Shown: positions 1 through 64,000 of the stretch, one piece after another
How the letters are laid out: every line of letters starts with the position of its first letter
How positions within the stretch are numbered: position 1 is the first letter of the stretch
Assembly: GCF_030651995.1 (NCBI RefSeq)
Contig: NZ_JAUSBN010000027.1
Span: 1 to 64,000, forward strand
Reading direction: 5' to 3'
Length of the DNA stretch: 64,000 nucleotides
DNA from: Reyranella sp.
GTDB lineage: Bacteria; Pseudomonadota; Alphaproteobacteria; Reyranellales; Reyranellaceae
Position numbers and translations under genes: made by a program
The notes under the pieces: model-generated
Database searches by the model: none
What the model was told of the DNA's origin: nothing
The model's input: the letters and a program-made list of their open reading frames with translations, nothing else

Positions 1-318
1 TCGGGACCTTCGTCGACGGTGCCCCCTGGATCTCTCGATCCTCGCGCCTCAGTCTCTGAGGCGGTTCCGGCGGCCCCGCTCGTCGTCGGGAGCCGGGCTT
101 ATATGGGTACCCCCCAACACCGTCAACGGGAAATTTACGAATCCGTAACGATGACTCGAACTCGCCAAAAATCCCGTCGTACCTATTGTATTGTTGTGCG
201 CCAGAAGCGTTTCCGGCATCAATATGTAGAGAGCGGCCGGTGAGCACAGATTTTTCCGGTCGGGCACTATCCCTAACCCGAAGCCTGGACCTACCGGGCT
301 CATAATAGGTCAGCGGTC
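1..318. other. Non-coding stretch at window edge
   Basis: I see no convincing gene here. The short open frames on both strands lack family resemblance and a ribosome binding site. The middle part (about 160-240) is less G+C-rich than the rest and presumably holds the promoter of the M23 peptidase gene that follows, but I cannot name clear -35 and -10 boxes. Confidence 0.4.
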
Positions 319-1896
319 ATGACGGATTTCCCCTCTCCGTCGGACCGGCCGGAAAGCCCCAGAAACATGACTTTCGGGCTGTTTCGGCCTGTCCTCTTTG
401 CAATCGGCGTCATCGGCCTGGCGATGGGAGGGCTCGTCCTCAGCCATCGCTCGAACCCGGACATTGCCTCGTTACCACCGAGGCCCCCGACAAGTGCGCC
501 AAATCCGGCGCCTGCCGCGCCGCCCCCCGCAGAACCGGCACAGGCCGCCCCAGGGCCCCTGATCCTGGCGGAGTCGCAGCCCGCCCCGCCCGTAACGGCG
601 GCCGATTTCGGCAAACCACCCTCGCTCGATCTCCGCGGCTTCCAGATGAAGCCGCCGGAAGGGCCCACCGCCGACGCCGAACCGCCGGCCAGCGACATCT
701 ACGAACTCACCCTGCGCCTCGAGAAGGGCGACACGGTCGAGAAGATGCTGGCCGACATCGACGTGGCGGAGAGCGAACGCAAACAGGTCTCGGAGAAGCT
801 CCAGTCCCTCCTGAAGAAGAGGCGGCTCGCGGTCGGCGAGACGATCGAGCTCACGATGCAGACGATACCGGAGCAGCCCGACACGCCCCGTGTTCTGGCA
901 CTGTCCGTCCGGCCTCAACCCGAGCGGGAATACATCGTCAGCCGCAAGGATGACGGCAGCTACGATGCCGAAGAGAAAATCTACAAGGTCAGCCCGCGCA
1001 TCGTGCGCGTCGAAGGCGAGCGCGAGGGCTCGCTGCAGCAGAGTGGCGTCAAGGCCGGCGCGCCTTCGGCCGCGATGGTCGAGTTTGTGCGGGCGCTCTC
1101 CTATGACGTCGATTTCCAGCGCGAGTTGAAGCAGGGCCAGAAGTTCACCGTGCTGCTCGAGCAGCTGGTGACGAGCGACGGCAAGGTCACGCATCCCGGC
1201 CGCCTGCTCGCGGGCGAACTGCGACTGATGAAGCGCACGGTCGTCGTCATGCGCTATCGTCCGCAGGGTGGAGCGGATGGCTTCTACAACCCCCAGGGCG
1301 AGAGCGTCGCGCGCTCCTTCCTGCGCACGCCGATGGATGCATCGCGCATCACCTCGCGATTCGGCATGCGGGAGCATCCGATCCTGGGCTTCAGCGCATT
1401 GCATGCCGGCGTGGATTTCGCGGCCCCCCCGGGCACGCCGATCTTCGCCGCCGGCAACGGCAAGGTGGTTGCGGCCGGGCCGAACGGCAGATACGGCCTC
1501 TACGTCAAGTTGCAGCACACGCAGGATGTGGCGACCGCCTACGCCCACATGTCCCGCGTCGGACCAGGCATCAAGCCGGGTGTGCAGGTGCGCCAGGGAC
1601 AGGTGATCGGCTTCGTTGGATCGACCGGCATGTCGACCGGCCCGCACCTGCACTACGAGTTCCTGAAGGGCGGCAAGCACGTCAATCCGCTCACCCAGAA
1701 GTTCGCCATGCGCGGCACGGTCGGGGCCAAGGACGCCCCGCGATTCCGCGCCCTGGCGAAACAGTATCTCGCCCAGCTCAAGAGCGCGCCGGTGGCCGGC
1801 GAGCCGGCGAAGTCGCCGGAACCCAAACCCGCCCCAAAGAAAACGGCGCAGGCCCCGAAGGAACCTGCGCCGCCACTGGTCGCCAGGAGCAACTAG
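319..1896 (+). CDS. M23 family metallopeptidase (peptidoglycan endopeptidase)
   Basis: A predicted zinc endopeptidase or LytM-like factor acting on peptidoglycan in the periplasm. One membrane anchor is seen near residues 17-38, followed by a Pro/Ala-rich linker, a central region typical of M23 proteins and the LytM/M23 domain near residues 345-450. The zinc motif HAGVD (around residue 361) and the downstream GPHLHYEF are intact, so it should be catalytically active. The C-terminus is a Pro/Lys/Ala-rich tail. A second possible start is ATG at 367, just before the membrane segment. It converges with clpB, only a few bases away; this pairing next to clpB is common in alphaproteobacteria. Confidence 0.9.
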   Translation: MTDFPSPSDRPESPRNMTFGLFRPVLFAIGVIGLAMGGLVLSHRSNPDIASLPPRPPTSAPNPAPAAPPPAEPAQAAPGPLILAESQPAPPVTAADFGKPPSLDLRGFQMKPPEGPTADAEPPASDIYELTLRLEKGDTVEKMLADIDVAESERKQVSEKLQSLLKKRRLAVGETIELTMQTIPEQPDTPRVLALSVRPQPEREYIVSRKDDGSYDAEEKIYKVSPRIVRVEGEREGSLQQSGVKAGAPSAAMVEFVRALSYDVDFQRELKQGQKFTVLLEQLVTSDGKVTHPGRLLAGELRLMKRTVVVMRYRPQGGADGFYNPQGESVARSFLRTPMDASRITSRFGMREHPILGFSALHAGVDFAAPPGTPIFAAGNGKVVAAGPNGRYGLYVKLQHTQDVATAYAHMSRVGPGIKPGVQVRQGQVIGFVGSTGMSTGPHLHYEFLKGGKHVNPLTQKFAMRGTVGAKDAPRFRALAKQYLAQLKSAPVAGEPAKSPEPKPAPKKTAQAPKEPAPPLVARSN

Positions 1897-1902
1897 CGTT
1901 CT

Positions 1903-4509
1903 TCAGTCGGCCGCGTCGCTCATCACGCGCTCGCCACCGACCGTCAGCTCTCCATTCTCGACGCCGACCTCGACGGTGTCGCCGTCGTGGATCCGGCCCT
2001 CCAGAAGCTGCGTCGCCAGCGGATTCTGCAGGCTGCGCTGGATCACCCGCTTCAGCGGCCGCGCCCCGTAGACCGGGTCGTAGCCGCGGTTGGCCAGCCA
2101 CTGCAGCGCCTTGCCGTCGATCTTCAGCTCGATCTTGCGATCGGCCAGCAGCTTGAACAGCTTCTGGATCTGCACTGTGACGATGTCCGTCATGTGCGCC
2201 CGGCTCAGCCGGTTGAACAGCAGGATCTCGTCGAGACGGTTGAGGAACTCCGGACGGAACGCCCGGCGCACCTCCTCCATGACCTGCTCGCGCACCGAGT
2301 CGGTGGACTCGCCGTCCTTCAGGGCCGCCAGATGCGAGCTGCCGAGATTGGACGTCAGGATGATCAGCGTGTTCTTGAAGTCGACCGTGCGGCCCTGCCC
2401 GTCGGTCAGGCGACCGTCGTCCAGCACCTGCAGCAGGACGTTGAACACGTCCGGATGCGCCTTCTCGACCTCGTCGAACAGGATCACCTGGTAGGGCCGG
2501 CGCCGCACCGCTTCGGTGAGGACACCGCCCTCGTCGTATCCGACATAGCCCGGCGGGGCGCCGATCAGGCGGCTCACGGAGTGTTTCTCCATGAACTCGC
2601 TCATGTCGATGCGCACCATCGCGTTGTCGTCGTCGAACAGGAACGCCGCGATCGCCTTGGTGAGCTCGGTCTTGCCGACACCCGTCGGGCCCAGGAACAG
2701 GAACGAACCGATGGGACGGTTCGGGTCCTGCAGGCCCGCGCGGGCGCGACGCACCGCATTCGCCACCGCGACGACGGCCTCGTCCTGGCCGATCACCCGC
2801 TTGTGGATCTCCTCCTCCATGCGCAGGAGCTTGGAGCGCTCGCCTTCCAGCATCTTGTCGACGGGCACGCCGGTCCACCGCGACACGACGGCCGCGATAT
2901 CCTCGGGCATGACCTCTTCCTTGACGCCCTTGCCGCCGGCGACCTCGTGGGTCTCGGCTTCCTTGAGCTTCTTCTCGAGGTCGGGGATCACGCCGTAGGC
3001 CAGCTCGCCCGCCTTGGCGAGTTCGCCGCGCCGCTGAGCGATGTCCAGCTCGGAGCGCGCCTTGTCGAGCTGCTCCTTCACCTTCTGGGAGTCGGCCAGC
3101 TTGTCCTTGGCCGAGGTCCACTGCGCCGTCAGCGCCGCCGACTTCTGCTCGAGTTCCGACAGCTCCTTCTCGAGGCGCTCGAGCCGGTCACGCGACGCCT
3201 GGTCGCTTTCCTTCTTGAGCGCTTCCTTCTCGATCTTGAGCTGCATGATGCGCCGGTCGAGTTCGTCCAGCGCCTCGGGCTTGCTGTCGACCTGCATGCG
3301 GATGCGGCTCGCCGCCTCGTCCATCAGGTCGATCGCCTTGTCCGGCAGGAACCGGTCGGCGATGTAGCGATTGGACAGGGTCGCGGCGGCCACGATCGAG
3401 GAGTCCGCGATCCGGACGCCGTGATGCAGCTCGTACTTCTCCTTCAGGCCGCGCAGGATCGAGATCGTGTCCTCGACCGTCGGCTCGGCCACGAACACAG
3501 GCTGGAAGCGCCGCGCGAGGGCGGCGTCCTTCTCGATGTGCTTGCGGTACTCGTCGAGCGTCGTGGCGCCCACGCAATGCAGCTCGCCGCGCGCAAGGGC
3601 GGGCTTCAGCATGTTGGAGGCGTCCATCGCACCGTCGGCCTTACCGGCGCCGATCAACGTGTGCAGTTCGTCGATGAAGACGATGATCTCGCCTTCCGCC
3701 GACGAGATTTCCGACAGCACGGCCTTGAGGCGCTCCTCGAACTCGCCGCGGAACTTGGCGCCCGCGACCATCGAGCCGAGGTCGAGCGACATCAGCTTCT
3801 TGTTCTTGAGCGATTCCGGCACGTCGTCGTTGACGATGCGCAATGCGAGGCCTTCGGCAATGGCGGTCTTGCCGACACCCGGTTCGCCGATCAGCACCGG
3901 ATTGTTCTTGGTCCGGCGGCTCAGCACCTGGATGGCGCGGCGAATCTCCTCGTCGCGACCGATCACCGGGTCGAGCTTGCCGTCACGGGCGGCCTGCGTG
4001 AGGTCGCGAGCGTACTTCTTCAGCGCGTCGTAGCCCTCCTCGGCCGAGGCCGAGTCGGCCGTACGACCCTTGCGCAGCTCCTGCACGGCCTTTTCGAGGG
4101 CCTGGGGCTTCACGCCGCCCGCGGCCAGCGCCTCGGCCGCCGGTGTGCCCTTGGCGAGCACCAGCGCCACCAGCATGCGCTCGACCGTGACGAACGAATC
4201 GCCCGCCTTCTCGGCGATCGCCTCGGCCTGCTCGAACAGGCGCGCGGTCTCCGGCGCCATGTAGATCTGGCCGGCGCCCTGGCCTTCGACCTTGGGCTGC
4301 TTGGCGAGGTTGGCCTCCACGGCGCGGTAGACCGCGCGCGAATCGCCACCCGCCGAGCCGATCAGGTTGGCCGCGAGGCCTTCCGGGTCGTCGAGCAGGA
4401 CCTTCAGAATGTGGTCTGGGATCAGTCGCTGGTGGCCCTCACGGAGCGCCAGCATCTGTGCGCTCTGCAGGAACCCCCGCATGCGCTCGGTGTATTTTTC
4501 CTGGTTCAT
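1903..4509 (-). CDS. clpB: ATP-dependent chaperone ClpB
   Basis: A hexameric AAA+ disaggregase that works with DnaK to rescue aggregated proteins in the cytoplasm. All parts of the family are visible in 868 residues: the N-terminal Clp repeat domain (1 to about 150), the first Walker A GEPGVGKT, the long coiled-coil middle domain (about 400-530, with many Glu/Lys and an [11 protein letters not shown]-type heptad pattern), the second Walker A GPTGVGKT and the C-terminal small domain. The coiled-coil domain separates ClpB from ClpA/ClpC. The start [10 protein letters not shown] is standard. A heat-shock-type promoter lies upstream (4586-4614). Confidence 0.97.
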
Positions 4510-4585
4510 TACTCAACCCTTTCCTTTACGCCCCCGTCGAGCGGCGGGCGGAAGAGTGGACCCTCCGAAGAAGCGTCCTGAGGGC

Positions 4586-4614
4586 GATATGGTATCGGAA
4601 CGGCGGGCTGCAAG
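4586..4614 (-). promoter_or_regulatory. Candidate sigma-32 (RpoH) promoter of clpB
   Basis: Read on the minus strand, CTTGCA (4614-4609) is followed by CCATAT (4592-4587), with 18 bases between CTTG and CCATAT. This resembles the alphaproteobacterial RpoH pattern of CTTG plus a C-rich -10. It lies about 80-105 bases upstream of the clpB start, where a heat-shock promoter is expected. The assignment rests on pattern matching only. Confidence 0.5.
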
Positions 4615-4691
4615 CCCCTAACCGGCGTGCGACTTTCACTAGTCTTGGACGTGGGCTAAGACCGCCCGGCAGTTGGGACTGGGAGCACTGA

Positions 4692-5252
4692 ATGTCAGGC
4701 GGACACGGACACATCGACAGCTCGAACAAGAGGATCGCCCTGCTGGTGGCCATCCTCGCCGCCCTGCTGGCGGTGTCGGAGATGGGCGGCAAGAGCTCAC
4801 AGACGAACGCCCTGGCGAGCCATATCGATGCCTCCAACCTGTGGTCGTTCTTCCAGTCCAAGACCATCCGGCAGACAACCCTACGCACCGCCGCCGAAGA
4901 AGCCGAAGCCACCTACAAGGATGGTCCGACGCCGATGCCGCCCGCGCTCAAGGCCCAGGCCGAGCGGTGGCGCCAGACGGCGCAGCGCTACGACACCGAG
5001 CCCGAGACCGGCGAGGGCCGCAAGGAGCTGGCCGCCCGGGCCAAGGCCAAGGAACAGCATCGCGACCAGTCGATGGCCGCCTATCACATGTTCGAATACG
5101 GCTCGGCCTGCTTCCAGCTCGCCATCGTGCTGGCAGGCGCGGCGGCTCTCACCTCGGTGATCTGGCTGACCTTCCTGTCGCTCGGGCTCGGCGTCGTGGG
5201 CTTCGGCTTCACCGTCCTGGCCTTCGCCGCGCCGACGCTGATCCACCTTTAG
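4692..5252 (+). CDS. DUF4337 family protein
   Basis: A 186-residue membrane protein of unknown function. There is a hydrophobic segment near residues 14-30 (IALLVAILAALLAVSEM), a soluble Ala/Glu-rich helical middle, and two C-terminal hydrophobic stretches near residues 135-185. The LVAILAALLAVSE segment followed by SNLWSFFQSK matches the DUF4337 pattern I know. The gene stands alone, divergent from clpB, and ends in front of a strong bidirectional hairpin. Confidence 0.75.
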   Translation: MSGGHGHIDSSNKRIALLVAILAALLAVSEMGGKSSQTNALASHIDASNLWSFFQSKTIRQTTLRTAAEEAEATYKDGPTPMPPALKAQAERWRQTAQRYDTEPETGEGRKELAARAKAKEQHRDQSMAAYHMFEYGSACFQLAIVLAGAAALTSVIWLTFLSLGLGVVGFGFTVLAFAAPTLIHL

Positions 5253-5260
5253 AGCAAAAG

Positions 5261-5296
5261 AAAACGCCCGCAGGCGGCTGCCGGCGGGCGTCTTTC
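5261..5296. terminator. Bidirectional rho-independent terminator
   Basis: ACGCCCGC (5264-5271) pairs with GCGGGCGT (5284-5291). The stem is preceded by an A-rich run (aaaagaaaa) and followed by CTTT. It sits between two convergent genes, the DUF4337 gene and the DUF4167 gene, so it can end transcription from both sides. Confidence 0.7.
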
Positions 5297-5320
5297 CGTA
5301 GAGGGATCGTCGTTGGCGGG

Positions 5321-6148
5321 TTAGCCGCGTCGGCCGCCGCTGGCGGGAACGAATTCCGGCACCTCGGGCTGCTCGTCGGCCGCCGGGTCGTTATTGACCG
5401 GCGCGCTGCGGCCCTTCTGAAGAAAAGCCACGCCGTTCAGACCGGGCTCTTCTTCGACTTGTTCGGCTTGGCGACGATCAGGCTGGCGACGTTCGGGCTG
5501 GCGACGCTCGGCCTGACGATCGGATTGGCGATTGTCGGCCTGGCGGTCAGCTTGGCGATTGTCGGCCTGACGGTCAGCTTGGCGATTGTCGGCTTGAGGA
5601 TCCGATTGACGATTCTCGGACTGGCGATTGTCAGCCTGCTGATGATCGGCCTGGCGAACATCGCCCTGACCCTCGTCGGCCTGGTTCTGATCGGGCTGTT
5701 CGCCACGACCACCGCGCTCGTTGGACGGCGCGCGATCGCTGGCATTCTGCTGCGGTTGACCGCCGGGCTGGCCTTGCTGCTGTCCCGGCTGATCGGGCTG
5801 GCCTTCTTCGCCATTTTCGCCCCAACCGAGGTTGTTGCGTTGGACGAAGCCGCCCTGAGCCTGGATCATCCGATAATAGTGATCGGCATATTGCCAGTAG
5901 GACTCGGCCAGAATGCGATCACCGGAGGACGCTGCCTCTCGGGCCAGCGACTGATATTTGTCGAAAACCTGGTGCGCGTTGCCGCGAACCCGGACGTCGG
6001 GGCCGCTGCTATCGAAAATCTGATTTCGATTAGCCGGACGGTTCGAATTGTAATTCTGGGGCTTGTGATGGTGGTTGTTTCCACCGCCGCCACCGCCGCC
6101 GCCACCACTGCGACCGCCGCGCGACCGCTGACGATTGTTTGGTCTCAT
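5321..6148 (-). CDS. DUF4167 domain protein with QADNR repeats
   Basis: An alphaproteobacterial protein with an N-terminal DUF4167 domain: MRPNNRQRSRGG, a Gly-rich basic stretch, then the conserved core around SSGPDVRVRGNAHQVFDKY and ESYWQYADHYYRMIQAQ. Function is not established; the Arg/Gly-rich start suggests nucleic-acid binding. The rest is a low-complexity tail of Gln/Asp/Arg repeats with a 9-residue period (QADNRQADR), then a short conserved C-terminus. I start at ATG 6148 because the domain begins there; a longer frame extends to 6217 but its extra residues are not family-like. It follows prmC in the same direction, as in many relatives. Confidence 0.85.
   Translation of the reverse strand: MRPNNRQRSRGGRSGGGGGGGGGNNHHHKPQNYNSNRPANRNQIFDSSGPDVRVRGNAHQVFDKYQSLAREAASSGDRILAESYWQYADHYYRMIQAQGGFVQRNNLGWGENGEEGQPDQPGQQQGQPGGQPQQNASDRAPSNERGGRGEQPDQNQADEGQGDVRQADHQQADNRQSENRQSDPQADNRQADRQADNRQADRQADNRQSDRQAERRQPERRQPDRRQAEQVEEEPGLNGVAFLQKGRSAPVNNDPAADEQPEVPEFVPASGGRRG
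5529..5599 (-). repeat. 27-bp tandem repeats inside the DUF4167 gene
   Basis: Two nearly identical 27-base units (5529-5555 and 5556-5582) are followed by a partial third. Each encodes nine residues of the QADNRQADR type. More degenerate Gln/Asp/Arg units flank them. The period is a multiple of three, so copy-number change would keep the frame. Confidence 0.85.
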
Positions 6149-6322
6149 TAACCTAGGGCCAGTTGCACGCCGGACGGATGTTGTTGCAGCCCCTCTGCCC
6201 TTCCCGGGCGCCGTCACGGCTGAATTTCAGGGGAGTTGGTGTCCGCCGCTACACACCGGCCGGACCAAGGCCCCCCAAGGGGTAAAAGGAACCTAGTCTC
6301 ATTCGCCCTGATTGCCAACCGA

Positions 6323-7192
6323 TTAATGCTGGGCCGGCACGACACGTGCGATCCCGCCCAAATCCTGCCGGGCCGGCTTGGGCGTCAGGCCCGCAGCGCC
6401 AAAAAGAGCCGCGATATCCGGTGCCTGGCCCTCGCCTGCCTCGACGACCGCCCAGCCGCCCGGAACGACGAGCCGGGGCGCCTCCGCGGCGATGATGCGA
6501 TACGCCGCAAACCCGTCGGCGCCGCCGTCGAGCGCCAGCCTCGGCTCATGGGCCGCCACTTCGGGCATCAACCCGTCCACCACGGCGCTCTCGATGTAGG
6601 GTGGATTGGAGACCAGCAGGTCGAACGGCCCCTCGAGGCGGTCGCTCCAGCCGGCTTGCCGCCAGTCACCCGACGACAGGCGCGCACGCGGCGCCACGCC
6701 GAGCGCCTCGGCATTGCCCCGGGCGACGGCGAGCGCCGCCTCCGAGGCGTCGATCCCGACGCCGGTCGCCTGCGGATACTCCCGCAGCAGGGTGAGCAAC
6801 AGGCAGCCCGACCCGAGGCCGAGGTCGAGGATCCGCATCTTCCGGCTGCGGTCGGGCAGCAGGTCGAGAACCGTCTCGATCACCGTCTCGCTGTCGGGCC
6901 GGGGAATGAGGACCGCCGGCGAGACCTTGAACGGCAGGCCCCAGAACTCCCGCTCGCCCAGGATGTAGGCCATGGGCTCGCGCCGCACCCGCCGCGCCGT
7001 GAGTTCGCGCAACGTCGCGGCCGCGGCGGCCGGCGCAGCATCGGGTCCGCGCGAAATCAGCTGCTCGATCGTCAGCCCGGTGGCGTGGCTCAGAAGCAGG
7101 CGGGCTTCGAAGCGGACATTGTCGATGCCGGCCGCCGTCAGGGCGACGGCCGTGTCACGCAGGAGCGCGTCGTAGGAGGCGCCCTCCGCCAC
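6323..7192 (-). CDS. prmC: Peptide chain release factor N5-glutamine methyltransferase
   Basis: Methylates the Gln of the GGQ motif in release factors 1 and 2 using S-adenosylmethionine. The N-terminal helical domain is followed by a Rossmann methyltransferase fold with motif I as ILDLGLGSGCLL and the diagnostic substrate motif NPPY (in LLVSNPPYIES). The length of 289 residues is normal. The first codon is GTG at 7192, two bases after the prfA stop, so it is almost certainly co-transcribed with its substrate gene prfA. Confidence 0.95.
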   Translation of the reverse strand: MAEGASYDALLRDTAVALTAAGIDNVRFEARLLLSHATGLTIEQLISRGPDAAPAAAAATLRELTARRVRREPMAYILGEREFWGLPFKVSPAVLIPRPDSETVIETVLDLLPDRSRKMRILDLGLGSGCLLLTLLREYPQATGVGIDASEAALAVARGNAEALGVAPRARLSSGDWRQAGWSDRLEGPFDLLVSNPPYIESAVVDGLMPEVAAHEPRLALDGGADGFAAYRIIAAEAPRLVVPGGWAVVEAGEGQAPDIAALFGAAGLTPKPARQDLGGIARVVPAQH

Positions 7193-7194
7193 CT

Positions 7195-8259
7195 CTAGGC
7201 CGCGAGTTCCGCCAACCGCGTGGCCTCATCCTCGGAAGTCAGGGCGTCGACGATGGCATCCAGCCCGCGCCCGTCGAGGATTTCGGCGAGATTGTAGAGA
7301 GTGAGGTTGATGCGGTGATCGGTCACCCGGCTCTGCGGGAAGTTGTAGGTGCGGATGCGTTCGCTGCGGTCACCGCTGCCGACCTGGCCCTTGCGATCGG
7401 CGGAGCGCAGATCGTCGAGACGCTGGCGCTCGGCGTCGTAGAGGCGCGCGCGCAGGATCTTCATCGCCTTGGCGCGGTTCTTGTGCTGGCTCTTCTCGTC
7501 CTGCTGGCTGACCACGACGCCGGTCGGGATATGGGTGATGCGTACCGCCGAATCGGTCGTGTTCACCGACTGGCCACCCGGGCCGGAGGCCCGGAACACG
7601 TCGATGCGCAGGTCCTTCTCGTCGATCTTGATGTCGACCTCCTCGGCCTCCGGCAGCACCGCCACCGTCGCGGCCGACGTATGGATGCGGCCCTGGGCCT
7701 CCGTCGCCGGCACGCGCTGCACGCGATGGACGCCGGATTCGAATTTCAGACGCGCGAAGACGTTGCGCCCCGTCACCGTGGCGATCGCCTCGCGGTAGCC
7801 GCCGATCCCGGTGTCCGACAGCTCCATGACCTCGAACTTCCAGCCCTTTTCCGCCGCGTAGCGCTGGTACATCCGGAACAGGTCGGCCGCGAACAGCGCC
7901 GCCTCGTCGCCGCCGGTGCCGGCGCGGATTTCGAGGATGGCATTCTTTTCGTCGGCGGCGTCCTTGGGCAGGAGCATGCGCTTCACCGTGCGTTCCAGCT
8001 CCGGCAGGCGCTTGCGCAGCTCCTCCGCCTCTTCCTCGGCCATCGCCTTCATGTCGGGATCGGCGGCCATCGCCTCCGCATCCTTCAATTCGCGCTCGGC
8101 CTTGTGCCACTCGTTCACCGCCTCGACCAGCGGGCCGAGGTCGGCATATTCCTTCGAGGCCGCGACGAACTTCTGCGAATCGAGCGTGCCGGCCGACAAA
8201 GCCGCCTGCAGCTCGGCATGGCGCGTCACGATCTGGTTGAGTTTCAGCAACAACGACAT
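7195..8259 (-). CDS. prfA: Peptide chain release factor 1
   Basis: RF1 ends translation at UAA and UAG on the ribosome. The GGQ motif is present in [20 protein letters not shown] and the stop-codon recognition region follows the family. The length of 354 residues is standard. It starts ATG at 8259, one base from the hisS stop, and is followed directly by prmC, which modifies the GGQ glutamine. Confidence 0.97.
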
Positions 8260-8260
8260 C

Positions 8261-9502
8261 TCAGACCTTCAGGGCTTCCGCGAGAGTCTCGAACGGCACT
8301 TCGCGCTGGGTACCGCTGTCGAGGTCCTTGAGCTGCGCGACGCCCTTGGCCAACTCGTCGTCGCCGATGATCAGTGCGGCGCGCGCATTGAGCTTGTTGG
8401 CCCGCTGCATGCGCCGCTTCATGTTGCCGCGATAATCCTGCTCGACGACGATGCCCTGCTTGCGCAGGCTCCGCGCGAGGCCGAGCGCCCTGGCCTCGGC
8501 GGCCGTGCCCAGCGGGGCGATGACGACGGGCCGCGGCAGGGGCGTGGGCTCGTCGGCCAGCATCATCAGCCGCTCGATGCCGCCCGCCCAGCCGATGCCG
8601 GCCGTCGGCGGTCCGCCCAGCTCGGCGATCAGCCCATCATAGCGGCCGCCGCCCAGCACGGTGCCCTGGGCGCCGAGATGCGTGGTCACGAACTCGAAGG
8701 CGGTGTGGGTATAGTAGTCGAGGCCGCGCACCAGCGCCGGATCGACCTCGAAGGCGATGCCGGCGGCCGTGAGCCCGTCCTGCACCGACTTGAAGAAGTC
8801 GCGGCTCGCCTCGTTCAGGTGATCGCTGAAGCTCGGCGCCTGGGCGTTGATCGCCTTGTCGCCCTCGTCCTTGCTGTCGAGGATGCGCAGCGGATTGCGC
8901 GCCAGTCGATTGCGCGAATCCTCGGAGAGCTTGTCCACGTGACCGGAATAGTAATCGGTCAGGACCTTGCGGTAGCCCGCCCGGCTCTCCGGATCGCCCA
9001 GCGAATTGATCTTGAGCACACAGCGCTCGAGGATCGTGAGCCTGTCCAGGATGTCCGCCGCGACCGAGATGACCTCGATGTCGGCCCCGGGCTCGGGCGC
9101 CCCCAGCACTTCGAGATCGATCTGGTGGAACTGGCGCTGACGTCCCTTCTGCGGCCGCTCGTAGCGGAACATCGGACCCGCCGCGAAGACCTTCAGCGGA
9201 AGCTGCTGCGCCAGCTCGCCATTCGACACGAAGGCACGGCAGATGCCGGCCGTGTATTCCGGCCGCAGGGTCAGCGATTCGTCGCCGCGATCCTTGAAGG
9301 TGTACATCTCCTTCGACACGACGTCGGTCGTCTCGCCGATGCCGCGGGCGAAGAGTTCGGTGAACTCGAAGATCGGCGTCGCCATCTCTCGATAGCCGTA
9401 CAGGCGCGCCACCTCGCGCGCCGTGTCGACCACGTGCGCGAAGTGCCGGTAGTCGTCGGGAAGGATATCGTGCGTGCCACGCACGGGTTGCATCTTGCTC
9501 AC
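8261..9502 (-). CDS. hisS: Histidine--tRNA ligase
   Basis: A class II aminoacyl-tRNA synthetase charging tRNA-His. The N-terminus [12 protein letters not shown] is the classic HisRS motif 1 region; motif 2 appears around [20 protein letters not shown], the histidine A motif as [12 protein letters not shown], and motif 3 near [16 protein letters not shown]-terminal anticodon-binding domain follows. The first codon is GTG at 9502, with an in-frame ATG three codons later that could be used instead. It is the first gene of a tight hisS-prfA-prmC run. Confidence 0.97.
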
Positions 9503-9549
9503 GGGAAATCGCCTTGAAAGAAGAACGTCGGGAGGGGAAGGCCTGGTCG

Positions 9550-10686
9550 CTACTCGGCAGCAGCGCGATGTCGCTCGGCTTCTTCCACCTTGGCGGCCTC
9601 GATCTCGGCCGCCTTCTTCTCGATCAGCCCGACCAGGTGGTCGACGACGTTGGCGTCCTTCAGTCGATGATGGGGGACGCCGGCGATGTAGACCTGATGG
9701 GTGTTCGAGCCGCCGCCGGTGAAGCCGATATCGGTTTCGCGCGCCTCGCCCGGCCCGTTCACCACGCAGCCGATCACCGACACCGTCATCGGCGTAGTGA
9801 TGTGGGCCACGCGTTTCTCCAGCGCCTCGACCGTGCGGATGACGTCATACTGCTGACGCGCGCAGGACGGGCAGGAGATGATGTTGACCCCGCGATGCCG
9901 CAGGTTCAGCGCCTTCAGCATCTCGAAGCCGACGCGAACCTCCTCTTCCGGCTCGGCCGAGAGCGAGACGCGGATCGTGTCGCCGATGCCCGCCCACAGG
10001 AGCGAGCCCATGCCGATCGACGACTTCACCGTGCCGGTGCGCGTGCCGCCCGCCTCGGTCACGCCGACATGCAGAGGGTAGTCGCAGGCGTCGGCGAGCT
10101 GCTGGTAGGCCGCGACCGCCAGGAAGACATCGGATGCCTTCACGCTGATCTTGAACTCGTGGAAGTCGTGGTCCTGCAGGATGCGGGCATGATCGAGCGC
10201 GCTCTCCACCATCGCCTCCGGACAGGGCTCGCCGTACTTCTCGAGCAGGTCCTTCTCCAGCGAGCCGGCGTTGACGCCGATGCGCATGGAACAGCCATGG
10301 TCCTTGGCGGCCTTGACGACCTCGCGCACGCGCTCGGCGCTGCCGATGTTGCCAGGATTGATGCGCAGGCAGGCGGCGCCCGCCTCGGCCGCCTCGATGG
10401 CGCGCCGGTAGTGGAAATGGATGTCGGCAACGATCGGGACCTTGGCGGCCCGCACGATCTTCGGCAGCGCCGCGGTCGAGTCCTCGTCGGGACAGGATAC
10501 GCGGATGATGTCCACACCCACCTCTTCGCAGCGGCGGATCTGGGCGATGGTCGCGTCGGCGTCCGCGGTCAGCGTGTTGGTCATGGTCTGGACGGTGATC
10601 GGCGAATCGCCGCCCACCGGCACGGACCCGACCATCACGCGCCGCGACTTGCGGCGCTGGATGTCGCGGTACGGTCTGATGCTCAT
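9550..10686 (-). CDS. ispG: 4-hydroxy-3-methylbut-2-enyl diphosphate synthase (flavodoxin)
   Basis: A [4Fe-4S] enzyme of the MEP isoprenoid pathway that converts ME-cPP to HMBPP. The protein (378 residues) has the TIM-barrel domain and the C-terminal cluster domain with the cysteines CPSC and [10 protein letters not shown] start at ATG 10686 ([14 protein letters not shown]), which matches the family; the open frame continues upstream but overlaps the rodZ-like gene and is not coding. It lies between the RodZ-like gene and hisS, all on the minus strand. Confidence 0.95.
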
Positions 10687-10751
10687 GGGCGCAATGTAGC
10701 GGCGCGGGCCCGCCTCCGCCAGCCGCCGGACATTACAAAGGCGCGATGGTG

Positions 10752-11711
10752 CTATCGGGCCTCGGTGATGCGGTAGGCGATACCCGCGGGCACGACATAG
10801 CTTTCGCCGGCACGCACATAGGTCTGCGTCAGCACGTCGCCGTTCGGCGCCCGCAGCTCGACCCAGCTGTTGGTCTTCACGCTGATCGGCGTATTGACCC
10901 GGACCGGGATCGATGGCTGCGTTGCCTCGGGCTGTCGTGCAATCGCTTCCTCCACCGGCCTCGGCGGCTCGAGGCGCGGCGGCTCGACCAGCGCCGGCGG
11001 TTGGGCGGCCTGCGCCTGGCCGATCGAGGGAACATTCATCACGACCGGCGGCGGCGGTGCGGGTACGGCGACAACGACCGGCGGCGGCGCCAGCGGCGCG
11101 GCCGGGGTGCCGCTTTCGGCGCGCTGCGCGGGCCACACCTGGGCGGGCAACGAGCCATTGATCGTGCGTGTTTCCGGAGCCGGCGCGGGCGGCATCTGGG
11201 CAATGAACGGATTGGGTGCAGGCGCCGGCGCGCTGGGGCGCTCGGAGAGAAGACGGTCCGGCACGGGCGGAACCTTCTGCGCCACGACGGCCTGATCGCG
11301 CGGCATGTAGTGCCACACGCCATAGCCGGCGCCGACGACGAGAAGAACCGTGAGAACCGCAAGGCCGATCGGCGCACGCCGGTCGGCGACCGGGAAATTG
11401 GCAGGCAGTGCGACCGGACGCTTGATGGGAACCGCGCCCGACAGATGATAGGCGGTCATGACCTTTTCGGGATCGAGACCGACATGGATCGCGTAGGCTC
11501 GCAGGAAAGCGGGAATGTACGCGGCACCGGGCAGCGCGTCGTAGCGGCCTTCCTCGATCGCTTCGAGGTGGGTGCGCCGGATACGGATGCTCTTCTCGAC
11601 TTGAGTCAGGTCCAGACCGCGTGCCTCGCGTTGATCGCGTAGGAGTCGACCGACCGCTTGGCCCGGTCCGGCCTCGCGCTCAATCGCCCGCCAGTCAACC
11701 TGATCCGGCAT
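10752..11711 (-). CDS. RodZ-like helix-turn-helix membrane protein
   Basis: The layout is that of RodZ, the MreB-binding cell-shape protein: an N-terminal Xre-type HTH (about 18-85, with [19 protein letters not shown] and [19 protein letters not shown]), a single membrane segment (about 124-145, [19 protein letters not shown]), a long Pro/Ala-rich periplasmic linker and a C-terminal DUF4115-like piece ([21 protein letters not shown]). The DUF4115 domain looks cut short: it ends RITEAR with no GNAG-type continuation. In alphaproteobacteria RodZ-like genes often precede ispG, as here. Confidence 0.8.
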
Positions 11712-11791
11712 TGAAATTCCCTGCTTGTCCCCTCGTCGCGACTCTTAGCAGAGGCCCCATGACAGGGCAAAAGCGATTCGACTTTTCGTCG

Positions 11792-14056
11792 TTAAATTTC
11801 GATCGCGTGATCGGCGGCGAAGAGACGCAACGTCTCACGCATCGGACGATCGGGTTGCGCGAGCGCAGAGGTCATGAATCCAACCGCCTCGTTGAGATCG
11901 AGCGAACGGATCATCGCCTTCACAGGACCGATCGAGCCCGGTGACATCGACAGCGAGCGTACGCCGATCGCCAGCAACGCCAGGGCCTCGACCGGACGTC
12001 CCGCCATCTCGCCGCACACCGCGATGTCCACACCAGCGGGGCGCACCTTGTTCACTACATAATGTAGCAGTCGAAGCAGGGCTGGGGACAAACTGTCGTA
12101 GCGTCCGGCCACCCGGCTGTTGCCGCGATCGGCAGCGTAGAGGAATTGCAGGAGATCGTTCGTGCCCACGGAGATGAAATCGACGTGAGGCAGGAGGCTG
12201 TCGAGTTGCCATGCCAGAGCAGGCACTTCGAACATGACGCCAACCCGCAGACGCTCCGGCACCACCTGGCCGCGCCGCCTCGCCCGATCCATTTCAAGAT
12301 CGAGCAAGTGACGAGCCCGTATCAGTTCAGTGACCTCCGCGATCATGGGGAACATGATCGACAGAGGCCGGCCCGTGGCGGCGAGGATCATGGCGCGCAA
12401 CTGGCGGCGCAGCATCGCCGGACGATCGAGCCCGATGCGGATGGCGCGCCACCCCATTGCGGGATTCTCGTCGCCGAACGAGTCGATATAGGGAAGGACC
12501 TTGTCCCCCCCTACATCGAGAGTGCGGAAAGTCACGGGCCGGCCGTCCGCGAGGTCGAGCACGCGGCCGTAGAGCCAGGCCTGTGCATCGACATCGGGGA
12601 ACTCCGAACGCACCATGAACGGAATCTCGGTCCGGTAGAGGCCGACACCGTCGGCGCCCGTATCGTCGAGATGCTGCATGTCGATCAGCAGGCCGGCATT
12701 CATGTTGAGCGAGATGCGCGCCTGGTCGCGCGTTGCCGACGGCAGGTCGCGCAGGGCCGCATATTTGCGGCGCCGCTCGGCGCGCGCATCGAGTGCGAGA
12801 TGGACCGTCTGGAGGATGTCCTCGGCCGGCCGCACCAGCACCTGCGCATTGTCGCCGTCGACCACGATCGGATCGCCGGCCTCGACACGGGCGAGCACGT
12901 TGGGCGCGCGGCCGACCACGGGAATGTCGAGCGCGCGCGCCACGATCGCGACGTGGCTGAGCGCCGAGCCCTCCTCCAGCACGACACCGCGCAGGCGGTT
13001 GCGGTCGTAATCGAGCAACTCGGCCGGCCCCATGTCGCGAGCAACCACGATCATGTCGTCGGGCAAGGTGCTGGGATCGATGGCCACACGGCCGGTGAGC
13101 CGCAGCAGCAGCCGGTTGCTGAGATCCTGCAGGTCGCTCAGCCGCTCGCGGATATAGGGATCGGTCGACTGGCCCAGGCGCGTGCGGACATCGTCGAAGG
13201 CACGCTGGACGCCGGCCTCGGCGGTGAGGCCCGAATCGATGGCCTCGCGCACCCGTTCGGCCCAGCCGCGGTCGTCGACGAACATGCGGAAAGTCTCGAG
13301 GATCTCGCGCTGCTCGCCCGACTGCATGTCGTGCGCCTCGAGCATGCGATCGACGTCCTCGCGCACGCCACGCAGCGCCTCGAGGAAGCGGACCTGCTCC
13401 TGCCCGACATCCTCGGCCACGACGCGCTGGATGATGATGCGGGGCTCGTGCAGCACGGCGCGGCCGATCGCGACGCCGGGCGTCAGTTGCACGCCATCGA
13501 CGCGCAACGGCAGCAACCCGATGCCATCGACCTGCTGGACCTCGTTGGGACTGACGACGTGACTGGCCGAGACCAGTTCCGCCAGCACCATGGCGATGGT
13601 CTGCAGCGTCTCGACCTCTTCCTCGTCGTACTGGCGGCGGGTGCGATTCTGCACGACCAGAACGCCCAGCACCCGGCCGGCGCGCACGATCGGCACGCCC
13701 GCCAGCGAGTGGTAGATTTCCTCGCCGGTCTCGGGGCGGTAGGCGAATTGCGGATGGCGCTGGGCATCGTCGAGCGTCAGCGGTCGTCCGTGGGCGGCAA
13801 TGTCGCCGACCAGACCTTCGCCGACCCTCAGCCGCGTGCTGTGGACGGCCGACGGGTTGAGGCCCTGGGTTGCAAACAGCTCCAGCACTTCGCCGGCCCG
13901 CAGCAGGTAGATCGAGCAGACCTCGGCCACCATCTCGTTGGCGACAAGGCGCACGACCTCGCCCAGCGTCACTTCGACGGACTCGGCACGCGCCATCGTG
14001 TCCCGGAGCCGCTTGAGGAGCATTCGCGGTCCGGCCAGAGGAGTTGATCTCTCCAT
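11792..14056 (-). CDS. ptsP: Phosphoenolpyruvate--protein phosphotransferase PtsP (EI-Ntr)
   Basis: First enzyme of the nitrogen PTS: it takes phosphate from PEP and passes it to NPr. An N-terminal GAF domain (about 20-155) marks the Ntr type; the phosphohistidine region EGSALSHVAIVARALDIP and the C-terminal PEP-utilising TIM barrel (GLYRTEIPFM, FISVGTNDLLQF, CGEMAGRP) are intact. I start at ATG 14056 (MERSTPLAGPRMLL), where homology begins; the open frame reaches 14128. No NPr or EIIA-Ntr gene is in the window. It lies downstream of lysC, as in many alphaproteobacteria. Confidence 0.93.
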   Translation of the reverse strand: MERSTPLAGPRMLLKRLRDTMARAESVEVTLGEVVRLVANEMVAEVCSIYLLRAGEVLELFATQGLNPSAVHSTRLRVGEGLVGDIAAHGRPLTLDDAQRHPQFAYRPETGEEIYHSLAGVPIVRAGRVLGVLVVQNRTRRQYDEEEVETLQTIAMVLAELVSASHVVSPNEVQQVDGIGLLPLRVDGVQLTPGVAIGRAVLHEPRIIIQRVVAEDVGQEQVRFLEALRGVREDVDRMLEAHDMQSGEQREILETFRMFVDDRGWAERVREAIDSGLTAEAGVQRAFDDVRTRLGQSTDPYIRERLSDLQDLSNRLLLRLTGRVAIDPSTLPDDMIVVARDMGPAELLDYDRNRLRGVVLEEGSALSHVAIVARALDIPVVGRAPNVLARVEAGDPIVVDGDNAQVLVRPAEDILQTVHLALDARAERRRKYAALRDLPSATRDQARISLNMNAGLLIDMQHLDDTGADGVGLYRTEIPFMVRSEFPDVDAQAWLYGRVLDLADGRPVTFRTLDVGGDKVLPYIDSFGDENPAMGWRAIRIGLDRPAMLRRQLRAMILAATGRPLSIMFPMIAEVTELIRARHLLDLEMDRARRRGQVVPERLRVGVMFEVPALAWQLDSLLPHVDFISVGTNDLLQFLYAADRGNSRVAGRYDSLSPALLRLLHYVVNKVRPAGVDIAVCGEMAGRPVEALALLAIGVRSLSMSPGSIGPVKAMIRSLDLNEAVGFMTSALAQPDRPMRETLRLFAADHAIEI

Positions 14057-14281
14057 GGTCAGACCGCGAGATGCTTGAGTCGGATAACGACGAAGCTGCG
14101 GTCGATGATACAGGCGCAAACTCGCCAAGCCGCGGCCGCCGACCGGGTCGGTCGGGCGTTCAAGCAGGCCATGTAGGCGAGTACGGCGTCCATGCGTTGC
14201 TTATAGCAAGACCCGCGCCGGACTGCCTACCGGCGAATTTGCAGAGCCCCGCTGGACTTCAGGGCTGTTTTTCCGGACCGA

Positions 14282-15529
14282 TCAGACGGCATCCAGTTCA
14301 TAGGCAGTGTGAAGGGCCCGCACGGCGAGCTCGGTATACTCGGCCGCCACCAGAACGCTGATCTTGATCTCCGACGTGGAGATGACCTGGATGTTTATCC
14401 CCTTGGCGGCAAGCGTCTCGAACATCTTGAGCGCCACGCCGGCATGGGAGCGCATGCCGACACCGATCACCGACACCTTGGAGACATTGAGGTCCGACTT
14501 CACCTCGGCGAACTTCAGATCCGCCTTGGCACGCTCGAGTTGCTGCACCGCACGCGCGAGGTCAGGCTTGGGGACCGTGAACGTCATGTCGGTCGAACTG
14601 CCGTCGACCGAGACGTTCTGCACGATCATGTCGACATTGATGTTCGCCGCCGCAAGCGGGCCGAAAATTGCCGCGGCGACCCCGGGCCGGTCGGGCACCT
14701 GGGTCACGGTGATCTTCGCCTCGTCCTTGGCGAAGGCGATGCCACTCACGACGGACTTCTCGAGGCCCTGGGCCATGATCTCTTCCTCGTCCACAACCAG
14801 AGTTCCGGGCAGGTCGCTGCCGAGCGCCTCGTCGAACGACGACAGCACCTGCACGCGCACATGATGGTTCATTGCCAGCTCGACGGAGCGCGTCTGCAGC
14901 ACCTTCGAGCCCAGCGAGGCCATTTCGAGCATCTCCTCGTAGGTCACGCGGTCGATTTTCTGCGCCTTCTCGACGATTCGCGGATCGGTCGTGTAGACGC
15001 CGTCGACGTCGGTGTAGATGTCGCAGCGGTCGGCCTTGAGGGCGGCGGCCAGCGCCACCGCCGACGTATCGGAGCCGCCACGGCCCAAGGTCGTGATGCG
15101 ACCTTCCGGCGAGATACCCTGGAAGCCCGGCACCACGGGAACCTCGCCCGCCGCCATCGTCCTGGCCATCTCGACCGTGTCGATCTCCACGATTCGCGCC
15201 TTTGCGTAGGCGTCGTCGGTCTTGATCGGCAGCTGCCAGCCGACCCAGGAACGCGACTTCACCCCTTCCTGCTGCAGCGCCATCGCCAGCAGGCCGATCG
15301 TCACCTGCTCGCCGGTCGCCACGACGACATCGTATTCGCGCGGATCGTGCAGCGGGGAGATCTCGTTCACCCACTTCACGAGCTGGTTGGTGGCGCCGGA
15401 CATGGCCGAAACCACGACCGCGACCTCGTTGCCGCGCGCGACTTCGGCCTTCACCTTGCGCGCGACGTTCTTGATCCGGTCCGTGTCGCCGACCGAGGTA
15501 CCGCCAAATTTCAGAACGATGCGCGCCAT
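14282..15529 (-). CDS. lysC: Aspartate kinase
   Basis: Catalyses the first step of the aspartate family pathway (Lys, Met, Thr). The amino-acid kinase domain starts with MARIVLKFGGTSVGD and holds the GRGGSDTSAVALAAAL motif; two C-terminal ACT domains (about 265-410) should give feedback control by lysine and/or threonine. The length of 415 residues fits the monofunctional class. It diverges from ubiG and precedes ptsP. Confidence 0.96.
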   Translation of the reverse strand: MARIVLKFGGTSVGDTDRIKNVARKVKAEVARGNEVAVVVSAMSGATNQLVKWVNEISPLHDPREYDVVVATGEQVTIGLLAMALQQEGVKSRSWVGWQLPIKTDDAYAKARIVEIDTVEMARTMAAGEVPVVPGFQGISPEGRITTLGRGGSDTSAVALAAALKADRCDIYTDVDGVYTTDPRIVEKAQKIDRVTYEEMLEMASLGSKVLQTRSVELAMNHHVRVQVLSSFDEALGSDLPGTLVVDEEEIMAQGLEKSVVSGIAFAKDEAKITVTQVPDRPGVAAAIFGPLAAANINVDMIVQNVSVDGSSTDMTFTVPKPDLARAVQQLERAKADLKFAEVKSDLNVSKVSVIGVGMRSHAGVALKMFETLAAKGINIQVISTSEIKISVLVAAEYTELAVRALHTAYELDAV

Positions 15530-15607
15530 GAATTCACTCGAAGGGCAAGCGTCTGCCCGGAAAGCGGGCTATAGACACCGGAGGCGCCATATGGGTCAAG
15601 GGTAGCC

Positions 15608-16372
15608 ATGGTTGAAACCGCGCATATCCCCACTGACGGAACGGTCGATCCCGCCGAGATCGAGCGCTTTTCCCGCATCGCAGACGAATGGTGGGATCCC
15701 TCCGGCAAGTTCGCGCCCCTGCACCGTCTGAACCCGGTGCGGCTCGCCTACATCCGCGATCATGTCGCCGCCCACTGGCAGCGCGACGCCCTGAGCGGTG
15801 AACCGCTGAAGGGCCTGTCGCTGCTCGACATCGGCTGCGGCGGCGGACTGATCAGCGAGCCGATGACCCGGCTCGGCGCGTCGGTCACCGGCGTGGACGC
15901 CTCGGCCCGCAATATCGCGACCGCGTCCGTCCACGCCGCGCGCCAGGACCTCGCCATCGACTATCGCCAGGGCACCGCCGAGGCGCTGGCCGAAAGCGGC
16001 GCGCAGTTCGACGTGGTGCTGGCCCTCGAGATCGTGGAGCACGTGGCCGACGTCGATCTGTTCCTGCGGTCCTGCGGCCGCCTGGTGAAGCCCGGCGGAC
16101 TGCTCTTCCTGTCGACCCTCAACCGCACCGCAAAGGCCTGGGTGCTGGCCATCGCCGGTGCGGAATATGTGCTGGGCTGGCTGCCGCGGGGCACCCACGA
16201 CTGGAAGAAGTTCCTCAAGCCTTCGGAAGTCACCCGCGGCCTGCGCGCGGGCGGTATCGAACCCCAGGAGATCGTCGGCGTGGTCTACGCCCCGCTCAGC
16301 CGCAGATGGTCGCTGAACAGGAACGACCTCGACGTGAACTACATGCTGTACGGGGTGGCCGGACCGAAGTAG
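15608..16372 (+). CDS. ubiG: Ubiquinone biosynthesis O-methyltransferase
   Basis: Carries out both O-methylations in ubiquinone synthesis. The N-terminal signature (EIERFSRIADEWWDPSGKFAPLHRLNPVR, split over residues 17-45) is diagnostic of UbiG; motif I is LLDIGCGGGLISEP and the C-terminal part HDWKKFLKP agrees with the family. The length of 254 residues is normal. The divergent arrangement with lysC is common in this class. Confidence 0.95.
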   Translation: MVETAHIPTDGTVDPAEIERFSRIADEWWDPSGKFAPLHRLNPVRLAYIRDHVAAHWQRDALSGEPLKGLSLLDIGCGGGLISEPMTRLGASVTGVDASARNIATASVHAARQDLAIDYRQGTAEALAESGAQFDVVLALEIVEHVADVDLFLRSCGRLVKPGGLLFLSTLNRTAKAWVLAIAGAEYVLGWLPRGTHDWKKFLKPSEVTRGLRAGGIEPQEIVGVVYAPLSRRWSLNRNDLDVNYMLYGVAGPK

Positions 16373-16387
16373 CGGCCCGGCGGCGGC

Positions 16388-16876
16388 TCAGTTGCCGCGT
16401 GGGATCCAGGGAAGGCGGCCGAACTCGATGCCCTCTTCCGCCAGGGCCTCGGCCTCTTCTTCGCTGGTCTGGCCGTAGATTCCGCGCTTGTCGCTCTCGC
16501 CGTAGTGAATCTTGCGGGCCTCTTCGGCAAACTTGTCGCCGACAGGCTCGCAGTTCTTCTCGACCTCGGCACGGACAGCGAGAAGGGCCTCCCGCAGTTC
16601 CTTCGGCATCTGACGGGCGAGCGCCGCGATCTGCTGCTGCTCCGGGGACGGTGCGGAAGTCGTTTCGGCGGCGGGCGCCTCCACGACGGCCGGCAGCGTG
16701 CTGTCCTTGCCCTTCTTGCCGATGCGGGGCGCCATCAGGGCGCGCTCGACCTTCGCCGATCCACACACGGCGCAGCCGATCAGGGATTTCTTCTCCTGAC
16801 GTTCATAGGTCTTGCTGTCCTTGAACCAGCTGTCGAACTCGTGGCCATCGGCGCAGCGCAAGCGATACAAAATCAT
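16388..16876 (-). CDS. DUF1178 family protein
   Basis: A 162-residue protein of unknown function. It begins MILYRLRCADGHEFDSWFKD and holds a second cysteine pair, GCAVCGSAKVERALMAPRIG, so a small zinc-ribbon-like N-terminus is likely. The conserved C-terminus (KIHYGESDKRGIYGQTSEEEAEALAEEG) is typical of DUF1178. I start at ATG 16876; the longer open frame upstream is not family-like. It converges with ubiG. Confidence 0.88.
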   Translation of the reverse strand: MILYRLRCADGHEFDSWFKDSKTYERQEKKSLIGCAVCGSAKVERALMAPRIGKKGKDSTLPAVVEAPAAETTSAPSPEQQQIAALARQMPKELREALLAVRAEVEKNCEPVGDKFAEEARKIHYGESDKRGIYGQTSEEEAEALAEEGIEFGRLPWIPRGN

Positions 16877-16965
16877 GACAGACAGAAAAATGGTGGCTTG
16901 TCGGGCCGGACGCAAGGCCCGATTGTCGCGCCCCGCTCCCAGGAGCCCGCCAGCAGCAGCCGTCG

Positions 16966-17832
16966 ATGTCATCGCACCCCTCAACTCTCAAGGCCGCCTT
17001 CTGGATGGCCGGCTGGCTGGCGGCCATGCTGGTCATGGCGATTGCCGGCCGGGAGACGACGCGTGAACTCGACGTCTTCCAGATCATGGAGATGCGCTCG
17101 GTCATCGGCCTCGTGATGCTCTATCCGCTGATCCACCTGGCGGGCGGGTTCGCCAAGCTGAAGACGGCGCGGCCCTGGCAGCAGGTCGGCCGCAACATCG
17201 CCCATTACGGCGCGCAGTTCGCCTGGTTCAAGGCGCTGACCCTGATCCCGCTCGCCCAGGTGATCTCGATCGAGTTCACCATGCCGATCTGGACCGCGAT
17301 CCTGGCCGTCGCCTTCCTCGGCGAGCGCATGGGATTGTGGAAGAACCTCGCCGTCGCGCTGGGCGTGATCGGAGTCGTCATCATCGTGCGGCCCGGCACC
17401 AACGAGATCGTGCCCGGGCAGATCATCGCGCTGGCCGCGGCGGTGGGCTTCGCCGTCTCGGTGACCATGGTGAAGTCGCTCACCCGCGCCGACAGCGTGG
17501 TCACCATCCTGTTCTGGATGCTGCTCATCCAGTCGATCATCGGCCTGGTGCCGGCGCTCGACGTGTGGCGCTGGCCCTCGGCCTATGCCTGGGCCTGGAT
17601 CATCGTCATCGCCTTCTGCGGCACCTTCTCCCACTACTGCCTGACGCGCGCGATGCTGCATGCCGATGCCACCGTCGTCGTGCCGATGGATTTCCTGCAC
17701 GTGCCGCTGGCCGCCCTCGCGGGCTGGCTGCTCTACGGCGAGCGGCTGGATACGCTCACGATCCTCGGCGCCGCGCTGATCCTGTCGGGCAATCTGCTGA
17801 ACCTGAAGGGAACGGGAGCGCGCAAGAAATGA
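16966..17832 (+). CDS. DMT family (EamA) transporter
   Basis: An inner-membrane drug/metabolite transporter with about ten predicted membrane helices in two EamA halves (roughly residues 10-140 and 150-285). The substrate cannot be read from the sequence. Typical EamA features are seen: the helix around IPLAQVISIEFTMPIWTAILAV and the second-half FLHVPLAALAGWLLYGE. The first ATG lies at 16966; the protein ends in basic residues. Its TGA overlaps the ATG of the next gene by the ATGA arrangement, so the two are translationally coupled. Confidence 0.88.
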   Translation: MSSHPSTLKAAFWMAGWLAAMLVMAIAGRETTRELDVFQIMEMRSVIGLVMLYPLIHLAGGFAKLKTARPWQQVGRNIAHYGAQFAWFKALTLIPLAQVISIEFTMPIWTAILAVAFLGERMGLWKNLAVALGVIGVVIIVRPGTNEIVPGQIIALAAAVGFAVSVTMVKSLTRADSVVTILFWMLLIQSIIGLVPALDVWRWPSAYAWAWIIVIAFCGTFSHYCLTRAMLHADATVVVPMDFLHVPLAALAGWLLYGERLDTLTILGAALILSGNLLNLKGTGARKK

Positions 17833-18326
17833 CACCCTCTTCCTGGGTCGCCACCTGGGCCGGCCTCGTGCCACCCGGCGCCCACGTCCTCGATCTCGCA
17901 GCCGGCAAGGGCCGCCACACGGCGTTCTTCGCCGGCCGCGGCCATCCCGTGACCGCTGTCGATCGCGACGTGAGCGCGCTGGCCCCGTCCGACACAGTCG
18001 AGGTGATTGCAGCCGATCTCGAAGACGGCTCGCCCTGGCCGCTGGCCGACCGCCGCTTCGGTGCGATCGTCGTCACGAACTACCTGCACCGGCCGCTGTT
18101 CCCCGCCCTCTTCGCGGCGCTGCAGCCGGGCGGCATCCTGCTCTACGAGACATTCATGGAGGGCAACGAACGCTTCGGAAAGCCAAGCCGGCCGGACTTC
18201 CTGCTGAAGGACGGTGAGCTGCTCGACCTGGTGCGCGGGCGCTTCTCGGTGACGGCCTACGAGGCGCGCATGATCAGCCAGCCGAAGATGGCGATGGTGC
18301 AGCGGATCGCCGCCCGTCTCCTCTAG
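17829..18326 (+). CDS. SAM-dependent methyltransferase, TehB-like
   Basis: A 165-residue class I methyltransferase. Motif I is HVLDLAAGKGRHTAFFAGRG and the acidic end of strand 2 is AVDRD; later motifs (GAIVVTNYLHRPLFP, LQPGGILLYETF) fit small-molecule methyltransferases of the TehB/YnfC type. The substrate is unknown. Start at ATG 17829 overlaps the stop of the transporter gene by 4 bases. A palindromic repeat follows the stop codon. Confidence 0.85.
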   Translation: MTPSSWVATWAGLVPPGAHVLDLAAGKGRHTAFFAGRGHPVTAVDRDVSALAPSDTVEVIAADLEDGSPWPLADRRFGAIVVTNYLHRPLFPALFAALQPGGILLYETFMEGNERFGKPSRPDFLLKDGELLDLVRGRFSVTAYEARMISQPKMAMVQRIAARLL

Positions 18327-18354
18327 AGTCTTTCCGTCTCAACTTGACCCATTC

Positions 18355-18466
18355 ACCTCATCCTGAGGAGCCGCGCCTTGCGCGGCGTCTCGAAGGATGG
18401 GCAACAGACGCGGTGCTCTTGCCCACCCTTCGAGACGCTCACTGCGTTCGCTCCTCAGGGTGAGGT
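18355..18466. repeat. Palindromic intergenic repeat, family A (copy 1)
   Basis: A 112-bp inverted repeat with ends ACCTCA (18355-18360) and TGAGGT (18461-18466). Inner arms include CTGAGGAGC / GCTCCTCAGG and CGTCTCGAAGGATGGGCAA / TTGCCCACCCTTCGAGACG. It closely resembles the copies at 47510 and 47651. This CTCATCCTGAGGAGC type is widespread between genes in alphaproteobacterial genomes. It fills the gap between two convergent genes. Confidence 0.85.
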
Positions 18467-18522
18467 CAGTGTTGCATGCTCGGATCGATTCAAGTCTCGT
18501 CCGGAGAGACTCCAAGACGCGT

Positions 18523-20226
18523 TCAGGCGCCTCGCGCGCCGCGGACCAGGCGCCCGGGCAACGCGCCGGTCGCTTCGCCGTGCCGATAGACGACGGCGCC
18601 CGACACGATGGTTGCATCGAAGCCGTCGGTCCGCTGTATGAGACGTTTGCCGCCCGCCGGCAGGTCGTAGACGATTTCGGGCCGTCGCAGCTTCATCCTG
18701 TCGTAGTCGATCACGTTGATGTCGGCCTTGAGTCCGACCTTCAGCAGGCCCCGGTCGCAGAGGCCGATCTCCGCCGCATTGTCGGCGGTCAGCCGCTTGA
18801 TCGCCCACGAAACCGGCAACAGCGAGCCGCGCCTGCGGTCCCGCGTCCAGTGGGTCAGCGTGTAGCTGGTGGCCGTCGCGTCGCACATGATGCCGACATG
18901 GGCGCCGCCGTCGCCCAGCCCCAGCAGCGTGTTGGGCCGGTCGATCATCTCGCGCACCACGTCGAGATTGCCGGCGGCGAAGTTGGTGACCGGCAGATAG
19001 ACGATCTGCTTGCCGTCGCGTTCGAGCATCAGGTCGTAGGCGACCTCGGCGGGCGGGCGACCCTGCCGCGCCGCGATCGCAGCGACGCTGTGCTCCGGCC
19101 CCGGTTCGTAGTCCGGCGGATCGTCGAGCGGATACATGCGATCCCAGCGATCCACCATCCGTCTTTGCGACTTGCCCGGGTCGCGCTCGGCGAGCACGCG
19201 GGCGCGAAACTCCGGGTCGCGCCACAATGCCACCCGTTCGGCGAACGGCAGCCGCGCGAGGCGGTCGGCGCTCGGCCGGCCGGTGAACGGAGTCTGCGAC
19301 AGTTCCAGCCCCAGCAGCACGCTGGTCGGTCGGGTGCGGACCTGGGCGGTGATGCGCAGACCTTCCGCGTTGGCCTCGTCGATCTCCGCCATCGTCTCGC
19401 GCCAGCCTTCGGGGCGGACATTGGACTGCAACAGGGTGATCGTCACCGGCCTCCCGGACTCCTTCGCCAGCCGCCGGAACAGACCGATCTCGCCCTCCTG
19501 GAAGTCCGACACGATCTGCAGCCAGCCGGCGTCGGCCGTGCGCATTGCGCGGGCGATCGCCGTGAGCTCCGCCTCCTCGGCGCGGAGCGTCGGGATGTGC
19601 TTGCCGTCGGCCGAGCGGTGATTGAGCGTCCGCGAGGTCGAGAAGCCCAGCGCGCCGGCGCGCAGGCCCTCGACGGTGAGTTCGGCCATCCGCTGCCGAT
19701 CCTGCTCGGTCGCGGGCTCCCGGTCGGCGCCGCGCCGGCCCATCACGTAGACGCGCAGGGCGGCGTGCGGCACCTGTGTCGCCACGTCGGCGTCGTAGGA
19801 ACGGGCGGCGATGGCATCGAGGTAATCCGGGAAGGAATGCCAGTTCCACGGCAGGCCCTCCGACAGCACGACCTCGGGAATGTCCTCCACGCCCTCCATC
19901 AGGTTGATCAGCATCGCGTGCTGGTCTTCGTGGCAGGGCGCGAAACCGACGCCGCAATTGCCGAGCACGACGGTGGTGGCGCCGTTCCACGACGACGGCG
20001 ACAGCCGCTCGCTCCATGTCACCTGCGCGTCGTAATGGGTGTGCACATCGACGAAGCCCGGCGTGACGAGCCTGCCACGCGCGTCGATCTCCTCTTCGCC
20101 CGTGGGGAGGTTCTTACCGATGGCGGAGATCCTGCCGCCCTCGATGGCCAGGTCGGCTTCATAAGGATCGCCGCCCGAGCCGTCGACGATGGTGCCATTG
20201 CGAATCACCAGGCTGGGCGAGGACAT
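18523..20226 (-). CDS. Amidohydrolase, N-acyl-D-amino-acid deacylase family
   Basis: A metal-dependent hydrolase (567 residues) that probably deacylates N-acyl-D-amino acids. The start [19 protein letters not shown] and the metal-binding motif [15 protein letters not shown] are those of D-aminoacylases; [14 protein letters not shown] provides the late Asp. The C-terminal small beta-sandwich returns as [15 protein letters not shown]. The true substrate in this broad family (D-aminoacylase, dihydropyrimidinase-like) is not fixed by sequence. It is not linked to neighbours by close spacing. Confidence 0.85.
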
Positions 20227-20420
20227 CGGATGCTCCTAGAAGAGGTGGCCGAGAGTGGCGGGGCTCGGCTGTTTCGACCTATAGCCGGTAAATCGTGTTG
20301 GGGAGGTCTCTTGTGTCTGACACCCCAGCCATGATGTGCAAACGGGGCGGCTCCACTCCGCCTCGCTCCGGGAGGCTCCGGTTCCGGCGGGGTAACCCCC
20401 GCCCTGAGACGACGGATTTC

Positions 20421-21287
20421 TTACTCTGCCGCCTTTGCGACCTCGGCCTTGTGGAGCACGGGCGCCGCGTACTTGCGGTCGTGGGTCAGCGACGGGACCA
20501 TCTTCCGCGCCTCCTCGATCTTCGTCATGTCGATGTCGGCGATGACGAAGCCCGCGTTTTCACCGCCGGCATCGGCCAGCACCTCGCCCCAGGGGGCGAC
20601 GGCGATCGAGTGACCGTAGGTCTTGCGGTTGGAGCCCTTGTGCGTGCCGACCTGGGCAGGCGCAAAGACGAAGCAGCCGGTCTCGATGGCGCGGGCGCGC
20701 ATCAGCGTGTGCCAGTGCGCCTGGCCGGTCGGCACCGTGAACGAAGACGGGATCGCCAGCATCGTGGCGCCGGCATGCGCCAGCTCGCGATAGAGATAGG
20801 GGAAGCGCAGGTCGTAGCAGATCGTCATGCCCAGCACGCCCCAGGGCGTCTCGGCCAGCACCGCTCTCTCGCCCGGCCTGAACGTCGAGGATTCACGGTA
20901 GCTCTCGCCGCCCGCGAGCTGGACGTCGAACATGTGGATCTTGTCGTAGCTAGCGACGATGCCACCCGACGAATCGATCAGGTAGGAGCGGTTGCGGATC
21001 TGCTCCTCAGCCCCCACGCGCACATGGATCGAGCCCAGCAGGAACCAGACCCCGGTGTCGCGCGCGGCGGCGCGGCAGGCCGCGAGCATCGCGTGCTCTT
21101 CCTCGGTCTGCGCCTTGGCCAGCGTCTCGGTGCGGTTGGCGCCGATCAGGCCGGTATTCTCCGGCGTCATGATGAAGTCGGCGCCGGCGTCGCGCGCGAG
21201 CTTCGCCTGCGCGCGCAGCGAGGCCACGTTCTCGGCGATGTCGTTGCTGACGTTGGTCTGGATCAGGCCGGCCTTGAACGCGGTCAT
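20421..21287 (-). CDS. Carbon-nitrogen hydrolase (nitrilase/omega-amidase family)
   Basis: A 288-residue amidase of the nitrilase superfamily. The Glu-Lys-Cys catalytic set is visible as the Glu in TPEN, the Lys in YDKIHMFDV and the Cys in GMTICYDLRFP. The start MTAFKAGLIQTNVSND fits NIT-type amidases that repair deaminated glutathione or hydrolyse alpha-ketoglutaramate. It lies 11 bases after the grxC stop, and grxC-nitrilase-DUF1178 neighbourhoods are common in alphaproteobacteria, which supports the glutathione link. Confidence 0.9.
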   Translation of the reverse strand: MTAFKAGLIQTNVSNDIAENVASLRAQAKLARDAGADFIMTPENTGLIGANRTETLAKAQTEEEHAMLAACRAAARDTGVWFLLGSIHVRVGAEEQIRNRSYLIDSSGGIVASYDKIHMFDVQLAGGESYRESSTFRPGERAVLAETPWGVLGMTICYDLRFPYLYRELAHAGATMLAIPSSFTVPTGQAHWHTLMRARAIETGCFVFAPAQVGTHKGSNRKTYGHSIAVAPWGEVLADAGGENAGFVIADIDMTKIEEARKMVPSLTHDRKYAAPVLHKAEVAKAAE

Positions 21288-21298
21288 GATGGGCTTCC

Positions 21299-21559
21299 TC
21301 AGCCCGGCTGCGCGAGCAGCGCGTCGAGCTTGCCCGCTCGTTCGAGGGCGGCGAGGTCGTCGGAGCCGCCGACATGCTGGCCGTTGATGAAGATCTGCGG
21401 CACCGTCGTGCGATTGGCGCGGGCGCGCATCTCGGTGCGCTTCTTGTCGTCCATCATCACGTCGGTCTCTTCGTACTCGGCGCCCTTGCTGTCGAGCAGG
21501 CTCTTGGCCCGCGCGCAGTAGCCGCAGAACGGCGTGGTGTAGATCTCGATCTTGGCCAT
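21299..21559 (-). CDS. grxC: Glutaredoxin 3
   Basis: A thiol-disulfide oxidoreductase that uses glutathione in the cytoplasm. The 86-residue protein starts MAKIEIYTTPFCGYCARAK with the active site CGYC, and holds the glutathione-binding TVPQIFINGQHVGGSDDL. It sits between comF and the nitrilase-family gene on the same strand and is probably co-transcribed with them. Confidence 0.95.
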   Translation of the reverse strand: MAKIEIYTTPFCGYCARAKSLLDSKGAEYEETDVMMDDKKRTEMRARANRTTVPQIFINGQHVGGSDDLAALERAGKLDALLAQPG

Positions 21560-21580
21560 GGGTGAACCTCTTTGTCGAAA

Positions 21581-22348
21581 CTATAACGCTGGCCGCACGA
21601 CCCGCGCCAGTGTCAGGACATCAACCCTCGGGACACCGGCGCGTTGCAGCGCGCGGGCGCAGGCCTCGACCGTCGCCCCGGTCGTCAGCACGTCGTCGAC
21701 CAGCAGGACGGTCTTGCCGGCCACCAGCGGCCGCCATTTCGGGTGGACGTCGAAGGCCTCGCGCACGTTGCGCCGCCGCTCCTTCGCCCTGAGGCCGGCT
21801 TGCGACCCGGTCCAGCGCTGTCGTCGCAACAGGTCGGGCGCCAACTGCAGATCCCGGCCGCCTGCCGCCGTCCGCACGACGATACGGGCCAGAAGCTGCG
21901 CCTGATTGTAGCGGCGCATGAACAGCCGCCGCCAATGGAGCGGCACGGGCGCGACCAGATCGGCCTCGCCCAGGAGATCGGCGCCCGCGCGCGCCATCCA
22001 GCCGCCGCAGGCCCGCGCGATATCCGTGCGGTCCCCGTGCTTGAACGGCAGGACGAGCCGGCGGCTCTGATCGTCATAGACCAAAGCGGCACGGGCGCGA
22101 TGGTAGCGCGGGCGACGGACGAGGCAGCCGGCACAGAGCGCCTCAGGCCCCAAATCCTCCGCGAGAGGCGTGCCGCAGCAGGCGCAGTGCGGGGCGGAAA
22201 TGAAGGAAAAGCCGTGCCAGCAGCTCGCGCACAGCGATCCCGGTGCGCTGACGATCTCGTTGCAGCCGAGACAGAGCGGCGGCAACACGGCGTCGAGCAC
22301 GGCCCGGCCCACTCCCGCAACGGCTTCCTTCACTCCTCGCGGCGACAT
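21581..22348 (-). CDS. comF: ComF family phosphoribosyltransferase-like protein
   Basis: A double zinc-ribbon plus PRTase-domain protein, related to the ComF competence factor; its exact role outside Gram-positive bacteria is unclear. Cysteine pairs CLGC, CASC, CACC and CAGC lie in the first 85 residues; the PRPP loop VLLVDDVLTTGAT lies near residue 215. I start at ATG 22348 (MSPRGVKEAVAG); a TTG at 22369 would add seven residues. It diverges from the methyltransferase gene, an arrangement conserved in alphaproteobacteria. Confidence 0.9.
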   Translation of the reverse strand: MSPRGVKEAVAGVGRAVLDAVLPPLCLGCNEIVSAPGSLCASCWHGFSFISAPHCACCGTPLAEDLGPEALCAGCLVRRPRYHRARAALVYDDQSRRLVLPFKHGDRTDIARACGGWMARAGADLLGEADLVAPVPLHWRRLFMRRYNQAQLLARIVVRTAAGGRDLQLAPDLLRRQRWTGSQAGLRAKERRRNVREAFDVHPKWRPLVAGKTVLLVDDVLTTGATVEACARALQRAGVPRVDVLTLARVVRPAL

Positions 22349-22429
22349 GCAGCGGATTGGGGCGGGCAAATGCGCCCACAGGATGGCGTTCCCCTACCCG
22401 CCGCCGTGCTTTTTCCCTACATAGCCACT

Positions 22430-23344
22430 GTGACGAGCCACGATCCCCTGCTGGTTTTCGACCGCGCCACCTTGCGCCGGCGCCGCGAGCGCGCGGCCCG
22501 CGACTGGGAGCGTCACGATTTCCTGAAACGCGAGATCGCCGAACGGCTGGTCGACCGCCTGGACGACGTGCGCCGCACCTTTCCCCTCGGCCTCGATCTC
22601 GGCAGCCATGGTGACGAAGTGGCAAACGCGCTGGGCGAACGCACGATCGTCGGGCAGCTGGTGCGCGCCGATCTCGGCCGCGGCTTCGCGGCGCGCGCCC
22701 GCGGACCGGCCATCGTCGCCGACGAGGAGTTCCTGCCCTTCGCGGCCGGACGCTTCGACCTGGTGCTGAGCGCCATGGACCTCCACTGGGTCAACGACCT
22801 GCCCGGCACCCTGATCCAGATCGCACGCATCCTGAAGCCCGATGGCCTGTTCCTCGGCGCCCTGCTGGGCGGCGCCACCCTGTGGCAGCTTCGCCAGGCC
22901 CTTGCCGCCGCGGAAAGCGAGATCGACGGCGGACTGAGCCCGCGCGTCTCACCCTTCGCCGACCTGCGCGACGCGGCGGGCCTGCTGCAGCGGGCAGGCT
23001 TCGCCCTGCCGGTGGCCGACGGCGAGACGATCGAGGTCGAGTATGAGAGCGCCCTGGCGCTGATGCGCGACCTCCGCGCCATGGGTGAGAGCAACCTCGT
23101 GGTCGGCCGGCGTCGCGGCATGGCCGGGCGCGCCGTGCTGCTGCGCGCCGCCGAACTCTACGGCGAACGGTTCGCCCGGCCGGGCGGCCGGGTGACCGCG
23201 AGCTTCGAGGTCCTGTTCCTGCACGGCTGGTCGCCGCATGCCTCCCAGCCCAAGGCGCTCAAGCCCGGCAGCGCCGCGCAGCGGCTGGCCGACGCCCTGG
23301 GGACTTCGGAACTGAGTGCGGGCGAAAAAGTGGAACGGAGCTAG
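22430..23344 (+). CDS. BioC/NDUFAF5-like methyltransferase
   Basis: A SAM-dependent methyltransferase domain protein of the BioC/NDUFAF5 group, which in mitochondria modifies a complex I subunit. Visible signs are LLVFDRATLRRRRERAARDW, the strand-1 equivalent GLDLGSHGDEV (poorer glycine pattern than usual), LVLSAMDLHWVNDLPG and GALLGGATLWQLRQAL. I chose the GTG at 22430 because the family begins SHDPLLVFDR; an in-frame ATG at 22370 would add 20 residues that overlap the comF start region. It is divergent from comF. Confidence 0.8.
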   Translation: MTSHDPLLVFDRATLRRRRERAARDWERHDFLKREIAERLVDRLDDVRRTFPLGLDLGSHGDEVANALGERTIVGQLVRADLGRGFAARARGPAIVADEEFLPFAAGRFDLVLSAMDLHWVNDLPGTLIQIARILKPDGLFLGALLGGATLWQLRQALAAAESEIDGGLSPRVSPFADLRDAAGLLQRAGFALPVADGETIEVEYESALALMRDLRAMGESNLVVGRRRGMAGRAVLLRAAELYGERFARPGGRVTASFEVLFLHGWSPHASQPKALKPGSAAQRLADALGTSELSAGEKVERS

Positions 23345-23347
23345 ACA

Positions 23348-24169
23348 GTGCCAGCGGTGAAACTCTCGTTTGGCGGCCTGGTGGCCCAGAGCTTCGGGTT
23401 CGTCTTCGCCAATTTCAGCCTGTTCTTCCATCTCGTGACCATCCCGTGGATCGCCTCGCTCGTGATCCGGCTGCTGGGATCGACGATGAGCCGCGACTCG
23501 CTGATGCCGATGCTGATCGAGAAGGCCGCCGACATGATTCCGACGGTCATGTTCATGGTGGCCTGGCAGCGCGTCGTGCTGCTCGGGCCCAATCGTGTCG
23601 GCCGATTGCCGGGGCTCGGCTGGTCGCCACGCGAGACGGCCTTCCTGCTCCACCTCATCAAGATCGGCGGCTTCACCTTCGTCCTGCTCGCCGCCTTCGT
23701 GCTGGCCCTGGGCAACATCGATCCCGAGAGTCTGGCTGCGGGCGCCGCGATCGATCCCGAGGTTGCGCGCCGGCAGGCGCTGGCCGCGCCGATCGGAGCC
23801 GGTTTCACCGTGTCGGTCGTGCTGGCGCTGCGCATCAGCTACGGCCTCGCCGCGACGTCCGTCGACGAGCCCTTTTCGCCGCGCCTGTCATGGTCTCACA
23901 GCCGCGGCAACGCCTGGACGATCATCGGCGTGCTGTTCCTGATCTTTTTCTCGAGCGCCCTCGTCACCACCATGGCGACCCTGGTCGTGCTCAGCCTGGC
24001 GCGTGGCGTGCTGGGCGCCGGCGAATCGGCGGCCGTGATCACCTGGACGGCGGCGATCCTGGTCTCCTATGCCGGCACCGCGGTGGCCGCGACCGCGCAG
24101 GCGCTGATCTTCCGCGACCTGCTGGGCTGGCGCGAGGGCGCGCCCCTTCGGGCGATTGAGCAGCGCTGA
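23348..24169 (+). CDS. Multipass membrane protein of unknown function
   Basis: A 273-residue integral membrane protein with about five or six hydrophobic segments (about 15-38, 55-80, 108-128, 150-170, 195-225, 230-255). I do not recognise a named family. The first codon is GTG at 23348, three bases after the preceding methyltransferase stop, so both genes are probably expressed together. A hairpin repeat follows its stop. Confidence 0.65.
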   Translation: MPAVKLSFGGLVAQSFGFVFANFSLFFHLVTIPWIASLVIRLLGSTMSRDSLMPMLIEKAADMIPTVMFMVAWQRVVLLGPNRVGRLPGLGWSPRETAFLLHLIKIGGFTFVLLAAFVLALGNIDPESLAAGAAIDPEVARRQALAAPIGAGFTVSVVLALRISYGLAATSVDEPFSPRLSWSHSRGNAWTIIGVLFLIFFSSALVTTMATLVVLSLARGVLGAGESAAVITWTAAILVSYAGTAVAATAQALIFRDLLGWREGAPLRAIEQR

Positions 24170-24177
24170 CCTTCAGA

Positions 24178-24204
24178 CTCCTCTCCCCCTAGCGGGGTAG
24201 AGGA
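24178..24204. repeat. Short palindromic repeat, family B
   Basis: CCTCTCCCC and GGGG(T)AGAGG form a stem around CTAG. It belongs to the CCTCTCCCCCTATCGGGGGAGAGG family seen again near 50561, 50821, 53786 and 60850. It lies between convergent genes and may also act as a transcription end signal. Confidence 0.7.
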
Positions 24205-24214
24205 ACATGAAAGG

Positions 24215-24664
24215 TCAGAGCAAATCGCGCAGCAGGCCGACCAGCGGGACGTCTGCGGGTGGCATCGGGTACTTCCCGAGTTCCATGGGAGCGACCCATT
24301 TCAGGGCCTGGCCCTCGCGCGCCTGGGGCATTCCGTTCCACTTGCGGCAGGCGAAAACCGGCATCAGCAGGTGGAACTTGTCGTAGCCATGGCTGGCGAA
24401 CGCGATCGGCGCCAGGCAGCTCGTCGACGTCTCGATACCCAGCTCTTCGTGCAGCTCGCGGACCAGCGCCTGCTCCGGCGTCTCGCCCGGCTCGACCTTG
24501 CCGCCGGGAAATTCCCAGAGCCCGGCCATCGACTTGCCGGCCGGGCGCTGGGCAATGAGGACGCGGCTGTCGACATCGACCAGGGCGACGGCCGCCACCA
24601 GCACGAGCGGCCGCTCGCCGAGCGGCGGCGGTCCGCCCGGACACTCGTCGTCGAAGCCGCCCAT
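24215..24664 (-). CDS. mutT: MutT-like 8-oxo-dGTP diphosphatase
   Basis: A Nudix hydrolase that cleans oxidised nucleotides from the pool. The Nudix box GGKVEPGETPEQALVRELHEELG is complete (positions G, E, RELHEELG), and AQRPAGKSMAGLWEFPGG is the MutT-type approach. The 149-residue protein starts at ATG 24664, overlapping the argJ TGA by one base. The open frame continues far upstream inside argJ but is not coding there. Confidence 0.9.
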   Translation of the reverse strand: MGGFDDECPGGPPPLGERPLVLVAAVALVDVDSRVLIAQRPAGKSMAGLWEFPGGKVEPGETPEQALVRELHEELGIETSTSCLAPIAFASHGYDKFHLLMPVFACRKWNGMPQAREGQALKWVAPMELGKYPMPPADVPLVGLLRDLL

Positions 24665-25902
24665 CAGGAGCGGTAGCTGCCGTTGATGTCGATGTAGCCG
24701 TGCGTGAGATCGCAGGTCCAGACGGTGGCGCGGCCGCGGCCGATACCCAGGTCGATGTCGATCACCACGTCGGAGCCCTTGATGTGCTGGGCGACAGGCG
24801 CCTCGTCGTAGTTCGGCACGACCTGGCCCTGGTCGGTGATGCGCACGCCGCCGATCGAGATGCGCAGCTTGTCGCGGTCCGCCCGCTCGCCCGACTTGCC
24901 GACCGCCATGACGATGCGGCCCCAGTTGGCGTCCTCGCCGGCGATCGCGGTCTTGACCAGCGGCGAATTGGCGACCGCCAGGCCGATCTTGCGTGCGGCG
25001 CCGTTCGACGAGGCGCCGCCCACGTTGATGGTCACGAACTTGGTGGCGCCCTCGCCGTCGCGCGCGAGCAGCTGCGCCAGTTCGATCATCACCTCGTCGA
25101 GGGCCCGCTTGAAATCGACCAGAACGGGGTCGTCGGCCTCCTCGATCGGCGCATGCCGCGCCGCCCCCGTCGCGACCATCAGGAAGGTGTCGCTGGTCGA
25201 GGTGTCGCCATCGACGGTGACGCAGTTGAGGGACTTGTCTGCAGCATCCGACAGGAGCTTCTGCAGGACGGGACCCGGGATCTTGGCGTCGGTGAAGGCG
25301 AAGCCCAGCATGGTGGCCATATCCGGCGCGATCATGCCCGAGCCCTTGAGGAAGGCGTTCACCGTCACCGTGCGCTCGCCGATCTTGGCCTGACGCGTGG
25401 CTAGCTTGGGGAAGGTGTCGGTGGTCATGATGGCGGCCGCGGCGGCCGACCAGGCGTCCTCCTTGCCCGACTTGATCAGGGTCGGCACCACGGCGGCGAT
25501 CTTCTCCCACTCGAGCGGCTGGCCGATCACGCCGGTCGAGGCCATGAAGACCTCGTTGCGCGGACAGCCCAGCGCCTGGGCGATGGCCCGGGTCGATTCC
25601 TCGACCGCCTTGTCGCCGAGCTTGCCGGTGAAAGCATTGGCGTTGCCGGCATTGACCACGATCGCGCGGACCTTGCCGCGGGCCAGGTTCTTACGGCACC
25701 AGTCGACGGGCGCCGAGCAGGTCTTGGATTTGGTCAGGACGCCCGCGATGGTCGCCCCGGCCGGCACCACGGCCAGCAGGACGTCGTCGCGGTCCGTGTA
25801 GCGCACGCCGGAACGCGCGACACCGAGCTTTACGCCCGCGATGCGGGGCAGCGTCGGCGTCGTCTTGGGCGCGAGCGGCGATATGGCGTGCTTAGCGGAC
25901 AT
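24664..25902 (-). CDS. argJ: Bifunctional glutamate N-acetyltransferase / amino-acid N-acetyltransferase
   Basis: Runs the acetyl cycle of arginine synthesis, moving acetyl from N-acetylornithine to glutamate. The precursor self-cleaves before a conserved Thr; the region VTVDGDTSTSDTFLMVATG follows the family, as do AIVVNAGNANAFTGK and KGSGMIAPDMATML. The length of 412 residues is normal and the protein ends DINGSYRS as usual. It is translationally coupled to mutT and lies downstream of the PPIase gene. Confidence 0.96.
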   Translation of the reverse strand: MSAKHAISPLAPKTTPTLPRIAGVKLGVARSGVRYTDRDDVLLAVVPAGATIAGVLTKSKTCSAPVDWCRKNLARGKVRAIVVNAGNANAFTGKLGDKAVEESTRAIAQALGCPRNEVFMASTGVIGQPLEWEKIAAVVPTLIKSGKEDAWSAAAAAIMTTDTFPKLATRQAKIGERTVTVNAFLKGSGMIAPDMATMLGFAFTDAKIPGPVLQKLLSDAADKSLNCVTVDGDTSTSDTFLMVATGAARHAPIEEADDPVLVDFKRALDEVMIELAQLLARDGEGATKFVTINVGGASSNGAARKIGLAVANSPLVKTAIAGEDANWGRIVMAVGKSGERADRDKLRISIGGVRITDQGQVVPNYDEAPVAQHIKGSDVVIDIDLGIGRGRATVWTCDLTHGYIDINGSYRS

Positions 25903-25999
25903 GTGTCTCCCCTCGGGCGCGACCGCGAAAAGCGGCCGGCCAGCGGCGGAGACTACACCAGAAACACCCTAAAACGTGAGTTTTAGTTGAGCCCCTGTT

Positions 26000-26986
26000 C
26001 TACTTCGGCGGCGCAGCCGGGGTCGCGGGCTTTGCCGGCGTCGCGGCGGGAGCTGCCGGCGCAGACGGGGCCGCCTCCACCTTGGTGCCGTCCATGTTGA
26101 ACTTTTCGATCTTGGAACCGGCGCGGATCTTGTCGAGCTGGGCCGTCACGGCCTCACGCGCCAGTTCCTCGCGGATCTGGTCGGAAAGCTCCTCGAGCGC
26201 CGGCGGCGGCGCCGTGCGGCGGTCGTCGATCTTGATGATGTGGTAGCCGAACTGGGTCTTGGTCGGCGTCTCCGAGGTCTGGCCCTTCTTGAGGTCGAAG
26301 GCGGCATCGGCGAATTCCTTCACCATGTCGGACTTCTTGAACCAGCCGAGATCGCCGCCCTCGGCACCAGACGCCTTGTCGGTCGACTTGTCCTTGGCGA
26401 TCTTGTCGAAGGCCGTGCCCTTCTTCAGCTCGGCAATGATGGCCTTCGCCTCGTCCTCGGTGGCGACCAGGATGTGGCGCGCATGCACTTCGTCTTCCGC
26501 CGGCATCGACTTCAGGCGCTCCTGATACTTCTGCTGGATCTTCTCCAGGGTGACCAGGCGCGAGATCTCGCGCTGGATCCAGAAGTCCTGCAGGACCTGC
26601 TCCTCGACGAAGGCCATGCGCTTCTTGAACGCCGGGTCCTCGTTGGTCTTGGTCTTCTTGCCTTCCTGGACGACCAGCTTGCTGTCGATGATGCGCTCCA
26701 GCAGCGCCGGGAACACCGCCTGCAGCGGCATGGAGCGGTACTGCTGCGGCAGCGACTGCTGGGCGATCTCGAGTTCGGACAGGCGAACCTGCTGACCGTT
26801 CACGATGGCGACGACCGGGTCCTTGATCGCGGCCGGCGCGGCGGCAGCCGGCGGCTTGGCGGGGGCGGCCGCGGGCGGCTTGGCCGGCTGGCCGGCCGGC
26901 GGGGTCTGGGCCAGGGCAGGACCCGCGACGAGGGCGACCGCGCCACTCAGGAGGGCGAGGCGCAGGGAACGCAGGTCAAGACTCAT
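26000..26986 (-). CDS. Periplasmic parvulin-type peptidyl-prolyl isomerase
   Basis: A SurA/PpiC-like foldase with a signal peptide (MSLDLRSLRLALLSGAVALVAGPALAQ, cleavage near residue 27), a Pro/Ala linker, a SurA-type N-terminal helical part and a PpiC domain (about 185-285: ARHILVATEDEAKA, GGDLGWFKKSDMV, FGYHIIKIDDR). A Pro/Ala-rich tail closes it. I chose ATG 26986 because the signal peptide begins there; upstream ATGs at 27007 and 27103 are less likely. It is divergent from secA, which fits a joint role in export. Confidence 0.9.
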   Translation of the reverse strand: MSLDLRSLRLALLSGAVALVAGPALAQTPPAGQPAKPPAAAPAKPPAAAAPAAIKDPVVAIVNGQQVRLSELEIAQQSLPQQYRSMPLQAVFPALLERIIDSKLVVQEGKKTKTNEDPAFKKRMAFVEEQVLQDFWIQREISRLVTLEKIQQKYQERLKSMPAEDEVHARHILVATEDEAKAIIAELKKGTAFDKIAKDKSTDKASGAEGGDLGWFKKSDMVKEFADAAFDLKKGQTSETPTKTQFGYHIIKIDDRRTAPPPALEELSDQIREELAREAVTAQLDKIRAGSKIEKFNMDGTKVEAAPSAPAAPAATPAKPATPAAPPK

Positions 26987-27184
26987 GGCGGACTCCAGCA
27001 GATTCATTCGTTGCGAAAGGCGCAAACCGTTTACACAGGCCCCGTTGGACCAAGCAAGCGCCGCCTCCCCGGCGAGGTGCCTGATGGCCTTGAATTGCGG
27101 CACTTTTTCGTGAGTACCGCGTCCATGTCGGGGCGATGACGTTTGGGCGTCTGCCTTTCGGCACGCCTGCGATGGTCCGCTGCG

Positions 27185-27213
27185 TTGACACTCTACCGGC
27201 CGCTCTCTATCTC
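27185..27213 (+). promoter_or_regulatory. Candidate sigma-70 promoter of secA
   Basis: TTGACA (27185-27190) is followed after 17 bases by TATCTC (27208-27213). The -35 matches the consensus exactly and the spacing is ideal, while the -10 is weaker. It lies about 60 bases ahead of the secA start. Confidence 0.5.
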
Positions 27214-27270
27214 TGATGGCAAGGGCGGGCCACTGAGCCCGCCTAAGTCATTAGAATATCGAGGTTTTCC

Positions 27271-30036
<2,766 letters not shown>

Positions 30037-30072
30037 TATCGTTTATTTTCAATAACTTACGAATTGTTGACT

Positions 30073-30142
30073 ACCTGCACAAACCTATACAAACTGCGTT
30101 TCCGGGCTGAAAAACAGCCCGGACCTATACAGAACCTACGCA
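30073..30142 (+). repeat. Candidate integrase arm-type repeats, left end
   Basis: Two related units, ACCTGCACAAACCTATACA (30073-30091) and ACCTATACAGAACCTACGCA (30123-30142), each hold two ACCTNNRCA-type motifs. A matching unit lies inside the right border at 40252-40271. Position and repetition fit arm sites bound by the N-terminal domain of a tyrosine integrase. Confidence 0.55.
30101..30123. terminator. Perfect 9-bp hairpin downstream of secA
   Basis: TCCGGGCTG (30101-30109) pairs exactly with CAGCCCGGA (30115-30123) around an A5 loop. There is no T-run after it, so it is a weak intrinsic terminator at best. It sits between the two arm-type repeats and could instead serve recombination or block read-through from secA into the integrase gene. 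Confidence 0.4.
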
Positions 30143-30160
30143 AGTTTGGTTGGGTGAGGC

Positions 30161-31345
30161 TTGGAAGTTCTAACGCGATTAGAGAACGGTAAACTCGTCG
30201 TGTATCGGCGCGGCGGTGTTCTATACGCGCGGCTGGCTATCGCCACCAACCAGTATCAGCACCGCAGCTTAAAGACTGGCAACGCTGAGCAGGCGACGCT
30301 GACGGCTCAAAAACTGTGGACAGAGTTCACAGTGAGACGGCAACTCGGGCTGCCAGTTAAGCAGCGGACGCTGAACACGGTAATTGATGAATACGTGGCG
30401 CTGCGTGAGAAGCAGCACCAGCAAGGTCGCACATCAGAGCACATGCTGCGCCAGACACATCGCGTAGTGAAATTCTGGCGTAAATACGCTGGCACTAAAC
30501 AAGTCAGCCAAATTGGCGATGCCGAGATGAGCGGCTACGTCGATTGGCGTCGCGATTACTACGCCGGCATGACCGATGACGAATTGCCCAAGAATGCCAA
30601 GCGGAACCCCACCCACAAGACGCTACAGTGGGAAATAATGCTGGGTAAGAGCATCATCAAATATGCTCAACAGCAGGGATACCGAGGCGCAGTACCCTTC
30701 CCCACCTTCTCGTTTACGCCGAAAACCAAACGTGTCCGTCCCGCGTTTTCCCTCGTCGATTACAGGAAGCTATGGCGAGCGTTGATTAAGTGGGAACGAG
30801 AGTGTGAAGACCCCCGACACCTACACACACGCCAGCTACTGCGCGACTACGTCCTGATACTGGCAAACAGCGGACTGCGTGTTGGTGAAGCGAACAATCT
30901 CAAACGGCGCGACATCGACCCGTTTAAGGACGAACACGGCAGACGCAATTACAGGCTGATTGTGCGCGGCAAGACGGGTGAGCGCGACGTTATCCCGCGA
31001 GCCATTACCACCAAGTATATCGAGCGCCTGTTAGCACGGCGCCCTGACATCAAGGCTGATGACTGGTTATTTGCGATGTCAGATGGCAGCCAGGTCATTA
31101 CGTTGATTGACCAATTCAACGTGGTGCTGAAACTGGCTGGAATTGAACGCAACAGCTTCAACGACAAATACACGCTCTACAGCCTCCGGCACTTCTATGC
31201 CACGCAGGCTCTAAACAACAATGTTCCCATCTACGCAGTGGCTAGGAACATGGGCACCAGCGTGAAGATTATTGAAACCTACTACGGAAAGGGCGCGACT
31301 GCATTGAGTATGGCGAGCATGCTGGGCGGGAAGCTGCGACAGTAG
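30161..31345 (+). CDS. Tyrosine-type site-specific integrase of the element
   Basis: Phage-type integrase (394 residues) that presumably inserts and excises this element at secA. An N-terminal arm/SAM-like core-binding part (about 1-180) is followed by the catalytic domain: first Arg in LANSGLRVGEANNL, the LRHFYAT box holding the second Arg-His, and the nucleophile Tyr in IIETYYGKG. Only TTG at 30161 is available as an early start, because a stop codon lies two codons before it; so the start is uncertain. It is placed next to attL, as usual for such elements. Confidence 0.88.
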   Translation: MEVLTRLENGKLVVYRRGGVLYARLAIATNQYQHRSLKTGNAEQATLTAQKLWTEFTVRRQLGLPVKQRTLNTVIDEYVALREKQHQQGRTSEHMLRQTHRVVKFWRKYAGTKQVSQIGDAEMSGYVDWRRDYYAGMTDDELPKNAKRNPTHKTLQWEIMLGKSIIKYAQQQGYRGAVPFPTFSFTPKTKRVRPAFSLVDYRKLWRALIKWERECEDPRHLHTRQLLRDYVLILANSGLRVGEANNLKRRDIDPFKDEHGRRNYRLIVRGKTGERDVIPRAITTKYIERLLARRPDIKADDWLFAMSDGSQVITLIDQFNVVLKLAGIERNSFNDKYTLYSLRHFYATQALNNNVPIYAVARNMGTSVKIIETYYGKGATALSMASMLGGKLRQ

Positions 31346-31417
31346 CCCTCTATCGTTCTCGTCATCTGCATACTTATTAGGCTAAACTCAGATAACTAAT
31401 ACTTGCGGGGACAGGGA

Positions 31418-31714
31418 ATGAACTGCCGTCGGCTAATCACAGCTGCAAGTATCTTCGCAGTGACAGCATTCACTCTGGTTGGCTGCGGAGAGAGCAAGGC
31501 GGCGGCTTTGGCACAATGTCATATAGAGGCAATGAAGACTTATCCTTCGAAGTCCCAATACGGAGACGAGGTACAGTTGTTCGTGCTTCTCTGCATGGAA
31601 GTCAAAGGCTACTCCCCCTCGTCGTTAACATCATGCATCGGCAGAGGGAAATTTGATGAAGCCTGCTACCAATCGCACTTTGAATACTGGTGGCGACGCA
31701 TTGTCTTCGGATAG
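31418..31714 (+). CDS. Small putative lipoprotein
   Basis: A 98-residue protein with a lipoprotein signal peptide: MNCRRLITAASIFAVTAFTLVGCGES, with lipobox LVGC and the lipidated Cys near residue 23. The mature part has several Cys and Tyr/Trp residues and no family I recognise. A Shine-Dalgarno-like GGGGACAGGG precedes ATG 31418. Such small lipoproteins on mobile elements sometimes act in surface exclusion, but nothing here proves it. Confidence 0.55.
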   Translation: MNCRRLITAASIFAVTAFTLVGCGESKAAALAQCHIEAMKTYPSKSQYGDEVQLFVLLCMEVKGYSPSSLTSCIGRGKFDEACYQSHFEYWWRRIVFG

Positions 31715-31854
31715 ACGACCGAAATATTCCAACGAGCTAACTTTCCGCACTTGGGTGTGAGAGTAATTGAGGCTTAACGCTAATACTCTCTCTGCTCTTA
31801 TTCATCTCGCCAACAAGGATGACAGTCAATTTTGGCAACATCAACACAGGACGT

Positions 31855-32184
31855 TCAGCTTAGTGGACTTTTTCCATTTTGACTCTGCGAAAGCGCCTGC
31901 TTCACTACAATCGCCACCGTATTACAACTGATACCACGTCTTTTACAGTAAGCCGATTCCATCCAATCACTGAGCAATTTTGCACCCTTGCTCGAATTGC
32001 ACGAACGACAGCAAAGCGCGATGTTTTCCCTAGTTATAATCTTTGCATCGTTACAGATATGTTCCCAGCTTGGTCGGCTCCCATGACTGTCTACTGAGCC
32101 AAAGAGAACCCCGCAGTAGACGCAGTTGGAATCGCGTTCTCTTACTTCTAATTCGAGCCACTTAGGGATGTTCCAACGATTCAT
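31855..32184 (-). CDS. HNH endonuclease domain protein
   Basis: A 109-residue HNH-type protein. The zinc pairs CVYC (about 21-24) and CRSC (about 58-61) frame the core SRPSWEHI and ENIALCCRSCNSSKGAKLL, which match HNH nucleases such as McrA/5-methylcytosine-type enzymes. It could nick or cleave DNA for defence or for element mobility. No strong ribosome binding site is seen. Its flanks are non-coding. Confidence 0.8.
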   Translation of the reverse strand: MNRWNIPKWLELEVRERDSNCVYCGVLFGSVDSHGSRPSWEHICNDAKIITRENIALCCRSCNSSKGAKLLSDWMESAYCKRRGISCNTVAIVVKQALSQSQNGKSPLS

Positions 32185-32230
32185 TTATCGTTACGCTTTG
32201 TCTGATTAATTTTTATAGTCGCCGCTGGCA

Positions 32231-32254
32231 CGGTAGCTACTCGGGCAGCTACCG
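32231..32254. terminator. Hairpin with 8-bp stem
   Basis: CGGTAGCT (32231-32238) pairs with AGCTACCG (32247-32254). CATTTT follows on the plus strand. The neighbouring genes run on the minus strand, where no T-run follows, so a terminator role is doubtful. Confidence 0.3.
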
Positions 32255-32369
32255 CATTTTACCAACGCTTCCTGTGCGACGGCTGGTTCCGTCGCGAGAA
32301 CAATCGGAACAACGAGAGCCCCAAGCTTCATAGCCTCTCCCGGCAGCACTGCGTTTGGGTCGCAGTAGC

Positions 32370-32810
32370 CTATTTGCCTGTTGATCGTGCTCGCCCCTTG
32401 TTCGCATTGTCAATCGCTGCGTCGAGTTCACCAGCCCGAACTGCACCAATAATCTTGTCAAATACTGGCACCAGCTTGGTGTTATCGCCGATAACAATTG
32501 CTGTCTTTTCGCCCTGCAATTCTAGCAGCCGACTGCCCCAGCGCACGACCAGCACCACCTTGCCGTCAGCGTCCTTCGTCCACCAACGCCGCAAGCGCTT
32601 TGGAGCCTCTACCTGCTTCTTCTCGCCAGTCTCCGTAATCTCCCAACGCCGACGCATCACCTTATGGTCGCGTCCCTCAGCATCGGCGATAGCGATGTCA
32701 CGCTGCTCCTGCAGATTGGCGATGAGCTTGTTCCGACGATATTCCTCTGACGGAATGAGATTGGCGGCACGCGGTGCCGTCGTAAAAGTAAGTCCCTTCA
32801 ACATGCTCAT
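32370..32810 (-). CDS. Conserved element protein resembling DUF6641
   Basis: A 146-residue protein whose layout (MSMLKGLTFTTAPRAANLIPSEEYRRNKLIANL, then an Arg-rich middle with PKRLRRWWTKDADGKVVLVVRWGSRLLEL) resembles DUF6641 proteins, as I remember them; the function is unknown. The start is ATG 32810, preceded by AAGGAGA at good spacing. Such proteins occur on integrative elements and phage-like islands. The family name should be treated as tentative. Confidence 0.6.
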   Translation of the reverse strand: MSMLKGLTFTTAPRAANLIPSEEYRRNKLIANLQEQRDIAIADAEGRDHKVMRRRWEITETGEKKQVEAPKRLRRWWTKDADGKVVLVVRWGSRLLELQGEKTAIVIGDNTKLVPVFDKIIGAVRAGELDAAIDNANKGRARSTGK

Positions 32811-32940
32811 CGCTGTCTCCTTGTTGTGCGATGAGTTCAATCAATAGCCAGGCGCTAAACTGGACAATCGGTATGATGAGCTGAAAAGCATTTTCTGGTT
32901 CAGTCTATTTGAGGCAGCCAACACCGAATTACACCGCCCC

Positions 32941-33111
32941 TTATATTTTAGCTGGTGGCGTCCCAGTTAAGCTGTTGTTGGCAATCTTCCTGTATTGAGC
33001 CATTGCCTTCTGTATTCGCAGGTTTGCCTTCTGCTTCTTTACGGCTTGTTCCTTTTGCTTCACCGCTTGTTCGGCGGCGCTCATATCCTCAACCACTTCA
33101 TCCACTGTCAT
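32941..33111 (-). CDS. Small coiled-coil protein, unknown function
   Basis: A 56-residue protein that is mostly one predicted helix: alternating Glu, Lys, Gln and Ala (AAEQAVKQKEQAVKKQKANLR). AGGAG lies 8 bases before ATG 33111, which supports real translation from that codon rather than from a longer frame reaching 33216. No family is recognised. Confidence 0.5.
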   Translation of the reverse strand: MTVDEVVEDMSAAEQAVKQKEQAVKKQKANLRIQKAMAQYRKIANNSLTGTPPAKI

Positions 33112-33391
33112 AGTCAATCTCCTGTTCGCTACATATTTAGCTGCCTGACAGGAAATCGGTTGCGAAGGGGTATGAGCGGCAGCAGTATGATTTTTGCTAC
33201 GTGCTAATGGTGTCAATCTGACCTGCTTTTCGCTGCCAGATTTCCGCTAAGATATTGAGCTTGATTGAGTAATAGAATTACCCACTCAGCAGTCTAGCTC
33301 TACGACGCTCTATCAGAGCTTCTCGTAGCGATGAGCTACGCAGCTACAGCCCAACTCTACAAACAGCATGACAAGCTCTTGTAGGGTTCGA

Positions 33392-33664
33392 CTAAACGCG
33401 ATTTGAAGCGCGGCATCGCTTATCTAGCTGCTTGAATAGCTGGGCACTAGCTACTGCCAAATCGAGCTGGATGGGACTGCTGCGCTGGGCTTGGGATTTG
33501 AGATTGTTAGCAAGCGTATAGACAGCACTGACGCTGGCACTGCGATTGCGTGCTTTGATGCTGCTGAACCAGGTATTGCGGCGTCCACATAACTTGCTGA
33601 ATTCGTATTGGCTTTTGACGACGCCGATATCGCGTAACTGATGGTAAATTGCGGTAATATTCAT
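33392..33664 (-). CDS. Small HTH-like protein (resembles DUF6626)
   Basis: A 90-residue protein. The stretch KSQYEFSKLCGRRNTWFSSI and the following SVSAVYTLANNLKS have the pattern of a Cro/C1-type helix-turn-helix. The family resembles DUF6626 as I remember it; the label is tentative. It is divergent from the Rep-like gene, and the shared 166-bp region holds a perfect 12-bp inverted repeat, so this protein is a good candidate for the local repressor. Confidence 0.6.
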   Translation of the reverse strand: MNITAIYHQLRDIGVVKSQYEFSKLCGRRNTWFSSIKARNRSASVSAVYTLANNLKSQAQRSSPIQLDLAVASAQLFKQLDKRCRASNRV

Positions 33665-33700
33665 CAGCTATTTACGTAATTTTATCATAAATCGGCTAAA

Positions 33701-33760
33701 AATGTCGATATTTAATTAAACATTGAGCGAAAAACACGAGAATATCGACATTCTGAGCGA
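33701..33760. promoter_or_regulatory. Inverted-repeat operator or origin between divergent genes
   Basis: AATGTCGATATT (33701-33712) and AATATCGACATT (33741-33752) are exact reverse complements, 28 bases apart. TGAGCGA occurs after each half (33724-33730 and 33754-33760). The stretch is very A+T-rich, with a TATATT-like box near 33770. It may be the operator of the 90-residue HTH-like protein, an origin recognised by the Rep-like protein, or both. Confidence 0.6.
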
Positions 33761-33830
33761 TATTTGCTATATTAACGCCTATTAATTGAGTGCTTTTTTA
33801 GAGAAGCGCTACAAATTTAGTAAATACAAT

Positions 33831-34352
33831 ATGCCTAACCACTCTTCATCCTCAGTCATTCAATATAAGCTCAGCCAGCATCCTGAAGTGAAGCAATGGC
33901 TGAATACATATACAGGCAATGACGTTGTTGCGTTTACGCTGCGCTGGACCTTGCGCTGTAGACAAGAACGCAGATTATACGACGACATTAGTTGTAGCAG
34001 AGATGTTGGCTTTTTTTGGAGTGGATTTGAGACAATAATGTTTGGGAAGCAGAACAAGCGAAAGCTGAAGCGATTTTTGACGCTGGAGAAGACTGACGGA
34101 TTTAGCTGGCATTTACACGGGCTATGCGAAGCTGACAGATTTACGGCTGAAGATATGGCGTTGCTGTTAGACTACTGCTGGCGACGACATATACGAATTG
34201 CAGGAAGCAACTGGCATACTGAGAAGCATTTAGTAGAAGCGAAGCGTTACGAGCGTGGCTGCTACGGCGAATACTGTATAAAACACATTGATAATGACAA
34301 CATGAATAGCAACAGAAATATTGGCACGATTGACGCAATGAATACGAACTAA
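33831..34352 (+). CDS. Putative HUH-type replication initiator-like protein
   Basis: A 173-residue protein. HLHG (in FSWHLHGLCEAD, about residue 100) has the His-hydrophobic-His form of HUH enzymes. The later GCYGEYCIKHID carries the Tyr-x-x-Lys pattern of the nicking Tyr in small Rep and inovirus/microvirus initiator-like proteins. This suggests a single-strand nickase for rolling-circle replication or transfer, but it is shorter than most Reps. I start at ATG 33831; a TTG at 33786 would add 15 residues. No clear ribosome binding site is seen. Confidence 0.5.
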   Translation: MPNHSSSSVIQYKLSQHPEVKQWLNTYTGNDVVAFTLRWTLRCRQERRLYDDISCSRDVGFFWSGFETIMFGKQNKRKLKRFLTLEKTDGFSWHLHGLCEADRFTAEDMALLLDYCWRRHIRIAGSNWHTEKHLVEAKRYERGCYGEYCIKHIDNDNMNSNRNIGTIDAMNTN

Positions 34353-34817
34353 GCTTGAGAGGCAGGAATGCTAAGCACACTGTTTGACAGGTTACAGTGT
34401 AGTAAACGAACAGCGCTTTGTTGAATTGTTTAGTAGTAGAAAAGCAGCATTTAGAGATGTTGCTTAAGTAATACTATTGTTTGAATTCTAGTACTGAACA
34501 CATTATTTCAATACAATTACGACATTCTCACAATCTCCACTATCTACAATAAATCAGAGCTTTTTTACTTGAATACATATTCACTAATTGAACGACTGAA
34601 TAATTCGACATCAACACATTGAACAAGACAGACATGAAACAAGCCAGGCAATGGATGGCTGGCTTGTCACACGTCCGATTATCGCTTGAGGCTTTGGCTA
34701 CGCTGGTGGCGGGATGAAGCAGCGGCTCGGGTAGCGAAGCCCCCCCTATTCTGCTGCCTCGATACATCGCATTGATGTCTTGTGTGGTAGGATTTCTTGC
34801 CCACAGAAGTTCAATGC
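34353..34817. other. A+T-rich non-coding stretch of the element
   Basis: No gene is supported here. The frame on the minus strand that crosses it (34540-34923) overlaps a better gene and has no family-like features. A 9-bp stem (ACAAGCCAG, 34639-34647, with CTGGCTTGT, 34659-34667) is present. The A+T content and position behind the Rep-like gene could fit an origin region, which is speculation. Confidence 0.4.
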
Positions 34818-35228
34818 CTACTCTCTGAAACGTAGCTTGAGCAAATCCCGCACGTTCTCTTGCTTCATCAACATTTCGAATCCGAGCCGTGCTGACAGAT
34901 TGAGCCCACTGAACCGAACCCAATCTTCGTCGCGTAGAGCAAACATGGCTTCATGTCCTCGCGTCAATGTAAGCAGTTCTATGGCGGCTTGATTATCTGC
35001 GAGATTGCCCACTGCCAGCGTGATGTTTGCCCGCACCATGTCCAACATCCTTTGGCTGAGAGGACGAGTACTTCCGACTTTCTTCCTGCCACTCTGGCGC
35101 TTGATAATACCTTTCGGTGGCGAGTCTTTCATTGGCGCGTTGGGTACTTTATTCCGTCGGGCGCGCTGCAAGTGCTTGGACTTGCTCGTACCCGCGCTGT
35201 GCTTACGCGTAGAAGTAGATTTCTTCAT
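34818..35228 (-). CDS. Basic hypothetical protein of the element
   Basis: A 136-residue protein with a strongly basic, Lys/Arg/Ser-rich disordered N-terminus (about 1-55) and a helical C-terminal domain (SQRMLDMVRANITLAVGN through LLKLRFRE). The composition suggests nucleic-acid binding, or a phasin-like helical bundle for the second half; neither is established. It is divergent from the 253-residue protein gene. Confidence 0.55.
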   Translation of the reverse strand: MKKSTSTRKHSAGTSKSKHLQRARRNKVPNAPMKDSPPKGIIKRQSGRKKVGSTRPLSQRMLDMVRANITLAVGNLADNQAAIELLTLTRGHEAMFALRDEDWVRFSGLNLSARLGFEMLMKQENVRDLLKLRFRE

Positions 35229-35357
35229 TGTGATGTTCTTTCATATTGTGAGCGTGATTGCGTTAACACCATGTCTTCGCTAATCATTGAGCCAATTATA
35301 TTACGGGTTTCGTAGTACGTATGTGCGCGTCACAAACGGACTAATACGGACGTTAAC

Positions 35358-36119
35358 ATGTCGGTCTACTTCACTGCTCTCCACCCCCTCTTCGGCAGAG
35401 GCAAGAAGCCGCTCGGCATCGCTTACCAGCAGCGCAGCCCCTATTATTGGTGGTGGGCGTTCCTGCGACGGAACGAGCGGTATCTCGCCTGCTGTGAACG
35501 AAACGGAGAGGGTGAGCTTTCTGAGCTCTATTCCGCCTTTAAAGACGTGAGAAACGACAACTTTAAAGAGTGGTCGACGCGGAAGACGGACATCCCCAAG
35601 TTGTCGTTGGGAGCATTTCTGTTTGGTGAACAGCAGATAGCGCTCACTCTAAAAGAACTCGAGCGTCGGGATGAATGGCGGGAGGACTGGCGGCAGGACA
35701 GTGTGCTCGTCATTGCCGCCAGCCTGTCTATCAGCAAGAAGCGGCTAAAGGCGCTGTTCAATAAGCTTCTGAAGAAGAGGCACACCCGAACGAGGGGGAG
35801 AAAGTCATTCGCTGAGCTAACAAGGGAGAGCACGGCGAGGTTCAAGCTCTATCAGGTAGCTGATACCCATGCGCTCGGTATTCAGCTTCGTGTTTTTGAC
35901 GCCTGCACAGCCAATGTGAAGGTGGGTAGCCCGAAAACCCTCGCAGAAATAGGAATTGAGCTGGGGCTCATGCCCAGTGCTCGTCCCAAAGCGGGCGACG
36001 ATAAGCGAGAAATCGCCCGCAAGCGCATAATAATGGCAGCAGCTGTGAGCCGCTATTACAGGCAGGCGCGGAAGATTGTCGGAAACACGAGCTTGGGGAT
36101 TTTTCCCAAGCCTTCGTAG
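35358..36119 (+). CDS. Hypothetical protein with WxFLRRN motif
   Basis: A 253-residue soluble protein. Its N-terminus (YYWWWAFLRRNERYLACCE) has the WxxLRRNxxY pattern of short transcriptional-regulator-like domains (DUF6499-type) common on conjugative and integrative elements. The middle is helical and basic (SISKKRLKALFNKLLKKRHTRTRGRKS), and the C-terminus is Arg/Lys-rich. A DNA-related role is likely but unproven. Its stop codon abuts the stop of the convergent H-NS-like gene with no base between. Confidence 0.55.
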   Translation: MSVYFTALHPLFGRGKKPLGIAYQQRSPYYWWWAFLRRNERYLACCERNGEGELSELYSAFKDVRNDNFKEWSTRKTDIPKLSLGAFLFGEQQIALTLKELERRDEWREDWRQDSVLVIAASLSISKKRLKALFNKLLKKRHTRTRGRKSFAELTRESTARFKLYQVADTHALGIQLRVFDACTANVKVGSPKTLAEIGIELGLMPSARPKAGDDKREIARKRIIMAAAVSRYYRQARKIVGNTSLGIFPKPS

Positions 36120-36446
36120 TCAAATAGCCAAGTCCTCGATCTTCTTGCCGGTCTTGATAGCAGCAGCGACCCACTTCGGCTGCCTGCCTCGCCCCGTCCA
36201 CGTTTCGGTCTTGTTGGCTGGGTTACGATACTTCGGCGGGACCTTCTTGCCCTTCAGCTTGCTGGTGCTGGCGGTCTTCTTGCCAGTTAGCGCATTTTTG
36301 ACGTCGCTCAGGTCCAGCTTGTATTTTTTCAGCACAGCCTTCAGCTGCTTCATGCCAGGCTTTTCAGCGTTCTTCAGTGCGTCGGCTTTTGCCTGCAGTT
36401 CGCGTATCTGCGCTTCGATACGGCTTAGGCTGGCTTTGCGCGGCAT
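36120..36446 (-). CDS. H-NS family nucleoid-associated protein
   Basis: A 108-residue xenogeneic silencer of the H-NS/MvaT-like class. The N-terminus is a helical oligomerisation part (RIEAQIRELQAKADALKN), and the C-terminus carries the DNA-binding core KYRNPANKTETWTGRGRQPKW with the TWTGRGRxP loop that binds A+T-rich minor grooves. It probably keeps element genes quiet and may affect other A+T-rich loci in the host. It is encoded on the element and followed upstream by the PD-(D/E)XK gene. Confidence 0.9.
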   Translation of the reverse strand: MPRKASLSRIEAQIRELQAKADALKNAEKPGMKQLKAVLKKYKLDLSDVKNALTGKKTASTSKLKGKKVPPKYRNPANKTETWTGRGRQPKWVAAAIKTGKKIEDLAI

Positions 36447-36467
36447 TTCCGACTCCTTATTCCTTTT

Positions 36468-37676
36468 TTATGATGCCACAACAGCGCTGCTGAACTTATA
36501 AGACTCCAGCGCAATTCTTTCATCAGCTTTTGACAGATTTAGCTTGAGACTATCATTTTCAGTTGTAAGAGCGATGTGCCAGTATTCTTTATCTCCGCTT
36601 TTTGTTTGGTTGAGTTTTGGCAACAACGCCTCCAAATCGGAGACGGGGATAGCAAATGCATCAACCCGATCCATACATGAGAGTATGAAATATCCGCTCT
36701 GCGCACTGCGCAAAAATGATAGCCATTTTGGGTGTAACGCATACCAATATGGCTGATAGTCCCTTGGATAGCGCTTCGATACTGCACATGTAACGTGAAT
36801 GGCGCCATCATTCGAAGCGAAGTTTGTTCTAGTGACTTGATGAAATGCCGCGTTCTTAGCCTGAAAGAAATTCGTAACGACGACTCGGCGTTGCGCGTCA
36901 AGATCATGGCGCGGCGTAAACTCGTATTTGGTATCTGATGCTGCGCCGTTCGATTCTGTTTCATCCAATTCTGCTTCAGCTTCAACTTTAACTTCAGTTT
37001 CTTGCTGTGTCTCGAAGACAAGTTCGACAATTTCGTCGACCTTCGTGTACTCGAACGGCAGCAATATTCTTTTCACCTTATCTAGAACATTAGTATGACT
37101 AAGGCGCTGGCATACGAACAGAAGCTTAAGCAGGGCATCGACGCTGATGAGACGCACATTCCATGCGTGGCGACTGCCCCGCACTTGAGCCTCCAGATCA
37201 CCAGTGTCATTTCTGCCTACAACAATCAGGACTTGCGGTTCGTCGCCCCATGCCACATTGGCATCACGCAGTTTTCTAGCGTAGTCGCGAATAGTATCGA
37301 GATTGATTCGATAGGCGTCGGTTGTTTTCACTTCGACTACGAACCGGGTTTTCCCTGTTGTCCACAAGCCGTCAAATCCATTTTCATTTCGCACGCCTGA
37401 GTATCGTCCATTAGTCACTTCGAAACCCAACCGCCGTCCAATCTCGTTCACCGTGTCCTGTAAAGCGAATCCACTTTGTGAGAAGGCGTTCTTTAGACAG
37501 TATGATGCGTGTAGAGCCAGTTGCTCTCCCGTCTGGCATGACAAAAAGTACCGCAAGTCGGCTTCACTTTCAGCGCCCGTTCGTAATTTTCCATCACCAC
37601 AAATCGCGACTATTTGTTCGATTGTGTATGAGGATAATGCGTCGGGCGTAACGGAGAGCAGGTCCTTTAGGGGCAT
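36468..37676 (-). CDS. PD-(D/E)XK nuclease-like protein
   Basis: A 402-residue protein with a PD-(D/E)XK nuclease signature near residues 110-135: the Asp in ENGFDGLW and the EVK in TRFVVEVKTTDAYRI. A possible acidic linker (EVKVEAEAELDETE) separates it from a C-terminal domain with many aromatic residues (YQPYWYALHPKWLSFL) that could recognise DNA. No methyltransferase accompanies it, so it is not a classical restriction-modification system. GAGGA lies six bases before the second ATG (37676), which I take as start. A stand-alone defence nuclease is plausible. Confidence 0.7.
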   Translation of the reverse strand: MPLKDLLSVTPDALSSYTIEQIVAICGDGKLRTGAESEADLRYFLSCQTGEQLALHASYCLKNAFSQSGFALQDTVNEIGRRLGFEVTNGRYSGVRNENGFDGLWTTGKTRFVVEVKTTDAYRINLDTIRDYARKLRDANVAWGDEPQVLIVVGRNDTGDLEAQVRGSRHAWNVRLISVDALLKLLFVCQRLSHTNVLDKVKRILLPFEYTKVDEIVELVFETQQETEVKVEAEAELDETESNGAASDTKYEFTPRHDLDAQRRVVVTNFFQAKNAAFHQVTRTNFASNDGAIHVTCAVSKRYPRDYQPYWYALHPKWLSFLRSAQSGYFILSCMDRVDAFAIPVSDLEALLPKLNQTKSGDKEYWHIALTTENDSLKLNLSKADERIALESYKFSSAVVAS

Positions 37677-37717
37677 CCGCATTCCTCACATGGTAGCGGA
37701 CTACTTTGCTCAACTTT

Positions 37718-38287
37718 CTAGGCTAACTCAACAGCCGCCTTCAGCACTTCCTCATTCAGGTCGATATAACGCTGAGTGGTTCCAATATGCTTGTGTCCTG
37801 CCAAGGCAGCGAGGACGCGCACATTCACCCCCTTGTTTGCTAGGTTAGTGATGAATGTTCGACGACCGCTATGACTAGTTGCCTTATCAATCCCCGCGGC
37901 GTTGTAGAGCTGGATGAAGCGCAAGCAGAGCCCATTTGCTGAGAACGCTTTTCCGGTTTTGCTAGGAATGAACGCTGATTGAGCGTCCGGCATCGTATCG
38001 TGGTTATTGATATAATTCCGTAGCTCTTGCTGTAGCTGAGTGCTTACGTGGACGGTTCGCGCTTCACTACCCTTTGTTTGCTCAGCGCTAAGCTGGATTT
38101 GAGCACGGATTTCACCAGTAGCACCGATTACGTCCCCGAACTTCAGTGCCGCGATTTCGCCGACGCGCATGCCAGCCAGCCAACTCAGCATCAGCATGGC
38201 GCGGTTACGCGCGGGATAGCTGCCCTTAGCTACGTGGCTCATCACGCGCTGCTTGTCCCGCTCTGTAAGCACCTGTGCTTGTTTCAT
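37718..38287 (-). CDS. Short tyrosine recombinase (catalytic domain only)
   Basis: A 189-residue recombinase with all catalytic positions: Arg in LAGMRVGEIAALK, the HSGRR box, His in LAGHKHIGTTQ and nucleophile Tyr in TTQRYIDLN. It has almost no N-terminal core-binding domain, unlike XerC/D or the element's main integrase. Short forms like this occur in rhizobial mobile elements. It could invert DNA, help excision, or be a shortened remnant that is still in frame. GGGAG precedes ATG 38287. Confidence 0.85.
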   Translation of the reverse strand: MKQAQVLTERDKQRVMSHVAKGSYPARNRAMLMLSWLAGMRVGEIAALKFGDVIGATGEIRAQIQLSAEQTKGSEARTVHVSTQLQQELRNYINNHDTMPDAQSAFIPSKTGKAFSANGLCLRFIQLYNAAGIDKATSHSGRRTFITNLANKGVNVRVLAALAGHKHIGTTQRYIDLNEEVLKAAVELA

Positions 38288-38510
38288 CGCTACACTCCCG
38301 CCTGGCTAATATTCAGTGCGGGGTCAGCGTGTTGTCTGAACTGCTGAAGGGCAACCGAAAGGCGTGGCTAGAATTTGCCAATGCCTTCAACAGCTTCGCG
38401 CAACGGCTAAGACAATATGTATTTTGTTATGCTGCGATGTTGTCGGTAATGTAGAGCGCTGGGACCTGCTACCGAGGCAGGGAAAGTGAGAGTTTTGCGA
38501 GCGCAGCGAA

Positions 38511-39344
38511 ATGCCGGTCATGTTCAACACCATTCTTCAGCAAGAGGGCATTGATCCAGCTACGGTCAGATTGCTTCGGCACCAAGACACTCGCTCCACT
38601 ACATTGCACACACCGTATGAACTGTGGCGCGATAGCGCCACATCGTTTGACGCGTACCAGTCGGTGCAGAGCATCCACAATCGGTCCAAGTTCAAGCTTC
38701 CACTATGGGCATCGTTCGTAGCAGACCCGAGAGGCGCGACTCTTTTTGTAGGCTTGTATTCAGCGAAGTACGTCGGGTTGAGCGAGATGGACTTGCCTCG
38801 ACCACACACCCTCGGCGTAGATAAAGCGGGCGACTTCGATCTGTATGAGCTTCAACTACAGGCAGCGTTGGGCGATTTGATCGGCAAGCTTTATGTCGAT
38901 TGGGGAGCCGGCACGCGTGCGTGGGTGCAGCGCGCGAAAGACCGAAACAAGCCCGTCGTGGAAATTCGCACTGCCTTTCGGGAGGATGAGTTTCCGGGCT
39001 TCAGCAAGTTTTTGAAGCCGCTCTCCGAAATTCCCGCACTGCCGAAGTCTTGGATCGACCAGCTCAGTAAGACTAGGGGCGTCTATTTGTTGTCCTGCCC
39101 GAAAACGAAAGAGCAGTACGTTGGATCAGCGACTGGTGACGATGGCTTCTGGGGCAGATGGCAGTCCTACGCGCAGACCGGTCATGGCGGCAATGAAGGG
39201 CTCAAGATACGCGAAGCGAGCGACTATCGGGTCTCCATTCTTGAGACAGCTGGAAATCAATTGAGCAGAGACGACATCATTGCCCTTGAACAGCTATGGA
39301 AGGCAAAGCTGCAGAGCAGAGAGATGGGATTGAACAAGAACTAG
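38511..39344 (+). CDS. GIY-YIG nuclease family protein
   Basis: A 277-residue protein. The C-terminal third (from about 185) is a GIY-YIG domain: GVYLLSCP, QYVGSATG, the Arg/Trp helix GFWGRWQSY, and the Glu in IALEQLWKAKL followed by SREMGLN. The N-terminal 180 residues (ATLFVGLYSAKY and neighbours) form a second domain I cannot name, found with GIY-YIG in stand-alone restriction-like proteins. A second ATG at 38520 is possible. It likely cleaves DNA, and may defend the element or host. Confidence 0.8.
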   Translation: MPVMFNTILQQEGIDPATVRLLRHQDTRSTTLHTPYELWRDSATSFDAYQSVQSIHNRSKFKLPLWASFVADPRGATLFVGLYSAKYVGLSEMDLPRPHTLGVDKAGDFDLYELQLQAALGDLIGKLYVDWGAGTRAWVQRAKDRNKPVVEIRTAFREDEFPGFSKFLKPLSEIPALPKSWIDQLSKTRGVYLLSCPKTKEQYVGSATGDDGFWGRWQSYAQTGHGGNEGLKIREASDYRVSILETAGNQLSRDDIIALEQLWKAKLQSREMGLNKN

Positions 39345-39436
39345 AGCGCACTGACTAGCGCGGCTAGAGTGCAATTCTCTGCGATGCTAGGCTTCGCCCG
39401 TAGCCGCGGCGAGCAGTGCAACTGGGTGAGCTGCAG

Positions 39437-40159
39437 ATGACTGTTCGAGCGTCGGATCGGAATTCTTTAGTTGGCAACGCGGGCGTCAACTATGTCGCCT
39501 GGCAGTTATCGCGGCGGGGATGGCACGTGCTGCAAACGGTTCGAAACATCCGCGGGTCTGATCTATATGCCACCGATGTTGATGGAACGGTTTTCTTTGG
39601 CGTCCAGTCGAAGGCATCAGCTTCACAGAACCCTGTCGGACTTGGGCTGAATCTCGATGACTTGCGATCGGAATGGTGGGTCATCACCACACTGGTTAAC
39701 GCCGATGTACCTGTCTGTTACGTCTTGCGGCTCGAGGAAGTACGGCGGTTAGCGAAGCAGGACAAGAACGGCGGCAAGTGGTGGCTTGGCACGCGTGAAT
39801 ACTGTCAGGCTGATTTTCGCGAGAATTGGAACCGCATAGGCGAAGCGGGAGGCACCCCCGTGACGCAATCATTTACTGAAGCATCTTCATATTCTACTGG
39901 CTCGAAACCGGCGCGCGGCAAGCGTGAGGAGAGGAACGGCGTCAAGCGACCTGGCGCAGGAGGAAAATGCGCTGCCGTTTGGGACTACCTCGACTTGAGC
40001 CCTGCTGCGACCGCGAAGGATATGCGCGAACTCGCCACGTCGGTCGGCTGGAACATGAACAACACACTGATTGAGTACTATCAGTGGCGGAAGTTCCACG
40101 GGCTAACTCGGACCAGAGCGAAGGACGGAGCAGACAGCGACACTGATGTTGAGAAGTAG
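39437..40159 (+). CDS. PD-(D/E)XK-like protein with C-terminal helical domain
   Basis: A 240-residue protein. The N-terminal part (GNAGVNYVAWQLSRRGWHVLQ, then RGSDLYATDVDG and VQSKA) follows the strand-helix-strand order of PD-(D/E)XK folds related to nucleases or Holliday-junction resolvases. The final catalytic motif reads QSK instead of E/QxK-type neighbours, so activity is uncertain. A basic linker leads to a winged-helix-like C-terminus (AVWDYLDLSPAATAKDMRELA). ATG 39437 is chosen; GTG 39416 is in frame. It is the last gene before attR. Confidence 0.55.
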   Translation: MTVRASDRNSLVGNAGVNYVAWQLSRRGWHVLQTVRNIRGSDLYATDVDGTVFFGVQSKASASQNPVGLGLNLDDLRSEWWVITTLVNADVPVCYVLRLEEVRRLAKQDKNGGKWWLGTREYCQADFRENWNRIGEAGGTPVTQSFTEASSYSTGSKPARGKREERNGVKRPGAGGKCAAVWDYLDLSPAATAKDMRELATSVGWNMNNTLIEYYQWRKFHGLTRTRAKDGADSDTDVEK

Positions 40160-40251
40160 AGCAGTGCTTGCAGGTAACTCTGGCGACGCGAGCTGCGCTA
40201 TCGCACAGGGTTGTAGAAAAGTTAAAGCATCTCGTATAACGGGAACGTTAG

Positions 40252-40271
40252 ACCTGCACAAAACCTACACA
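40252..40271 (+). repeat. Candidate integrase arm-type repeat, right end
   Basis: ACCTGCACAAAACCTACACA matches the two units inside the left border (30073-30091 and 30123-30142) in sequence, orientation and layout. It lies about 60 bases inside attR. Confidence 0.55.
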
Positions 40272-40330
40272 GGGAGAAATTGATCATATATGTCATTGTT
40301 TTTATTGAATATTTTCTAATTCCATGGCAA

Positions 40331-40347
40331 TTCAAGCACTGCCACGG
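40331..40347 (+). repeat. attR core and displaced end of secA
   Basis: TTCAAGCACTGCCACGG is the exact 17-base copy of attL. With the following bases up to the TGA at 40355-40357 it encodes FKHCHGRV, the true C-terminus of host SecA, now cut off from the gene. Everything to the left is A+T-rich element DNA, and to the right G+C-rich chromosome resumes. Confidence 0.88.
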
Positions 40348-40445
40348 GCGGGTGTGAACCAAAGTCGCCGGAGACGTCGCGCAAACCTGAAGTGGCGCGT
40401 CGATCTTTCGGTCGGTCTCGAGCCGGGGCAAGAAACTCGAGTCCC

Positions 40446-40802
40446 ATGACTGGCCGTGACACACGAGGGAATGTCTTCGCGGCGATGCCAAAGGCGGTCG
40501 ATCGCGAGCTTGTCGAGGCACTGGTCGACGATCCGGCCGTGCGTATCGAGCGCATCGTCTCCACAGGCCAGGTCACTCCCGAGGGCGACTGGTACGACCA
40601 GACCGAGGATGAGTTCGTGCTGCTGCTGAGCGGCGCGGCGGTGCTGCGCTTCGAGGCCGGTGATCGTCGCATCACGCTCGCCGCGGGCGACTGGGTGGAA
40701 ATACCGGCGCATGTCCGCCACCGCGTCGACTGGACCGATCCCGACGCGCCGACCGTCTGGCTCGCCGTGTACCGTCGTCGCGCCGGCGGCGCGAAGGCAT
40801 GA
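40446..40802 (+). CDS. Cupin domain protein
   Basis: A 118-residue single-cupin protein. The first cupin motif is degenerate (GDWYDQTEDEFVLLLSGAAVLRFE) and the second holds AGDWVEIPAHVRHRVDWTD. Small cupins of this type have no fixed function. I start at ATG 40446 because the upstream frame lies across the border of the inserted element. It lies 10 bases before the Crp-like gene and is probably in the same transcript. Confidence 0.75.
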   Translation: MTGRDTRGNVFAAMPKAVDRELVEALVDDPAVRIERIVSTGQVTPEGDWYDQTEDEFVLLLSGAAVLRFEAGDRRITLAAGDWVEIPAHVRHRVDWTDPDAPTVWLAVYRRRAGGAKA

Positions 40803-40812
40803 TGCCGTCCCG

Positions 40813-41481
40813 ATGACCTCGTGTTCCTCCTGGCTCGACTCCTTCCCGCCGCTGCGTCGGCTGCCGGCCGCGCTGCAGGCCGATCTCGCCGCCGGCAGCC
40901 GCGTCGTCGAGTTGCCGGCGGGCAGCCGGATCTTCGGGCCGGGGCAGGGACCGGAGAACTTCCTGCTGGTGCTGGACGGCGTGGTGCGCGTCTCGCAGGT
41001 CTCGGAGGGCGGGCGCGAGATCGTGCTGTACCGCGTCGCCGCCGGCGAATCGTGCACGCTGACCACGGCCTGCCTGGTCGGCGAGGAGGAGTACCAGGCC
41101 GACGGCGTCGCCGAGACGGCGGTGCGCGCCGTCGCCGTGCCGCGCCGCCTGTTCGACGCGATGATCGCCGACTCGGGCGAGTTCCGCCGCTTCGTGTTCG
41201 CCGCCTTCGGTCGCCGCGTGACCTCTCTGCTGCGCGTCATCGAAGACGTTGCGTTCGCGCGCATCGAGGTCCGGTTGGCGCAGCGGCTGCTGCTGCTCGA
41301 CGACGGTACCGGCCGCATCGCCGCGACGCACCAGGAGCTGGCCAACGAGCTGGGCAGCGCGCGCGAGGTGGTCAGCCGGCAGCTCACCGAGTGGCAGCGT
41401 CGCGGCCTGATCCGCAGCCAGCGCGGCGTGGTCGAGATCGCCGACCGGGCGGCCGTGGCGCGGCTGGCCTCGGTGACTTAG
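40813..41481 (+). CDS. Crp/Fnr family transcriptional regulator
   Basis: A 222-residue regulator. The cyclic-nucleotide-binding-type beta-barrel (about 15-135, with LPAGSRIFGPGQGPENFLLVLDG) is followed by a winged HTH (about 160-215, TGRIAATHQELANELGSAREVVSRQL). No N-terminal Fnr iron-sulfur cysteine set is visible, though single cysteines occur near position 4 and in ESCTLTTACLVGEEE, which could sense redox or sulfur species. It precedes a DUF2892 gene, a frequent partner, and likely controls it. Confidence 0.88.
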   Translation: MTSCSSWLDSFPPLRRLPAALQADLAAGSRVVELPAGSRIFGPGQGPENFLLVLDGVVRVSQVSEGGREIVLYRVAAGESCTLTTACLVGEEEYQADGVAETAVRAVAVPRRLFDAMIADSGEFRRFVFAAFGRRVTSLLRVIEDVAFARIEVRLAQRLLLLDDGTGRIAATHQELANELGSAREVVSRQLTEWQRRGLIRSQRGVVEIADRAAVARLASVT

Positions 41482-41541
41482 TTACAGACCGGATGCCGCA
41501 CGGGGCGTATCCGGGAAGGGTCAGACTTCCTGGAGGGACAC

Positions 41542-41736
41542 ATGACCCGCAACGTTGGCTCCATCGACCGCATCGTCCGCATCGTCGTCGGCCTCGGCCT
41601 GATCAGCCTCGCCTTCTGGGGCCCGCAGACCCCTTGGGGCTGGGTCGGCATCGTGCCGTTACTCACCGCGGTGGTCGGCTGGTGCCCGCCCTACGCCCTG
41701 CTCGGCATCAACACCTGCGGACGCAAGGGCGCCTGA
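41542..41736 (+). CDS. DUF2892 (YgaP-like) membrane protein
   Basis: A 64-residue protein with two hydrophobic helices and the family pattern NVGSIDRIVRIVVGLGLI ... WCPPYALLGINTC. DUF2892 proteins are often fused to or near rhodaneses and sulfur-handling genes, so a role in sulfur or redox stress is possible. It lies 60 bases after the Crp-like regulator gene; the interval has a GGAGG just before the ATG. Confidence 0.9.
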   Translation: MTRNVGSIDRIVRIVVGLGLISLAFWGPQTPWGWVGIVPLLTAVVGWCPPYALLGINTCGRKGA

Positions 41737-41895
41737 GCCTTCGACGGAGCCGGCCGCTGAACCCAGGAAAAGCAACCGCCTGTAGCATCCGGCAGTCGCC
41801 CGCCCCACGGGCCAACGGACGGGCGGGGCTGATAGGGACCCCGTTCTGTGCGCCGCGCGCCCCGGCAATGAAACGCGCGGCGAGGACTTCTCAGG

Positions 41896-42168
41896 CTACT
41901 TCAGAAGCTTGAGGCATTCGCCGGCCGCTTCGGCGGCCGCGCGTGCGGCGTCGCGGGACAGGGTGCCGTTCATCACCAGCGGACGGGCCTGCGCGGTAAG
42001 GGCGTCCTTGATGTCGCTCGTGGGCTTCATCGTCGGGGCGGTCTTGTTGTAGAGCATCTGTCCGGTCGGCGACAGGTTGGCCGCGCAGGCATTCGCGGCA
42101 GCCTGGTCCGCATGGGCCGCGACGGGAAGAACGACGAGCAGCGCCGACGCGAAGATCCAGCTTTTCAT
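41896..42168 (-). CDS. Small secreted protein, unknown function
   Basis: A 90-residue protein with a signal peptide (MKSWIFASALLVVLPVAAHA, cleavage near residue 20) and a short helical mature part with two cysteines (ACAANL and GECLKLL) that may form a disulfide. I use ATG 42168 because the signal peptide begins there. No named family is recognised. Confidence 0.65.
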   Translation of the reverse strand: MKSWIFASALLVVLPVAAHADQAAANACAANLSPTGQMLYNKTAPTMKPTSDIKDALTAQARPLVMNGTLSRDAARAAAEAAGECLKLLK

Positions 42169-42246
42169 GGTAAGCAACTCCCTCAACAAGAACACAGGCG
42201 GAGGATAGCGGCGCGGGAAGTCGCGCCGCAACCGGTCCGTGCGACG

Positions 42247-42621
42247 TCAGGCGCCGGCTTGCGTCGCGAGCCAGGCGCGGGCCTTCTTCTCCGTCTTGAA
42301 CAAGGCCGCCGGTCGCTTCGATGGCGAAATGTTGACGAAGCGCTTGAACGCCAGGACGACCGACTCGTCATGACCGACCACGGCCAACGGGCCGCTCGGA
42401 AAGTGGGACGTGTAGGCGCTCAACCGAGCGCCCATCGCCATCACGTCGGCGTCGTCGTAGACCGGCTTGAGACCGGTCGCATCGAACAGCTTCGAATAGG
42501 CGAGCGCATTGGCCACGACGAGGGCGTCGAAATGCGCCTCCATCTCCTTCAGCGTGACCTCGCCCTCGGCGACGACATGGATGAGTTTCTCCGAATGAAG
42601 GATCTCCCAGCGCAGCGGCAT
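42247..42621 (-). CDS. STAS/SpoIIAA-like domain protein
   Basis: A 124-residue protein. The layout (LRWEILHSEKLIHVVAEGEVTLKEM ... LFDATGLKPVYDDADVMAMGARL ... PLAVVGHDESVVLAFKRF ... TEKKARAWL) is that of SpoIIAA-like proteins of the STAS-related fold, which are of unknown function and often found alone. ATG 42621 gives a normal length; the longer open frame upstream is antisense to the next gene. Confidence 0.8.
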   Translation of the reverse strand: MPLRWEILHSEKLIHVVAEGEVTLKEMEAHFDALVVANALAYSKLFDATGLKPVYDDADVMAMGARLSAYTSHFPSGPLAVVGHDESVVLAFKRFVNISPSKRPAALFKTEKKARAWLATQAGA

Positions 42622-42750
42622 CGTTCGCGTCTCCAGCAGTCTCCGTCCCCGTGCAGCGAGCCTATCACGGGCAACACGGGCCCCGCCAAAGCCTGTTCGC
42701 GGGCCCGCGCTGCGCGCTATCATCGCAGCGAAACGGAAGAGAATGGACTT

Positions 42751-43113
42751 ATGAAGCCGGCTCGCCTTTTGGTTGTCACATTGACCATTGCCCTCGCCGT
42801 CCCCTTGACCTCTCCCGGGGCCCGGGCGCAGCAGGACACGAACTCGGCCAATTACATCATGCTGGGCTGCGAGGCGTTCCTCCTCGACCCGATCCCGACC
42901 TCCAAGCTGCTGGTCGCCGGGGTCTGCGCCGGGATTATCGACACGCTGCAGGCGATCAAGCCGAACATCTGCCTGCCCGGCATCTCGACGCGACGGCTGC
43001 TGGTGCGCGGGGTCGTCACCTACATCAACAACAACCCTGCGCGCCTGCACGAGAATTTCATCGACCTGGCGGGCGAGGCCCTGGAACAGACCTGGCCCTG
43101 CGCCAAGCAATAG
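42751..43113 (+). CDS. Rap1a/Tai-like secreted protein
   Basis: A 120-residue periplasmic protein: signal peptide (about 1-26, MKPARLLVVTLTIALAVPLT to ARA), then a helical domain with paired cysteines (LGCEAFL, AGVCAGI, PNICLPG, TWPCAKQ). The GVCAGIIDTL and CLPGISTRRLLVRGVVTYI patterns recall the Rap1a/Tai family, which includes type VI secretion immunity proteins as well as many of unknown role. No effector gene is next to it, so immunity function is not supported here. Confidence 0.65.
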   Translation: MKPARLLVVTLTIALAVPLTSPGARAQQDTNSANYIMLGCEAFLLDPIPTSKLLVAGVCAGIIDTLQAIKPNICLPGISTRRLLVRGVVTYINNNPARLHENFIDLAGEALEQTWPCAKQ

Positions 43114-43191
43114 CGACAGCGAACCTAGGGTCCAATCGTCCTCGACACCCCGATCGGCCGCTCCCGACGCAGATCGATTGACGTCACATAG

Positions 43192-43206
43192 TGTTATATC
43201 ATAACA
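43192..43206. promoter_or_regulatory. Candidate Zur-binding site
   Basis: TGTTATATCATAACA is a palindrome with a single mismatched pair around its centre. It agrees with the alphaproteobacterial Zur box (TGTTATA-n-TATAACA) at all but one position. A TATAAC half-site follows at 43215-43220. It lies about 45-60 bases before the start of the TonB-dependent receptor gene, so zinc-dependent repression of the receptor is suggested. Confidence 0.6.
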
Positions 43207-43249
43207 AGATACAATATAACGTTTACTGGCGTAATCGAAGGAGTCCCGG

Positions 43250-45403
43250 ATGCAGCGGATCGGCGTATCGGCATTGGCCCTCGCAGCGGGTCTTTCCGCA
43301 GCCCACCCGGTCCTGGCGCAGACTGCGCCCGAGGCCCAGCCTCAGCCGGCACCATCGGACGGGCTGGCGATCGAAGTGGTCGGCAAGCGGCTCGACCGCG
43401 AGCGCAGCGAGATCCAGCCGAGCCTCGGCGCCACCCGCTACGACTTCAGCAAGACGGCGATCAGCAACACGCCGCTGGGCGAGAACGCCACGCTCAACCA
43501 GGTCCTGCTGCGCGCGCCCGGCGTCGTGCAGGACGGCTTCGGCCAGATCCACGTACGCGGCGACCATGGCAGCCTCCAATACCGTCTGGACGGCGTGCAG
43601 CTGCCCGAGGGCCTGGCGCTGTTCAGCAGTATTCTCTCGCCGCGCTTCGCCGACCAGCTCTCGCTGATCACCGGGTCTCTCCCCGCCCAGTACGGCCTGC
43701 GCACCGCCGGCGTGGTCGACATCACGGTGAAGTCCGGCACGACCAATCCCGGCGGCGAAGCCTCGGCCATGGTGGGATCCTACAACTGGGTGCAGCCGGC
43801 GCTGGAATATGGCGGCCGCTCCGGCAACTTCGACTACTTCGCCGTCGGCCAGTACGTCAGCAACAACATCGGCATCGAGAACCCGACGCCCAGCACCGCC
43901 CCGCTCCACGACGCCACGGCGCAATGGTATGCGCTGACCAAGCTCAGCGCCCTGGCCGACGAGAATACGCGCCTGAGCTTCATCGCCGGCGGCGCCAGCG
44001 CGCGCTACCAGATCCCCAACGTTCCGGGGGAGACCCCCGCCTTCCCGGTCAACGGCATCACCGACTGGAACAGCGCGGTGCTCGACCAGCGCCAGTGGGA
44101 GGACACGTACTTCGGCATCGCCTCGCTGCAGAAGAGCTACCAGAACTTCAACATGCAGCTCTCGGGCTTCGGCCGCTATTCCAAGCTTTCCTATCAGCCC
44201 GACGCACTCGGCGACCTGCTCTACAACGGTGTCGCGCCCTGGTCGCAACGCTCGAGCTTCGCGTTCGGCGTCCAGGGCGATGCAAGCTGGAAGGTCGCGT
44301 CCAACCACACGCTGCGCGGCGGCTTCCTCGTCCAGCGCGAGCAGGTCTCGAGCTTCAGCCAGAACAACGCGCTGGGACTGATCCCCGATCCCCTCAATCC
44401 CGGGGAACTGATCCCCGGCGACAGCCCGGTGGGGTTCACCGACGGCTCCAATCTCGTCGGCTGGACCTACAGCGTCTATCTGCAGGACGAATGGAAGGTG
44501 ACGCCGACTGTCACGGTGAACTTCGGCGCGCGCTTCGACGCCATCTCCGGACAGATTTCTGAAAACCAGGTCAGCCCGCGCATCAACGTCGTCTGGGAGC
44601 CGACGCCGCAGATCAGCCTCCGGGCCGGCTACTCCCGCTACTTCGTGCCGGCGCCGCTCAACCAGGTCGGCTTCGCCTCCCTCGCGGCCCGAACGGGCAC
44701 GACGGCCGAGCCCGAGAATTTCACCAACGATCCGGTCAGGGCCGAACGATCCGACTATTTCGACGTCGGCCTGACGGTGAAGCCGGTGGACGGCCTGACC
44801 ATCGGCTTCGCCGGCTACTACAAGTTCGCGGAGAACTATCTCGACAAGGGCCAGTTCGGCGCGCCGATCCAGCTGGCGTCCTTCAACTATGCGAACGCGC
44901 AGGTGAAGGGTTTCGAGCTCTACGCCAACTACGACCAGGGTCCGTGGTCGCTCTACGGCAACCTCGCCTGGTCGAAGGTCAGCGCCACGCGGATCAACTC
45001 GGCCCAGTACAATTTCTCGCCGGAGGATCTGGCCTATATCGGCAGCTACTGGATCGCCGCCGACCACGACCAGAGCTGGACCGGGTCCGCCGGCGCCGCC
45101 TACATCTTCAACCAGGGCAGCGACTGGGCCACCCGCGTGTCGGCGGATGTGCTGTTCGGCAGCGGCCTGCGCACCAGCGTGGTGACCCCCAACGACACGG
45201 CGCTGCCGGCCTATGCCACGCTCAATCTTTCGGTGACGCAGAAGGTGCCGTTCAACGGCAGCAAGGGCACGCAGATACGCCTCGACGCGATCAACGTCAC
45301 CGATGGCGTCTACGAGCTGCGCACCGGCGAGGGTGTCGGTGTCGGCGCCCCGCAGTACGGAATGCGCCGGGCCTTCTTCGTGACGCTTGCGCAAAAATTC
45401 TGA
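43250..45403 (+). CDS. TonB-dependent outer-membrane receptor
   Basis: A 717-residue outer-membrane transporter. It has a signal peptide (1 to about 24, ending in HPVLAQ), a plug domain (about 60-175: LNQVLLRAPGVVQDGFGQIHVRGDHGS and the YGLRTAGVVDITVK end) and a 22-strand-type barrel closing with the C-terminal Phe of TLAQKF. AAGGAG precedes ATG 43250. The ligand is not visible in the sequence. The Zur-like palindrome upstream points to zinc or a zinc chelate. It is followed by the phosphatase and epoxide-hydrolase genes in the same direction. Confidence 0.9.
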   Translation: MQRIGVSALALAAGLSAAHPVLAQTAPEAQPQPAPSDGLAIEVVGKRLDRERSEIQPSLGATRYDFSKTAISNTPLGENATLNQVLLRAPGVVQDGFGQIHVRGDHGSLQYRLDGVQLPEGLALFSSILSPRFADQLSLITGSLPAQYGLRTAGVVDITVKSGTTNPGGEASAMVGSYNWVQPALEYGGRSGNFDYFAVGQYVSNNIGIENPTPSTAPLHDATAQWYALTKLSALADENTRLSFIAGGASARYQIPNVPGETPAFPVNGITDWNSAVLDQRQWEDTYFGIASLQKSYQNFNMQLSGFGRYSKLSYQPDALGDLLYNGVAPWSQRSSFAFGVQGDASWKVASNHTLRGGFLVQREQVSSFSQNNALGLIPDPLNPGELIPGDSPVGFTDGSNLVGWTYSVYLQDEWKVTPTVTVNFGARFDAISGQISENQVSPRINVVWEPTPQISLRAGYSRYFVPAPLNQVGFASLAARTGTTAEPENFTNDPVRAERSDYFDVGLTVKPVDGLTIGFAGYYKFAENYLDKGQFGAPIQLASFNYANAQVKGFELYANYDQGPWSLYGNLAWSKVSATRINSAQYNFSPEDLAYIGSYWIAADHDQSWTGSAGAAYIFNQGSDWATRVSADVLFGSGLRTSVVTPNDTALPAYATLNLSVTQKVPFNGSKGTQIRLDAINVTDGVYELRTGEGVGVGAPQYGMRRAFFVTLAQKF

Positions 45404-45451
45404 CGCGCAAACGACATGATGCGGCAAGGCCGGGCGTGCTAGAAGCAGGCC

Positions 45452-46207
45452 ATGCCTGACACCAGCCTTCCCTTCGTCCTGACCCTTCAGGGCGGCTCCA
45501 ACTTCCGCGACCTCGGCGGCTACAAGACCGAGGACGGCCGCACCGTGCGGCGCAGCGCGGTGTTCCGCTCGGCCCATCTCGGCGGCCTGACCGCCGAGGA
45601 TCGCGGCGCCCTCGGACGCCTCGGCGTCCGCACCATCGTGGACCTGCGCGGCGTCAGCGAAGCGGCCGAGACGCCGCACCTGATCGACGGCCTCGAGTGC
45701 CGCATCGTCGGCGCGCACATCGAGCCGGGCGTCGGCGACAAGATCCGCGGTGCCGTAGCCGACGGATCCGCCAACCCTCACATCATGATGGGGTTCCTCA
45801 CGGATCACTACCGTGACTATCCGCGCCGCTGCGCCCCCGGGTTCCGCACCCTGTTCTCGACCCTGAGCGACGGCACACACCGGCCGCTGGTGTTCCACTG
45901 CACCGCCGGCAAGGACCGGACCGGCTTCGCTTCGGCCCTGCTGCTGTCCCTGCTCGGCGTGCCCTGGGAAACGGTGCTGGAGGACTATCTCCGCACCAAC
46001 GAGTTGTGGACCGGCCATATCGGCCGCTATCCCGAGCTCGACATCGACACCCGCGCCGCGATCATCGAAGCGCGCACGCCCTACCTCGAAGCCGCCTTCG
46101 AGGTGCTGCGCGGCGACTTCGGCACACCGGAAGACTTCGCGGAAAAGGCGCTCGGCCTCGACGCTGCGGCGCGCGAACGGCTGAAGGCGGATTTGCTGGA
46201 AGGGTAA
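45452..46207 (+). CDS. Tyrosine-protein phosphatase
   Basis: A 251-residue phosphatase of the PtpB/SIW14-like (Y_phosphatase3) type. The N-terminal signature GGSNFRDLGGYKTEDGR and the P-loop HCTAGKDRTGFASALLL, with Cys nucleophile and Arg, are intact. Substrates can be phosphotyrosine proteins or phosphoinositides; these cannot be told apart here. It lies 48 bases after the TonB receptor. Confidence 0.9.
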   Translation: MPDTSLPFVLTLQGGSNFRDLGGYKTEDGRTVRRSAVFRSAHLGGLTAEDRGALGRLGVRTIVDLRGVSEAAETPHLIDGLECRIVGAHIEPGVGDKIRGAVADGSANPHIMMGFLTDHYRDYPRRCAPGFRTLFSTLSDGTHRPLVFHCTAGKDRTGFASALLLSLLGVPWETVLEDYLRTNELWTGHIGRYPELDIDTRAAIIEARTPYLEAAFEVLRGDFGTPEDFAEKALGLDAAARERLKADLLEG

Positions 46208-46229
46208 GTTCCGCGCTACGCCTGTCGCC

Positions 46230-47465
46230 ATGGCCGACACGCGCTACGACACTCCCGAACCCTTCAAGGTCGACATTCCCGAGCGGGCGCTGATCGACCT
46301 CGACGAGCGCCTGCGCCGCTGGCGTCCACCGGTGACGATTGCCGACGGCGGCTCCTGGGCCTCCGGCACCGATCCCGCCTTCCTGGCCGAGCTGGTCGAC
46401 TACTGGCGCCACGGCTACGACTGGCAGCGCTGTCAGGAGGCCATCAACCAGTGGCCCAACTACCTGGTTGATATCGGCCCGCAGCGAATCCACTTCATTC
46501 GCGAACCCGGCACCGAGGTCGAGGACGCGCCGCGGCCGCTGCCTCTGGTCGTAACGCATGGCTGGCCGGGATCGATCGTCGAGTTCCTGCACCTCATCGA
46601 TGTCCTCGCCCACCCCGAGGAGCATGGCGGCGATCCGCTCGACGCCTTCGACGTGATCGTGCCCTCGCTGCCGGGCTACGGCTTCTCACGGTCCCCAATC
46701 CGCGCCGACGGGACAACGGGCCCGATCGGGCCGCGCGCCATCGCCGGCCTCTGGCATACGCTCGTGACCGAAAAGCTCAACTACGACCGTCCCTATGGCA
46801 TCCAGGGCGGGGATTGGGGCGCCGTCGTCTCGTCATGGCTCGCCTTCGACCATCCGCAGAAGGACGACTCCGGCGTCCTCGGTGTCCATCTCAACATGAT
46901 GGGACTGCGGCCGGGCCTCGATCTCGAGACGGCCACCCTGAGCGCCGACGAACAGGCCTGGCTCGCGAAGATGGGCAATGCCCTCGACGACAAGACCGCC
47001 TACCAGCGCATCCACGCGACGCGGCCGCAGACCCTGGGCGTGGCGCTCGCCGATTCGCCCGTGGGCCTCGCGTCGTGGATCGTCGAGAAGTTCCAGGCAT
47101 GGAGCGACTGCGGCGGCGATCCCTTGAAGCGCTTCTCGATGGACACGCTGCTCGACAACATCATGGTCTACTGGCTCACCGGCACGGCCGGCACCGCCAC
47201 CTGGCTCTATCGCGGCGCGGCCGAGCAGAAGCCGCGCGCGCTGCCCCCCGGTGCGAAGGTGGAAACGCCGACCGGCTTCGCGGCCTTCCCCGCCGACATC
47301 GCGCCGGCCCCGCCGAAGGAATGGATCGAGCGCGCCTTCAATCTGCGCCGCCACACGATCATGCCGAGCGGCGGCCACTTCGCGGCGCTCGAGGAACCGG
47401 ACCTCCTGGTCGAGGACATCAGGGCCTTCTTCCGCCCCCTGCGCTACGGCGCGGCGAACGATTAG
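46230..47465 (+). CDS. Epoxide hydrolase family protein (EHN domain)
   Basis: An alpha/beta hydrolase (411 residues) of the microsomal-type epoxide hydrolases. The N-terminal EHN domain (PFKVDIPERALIDLDERLRRW) is followed by HGWPGSIVEF and the nucleophile elbow GGDWGAVV with the catalytic Asp. The His appears in SGGHFAALEEP near the C-terminus. Substrates are unknown. It starts 23 bases after the phosphatase stop. Family A repeats follow. Confidence 0.9.
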   Translation: MADTRYDTPEPFKVDIPERALIDLDERLRRWRPPVTIADGGSWASGTDPAFLAELVDYWRHGYDWQRCQEAINQWPNYLVDIGPQRIHFIREPGTEVEDAPRPLPLVVTHGWPGSIVEFLHLIDVLAHPEEHGGDPLDAFDVIVPSLPGYGFSRSPIRADGTTGPIGPRAIAGLWHTLVTEKLNYDRPYGIQGGDWGAVVSSWLAFDHPQKDDSGVLGVHLNMMGLRPGLDLETATLSADEQAWLAKMGNALDDKTAYQRIHATRPQTLGVALADSPVGLASWIVEKFQAWSDCGGDPLKRFSMDTLLDNIMVYWLTGTAGTATWLYRGAAEQKPRALPPGAKVETPTGFAAFPADIAPAPPKEWIERAFNLRRHTIMPSGGHFAALEEPDLLVEDIRAFFRPLRYGAAND

Positions 47466-47509
47466 AATCTTTCCGCGCAAGATCGAATCAAGCCAGCTTT
47501 ACAGAGAGA

Positions 47510-47617
47510 ACCTCATGCTGAGGAGGCCCGAAGGGCCGTCTCGAACCATGGGCTACACACACCACGCCGGCTGCCCATCCTTCGAGACGCACGCCTGCGG
47601 CGTGCTCCTCAGAGGCT
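47510..47617. repeat. Palindromic intergenic repeat, family A (copy 2, diverged)
   Basis: It starts ACCTCATGCTGAGGAG and ends CTCCTCAGAGG, with the inner CGTCTCGAACCATGGGC / GCCCATCCTTCGAGACG arms. It is more diverged than copies at 18355 and 47651, with its outer right end changed. Confidence 0.75.
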
Positions 47618-47820
47618 GGCCGGAAATGATTTGAATCGATTCAAGCACTTACCTCATCCTGAGGAGCGCCGCTTCGCGGCGCGTCTCGAAGGATGGGCAA
47701 CAGGCAAGGTGCGCGTTCCCACCCTTCGAGACGCATCGCTTCGCGATGCTCCTCAGGGTGAGGTTATCAGGGCTGTTCATAGCCTCTTGTTTTAGCTGCA
47801 TTCATTTCCGGCCAGCCTCT
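47611..47820. repeat. 19-bp inverted repeat enclosing a family A copy
   Basis: AGAGGCTGGCCGGAAATGA (47611-47629) and TCATTTCCGGCCAGCCTCT (47802-47820) are exact reverse complements and enclose the family A copy at 47651-47764. This is the shape of a small palindromic or MITE-like unit nested with the repeat. Confidence 0.7.
47651..47764. repeat. Palindromic intergenic repeat, family A (copy 3)
   Basis: A 114-bp inverted repeat with ACCTCA (47651-47656) and TGAGGT (47759-47764) ends. Inner arms are CGTCTCGAAGGATGGGCAA and CCCACCCTTCGAGACG. It is nearly the same as copy 1 at 18355 apart from the variable loops. Confidence 0.85.
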
Positions 47821-47859
47821 CAGGATGAGGTGGTGTGGTGGATTTGAGGTGGAAGGACG

Positions 47860-49113
47860 CTAGATCGTCAGAACTCGCGGCCGCTGCGCCGCCAACGCTG
47901 CCATCACGCCCAGCGTCGCCAGCGTGCCGAACAGCAGCAGCGAGTCGGTGTAGGTGCCGCTCCAGTCGCGCAGCATGCCGGAGGCCAGCGGCCCGGCGGC
48001 CTGTGCCGTGACCTGGAGCGACAGCGCCACGCCGCGAATGGCGCCGTAGCTTTCGCGACCGAAATAGTCGGCCCAGGCTACGGGCAGGAGCAGCATGATG
48101 CCGCCGATGCCGATGCCGAACAGGCCGGCTGCCGCCATCGCGGTCTCGACCCCGGAGACGAAGATCAGCCCGTAGCTGCCGAGCGCCATGCACGCCGCGC
48201 ACAGCGCCATCTGGTAGCGCACCGGCCATCGGCGCGGCAGGAAGCCGATGCCGAAGCTCGCCGCCCCCGAGAGCATCGCGACAAAGGCGATCACGGAAGC
48301 CGCCGCGACCGGCGACAGGCCGCGCTCGATCAGGTGCGGCGCGTTGTGCAGGCTGACCCCGGCCTGCACGGGGAACAGGAGGACGGTGTAGAGCGAGAGA
48401 AGCCAGAAGGCCGGCGTCCGCATCGCCTGCGCCCGGCTCCAGCGCGGCTCGGCCAGGGGCGGTGCCTTACCGTCGGCCAGCCGGTCGGGCTGCAGGCCGA
48501 CATCCTCCGGCCGCCGCACCAGCAGGAGCCAGCACGGCACGAAGCCGACCAGCAGCACCGTGGCGCCGACTGCGATCCAGCCCGCCCGCCAGTCCGCACC
48601 GCTTATGGCGAACTGCGCAATCAGCGGCAGCCCGACCAGCCCCGACATCTGCGCCAGCGTGGCGAACGAGGCGGCGATGCCACGGCGCGCCACGAACCAG
48701 TTGTTCAGCGCGCCGTAGAGGCCGAGGTCGAACGGCCCGGCCCAGATCATGCGCGCGAAGCAGAACAGCACGTAGAACAACAGCAACGACTGGATCAGCG
48801 ACAGCGCCATGCAGGCGATGCCGGTGCCGGCGACCGCGAGGCAGAGCACGAGGCGCGCGCCGCGGCGATCGACGAACGGCCCGATCAGCGGCGACAGGAT
48901 CGCCGCCAGCACCCCGCCCAGCGACACCGCACCGGACATCTCCGTGCGCGACCAGCCGAACGCCTCGGTCATCGGCAACACGAAGATCGAGAGCACGGCC
49001 ACCGCCGGTCCCTGCCGCGCGAAGCCCGCGAGGCAGATGCAGCCCAGCACCACCCAGCCGTAGAAGAACGGCAGCCGCGGGATCAGGAACCGCGGCAGGG
49101 GCGGCGCTTGCAT
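47860..49113 (-). CDS. MFS transporter
   Basis: A 417-residue major facilitator with about twelve membrane helices. The N-terminal half has the FYGWVVLGCICLAGFARQGPAV entry typical of the MFS group related to oxalate/formate and monocarboxylate carriers, and the loop motif VDRRGARLVL follows helix 2. The substrate is unknown. ATG 49113 (MQAPPLPRFLIPRLPF) is the fitting start. It lies 8 bases from the dehydratase gene, and both run on the minus strand. Confidence 0.87.
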   Translation of the reverse strand: MQAPPLPRFLIPRLPFFYGWVVLGCICLAGFARQGPAVAVLSIFVLPMTEAFGWSRTEMSGAVSLGGVLAAILSPLIGPFVDRRGARLVLCLAVAGTGIACMALSLIQSLLLFYVLFCFARMIWAGPFDLGLYGALNNWFVARRGIAASFATLAQMSGLVGLPLIAQFAISGADWRAGWIAVGATVLLVGFVPCWLLLVRRPEDVGLQPDRLADGKAPPLAEPRWSRAQAMRTPAFWLLSLYTVLLFPVQAGVSLHNAPHLIERGLSPVAAASVIAFVAMLSGAASFGIGFLPRRWPVRYQMALCAACMALGSYGLIFVSGVETAMAAAGLFGIGIGGIMLLLPVAWADYFGRESYGAIRGVALSLQVTAQAAGPLASGMLRDWSGTYTDSLLLFGTLATLGVMAALAAQRPRVLTI

Positions 49114-49121
49114 CCCAGGCT

Positions 49122-49982
49122 TCAGGCGAAGGTCGCCGTGGCCTGCGCCGCGATCGTGCCCTTCGGCGTCACAGTCCAGAGTTCCGCCCCCTTGCCATCG
49201 GCGGTCGGCCGGCCGATCGCGTCGAACGGCGATGTGTCGAACAAAGGTGCCCGGGCGCGGATGGCGAAGGTCTTGACCGGTCGTCCCGGATTGGAATCGC
49301 GCAGCAGGTCGAACAGGCACTGCTGGGCGAAGGGTCCGTGCACGACCAGGCCGGGATAGCCCTCTGTCTCGATGCAGTAGGTCCGGTCGTAATGGATGCG
49401 ATGCGGGTTGAAGGTGATGGCGGAGTAGCGGAACAGCATCACCGGATCGACCTTGATCGTCCGCCGCCACGGCACGTCGGTGGGGGCCGCCTCGCGCACC
49501 GGCACGCCGCTCTTCTCGCCGGCTTTCACCTCTTCGCGGAACACGGTGTTCGCGACCTCGGTGACGGCAAGGCCGCGCGGCGTGAAGATGCGGCGCGTCT
49601 GGCTGGTGACGATCAGATTGCCGGTGGCGCCGCCCCGGAGTTGCACATCGGAGAATTCAGTCTCACGGCGCAGCTTGTCGCCGACGCGGATCTCGCCGTC
49701 GAAGGTGAAGGTCGAGCCGGCATACATGCGGCGCGGCAGCGGGATCTTCGGCAGCACGCCGCCTTCGGTCGGCAGCCCGTCCTCGGCCAGCACGTTGCGG
49801 CGCGCATAGGAATGCAGGAAGCAGAGATGCCAGCCCGGCGCGATCGCCTCGCCCTCCGCCGGGACCTTGTCGTCACGATCGAAGGTCGCGATCATCGCCT
49901 TGAGCGGCGCCTGGGTGACGACGTCCTCGTCCTCGATCTTGCGGCCGAGTTCCTTCTTGAGCGGTTCGATGTCGATGGTCAT
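49122..49982 (-). CDS. MaoC-like / FAS1-like hot-dog dehydratase
   Basis: A 286-residue double hot-dog protein of the HTD2/mesaconyl-C4-CoA hydratase type. The N-terminal half resembles FAS1-like dehydratases (PRRMYAGSTFTFDGEIRVGDKLRRE), and the C-terminal half has the hydratase loop ITFNPHRIHYD followed by GLVVHGPFAQQCLFDLL. It probably hydrates an unsaturated acyl-CoA. ATG 49982 gives the family start MTIDIEPLKKELGRKIED. It is upstream of, and probably co-transcribed with, the MFS gene, which suggests uptake and use of a carboxylic acid. Confidence 0.85.
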   Translation of the reverse strand: MTIDIEPLKKELGRKIEDEDVVTQAPLKAMIATFDRDDKVPAEGEAIAPGWHLCFLHSYARRNVLAEDGLPTEGGVLPKIPLPRRMYAGSTFTFDGEIRVGDKLRRETEFSDVQLRGGATGNLIVTSQTRRIFTPRGLAVTEVANTVFREEVKAGEKSGVPVREAAPTDVPWRRTIKVDPVMLFRYSAITFNPHRIHYDRTYCIETEGYPGLVVHGPFAQQCLFDLLRDSNPGRPVKTFAIRARAPLFDTSPFDAIGRPTADGKGAELWTVTPKGTIAAQATATFA

Positions 49983-50027
49983 GGGTGCTTCCTCCGGGCT
50001 TTCAGCCAGCCTAACCAATCCCCTGCC

Positions 50028-50534
50028 ATGATTCGCCGCCCGCACCCGCATGAAATCAAGCTGCTGCCGCAGATCGAAAACGAGGCCGACCTGCGCTATC
50101 GGCGCGTCGGCCTCGGCCAGGTGGTCGACATGCCGCCCGCCAGCCTCGCCTCGCTGGAGGCCGGCCGGCGCGAGGGCCGGCTCTGGGTCGCGGTCTCGCC
50201 GCTCAACCGGCCGGTCGGGTTCGCCCTGATGAAGTTTCCGGGCGGTACGGCATGGCTCGACCAGCTCTCGGTGCTGCAACGCTGGCAGGGGTACGGCTTC
50301 GGCAGTGCATTGATCGAACAAACCGCGACAGCCGCCCGCGGCCTGGGCCATCGCACGCTCCACCTCTCGACCTATCGCGATGTCCCGTGGAACGCGCCGT
50401 ACTACGCGCGCCGCGGCTTCGAGGAAATGCCCCGCGCAGACTGGCCACACGTCTTCCGCATGCAGGCCATGGAAGGGAACCGGCAAGGCCATCCGCCGTG
50501 GCGGCGGACGATCATGCGGCGGTCACTCGATTGA
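50028..50534 (+). CDS. GNAT family N-acetyltransferase
   Basis: A 168-residue acetyltransferase. Motif A is LSVLQRWQGYGFGSALIEQ (acetyl-CoA loop RWQGYGFG), followed by LHLSTYRDVPWNAPYYARRGFEEMP. The acceptor is unknown. ATG 50028 is the start; the long open frame upstream is antisense to the dehydratase and transporter. A conserved Arg-rich end (RRTIMRRSLD) follows. Confidence 0.85.
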   Translation: MIRRPHPHEIKLLPQIENEADLRYRRVGLGQVVDMPPASLASLEAGRREGRLWVAVSPLNRPVGFALMKFPGGTAWLDQLSVLQRWQGYGFGSALIEQTATAARGLGHRTLHLSTYRDVPWNAPYYARRGFEEMPRADWPHVFRMQAMEGNRQGHPPWRRTIMRRSLD

Positions 50535-50643
50535 CCGAGCTTCCGTAGCCCCCTCACCCAGCCTCTCCCCCTAGCGGTGGAGAGGAGTTTGAATTTCATG
50601 TTCCTCTCCCCCGATCGAGCAGGGCAATCACATATAGAATTAT

Positions 50644-50762
50644 CCGTCGTCTCGACCGGAGCGCGCAGCGCGGAGTGGAGAGACCTCTTTTCTACTTAAG
50701 AGCCGTCAAATCGAAGAAAAAAAGGTCCCTCCACTCCGCTTCGCTCCGGTCGGGACGACGGG
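50644..50762. repeat. Imperfect inverted repeat, family C
   Basis: CCGTCGTCTCGACCGGAGCG (50644-50663) pairs with CGCTCCGGTCGGGACGACGG (about 50742-50761) with one mismatch; the inner CGGAGTGGAG / CTCCACTCCG arms extend the stem. The loop contains an A-rich run. A related fragment (CTCCACTCCGCCTCGCTCCGG) lies near 20352. Confidence 0.7.
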
Positions 50763-50820
50763 TCATTTGGGCAAATGCAATAGCCCTGCCCGATCGAGAG
50801 AGAGGAGTTTGAATGTCATG

Positions 50821-50850
50821 TTCCTCTCCCCCGATCGGGGGAGAGGTTAG
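50821..50850. repeat. Palindromic repeat, family B
   Basis: TTCCTCTCCCCCGATCGGGGGAGAGGTTAG holds a perfect CCTCTCCCCCGATCGGGGGAGAGG palindrome. It sits just after the TauD gene's stop and may end its transcript. Confidence 0.8.
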
Positions 50851-50866
50851 GTGCGGGGGTGACGCA

Positions 50867-51763
50867 CTACTCCGCGGCGACCGACAGGCCCATCTGCTCG
50901 CAGGTCGGGGCGACGTCGGAGACGGTGGCGCGGCGCATGTCGCGCTTGTAGCGCTGGTCGTCGAACGCCATGCCGCGATGCATGGTGCAGCGATTGTCCC
51001 AGATCACGAGGTCCTTCTCGCGCCAGCGATGGGCGTGGACGAACTGGCGTTGCGTGGCATGCGCGGTCAGTTCCTCGAGAAGCTTGCGCGCCTCGTCGTC
51101 TTGCATGCCGCGGATCGCGCCGGCGTGGCTGGCGATGTAGAGGCTCATGCGGCCGGAGTCCGGCAGGCGCCGCACCAGCACCTGCGGCACCGGCGCGAAG
51201 GCCGCGCGCTCGCCCTCGTCGAAATCCTTGAAGCCGAGCTTGCCGCGCGAGGTCATGATCGAGTGCTCGGCCACCAGTCCGGCGATGCGCTGCTTCGTCG
51301 CCTCGGGCAGCGCGTCGTAGGCCGCGCGCATGTCGGCGAACTCGGTGTGGCCGCCGATCGGCGGGATCGAGCGGGCATGCAGCATCGAGCAGTAGGCCGG
51401 CAGGCGCTTGAACGACGAGTCGGTGTGCCACAGCCGGTTGCCGAGATTGTAGAGACGCTGGCGGTTGTTGGTTTCCAGGATGCGGTTCTCCGCATCGAGG
51501 TTGCCGACATCGGCCATGTTCTGGTGCAGGCGCAGGTTATGGCCCTTGCGCGCCATGAAGACGGTCGTCTCGAGCGGGCCGAAATGGCGCGCGAAGGCGA
51601 GTTGGCCGTCGTCGTCGAATTCCTGGTCGGGAAAGACCAGGACCGCATACTTGGTGAACGCCTCGCGGATCGTGGCGAGGTCGTCGGACGAGACCTCGTT
51701 CAAGGCGACATCGCCGACTTCGGCCACGAAGTCGGGCGTCACGGCATGGATCGACACAGTCAC
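50867..51763 (-). CDS. TauD/TfdA family 2-oxoglutarate dioxygenase
   Basis: A 298-residue Fe(II)/2-oxoglutarate-dependent oxygenase. The iron motif HTD (in LWHTDSSFKRLP, about residue 110), the distal His in DNRCTMHRGMAF and the Arg in YKRDMRRATV are intact. The substrate is unknown; relatives act on taurine, 2,4-D, alkylsulfates and other acids. It is divergent from the TIGR02466 oxygenase gene across an 82-base gap. Confidence 0.92.
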   Translation of the reverse strand: MTVSIHAVTPDFVAEVGDVALNEVSSDDLATIREAFTKYAVLVFPDQEFDDDGQLAFARHFGPLETTVFMARKGHNLRLHQNMADVGNLDAENRILETNNRQRLYNLGNRLWHTDSSFKRLPAYCSMLHARSIPPIGGHTEFADMRAAYDALPEATKQRIAGLVAEHSIMTSRGKLGFKDFDEGERAAFAPVPQVLVRRLPDSGRMSLYIASHAGAIRGMQDDEARKLLEELTAHATQRQFVHAHRWREKDLVIWDNRCTMHRGMAFDDQRYKRDMRRATVSDVAPTCEQMGLSVAAE

Positions 51764-51845
51764 CGGGCTTCCTCCTCGCTCTGCTTATGCGGCGGATTGG
51801 ATCACCTAAAGGACATTCGGGCAATCGCGGGATATACTTTCAGCC

Positions 51846-52496
51846 ATGATCGAGAAGCAGGAAGTGCAGGAGATCTTCCCGACCCCGTTGTGGATCGTGG
51901 ACCTCCAGCCGGTCGCGGCGGCGAGCCTCAATGCGAAACTCAAGGCCGAGATCGAACGGTTGATCGCGCCGCGATCCAAGGTGCCGGCCGGCAGCAACTG
52001 GCAGACGCCGCAGGACCTGCACACGCGCCCGGCCTTCGCGGAGTTCGCCAAGCTGGTCGAGACGGCAGGCCGCGGCGTCGCCCGCTTCCTGCAGGTCGAC
52101 CAGTATCCGATGGGGATCACCGGCTGCTGGGCGAACGTCAATCCGCCCGGCGCCTACCATCCGATGCATCACCATCCCAACAACTACCTGAGCGGCGTCT
52201 ACTACGTGTCGATCCCGGCCGGCGGTTCGCAGATCCTGTTCCAGGATCCGCGCGGCCAGGCCTCGATGATCATGCCCAAGCCGCGCCAGTACACCCGCCT
52301 CACCGCCAACGGCGCCAATGCGCCGAGCAAGGAAGGCCGCATGGTGATCTTCCCCTCCTGGCTGAAGCACACGGTGCCGGCCAATGACGGGGAGAGCGAC
52401 CGCATCAGCATTTCGTTCAACCTGATGTTCAAGAATTTCAGCGAAACCATGGCCTCGCCGATGTGGGATCCCACGGCGGGCAAGGAGAAGTCATGA
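51846..52496 (+). CDS. TIGR02466 family putative 2-oxoglutarate/Fe(II) oxygenase
   Basis: A 216-residue protein with the family pattern EIFPTPLWIVDL, WANVNPPGAYHPMHHHPNNYLSGVYYV, and the late HTVPAN followed by ISISFNL. The His-rich stretch and distal His/Arg fit a jelly-roll oxygenase. Its role is unknown. Its TGA overlaps the ATG of the next gene (ATGA), so it is coupled to the TPR protein. Confidence 0.88.
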   Translation: MIEKQEVQEIFPTPLWIVDLQPVAAASLNAKLKAEIERLIAPRSKVPAGSNWQTPQDLHTRPAFAEFAKLVETAGRGVARFLQVDQYPMGITGCWANVNPPGAYHPMHHHPNNYLSGVYYVSIPAGGSQILFQDPRGQASMIMPKPRQYTRLTANGANAPSKEGRMVIFPSWLKHTVPANDGESDRISISFNLMFKNFSETMASPMWDPTAGKEKS

Positions 52497-53779
52497 GCAG
52501 CCTGCAGGATCGCTACGGCAACGAACTCGGCACGCACTCGGTTGCGGCACGCGATGCCTATCTGGCAGGCGTCGATAGCCTGATGGCCGCGACGCCCGGC
52601 ATGGACACGGCCTTCCAGAAATCCGTCGAAGCCGACGAAACCTTTGCGCTGGGTCACATCTCGCTGGCCCGCGCCAAGCAGCTGCTGGGCCGCGGCCACG
52701 AGGCCAAGGCGCCGCTGGCGTGCGCAAAGGAGCTGGCCGCCAGCGCATCCCCGCGCGAGCAGAGCCAGATCGCCCTCTTCGAGAAGATTCTGACCGGCCA
52801 AGGCGCAGCAGCGCTCGATGCCATCCATGTGCACATGAAGGAATGGCCCCGCGATGCCATGGCGCTCGCGCCCGCGACCAGCGTGTTCGGCCTGATCGGC
52901 TTCTCCGGCAAGACCGGCCGCGAAGTCGACCAGCTCGCGCTGCTCGAACCGTTCGAGAAACACTATGGCGACGACTGGTGGTACCGCACGCAGCTCGCCT
53001 TCGCGCAGATCGAGCTGCAGAAGCTCGACGAAGGCCAGCGCAATATCGATGCGGCCCTCGAAGCCTATCCGCAGAGCGCCCACGCCGCGCACATCCGCGG
53101 ACACCTGTTCTACGAGCTGGGCGAGCGCGAGGCGGGACTGGCCTTCCTGCGGGACTGGATGAAGGACTATTCGCGCGACGGGTTGATGCACGTCCACAAC
53201 AACTGGCACCTTGCGCTGTGGTCGATGGAAACCGGCCGCATGGAAGATGCCTGGCGCATCTACGACGAGGCGCTCAGCCCCGCCGTCGCCTGGGGACCGC
53301 AGGTCAACGTCGCGACCGACTGCCCGGCCTTCCTCGCACGCGCGGAGATGGCGGGCGAGCCGCGGCAGGCCGCGCGGTGGCGCGAGGTCGCCGACTACGC
53401 CACCAAGTGGTTCGGCCGACCGGGCCTCGGCTTCGTCGACATGCATACGGTGCTGGCCTATGCGATGGCCGGCGACGGCGAGACGCTCGCCAAGTTCATC
53501 GAGAGCCCGCGTGGCGCCACGGCCGACATGCTGCCATCGCTGGCGCACGGTTTCGAGGCCTATGCGCAGGGCGACTGGTCGCGCGCCATCGGCGAGATCG
53601 AGCCGCTGCTCGCCACGCACGAGCGCCTGGGCGGCAGCCGCGCGCAACGCGACCTGCTCGAGTACATCGTGACTTCGGCGATGGCGAAGGCCGGCCGCGC
53701 CGCGGAGGCCCGCGCCATGATCGAGAAGCGCCGGCCGCAGAACGGCAAGGGCAAGGGCTTCCCGCTCGCGGGGCTTTAG
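52493..53779 (+). CDS. TTC38-like tetratricopeptide repeat protein
   Basis: A 428-residue soluble helical-repeat protein of the TTC38 type. The start DRYGNELGTHSVAARDAYLAG and the middle HVHNNWHLALWSMETGRMEDAWRIYDEAL match that family, which is shared between bacteria and animals and has no firm function. ATG 52493 overlaps the preceding stop by 4 bases. Family B repeats follow the stop. Confidence 0.85.
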   Translation: MSSLQDRYGNELGTHSVAARDAYLAGVDSLMAATPGMDTAFQKSVEADETFALGHISLARAKQLLGRGHEAKAPLACAKELAASASPREQSQIALFEKILTGQGAAALDAIHVHMKEWPRDAMALAPATSVFGLIGFSGKTGREVDQLALLEPFEKHYGDDWWYRTQLAFAQIELQKLDEGQRNIDAALEAYPQSAHAAHIRGHLFYELGEREAGLAFLRDWMKDYSRDGLMHVHNNWHLALWSMETGRMEDAWRIYDEALSPAVAWGPQVNVATDCPAFLARAEMAGEPRQAARWREVADYATKWFGRPGLGFVDMHTVLAYAMAGDGETLAKFIESPRGATADMLPSLAHGFEAYAQGDWSRAIGEIEPLLATHERLGGSRAQRDLLEYIVTSAMAKAGRAAEARAMIEKRRPQNGKGKGFPLAGL

Positions 53780-53785
53780 ATTCAC

Positions 53786-53885
53786 ATTCCTCTCCCCCAA
53801 TAGGGGGAGAGGTTAGGTGAGGGGGTTACAGGCGGTGCGTCGCCCCCTCACCCAGCCTCTCCCCCTATCGGGGGAGAGGAGCTCG
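53786..53885. repeat. Paired family B palindromes forming a larger inverted repeat
   Basis: Two family B units (CCTCTCCCCCAATAGGGGGAGAGG near 53787 and CCTCTCCCCCTATCGGGGGAGAGG near 53856) flank an inverted GTGAGGGGGTTA/CGCCCCCTCACC stretch, so the whole 100 bp can fold. The right unit lies inside the 3' end of the luciferase-like gene. Confidence 0.8.
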
Positions 53886-54897
53886 AAGAAAGCCCGAACT
53901 CTTCGGCCAGCAACTCGTACGACCGCTTCCGCTTCTCGAAGTCGTAGCAGATCGTCACGGCCATGATCTCGTCGACCTCGTAGGCGGCGGCGTGGCGTTC
54001 GAGGCCCGCCCTCACCGTCCTGGGCGAGCCGACCACCGAGCGGCGGCGCAGCGCCGGCAGCCAGCGCTCCGCACCGGGCGCCTTCGCGGCTTCCAGCGCT
54101 TCGTCGACCGACGGGACGGGACCGGGATTGCCGAGCGTCCGCAGGCGCATCGCCCAGACCTCGCGGCTGCGCGACAGGAGATCGGCCTCCTCGTCGGTCT
54201 CCGCGCAGAGCACCGAGATCGCCATCATCGGCACCGGCCTGGGATGAAGCGACGACGGCTTGAAGTGCGCGCGGTAGGCGCGCGTGACGCCGTCGCCGCC
54301 GTCGGGATTGATGAAATGCGCGAAGCAGAAGGGCAGGCCGAAATGGGCGGCCAGCGCGGCGCTGTCGTCGCTCGAACCCAGCAGCCAGACGTCGGGCGCG
54401 GTGTCGCCGGTCGGCTGGGCCACCACGCCGGTGCCTTCGTGATTGAGTGGCAGCGCATCGTGCAGCCAGGCGACGAGGTCGCGCACCTGGTAGGGATACT
54501 TCTCGGCGTTGCTCCAGTTGGGCTTGCCGTCGGCCAGGATGCGCATCGTGTGCTGGTCGCTGCCCGGGGCACGGCCGATGCCGACATCGATGCGGCCGGG
54601 AAACAGCGTCTCCAGCATGCGGAAATTCTCCGCCACCTTGTAGGCGCTGTAGTGCGGCAGCATCACGCCGCCCGATCCGACCCGAATGCGCCCGGTGAGA
54701 CCCGCCACCCGCGTGATCAGCACCTCGGGTGTCGAGCCGGCCAGCGCCTCGCTGCTATGGTGCTCGGCCAGCCAGTAGCGCGTGTAGCCCAGCCGGTCGC
54801 AGAGCTGCGCCAGTTCCAGCGTGTCGCGCACGGCTTCGGCCGGCGTGCCACCCTTACGGATCGGCGACTGGTCGAGAACGCTGAGGCGCAGCGACAA
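53848..54897 (-). CDS. LLM class flavin-dependent oxidoreductase
   Basis: A luciferase-like monooxygenase-fold protein (349 residues). SLRLSVLDQSPIRKGGTPAEAV, RYWLAEHHSSEALAGSTPEVL and GRIDVGIGRAPGSD are the usual motifs. It likely uses FMNH2 (or F420-like cofactors in other groups). There is no early ATG: TTG at 54897 is the best start. The last dozen residues (SSSSSPPIGGEAG) and the stop codon are encoded by a family B palindrome, so the natural C-terminus has been replaced or extended. It lies 5 bases from the accA stop. Confidence 0.85.
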   Translation of the reverse strand: MSLRLSVLDQSPIRKGGTPAEAVRDTLELAQLCDRLGYTRYWLAEHHSSEALAGSTPEVLITRVAGLTGRIRVGSGGVMLPHYSAYKVAENFRMLETLFPGRIDVGIGRAPGSDQHTMRILADGKPNWSNAEKYPYQVRDLVAWLHDALPLNHEGTGVVAQPTGDTAPDVWLLGSSDDSAALAAHFGLPFCFAHFINPDGGDGVTRAYRAHFKPSSLHPRPVPMMAISVLCAETDEEADLLSRSREVWAMRLRTLGNPGPVPSVDEALEAAKAPGAERWLPALRRRSVVGSPRTVRAGLERHAAAYEVDEIMAVTICYDFEKRKRSYELLAEEFGLSSSSSPPIGGEAG

Positions 54898-54902
54898 GGA
54901 AG

Positions 54903-55856
<954 letters not shown>

Positions 55857-55889
55857 TGAGGGCAGGTGTCGCCCGGTCGCGGAATCCTG

Positions 55890-56831
55890 TCAACCGGCCG
55901 GCCGGCCCTTCCGGCGGGCCAGCGGATGATGGTCCTGGACCAGCGAGCGCAGCTTCTCGTCGAGCACGTGCGTATAGATCTGGGTGGTGGCGATATCTGC
56001 ATGGCCCAGCATCAATTGGACGGAGCGCAGATCGGCGCCGCCGGCCAGCAGATGGCTGGCAAAGGCATGGCGCAGCACGTGCGGCGAGACCCGTGCCGGA
56101 TCGATGCCGGCGCCCAGCGCCGCTTCCTTCAGAAGCTGTGCGAAACGCTGGCGCGTCAGGTGGCCGGTCCGGCCCCGCGAGGGGAACAGGAACCGCGAGG
56201 TCTCGCCCTCGGCGAGCTGACTGCTGCGCATGTGCAGCCAGGCGACGATCGCCATCCGCGCCGGATCCGACAGCGGCACCAGCCGCTCCTTGTCGCCCTT
56301 GCCGCGGACCAGCAGCATCGAGGGGTCGCGTTCGACGGCAGACAGAGGAAGACTCACCAGCTCCGACACGCGCAGGCCGGCGGCGTAGAGGATTTCCAGC
56401 AGCGTCGCCATGCGACCGCCATCGACGGCGTCCCTGGTGCGCGCCGCCTCGATCAGCCGGTCGACCTCCTCGCGCGACAGAACCTTGGGCAACGGTCGGC
56501 CGAGCCGCGGCGAGTCGAGTGTGCTCGCCGGATCGTCGTCGCGCAGACGCTCGGCGAGCAGAAAACGGAAGAACTGCCGCATCACCGAGAGTCGCCGGGC
56601 CACCGTGCGCGGGGTCATCCCGACATAGTCGAGCGACTTCAGATAGGCGCGCAATGCCGTTGCGTCGGCCGTTACGGTGCTCTGCTTGCGACGCGCCAGG
56701 AAACCCTGGAGGTCGGCCATGTCGGCTGCGTAGGCGAGCAGCGTGTTCTTCGAGGCGCCGCGTTCGGCCTGCAGCATCTCGAGGAAGGCCTCGACCTCGC
56801 GCACGTGCTTGAAGGCCGGCTTGCGCTTCAT
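55890..56831 (-). CDS. xerD: Tyrosine recombinase XerD
   Basis: The chromosome dimer resolution recombinase. The 313-residue protein has the core-binding domain (about 8-95) and the catalytic set Arg (YAAGLRVSELVSL), Lys (GKGDKERLVPL), HVLRHAFASHLL, GHADIATTQIYTHV with the nucleophile Tyr. Xer-type size and its place between aroK and accA, a conserved neighbourhood, support XerD rather than a phage integrase. Confidence 0.92.
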   Translation of the reverse strand: MKRKPAFKHVREVEAFLEMLQAERGASKNTLLAYAADMADLQGFLARRKQSTVTADATALRAYLKSLDYVGMTPRTVARRLSVMRQFFRFLLAERLRDDDPASTLDSPRLGRPLPKVLSREEVDRLIEAARTRDAVDGGRMATLLEILYAAGLRVSELVSLPLSAVERDPSMLLVRGKGDKERLVPLSDPARMAIVAWLHMRSSQLAEGETSRFLFPSRGRTGHLTRQRFAQLLKEAALGAGIDPARVSPHVLRHAFASHLLAGGADLRSVQLMLGHADIATTQIYTHVLDEKLRSLVQDHHPLARRKGRPAG

Positions 56832-56840
56832 GGGCCGCGG

Positions 56841-56987
56841 CTAGCGCGCAAGGCGCTCATTGGGGACGGGGATCTCGAAATGCCTGAGCGGCGGGCGCGG
56901 TTCCACGATCGCGAGGGCCACCAGCCCGGCAATCACCAGGGCCAGGACAGCGACGATTATCACAGGCCCTAGGCGCAGCGTGGGCAT
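56841..56987 (-). CDS. Small single-pass membrane protein
   Basis: A 48-residue protein: MPTLRLGPVIIVAVLALVIAGLVALAIVEPRPPLRHFEIPVPNERLAR. It has one membrane helix (about 7-29) and a short Pro-rich periplasmic tail ending in a VPNERL-type sequence. Small proteins of this form between xerD and aroK occur widely in alphaproteobacteria, as I remember. Its function is unknown. The start is ATG 56987. Confidence 0.6.
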   Translation of the reverse strand: MPTLRLGPVIIVAVLALVIAGLVALAIVEPRPPLRHFEIPVPNERLAR

Positions 56988-57113
56988 GCTGAATCGGTTT
57001 CTGGAACGGAACACGGGCACGGGGCCGCAAGGTACCTGCCCGCCGCGAAGGCGGCAATTGCCGAGAGCGAAGTCCGGCAGGAACGAGGCCGGTCGCTTGA
57101 AACCGGCGACGTT

Positions 57114-57707
57114 ATGGGCGACATCCTTAGGCTGCAGCTCGACATGGACGCCTCTTCCCCCCTGTTCTTGCCGCGCACCGTGGCCCTCGTGGGGTTGATG
57201 GGCGCGGGCAAGAGCGCCATCGGCAAGCGACTGGCGGCAAGACTCGGCCTCCCGTTCGTCGATGCAGACGACGAGATCGAGCGCGCGGCCGGCTGCACGA
57301 TCGCTGAATTCTTCGAGAGATACGGCGAGCAGGAATTCCGCGCCGGCGAGCGCCGCGTGATCGGCCGCCTGCTCGAGGAGACACCCCACGTCCTGTCGAC
57401 CGGTGGCGGCGCCTACATGGATCCCGAGACCCGGGCGCTGATGAAGACCCACGCCCTGACGGTCTGGCTGCGCGCTGAACTCGACGTGCTGTTCGACCGG
57501 GTGAAGAAGCGGACGCACCGTCCGCTGCTCCGCCAGGGCGATCCGAAGGAAATTCTCGCGCGCCTCATGCAGCAGCGCTACCCGATCTACGCCGAAGCCG
57601 ACATCGTGGTCGATTCGACCGCCCAACCGGCCGAGCGCACGACCGAGCAGGTACTCGACGCGATCCGCGCCCATCTGCAGGCCCCGACACCAGGAAAAAC
57701 GACATGA
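57114..57707 (+). CDS. aroK: Shikimate kinase
   Basis: Phosphorylates shikimate in aromatic amino acid synthesis. The P-loop is GLMGAGKSAIGKRLA; the shikimate-binding Asp and Arg occur in FVDADDEIERAAG and EFRAGERRVIG, and STGGGAYM is present. ATG 57114 starts at MGDILRLQLD; a later ATG at 57144 is possible. Its stop overlaps the aroB start. Confidence 0.95.
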   Translation: MGDILRLQLDMDASSPLFLPRTVALVGLMGAGKSAIGKRLAARLGLPFVDADDEIERAAGCTIAEFFERYGEQEFRAGERRVIGRLLEETPHVLSTGGGAYMDPETRALMKTHALTVWLRAELDVLFDRVKKRTHRPLLRQGDPKEILARLMQQRYPIYAEADIVVDSTAQPAERTTEQVLDAIRAHLQAPTPGKTT

Positions 57708-58831
57708 GTTCGCCCCGCACCATCCGCGTCGATCTGGCCGGCCGCGCCTACGACATCGCGATCGGTCCCGGCCTGATCGACCGCGCCGGCGAACTATCGC
57801 GCCCGCTGCTGGCCGCGCCGAGGATCACCATCGTGAGCGACGACACGGTCGCACCGCTCTACGGCGCCCGCCTCGCCGCATCGTTCGAGAAGGCCGGCGT
57901 CGAGACCCGGACGGTGACCGTGCCTGCCGGCGAAAGCAGCAAGGACTTCGCCAGCTTCGGCCGGCTGATGAACGAGCTGCTCGACCTGCGCCCCGATCGC
58001 AAGACGACGCTGGTGGCGCTGGGCGGCGGCGTCGTGGGCGATCTCACGGGCTTCGCCGCCGCGGTGCTGCTGCGCGGCGTCGACTTCATCCAGGTCCCGA
58101 CGACACTCCTGGCCCAGGTCGATTCCTCGGTCGGCGGCAAGACCGGCATCAACACCCGACACGGCAAGAACCTGGTCGGCGCCTTCTACCAGCCGCGCCT
58201 CGTGCTGGCCGACACCACGGTGCTCGACACGCTGCCGCGTCGCGAACTGCTGGCGGGCTACGCCGAGGTCGCGAAGTACGGGCTGATCGACGACCCCGAC
58301 TTCTTCGCCTGGTGCGAGAAGAACGGCGACGCCGTGCTGGCGGGCGATGCCGCGGCACGCACCTATGCGATCGAGCAGAGCTGCCTTTCCAAGGCGCGCA
58401 TCGTGGCGGCCGACGAGCGCGAGACCACCGACCTGCGAGCCCTCCTCAACCTCGGCCACACGTTCGGCCACGCGCTGGAGGCCGAGACCGGCTTCGGCGG
58501 GGCGCTGCTGCACGGCGAGGCGGTCGGCGCGGGCATGGCGATGGCCTTCGACCTGTCGGCCCGGCTGGGCCTCTGCCCGCCCGGGGACGCGGCGCGCGTG
58601 CGCGGCCATCTCGGCGCCGTCGGCCTGCCGGTCCGGCTGCGCACGATCGGTGGCGACAACAGCCGCACCTGGAATGCGGCGAGGCTGATCGAGCACATGC
58701 GCGGCGACAAGAAGGCCGAGGGCGGCAAGCTCACCTTCGTGCTGGCCCGCGGCATCGGAAAATCCTTCGTCACCCGCGACGTCGACGAGGCGGGCCTGCG
58801 AGGCCTGCTCGACGACGCCATCGCGGCCTAG
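57704..58831 (+). CDS. aroB: 3-dehydroquinate synthase
   Basis: Second enzyme of the shikimate pathway, using NAD and Zn2+ or Co2+. Motifs include ALGGGVVGDLTGFAAAVLLRGV, QVDSSVGGKTGINTRHGKNLVGAF and the metal-binding NLGHTFGHALE with HGEAVGAGMAM. The length of 375 residues is standard. The gene overlaps aroK by 4 bases and is thus co-transcribed with it. Confidence 0.97.
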   Translation: MSSPRTIRVDLAGRAYDIAIGPGLIDRAGELSRPLLAAPRITIVSDDTVAPLYGARLAASFEKAGVETRTVTVPAGESSKDFASFGRLMNELLDLRPDRKTTLVALGGGVVGDLTGFAAAVLLRGVDFIQVPTTLLAQVDSSVGGKTGINTRHGKNLVGAFYQPRLVLADTTVLDTLPRRELLAGYAEVAKYGLIDDPDFFAWCEKNGDAVLAGDAAARTYAIEQSCLSKARIVAADERETTDLRALLNLGHTFGHALEAETGFGGALLHGEAVGAGMAMAFDLSARLGLCPPGDAARVRGHLGAVGLPVRLRTIGGDNSRTWNAARLIEHMRGDKKAEGGKLTFVLARGIGKSFVTRDVDEAGLRGLLDDAIAA

Positions 58832-58838
58832 GCGCGAC

Positions 58839-60143
58839 ATGGACGCCGAGCTGCACTTCGACATCCCGCTTTCCATCGCGATCCCCCTCGTGGTGGTCTG
58901 CCTGTTCGTGGCGGCGTACCTGTCGGCCGCGGAGACGGCGATCACGGGAGCCTCGCGGCCGCGCATGCATCGCCTCGCCCAGCAGGGCAATCCGAAAGCC
59001 GTGATCGTGAACGCGCTGCTCGATCGCAAGGACGAGACGGTGAGCGCCGTCCTGCTGGGCAACAACGTGGTCAACATCTTCTCCGCCTCGCTGTCGACGG
59101 CGGTGCTGACCGCCTTGTTTGGCGCGGCCGGCGTGGTCTACGCCACCCTGGTCATCGGCGTCCTGATCGTGATCTTCGCCGAGGTCATGCCCAAGACCTG
59201 GGCGCTCCTGCGCGCCGACCGGGTGGCCCTGGCGCTGGCGCCGTCGATCATGGTCACGCTGACCATTCTCGGCCCGATGGCGCGCGGCGTCGCCGCCACC
59301 TCGCGCTTCTTCCTCAGGCTGCTCAACGTGCGTACCGACCGCACGCCCGATGCGGAGGAGCAGAGCGACGCGCTGCGCGGGGCCATCGAACTGCATGGCG
59401 AGGGCCAGAGCGGCGACAGCGCGCCTGCCGAGAAGGCGATGCTGCGCTCCGTGCTCGATCTGGGCGACCGCACCGTGGGCGACGTCATGACCCATCGCGG
59501 CAACGTCGTGCTGATCGACGCCGACCAGCCGACCGAAGCCATCGTCACGCAGATGCTGGCGGCGCCCTTTACGCGGATCCCCCTCTATCGCGGCGAGGCC
59601 GACAACGTGGTGGGCATCATGCACGCCAAGGATCTCTTCCGCGCCGTCGAGGCGGCCGGCGGTCCGAAATCGGTGGAGATCGATTCGATCCTGACGCCGC
59701 CGTGGTTCATCCCGGAATCGACGGTCCTGTTCGACCAGCTCGAGGCGTTCCGCGCCCGGCACGAGCATTTCGCCCTGGTGGTCGACGAATACGGCGCGTT
59801 GCGCGGCATCGTGACGCTCGAGGACATCATCGAGGAGATCGTCGGCGACATCGAGGACGAGCATGACGCCATCCGCCGCGGCGTCGCCCGGCGCGACGAC
59901 GGCACCGTGGTCTGCCGGGGCGACGTGCCGATCCGCGACCTCAATCGCGAATTCGGCTGGGGCCTGCCCGAGAGCGTCGCCACCACCATCGCAGGGCTGG
60001 TGCTCCACGAGGCACGGCGCATCCCCGAAGTCGGCCAGGTCTATGCATTTTACGGATTTCGCTTCGAGATTCTGAAGCGCGAGGGCACGCGCGTCGCCGA
60101 GTTGCGGATCGCGCCGCCCGCCGCCATACAGGCGGGCAACTGA
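58839..60143 (+). CDS. HlyC/CorC (CNNM) family transporter
   Basis: A 434-residue protein with the DUF21 membrane domain (about 1-185, four hydrophobic segments, with AAETAITGASRPRMHRLAQQG), a pair of CBS domains (about 210-345, DLGDRTVGDVMTHRGNVVLI and PWFIPESTVLFDQL) and the C-terminal CorC_HlyC domain. Relatives move or regulate Mg2+ or Co2+. It starts 8 bases after aroB, an arrangement found widely in alphaproteobacteria. Confidence 0.92.
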   Translation: MDAELHFDIPLSIAIPLVVVCLFVAAYLSAAETAITGASRPRMHRLAQQGNPKAVIVNALLDRKDETVSAVLLGNNVVNIFSASLSTAVLTALFGAAGVVYATLVIGVLIVIFAEVMPKTWALLRADRVALALAPSIMVTLTILGPMARGVAATSRFFLRLLNVRTDRTPDAEEQSDALRGAIELHGEGQSGDSAPAEKAMLRSVLDLGDRTVGDVMTHRGNVVLIDADQPTEAIVTQMLAAPFTRIPLYRGEADNVVGIMHAKDLFRAVEAAGGPKSVEIDSILTPPWFIPESTVLFDQLEAFRARHEHFALVVDEYGALRGIVTLEDIIEEIVGDIEDEHDAIRRGVARRDDGTVVCRGDVPIRDLNREFGWGLPESVATTIAGLVLHEARRIPEVGQVYAFYGFRFEILKREGTRVAELRIAPPAAIQAGN

Positions 60144-60171
60144 CTTCCACCTGACACCACGAGGATCGACC

Positions 60172-60825
60172 ATGCCGCTTTCGCCGCCAGTCGGGCGACA
60201 GCACCTTCATACGCGCCGCGTCGTCTGCCAGGGATTTTTCCGCGACGACGGGCTGTGGGACATCGAGGGCCGCATCACCGACGAGAAGACCTACGAACAC
60301 GCCAACGAATGGCGCGGGCCGCTGCAGCCGGGCGACTTCGTCCACGACATGTCGATCCGGCTGACCATCGACCACAAGTTCACGATCGTCGATGCCGAGG
60401 CGGTGACCGACAAGTCGCCCTACCGCATGTGCGGCGACATCGCGCCGGCCTTCCGGAAGCTGATCGGCCTGCGCATCGGCGGCGGCTTCCATCGCGCGGT
60501 GCGCGAGCGGCTGGGCGGCGTCCATGGCTGCACGCACATCGTCGAGCTGCTGGGGCCGGTGGCCACGACCGCCTTCCAGACCGTGTCGTCGAAGAAGGCG
60601 CGCGATCTCAACGACGCCCATCGGGAAAAGACCGGCACCCTGCCGACAAAGGATCCCGACGCTCCGCGCAAGCCGCAGCGCAAGCCCTACATGCTCGACA
60701 CCTGCCACACCTGGGCCTCCGACAGCGAAGTCACCCGGCGCTGGGTACCGCACTTCTACACCGGCCCCGACGCCGAGGCGGTGCGCGCGGCCGTCGAGGG
60801 CAAGGACGTGGAGATGGAAGGCTGA
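60172..60825 (+). CDS. DUF2889 family protein
   Basis: A 217-residue protein with the DUF2889 pattern: RQHLHTRRVVCQGFFRDDGLWDIEGRITDEK, DMSIRLTIDHKFTIVDAEAV and GCTHIVELLGPVATTAFQT. Its function is unknown. It begins with ATG 60172, 29 bases after the CNNM/CorC gene and on the same strand, so it may share its transcript. A family B repeat pair follows. Confidence 0.88.
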   Translation: MPLSPPVGRQHLHTRRVVCQGFFRDDGLWDIEGRITDEKTYEHANEWRGPLQPGDFVHDMSIRLTIDHKFTIVDAEAVTDKSPYRMCGDIAPAFRKLIGLRIGGGFHRAVRERLGGVHGCTHIVELLGPVATTAFQTVSSKKARDLNDAHREKTGTLPTKDPDAPRKPQRKPYMLDTCHTWASDSEVTRRWVPHFYTGPDAEAVRAAVEGKDVEMEG

Positions 60826-60841
60826 CGGCAACGGTCGCGCG

Positions 60842-60950
60842 CCGCCCCCTCACCTAACCTCTCCCCCTATCGGGGGAGAGGGACATGATTCAGACCTTCA
60901 TATTCCTCTCCCCCGATAGGGGGAGAGGCTAGGTGAGGGGGTTGCGCACG
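60842..60950. repeat. Paired family B palindromes
   Basis: Two perfect or near-perfect CCTCTCCCCCTATCGGGGGAGAGG-type units (near 60857 and 60905), bounded by GCCCCCTCACCTAACC on the left and GGCTAGGTGAGGGGGTT on the right, form a large inverted repeat. It sits between the convergent DUF2889 and bolA genes and matches the unit at 53786. Confidence 0.85.
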
Positions 60951-60954
60951 GCGC

Positions 60955-61242
60955 TCAGGGCTTCTTGTCTTCCGCCGGCGTCAGGGTCTCCATCGCCAAT
61001 GCATGCAGGCCGGCGTCGAGTTCGTCCTTGAGGGCGGCATAGACGAGGCGCTGGCGGGCGACGCGGGTCTTTCCTTCGAAGGCCTGCGACACGATCTCCA
61101 CCCGGAAATGCGTCTCGCCGCCCTCGCGCCAGCCGGCATGCCCATGGTGTTTCGAGGACTCGTCTTCGATGGCCAGACGCACCGGTTGGAAGGCCACCCG
61201 AAGCTTGCTGTCAATCGCCGTCGCCACCTTGCCCATGACCAT
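60955..61242 (-). CDS. BolA family protein
   Basis: A 95-residue protein of the BolA/IbaG type, which works with monothiol glutaredoxins in iron-sulfur handling. AFQPVRLAIEDESSKHHGHAGWREGGETHFRVEI and the conserved late His in GLHALAMETLTP match the family. ATG 61242 has GAGG at about the right distance; ATG 61236 is the alternative. It is divergent from the J-domain gene. Confidence 0.92.
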   Translation of the reverse strand: MVMGKVATAIDSKLRVAFQPVRLAIEDESSKHHGHAGWREGGETHFRVEIVSQAFEGKTRVARQRLVYAALKDELDAGLHALAMETLTPAEDKKP

Positions 61243-61288
61243 CTTGCCTCATCTTGCCGGTTCTGTTGGTTGAACACATATTAGCCCG

Positions 61289-61870
61289 ATGGCCCGACGG
61301 AGAGCGAACCCACTGGCGGCACTGGACGGTGCGAAGCCGCACCAGCGCGTCTGCGAAGCCCCGGGCTGTCGCCTGCAGGGGGAATATCGTGCGCCGCGCG
61401 CCCGCGACAAGCTCGACGAGTATCGCTGGTTCTGCCTCGAGCATATCCGCGACTACAACAAGAAGTGGGACTATTTCGCCGGCCTCGACTCCGACGAGAT
61501 CGAGGCCCACATCCGCGCCGACACGACCTGGCGCCGGCCGGTCTGGCCGCTCGGCGCCCGCCGCAATGGCAATCCCTATGCCCATATCAAGGATCCGTTT
61601 GGCCTGGCCGACGATGCCGGCCTCGGGGAGAAGCCACCGCCCAAGTACGACGGCAGCGAACAACTGACCCCGGCAGAGCGCAATGCGCTCGATGTCCTAG
61701 AACTTTCATGGCCCCTTACCCGGAAAGTCGTGAGGTCCCGGTACAAGGAACTGGTGAAGCTGCATCACCCCGACGCAAATGGCGGGGCGCGCGAGGCCGA
61801 GGAGAAACTTAAGGAAATCAACGCCGCGTATTCCACTCTGCGGGCTTCGGAGCACCTCCCGGCCGAATGA
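61289..61870 (+). CDS. J domain-containing protein
   Basis: A 193-residue DnaJ-like protein with a C-terminal J domain (about 130-190, VVRSRYKELVKLHHPDANGG, with the HPD motif). The N-terminal part (HQRVCEAPGCRLQGEYRAPRARD, EYRWFCLEHIRDYNKKWDYFAG) holds a Cys pair that may bind zinc. It probably stimulates a DnaK for a specific client. In alphaproteobacteria it regularly sits between bolA and cobS, as here. Confidence 0.9.
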   Translation: MARRRANPLAALDGAKPHQRVCEAPGCRLQGEYRAPRARDKLDEYRWFCLEHIRDYNKKWDYFAGLDSDEIEAHIRADTTWRRPVWPLGARRNGNPYAHIKDPFGLADDAGLGEKPPPKYDGSEQLTPAERNALDVLELSWPLTRKVVRSRYKELVKLHHPDANGGAREAEEKLKEINAAYSTLRASEHLPAE

Positions 61871-61981
61871 TTAGCCCTGCTTGGGGCTGTCCGTGCATTT
61901 GGCCGCTTGCAGTGCACAATCCTGCCTGCGACTATGAAATTGCCCGCAATTGGCGGGCATTGTTTTGTAGGAATTCGTGTG

Positions 61982-62986
61982 ATGGCCTCTACGACGACCG
62001 CGGCGCGTCAGAATGTTTCGGGCATGCCGGATATCAAGGTTTCTGCGCGTCAGGTTTTCGGCATCGATACCGACATGGAAGTGCCGGCGTTCAGCACGCC
62101 GACCGAGCATGTCCCGCAGGTCGACGATGCCTACCTGTTCGATCACGACACGACGATGGCGATCCTCGCCGGCTTCGCCCACAACCGCCGTGTCATGGTC
62201 CAGGGCTATCACGGCACCGGCAAGTCGACGCACATCGAGCAGGTCGCGGCGCGCCTCAACTGGCCCTGCCTGCGCGTCAACCTCGACAGCCACATCTCGC
62301 GTATCGACCTGATCGGCAAGGATGCGATCGTCCTGCGCGACGGCAAGCAGGTCACCGAATTCCGTGAAGGCATCCTGCCGTGGGCGCTGCAGAACCCCAC
62401 CGCGCTGGTGTTCGACGAATACGATGCCGGCCGTGCCGACGTGATGTTCGTGATCCAGCGCGTACTCGAGGTCGACGGCAAGCTCACCCTCCTCGACCAG
62501 AACAAGGTCATCCATCCGCATCCGGCGTTCCGCCTGTTCTCGACCGCCAACACGGTCGGCCTCGGCGACACGACCGGCCTCTATCACGGCACGCAGCAGA
62601 TCAACCAGGGTCAGATGGACCGCTGGTCGATCGTGACGACGCTGAACTACCTGCCGCACGACCAGGAAGTGAACATCGTCGCCGCCAAGACGCCGCACTA
62701 TGACAACGACGCGGGCCGCAAGACCATCGCCGCCATGGTGGCGCTGGCGGACCTCACGCGTGCGGGCTTCATCGCCGGCGACATCTCGACCGTCATGTCG
62801 CCCCGTACGGTGATCACCTGGGCCGAGAATGCGCGCATCTTCGGGGGTGACGTGGGCTTTGCCTTCCGTCTCACCTTCCTGAACAAGTGCGACGAGGTCG
62901 AGCGCAGTACGCTCGCGGAGTACTATCAGCGCTGCTTCGGCAAGGAATTGCCGGCATCCAGCGGCAAGGGCGGCAAGCTGCACTAA
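61982..62986 (+). CDS. cobS: Cobaltochelatase subunit CobS
   Basis: The AAA+ ATPase subunit of aerobic cobaltochelatase, which inserts Co2+ into hydrogenobyrinic acid a,c-diamide in cobalamin synthesis together with CobN and CobT. Walker A is [17 protein letters not shown], Walker B is [15 protein letters not shown], and [22 protein letters not shown] is diagnostic. The 334-residue protein starts at ATG 61982 ([17 protein letters not shown]). The cobT gene follows after 18 bases. Confidence 0.95.
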
Positions 62987-63004
62987 GTTAGTAAAGAGGG
63001 CCGC

Positions 63005-64000
63005 ATGGCCAAGGACTCCACTCCCCTCGAGGAGTTTCGTCGCGTCACCGCCACCACAATGCGGGCGGTGTCGCGCAAGGAAGTGAACGTAGCCTTCGTC
63101 CCCGACGGCGGTTCACTGCTGGGCCAGGAAGCCCGCATCACCGTGCCGGCGCGCGATCTGCCGGTCGAGGATGTGAGCCGCGTCCGCGGCGAGGCCGATT
63201 CGATGGCGCTGAAGCTGCGCCATCACGACCGCAAGACCCACCTGCGCCGCGTGCCCCGCGGCGAGGCGGCGCGCGCGATATTCGAGGCGGTCGAGCAGGT
63301 CCGCGTCGAGGCGCTGGGTGCCCGCAAGATGGTCGGTGTTGCAGACAACCTCTCCGCCCTGTGGCGCCAGCGCTCCGACCAGCGTGGCCATGCGCGCATC
63401 AAGACCAAGGAAGACGCGCCGATCGCCGACGTGATCGGCCTGATCGCCCGTGAGCAGCTGCTCGGCGCCGCGCCGCCGGAATCGGCCAAGGCGATGGTCG
63501 ACATGTGGCGCGCCGACGTGGAAAACGCCGCCGGTCGCGACTTCCAGAAGCTGCGCGAGTCGCTTACGAACCAGGAAGCCTTTGCCCGCGCCGCGCGCCA
63601 GCTCATCCGGGATCTCAAGCTTGGCGACGAGTCGGCAGACCTGCAGGACGACGACAACGAGGACTCGCAGGACCAGGAGAACGCCGACGGTCAGTCGAAC
63701 GAGACCGGCGACGACCAGAGCGATTCGAGCGAGACCCAGGGCTACGGCGCTCAGGGCGAGGAGAGCGAGGACGCTTCCGAGCAGGACGACGCCTCCGAAA
63801 CCGCCGCCGACCAGGCCCAGACCGAGATGCAGATGGGTTCGGGCGACGAGGAGGAGCCGGGCCGCGCCGAGCGTCCGTGGCTGCCGCCGGGTGCGCTCAG
63901 CAACGAGCCGGCCGGCCAGCAGTATCACGCCTATTCCAACAAGTTCGACGAGATCGTCGAGGCCGACGCGCTGTGCGACGCCGAGGAACTGGGCCGCCTG
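63005..64000 (+). CDS. cobT: Cobaltochelatase subunit CobT (partial, runs off the window)
   Basis: The VWA-type partner of CobS. The 332 codons seen show the N-terminal domain (LEEFRRVTATTMRAVSRKEVNVAF), RIKTKEDAPIADVIGLIAREQL, and the characteristic long acidic linker of Asp, Glu, Gln and Ser (about residues 205-285). It then enters the conserved part before the VWA domain (YHAYSNKFDEIVEADALCD). There is no stop before position 64000; the VWA domain with the MIDAS motif should lie beyond it. Confidence 0.93.
   Translation, partial: MAKDSTPLEEFRRVTATTMRAVSRKEVNVAFVPDGGSLLGQEARITVPARDLPVEDVSRVRGEADSMALKLRHHDRKTHLRRVPRGEAARAIFEAVEQVRVEALGARKMVGVADNLSALWRQRSDQRGHARIKTKEDAPIADVIGLIAREQLLGAAPPESAKAMVDMWRADVENAAGRDFQKLRESLTNQEAFARAARQLIRDLKLGDESADLQDDDNEDSQDQENADGQSNETGDDQSDSSETQGYGAQGEESEDASEQDDASETAADQAQTEMQMGSGDEEEPGRAERPWLPPGALSNEPAGQQYHAYSNKFDEIVEADALCDAEELGRL

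What the first reader, a model, noticed from the sequence alone, without database searches (positions are those of the whole stretch)
36468..40159. Cluster of stand-alone nuclease-like genes: candidate defence module
Within 4 kb at the right end lie a 402-residue PD-(D/E)XK protein, a GIY-YIG protein with an unknown N-terminal domain, and a PD-(D/E)XK-like protein with a winged-helix-like tail; an HNH protein lies at 31855. No DNA methyltransferase is present, so this is not an ordinary restriction-modification system. Cargo at the far end of an integrative element is a typical place for anti-phage systems. The two-domain GIY-YIG and the EVK-type nuclease might each be separate systems or parts of one.
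Basis: inference. Interest (0 to 1): 0.65.

Follow-up and report, generated by a model that had tools for sequence, protein, structure and literature searches.

The report
Mobile island carrying three nucleases
A ten-kilobase mobile DNA island inserted at the end of the secA gene carries three unrelated nuclease genes; one belongs to a known anti-phage family, and another looks like a nuclease fused to a piece otherwise seen in phages with chemically modified DNA.

Summary
The three genes are real, but I found no sign that they form one module. They look like separate cargo of a 10.3-kb integrative element (window 30010-40347) in the 3' end of secA, bounded by a 17-bp repeat. A few other genomes have related elements that share several other genes and a short tyrosine recombinase, with different cargo.

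GIY-YIG protein (38511-39344): UzuA of the known Uzume defence family (E 3.8e-81). PD-(D/E)XK protein (36468-37682): an unnamed family, mostly acidobacterial; its model has a FokI/HindIII-like domain plus a second PD-(D/E)XK-like fold. Third protein (39416-40159): a PD-(D/E)XK domain (I-Ssp6803I/NhoI/Hjc fold) fused to a small domain that in phages goes with dpdA, the 7-deazaguanine DNA-modification gene (11 of 15 records tested; the four without are fragments of 7-33 kb).

In the loci examined the nucleases do not co-occur, except UzuA beside a relative of the third protein's nuclease domain on one plasmid. Best reading: independent defence cargo. Boldest open reading: the third protein is a chimeric nuclease aimed at 7-deazaguanine phages. 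No activity is shown.

The parts
30010..30026 (.). attL core TTCAAGCACTGCCACGG inside the secA 3' end; the sequence after it completes secA with a stop codon
30161..31345 (+). tyrosine integrase (Int), 394 aa, beside attL
   Evidence: Phage_integrase 3.3e-11; 46% identical to the Int at the same place in congener G013
31855..32184 (-). small HNH-like protein, 109 aa
   Evidence: PHROG endonuclease VII 2.4e-11; Pfam HNH_5 0.0093, below cut-off
32370..32840 (-). DUF6641 protein, shared with related elements
   Evidence: PF20346 1e-15
33392..33664 (-). DUF6626 protein
   Evidence: PF20331 3.2e-9 here and 1e-33 in G401
35358..36119 (+). unknown protein (o35358), 253 aa
   Evidence: no Pfam match; tblastn relatives beside P4 in G401 and G286 (26-29%)
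36120..36446 (-). H-NS family protein
   Evidence: Histone_HNS 4.7e-19
36468..37682 (-). P1: 404-aa protein, FokI/HindIII-like PD-(D/E)XK domain (about 1-229) plus second PD-(D/E)XK-like domain (about 257-400)
37718..38287 (-). P4: 189-aa tyrosine recombinase (catalytic domain only)
   Evidence: Phage_integrase 8.5e-31
38511..39344 (+). P2: UzuA (Uzume), GIY-YIG nuclease with family-specific N-terminal domain
   Evidence: PADLOC PDLC03973 3.8e-81, residues 2-277 of 278
39416..40159 (+). P3: PD-(D/E)XK (Q-x-K type) nuclease domain fused to a C-terminal helical domain shared with dpdA phages
40331..40347 (.). attR core; a secA-type 3' ending follows

Best explanation
Window 30010-40347 is a 10.3-kb integrative element, one of a family that shares Int, DUF6641, DUF6626, o35358 and a catalytic-domain-only tyrosine recombinase in varying subsets. 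Int inserted it site-specifically into the 3' end of secA, whose last codons the element restores. The nuclease genes are independent cargo. UzuA is an Uzume defence protein (a single-gene system, as I recall) whose GIY-YIG domain is expected to cut invading nucleic acid. P1 is a stand-alone restriction-like nuclease: a FokI-like cleavage domain with a second PD-(D/E)XK-fold domain that probably serves recognition or dimerisation. P3 is a stand-alone nuclease whose C-terminal domain probably places it on particular phage DNA. None has a partner methyltransferase among the ORFs scanned, so self/non-self must be told by target features (modified bases, phage-specific sites or infection state). 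Shown: repeat-bounded element in secA, gene sharing with G013 and, more weakly, with four other genomes, family and fold assignments, lack of co-occurrence in the loci examined. Inferred: Int as the integrating enzyme, nuclease activity, anti-phage role, the role of each non-catalytic domain.
For: 17-bp repeat and secA site. G013 has, at the same secA site, relatives of Int, DUF6641, H-NS, P4 and P3. With window proteins alone as queries, relatives lie together with P4 in G224 (DUF6641, Int), G170 (DUF6641, UzuA), G401 and G286 (Int, o35358). Cargo there differs: type I restriction genes (named by eye) before UzuA in G170; a type III restriction endonuclease domain near the G401 set. UzuA profile 3.8e-81; catalytic residues; folds; no shared neighbours of P1. 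Sparse distribution, own genome included: P1 in 2, P3 in 3 and P4 in 6 (E 1e-20) of 76 genomes of the order; UzuA in 14 and P3 in 5 of 385 genomes of the class.
Against: No activity is shown for any of the three. The element family is weakly founded outside G013: of 12 P4 stretches fetched (L149-L155, L160) show no second shared gene, though several of these are short contigs or contig ends; DUF6641 passes in only 2 of 76 genomes of the order, G013 below the curated cut-off; profile matches are partly by construction, since their seeds came from the same loci, some chosen by eye. P1 is unknown to all four family libraries, and 5 of its 13 relatives have broken frames in the assemblies (L008, L011-L014). 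Recognition roles for the second P1 domain and the P3 tail rest on analogy. UzuA and P3 lie on one strand 71 bases apart and one plasmid pairs UzuA with a P3-N relative (L023), which leaves room for cooperation of those two.
Confidence: 0.55

Rival explanations
1. The three nucleases, or all with the short recombinase, form one multi-gene defence system.
For: They lie within 3.7 kb; UzuA and P3 are co-directional; L023 has a P3-N relative convergent with UzuA.
Against: P1 appears without UzuA or P3 in 13 of 13 loci and without shared neighbours; in the other 11 UzuA plasmid loci viewed no P1 or P3 relative was found, and the neighbours vary, except that 4 have an integrase gene directly upstream; G013's P3 relative has no P1 or UzuA in its element stretches.
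Confidence: 0.06
2. The nucleases serve the element itself rather than the host: Hjc-like resolution, exclusion of competing elements, or homing.
For: P3's nuclease domain has the fold of Holliday-junction resolvases and of the homing endonuclease I-Ssp6803I (Z 8.5-12.4) and occurs without the tail on plasmids, including Sulfolobus pARN4, which suggests a plasmid-related job.
Against: UzuA and restriction genes lie in or near sister elements; P3's tail is shared with phages.
Confidence: 0.2
3. P1 and P3 are drifting orphan genes with no current role.
For: Broken frames in 5 of 13 P1 relatives; low frequency.
Against: Frames of P1, UzuA and P3 in the window are intact, with invariant catalytic residues across relatives at 41-43% (P1) and 29-57% (UzuA) identity.
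Confidence: 0.14

Closest known systems
Uzume (UzuA), PADLOC PDLC03973
   Same: Full-length profile match, GIY-YIG catalytic residues, relatives on many plasmids
   Different: Nothing evident; lies in a chromosomal secA-site element here. Mechanism given as unknown in passages of PMC12926258 and PMC10482375
PD-(D/E)XK-wH modification-dependent endonucleases (DpnI, FcyTI, Psp4BI; PMC11037411, abstract seen)
   Same: P3 has a PD-(D/E)XK domain followed by a small helical C-terminal domain and no partner methyltransferase among the ORFs scanned; DpnI is among its fold matches (Z 7.8 over 8-144)
   Different: Only the nuclease domain matches; P3's tail found no solved relative by sequence, and modification dependence is untested
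NhoI and Eco15I, methylation-directed restriction enzymes
   Same: Fold of P3's nuclease domain (Z 10.9 and 11.3); NhoI also for P1's C-domain (Z 8.5)
   Different: Sequence identity 9-15% to P3; different partner domains
Odn, chimeric origin-directed nuclease of phage ICP1 (PMC8263062, abstract seen)
   Same: A nuclease fused to a DNA-binding domain shared with the opponent, giving sequence-specific attack
   Different: Odn is phage-encoded against a satellite; P3 would be element-encoded against phages; binding and cleavage untested
GrwAB (PMC12137116, passages seen)
   Same: A restriction system active against Queuovirinae with 7-deazaguanine DNA; escapers change DpdA
   Different: Two-gene GmrSD-like DUF262/HNH system, different domains from P3
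FokI / N.BspD6I / HindIII
   Same: Fold of P1's first 229 residues (Z 10.8-12.1), D...ExK motif
   Different: No methyltransferase among the ORFs scanned; a second PD-(D/E)XK-fold domain instead of a known recognition domain
SNIPE (PMC13190303, passages seen)
   Same: A stand-alone GIY-YIG defence nuclease with another N-terminal region
   Different: SNIPE has a membrane anchor and DUF4041; UzuA shows no DUF4041 match; membrane segments were not tested

Membership tests
Uzume (UzuA) | Full-length match to the UzuA profile | tested here: met
   PDLC03973 3.8e-81, 2-277 of 278
Uzume (UzuA) | GIY-YIG catalytic residues | tested here: met
   Invariant Y192, Y203, R216, E260, N275 in 16 sequences
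Uzume (UzuA) | Anti-phage activity | not testable with these tools
   Needs plaque assays
PD-(D/E)XK-wH modification-dependent endonuclease (DpnI-like), P3 | PD-(D/E)XK nuclease domain | tested here: met
   Z 10.9-12.4 to I-Ssp6803I, Eco15I, NhoI and an Hjc; GxD...QxK conserved in the N-domain relatives aligned
PD-(D/E)XK-wH modification-dependent endonuclease (DpnI-like), P3 | C-terminal winged helix | tested here: inconclusive
   Three well-predicted helices, 183-227, after two very short strands; no solved relative by sequence; the fold search covered mainly residues 8-147
PD-(D/E)XK-wH modification-dependent endonuclease (DpnI-like), P3 | Cuts modified DNA only | not testable with these tools
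   Needs enzyme assays
Type II/IIS restriction-modification (P1) | FokI-like cleavage fold | tested here: met
   FokI Z 11.0, N.BspD6I Z 12.1
Type II/IIS restriction-modification (P1) | Cognate methyltransferase nearby | tested here: not met
   No methyltransferase match among the 14 element ORFs scanned
Gamma-mobile-trio islands | GmtY/GmtZ recombinases | tested here: not met
   P4 gave only E 0.02 (GmtZ) and 0.095 (GmtY), far below the cut-offs; Int gave neither
Chimeric opponent-domain nuclease (Odn-like), P3 | Domain shared with the presumed target parasite | tested here: met
   Tail found in 85 phage records; 11 of 15 records tested have dpdA; that it binds DNA is inferred
Chimeric opponent-domain nuclease (Odn-like), P3 | Cleaves target at the domain's binding site | not testable with these tools
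   Needs binding and cleavage assays

The most novel reading that the evidence does not exclude
P3 is a chimeric nuclease of a mobile element that has taken a DNA-binding domain from phages with 7-deazaguanine DNA and uses it, by reading either the modified base or a conserved phage operator, to cut exactly those phages, which resist many restriction enzymes. In phages the domain goes with dpdA: 11 of 15 domain-bearing records tested have it, the four without being fragments of 7-33 kb. Of the 60 best of 85 domain-bearing phage records, 16 fall in an even sample of 60 of the 226 dpdA records, which fits about 45-60 of the 60 having dpdA (15.9 expected for all 60); the collection holds 50,697 records. 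Shared descent of these phages could also produce this link.
Probability: 0.25. Interest if true: 0.75.

Novelty: new variant of a known kind. Interest (0 to 1): 0.5.

Why it matters
It breaks an apparent defence module into testable single genes and places UzuA among small integrative elements with interchangeable nuclease cargo. P3 points to a direct experiment: does a nuclease carrying a domain shared with 7-deazaguanine phages restrict those phages, whose DNA most restriction enzymes leave largely uncut (71% of those tried on phage 9g, PMC5567051, passages seen)? P1 gives a two-domain PD-(D/E)XK family absent from four family libraries, with relatives that by record title (phyla recalled) fall in four phyla.

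Tried and rejected
One-module reading: rejected on distribution. UzuA tied to a recombinase: 4 of 12 plasmid loci viewed have an integrase gene directly upstream (L026, L028, L031, L032), but P4 found no match in them at E 0.001; not pursued. P4 relatives on plasmids (323 records at E 1e-15, mainly Acinetobacter and Piscirickettsia, all under 60% identity; 418 at 1e-12 for the G013 copy): contexts not looked at. P1 relatives in plasmids and viral contigs: none; UzuA in viral contigs: none confirmed; these contig scans use short patterns and find close relatives only. A partial P1 relative in congener G063 (34%, residues 165-395) was not studied. PDB sequence searches gave nothing useful for P1, P3 or the P3 tail. 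Foldseek's viral library for P3 gave phage proteins with the tail and small PD-(D/E)XK proteins among its best rows. Rfam and tRNA scans of the window: no hits. The short recombinase as a self-targeting cassette system: left as an observation, because fragment ends are mixed (see Noticed in passing). Folds absent from the structure lists prove nothing. P1 alignment A1 used 9 of its 13 relatives; L011-L014 were dropped because their frames are broken, while L008, also broken, was kept as its first part. On rechecking I lowered the main confidence from 0.6 to 0.55, because 8 of 12 fetched P4 stretches show no second shared gene and the profiles were seeded from the loci that they match.
Full report
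What was checked. I scanned ten element proteins against Pfam, PHROGs, PADLOC and NCBIfam and four smaller ORFs against Pfam. The 38511-39344 protein is UzuA of the Uzume family (3.8e-81 over 2-277 of 278). The 36468-37682 protein (P1) matches no family above a cut-off. The 39416-40159 protein (P3) matches only PHROG families of unknown function, mainly through its C-terminal part (9.5e-21 and weaker).

The element. A 17-bp repeat, TTCAAGCACTGCCACGG (23 bp at 91%), lies at 30010, inside the last codons of secA, and at 40331. The left copy is followed by a sequence that completes secA with a stop codon; the right copy is followed by an ending like those of congeners. I picked 15 congeners out of the 64 held: all have the secA core, 12 exactly, 2 with one and 1 with two mismatches. 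A second core was seen downstream in 2 of 15 (G013 about 39 kb away, its secA copy having two mismatches; G011 3.4 kb away); for the other 13 only about 6-8 kb beyond secA was fetched, so longer insertions would be missed. In 2 of 15 (G067, G023) a right-flank gene of the window lies within 5 kb of secA without Int; in the other 13 no right-flank gene was found in the fetched stretch, so the empty site is only weakly shown. GC falls to 0.41-0.56 across the element. The window's order holds 76 genomes here, 65 of them in its own genus; from memory this looks like Reyranella, which no call confirms.

Related elements. At the same secA site G013 has relatives of Int (46%), DUF6641 (34%), H-NS (57%), P4 (48%) and P3 (29%), but no P1 or UzuA in the stretches fetched. 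I fetched 12 further P4 stretches. With window proteins as queries, 4 of 12 show a second element gene: G224 (DUF6641, Int), G170 (DUF6641, UzuA), G401 and G286 (Int, o35358), at 24-38% identity. Integrases are common, so Int alone is weak evidence. The other 8 of 12 show none; several of those are short contigs or contig ends. Profiles seeded partly from these same loci, some seeds chosen by eye, add DUF6626 in G224, G170, G401 and G286, o35358 in G170 and G013, and an AAA ATPase plus a second unknown gene in G170 and G401; these matches are partly by construction. DUF6626 is supported by Pfam in the window and G401. Among 33 comparison loci (L002-L034), chosen for P1, UzuA or P3, none showed DUF6641, DUF6626, o35358 or the other two at E 0.001, nor Int or P4 at 1e-12, the only level printed for those; this is a weak control. 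DUF6641 passes in 2 of 76 genomes of the order, G013 below the curated cut-off. G170 carries what read by eye as type I restriction genes followed by UzuA. A type III restriction endonuclease domain lies near the G401 set (RE_endonuc 3e-36; PADLOC REase_III 6.5e-60); the borders of those elements were not determined. The library holds no paper that names DUF6641 or DUF6626.

P1. One pattern-based scan of species genomes returned 13 relatives (39-47% identity): 10 acidobacterial by title, and one each from Puia, Verrucomicrobiales and Kineothrix. None was found in plasmids or viral contigs. No other gene is shared among the 13 loci within 5 kb. The model (pLDDT 71, pTM 0.52) has two domains. 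The first 229 residues match N.BspD6I, HindIII and FokI (Z 10.8-12.1); residues 255-403 match I-Ssp6803I, NhoI and Hjc (Z 8.3-8.9). D104, E117 and K119 are invariant in the first domain. The second has V301-S302-K303 where an ExK would be expected, so I infer a degenerate, recognition or dimerisation domain.

UzuA. It occurs in 388 plasmid records (128 covering at least 80%) and in 14 of 385 genomes of the class. Catalytic residues are invariant in 16 aligned sequences. The passages that I saw give the Uzume mechanism as unknown. The library has no paper with both 'Uzume' and 'GIY-YIG'.

P3. The N-terminal domain occurs on plasmids without the tail: 19 records, none covering 80% of P3, including Sulfolobus pARN4. 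Its model matches I-Ssp6803I (Z 12.4), Eco15I (11.3), Hjc (11.3), NhoI (10.9) and DpnI (7.8). The C-terminal domain occurs at or near the end of phage proteins whose N-terminal parts did not match P3, in 85 phage records. I tested 15 records that carry it for the phage 9g transglycosylase DpdA: 11 have it, namely all 7 named phages tested and all 4 virus contigs of 47 kb or more; the 4 without are fragments of 7.4, 10.0, 20.6 and 33.4 kb. By comparison DpdA matches 226 of 50,697 phage records. Overlap of the two capped listings is 16 of 60, against 15.9 expected if every listed domain carrier had dpdA; about 45-60 of 60 fit, 40 fits poorly. Caveats: many of these phages are related (Queuovirinae), duplicate accessions are counted, the V07 record is flagged unverified, 25 of 85 records were not listed, and one phage protein is annotated as a transcriptional activator, which would favour operator binding over base reading. 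The tail also occurs in congener G045 in a short ORF of 83 aa. In G013 the P3-like protein shows the same order of domains, but its nuclease half did not reach E 0.001 with a single-sequence search; the full-length alignment rests on tblastn (2e-13) and conserved motifs.

Mechanism. A stand-alone nuclease without a methyltransferase must avoid host DNA some other way. wH-fused endonucleases that sense modified bases (PMC11037411, abstract) and the chimeric nuclease Odn (PMC8263062, abstract) are two precedents for P3. GrwAB shows that 7-deazaguanine DNA can be a restriction target (PMC12137116, passages). P3 works like these on paper; membership is not established.

Verdict. The most interesting remainder is P3.

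Noticed in passing
L075 5637-5898, 7250-7511, 14138-14726 (G013); L150 5886-6156 (G010); L175 5388-5648 (G038); L154 2837-3076 (G082): 3' fragments of the short recombinase gene recur, in G013 as direct repeats between cargo blocks. Of 8 main fragments not cut by a contig end, 4 begin at the same place (model position 321-324 of 591) and a fifth nearby (346 by model); the other three begin at 431 (G061), 466 (G033) and 490 (G014); G013 also has three short pieces (293-391, 472-580, 505-585). In the loci held no lone 5' half was found except at contig or locus ends. Possible own-gene attachment site or cassette array; in G010 the fragment abuts what looks by eye like a cut insertion sequence.
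   Followed up: partly
L177 9301-9783: In G033 the secA 3' end is followed by a short ORF that joins what reads as the start of an Int-like gene to the end of the short recombinase gene: apparently the scar of an internal deletion of a related element.
   Followed up: partly
L075 5982-7058, 4923-5525: The G013 secA element carries a DzbB-like gene (2.5e-8) and a PDC-S33-like gene (3.2e-6) beside the recombinase repeats, and two radical-SAM-type genes by eye.
   Followed up: no
L086 (G024), secA end: The sequence after the secA core resembles by eye the left junction of the window and of G013, but no Int was found in the roughly 8 kb fetched: perhaps another or decayed element.
   Followed up: no
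L107 2983-3405 (Sulfolobus islandicus pARN4): An archaeal plasmid protein aligns with P3's nuclease domain at 38% identity, a cross-domain relationship of a plasmid-borne nuclease.
   Followed up: no
L157 12603-16757 (G170): UzuA directly follows what reads by eye as the restriction subunit of a type I system, on the same stretch as P4 and DUF6641.
   Followed up: no
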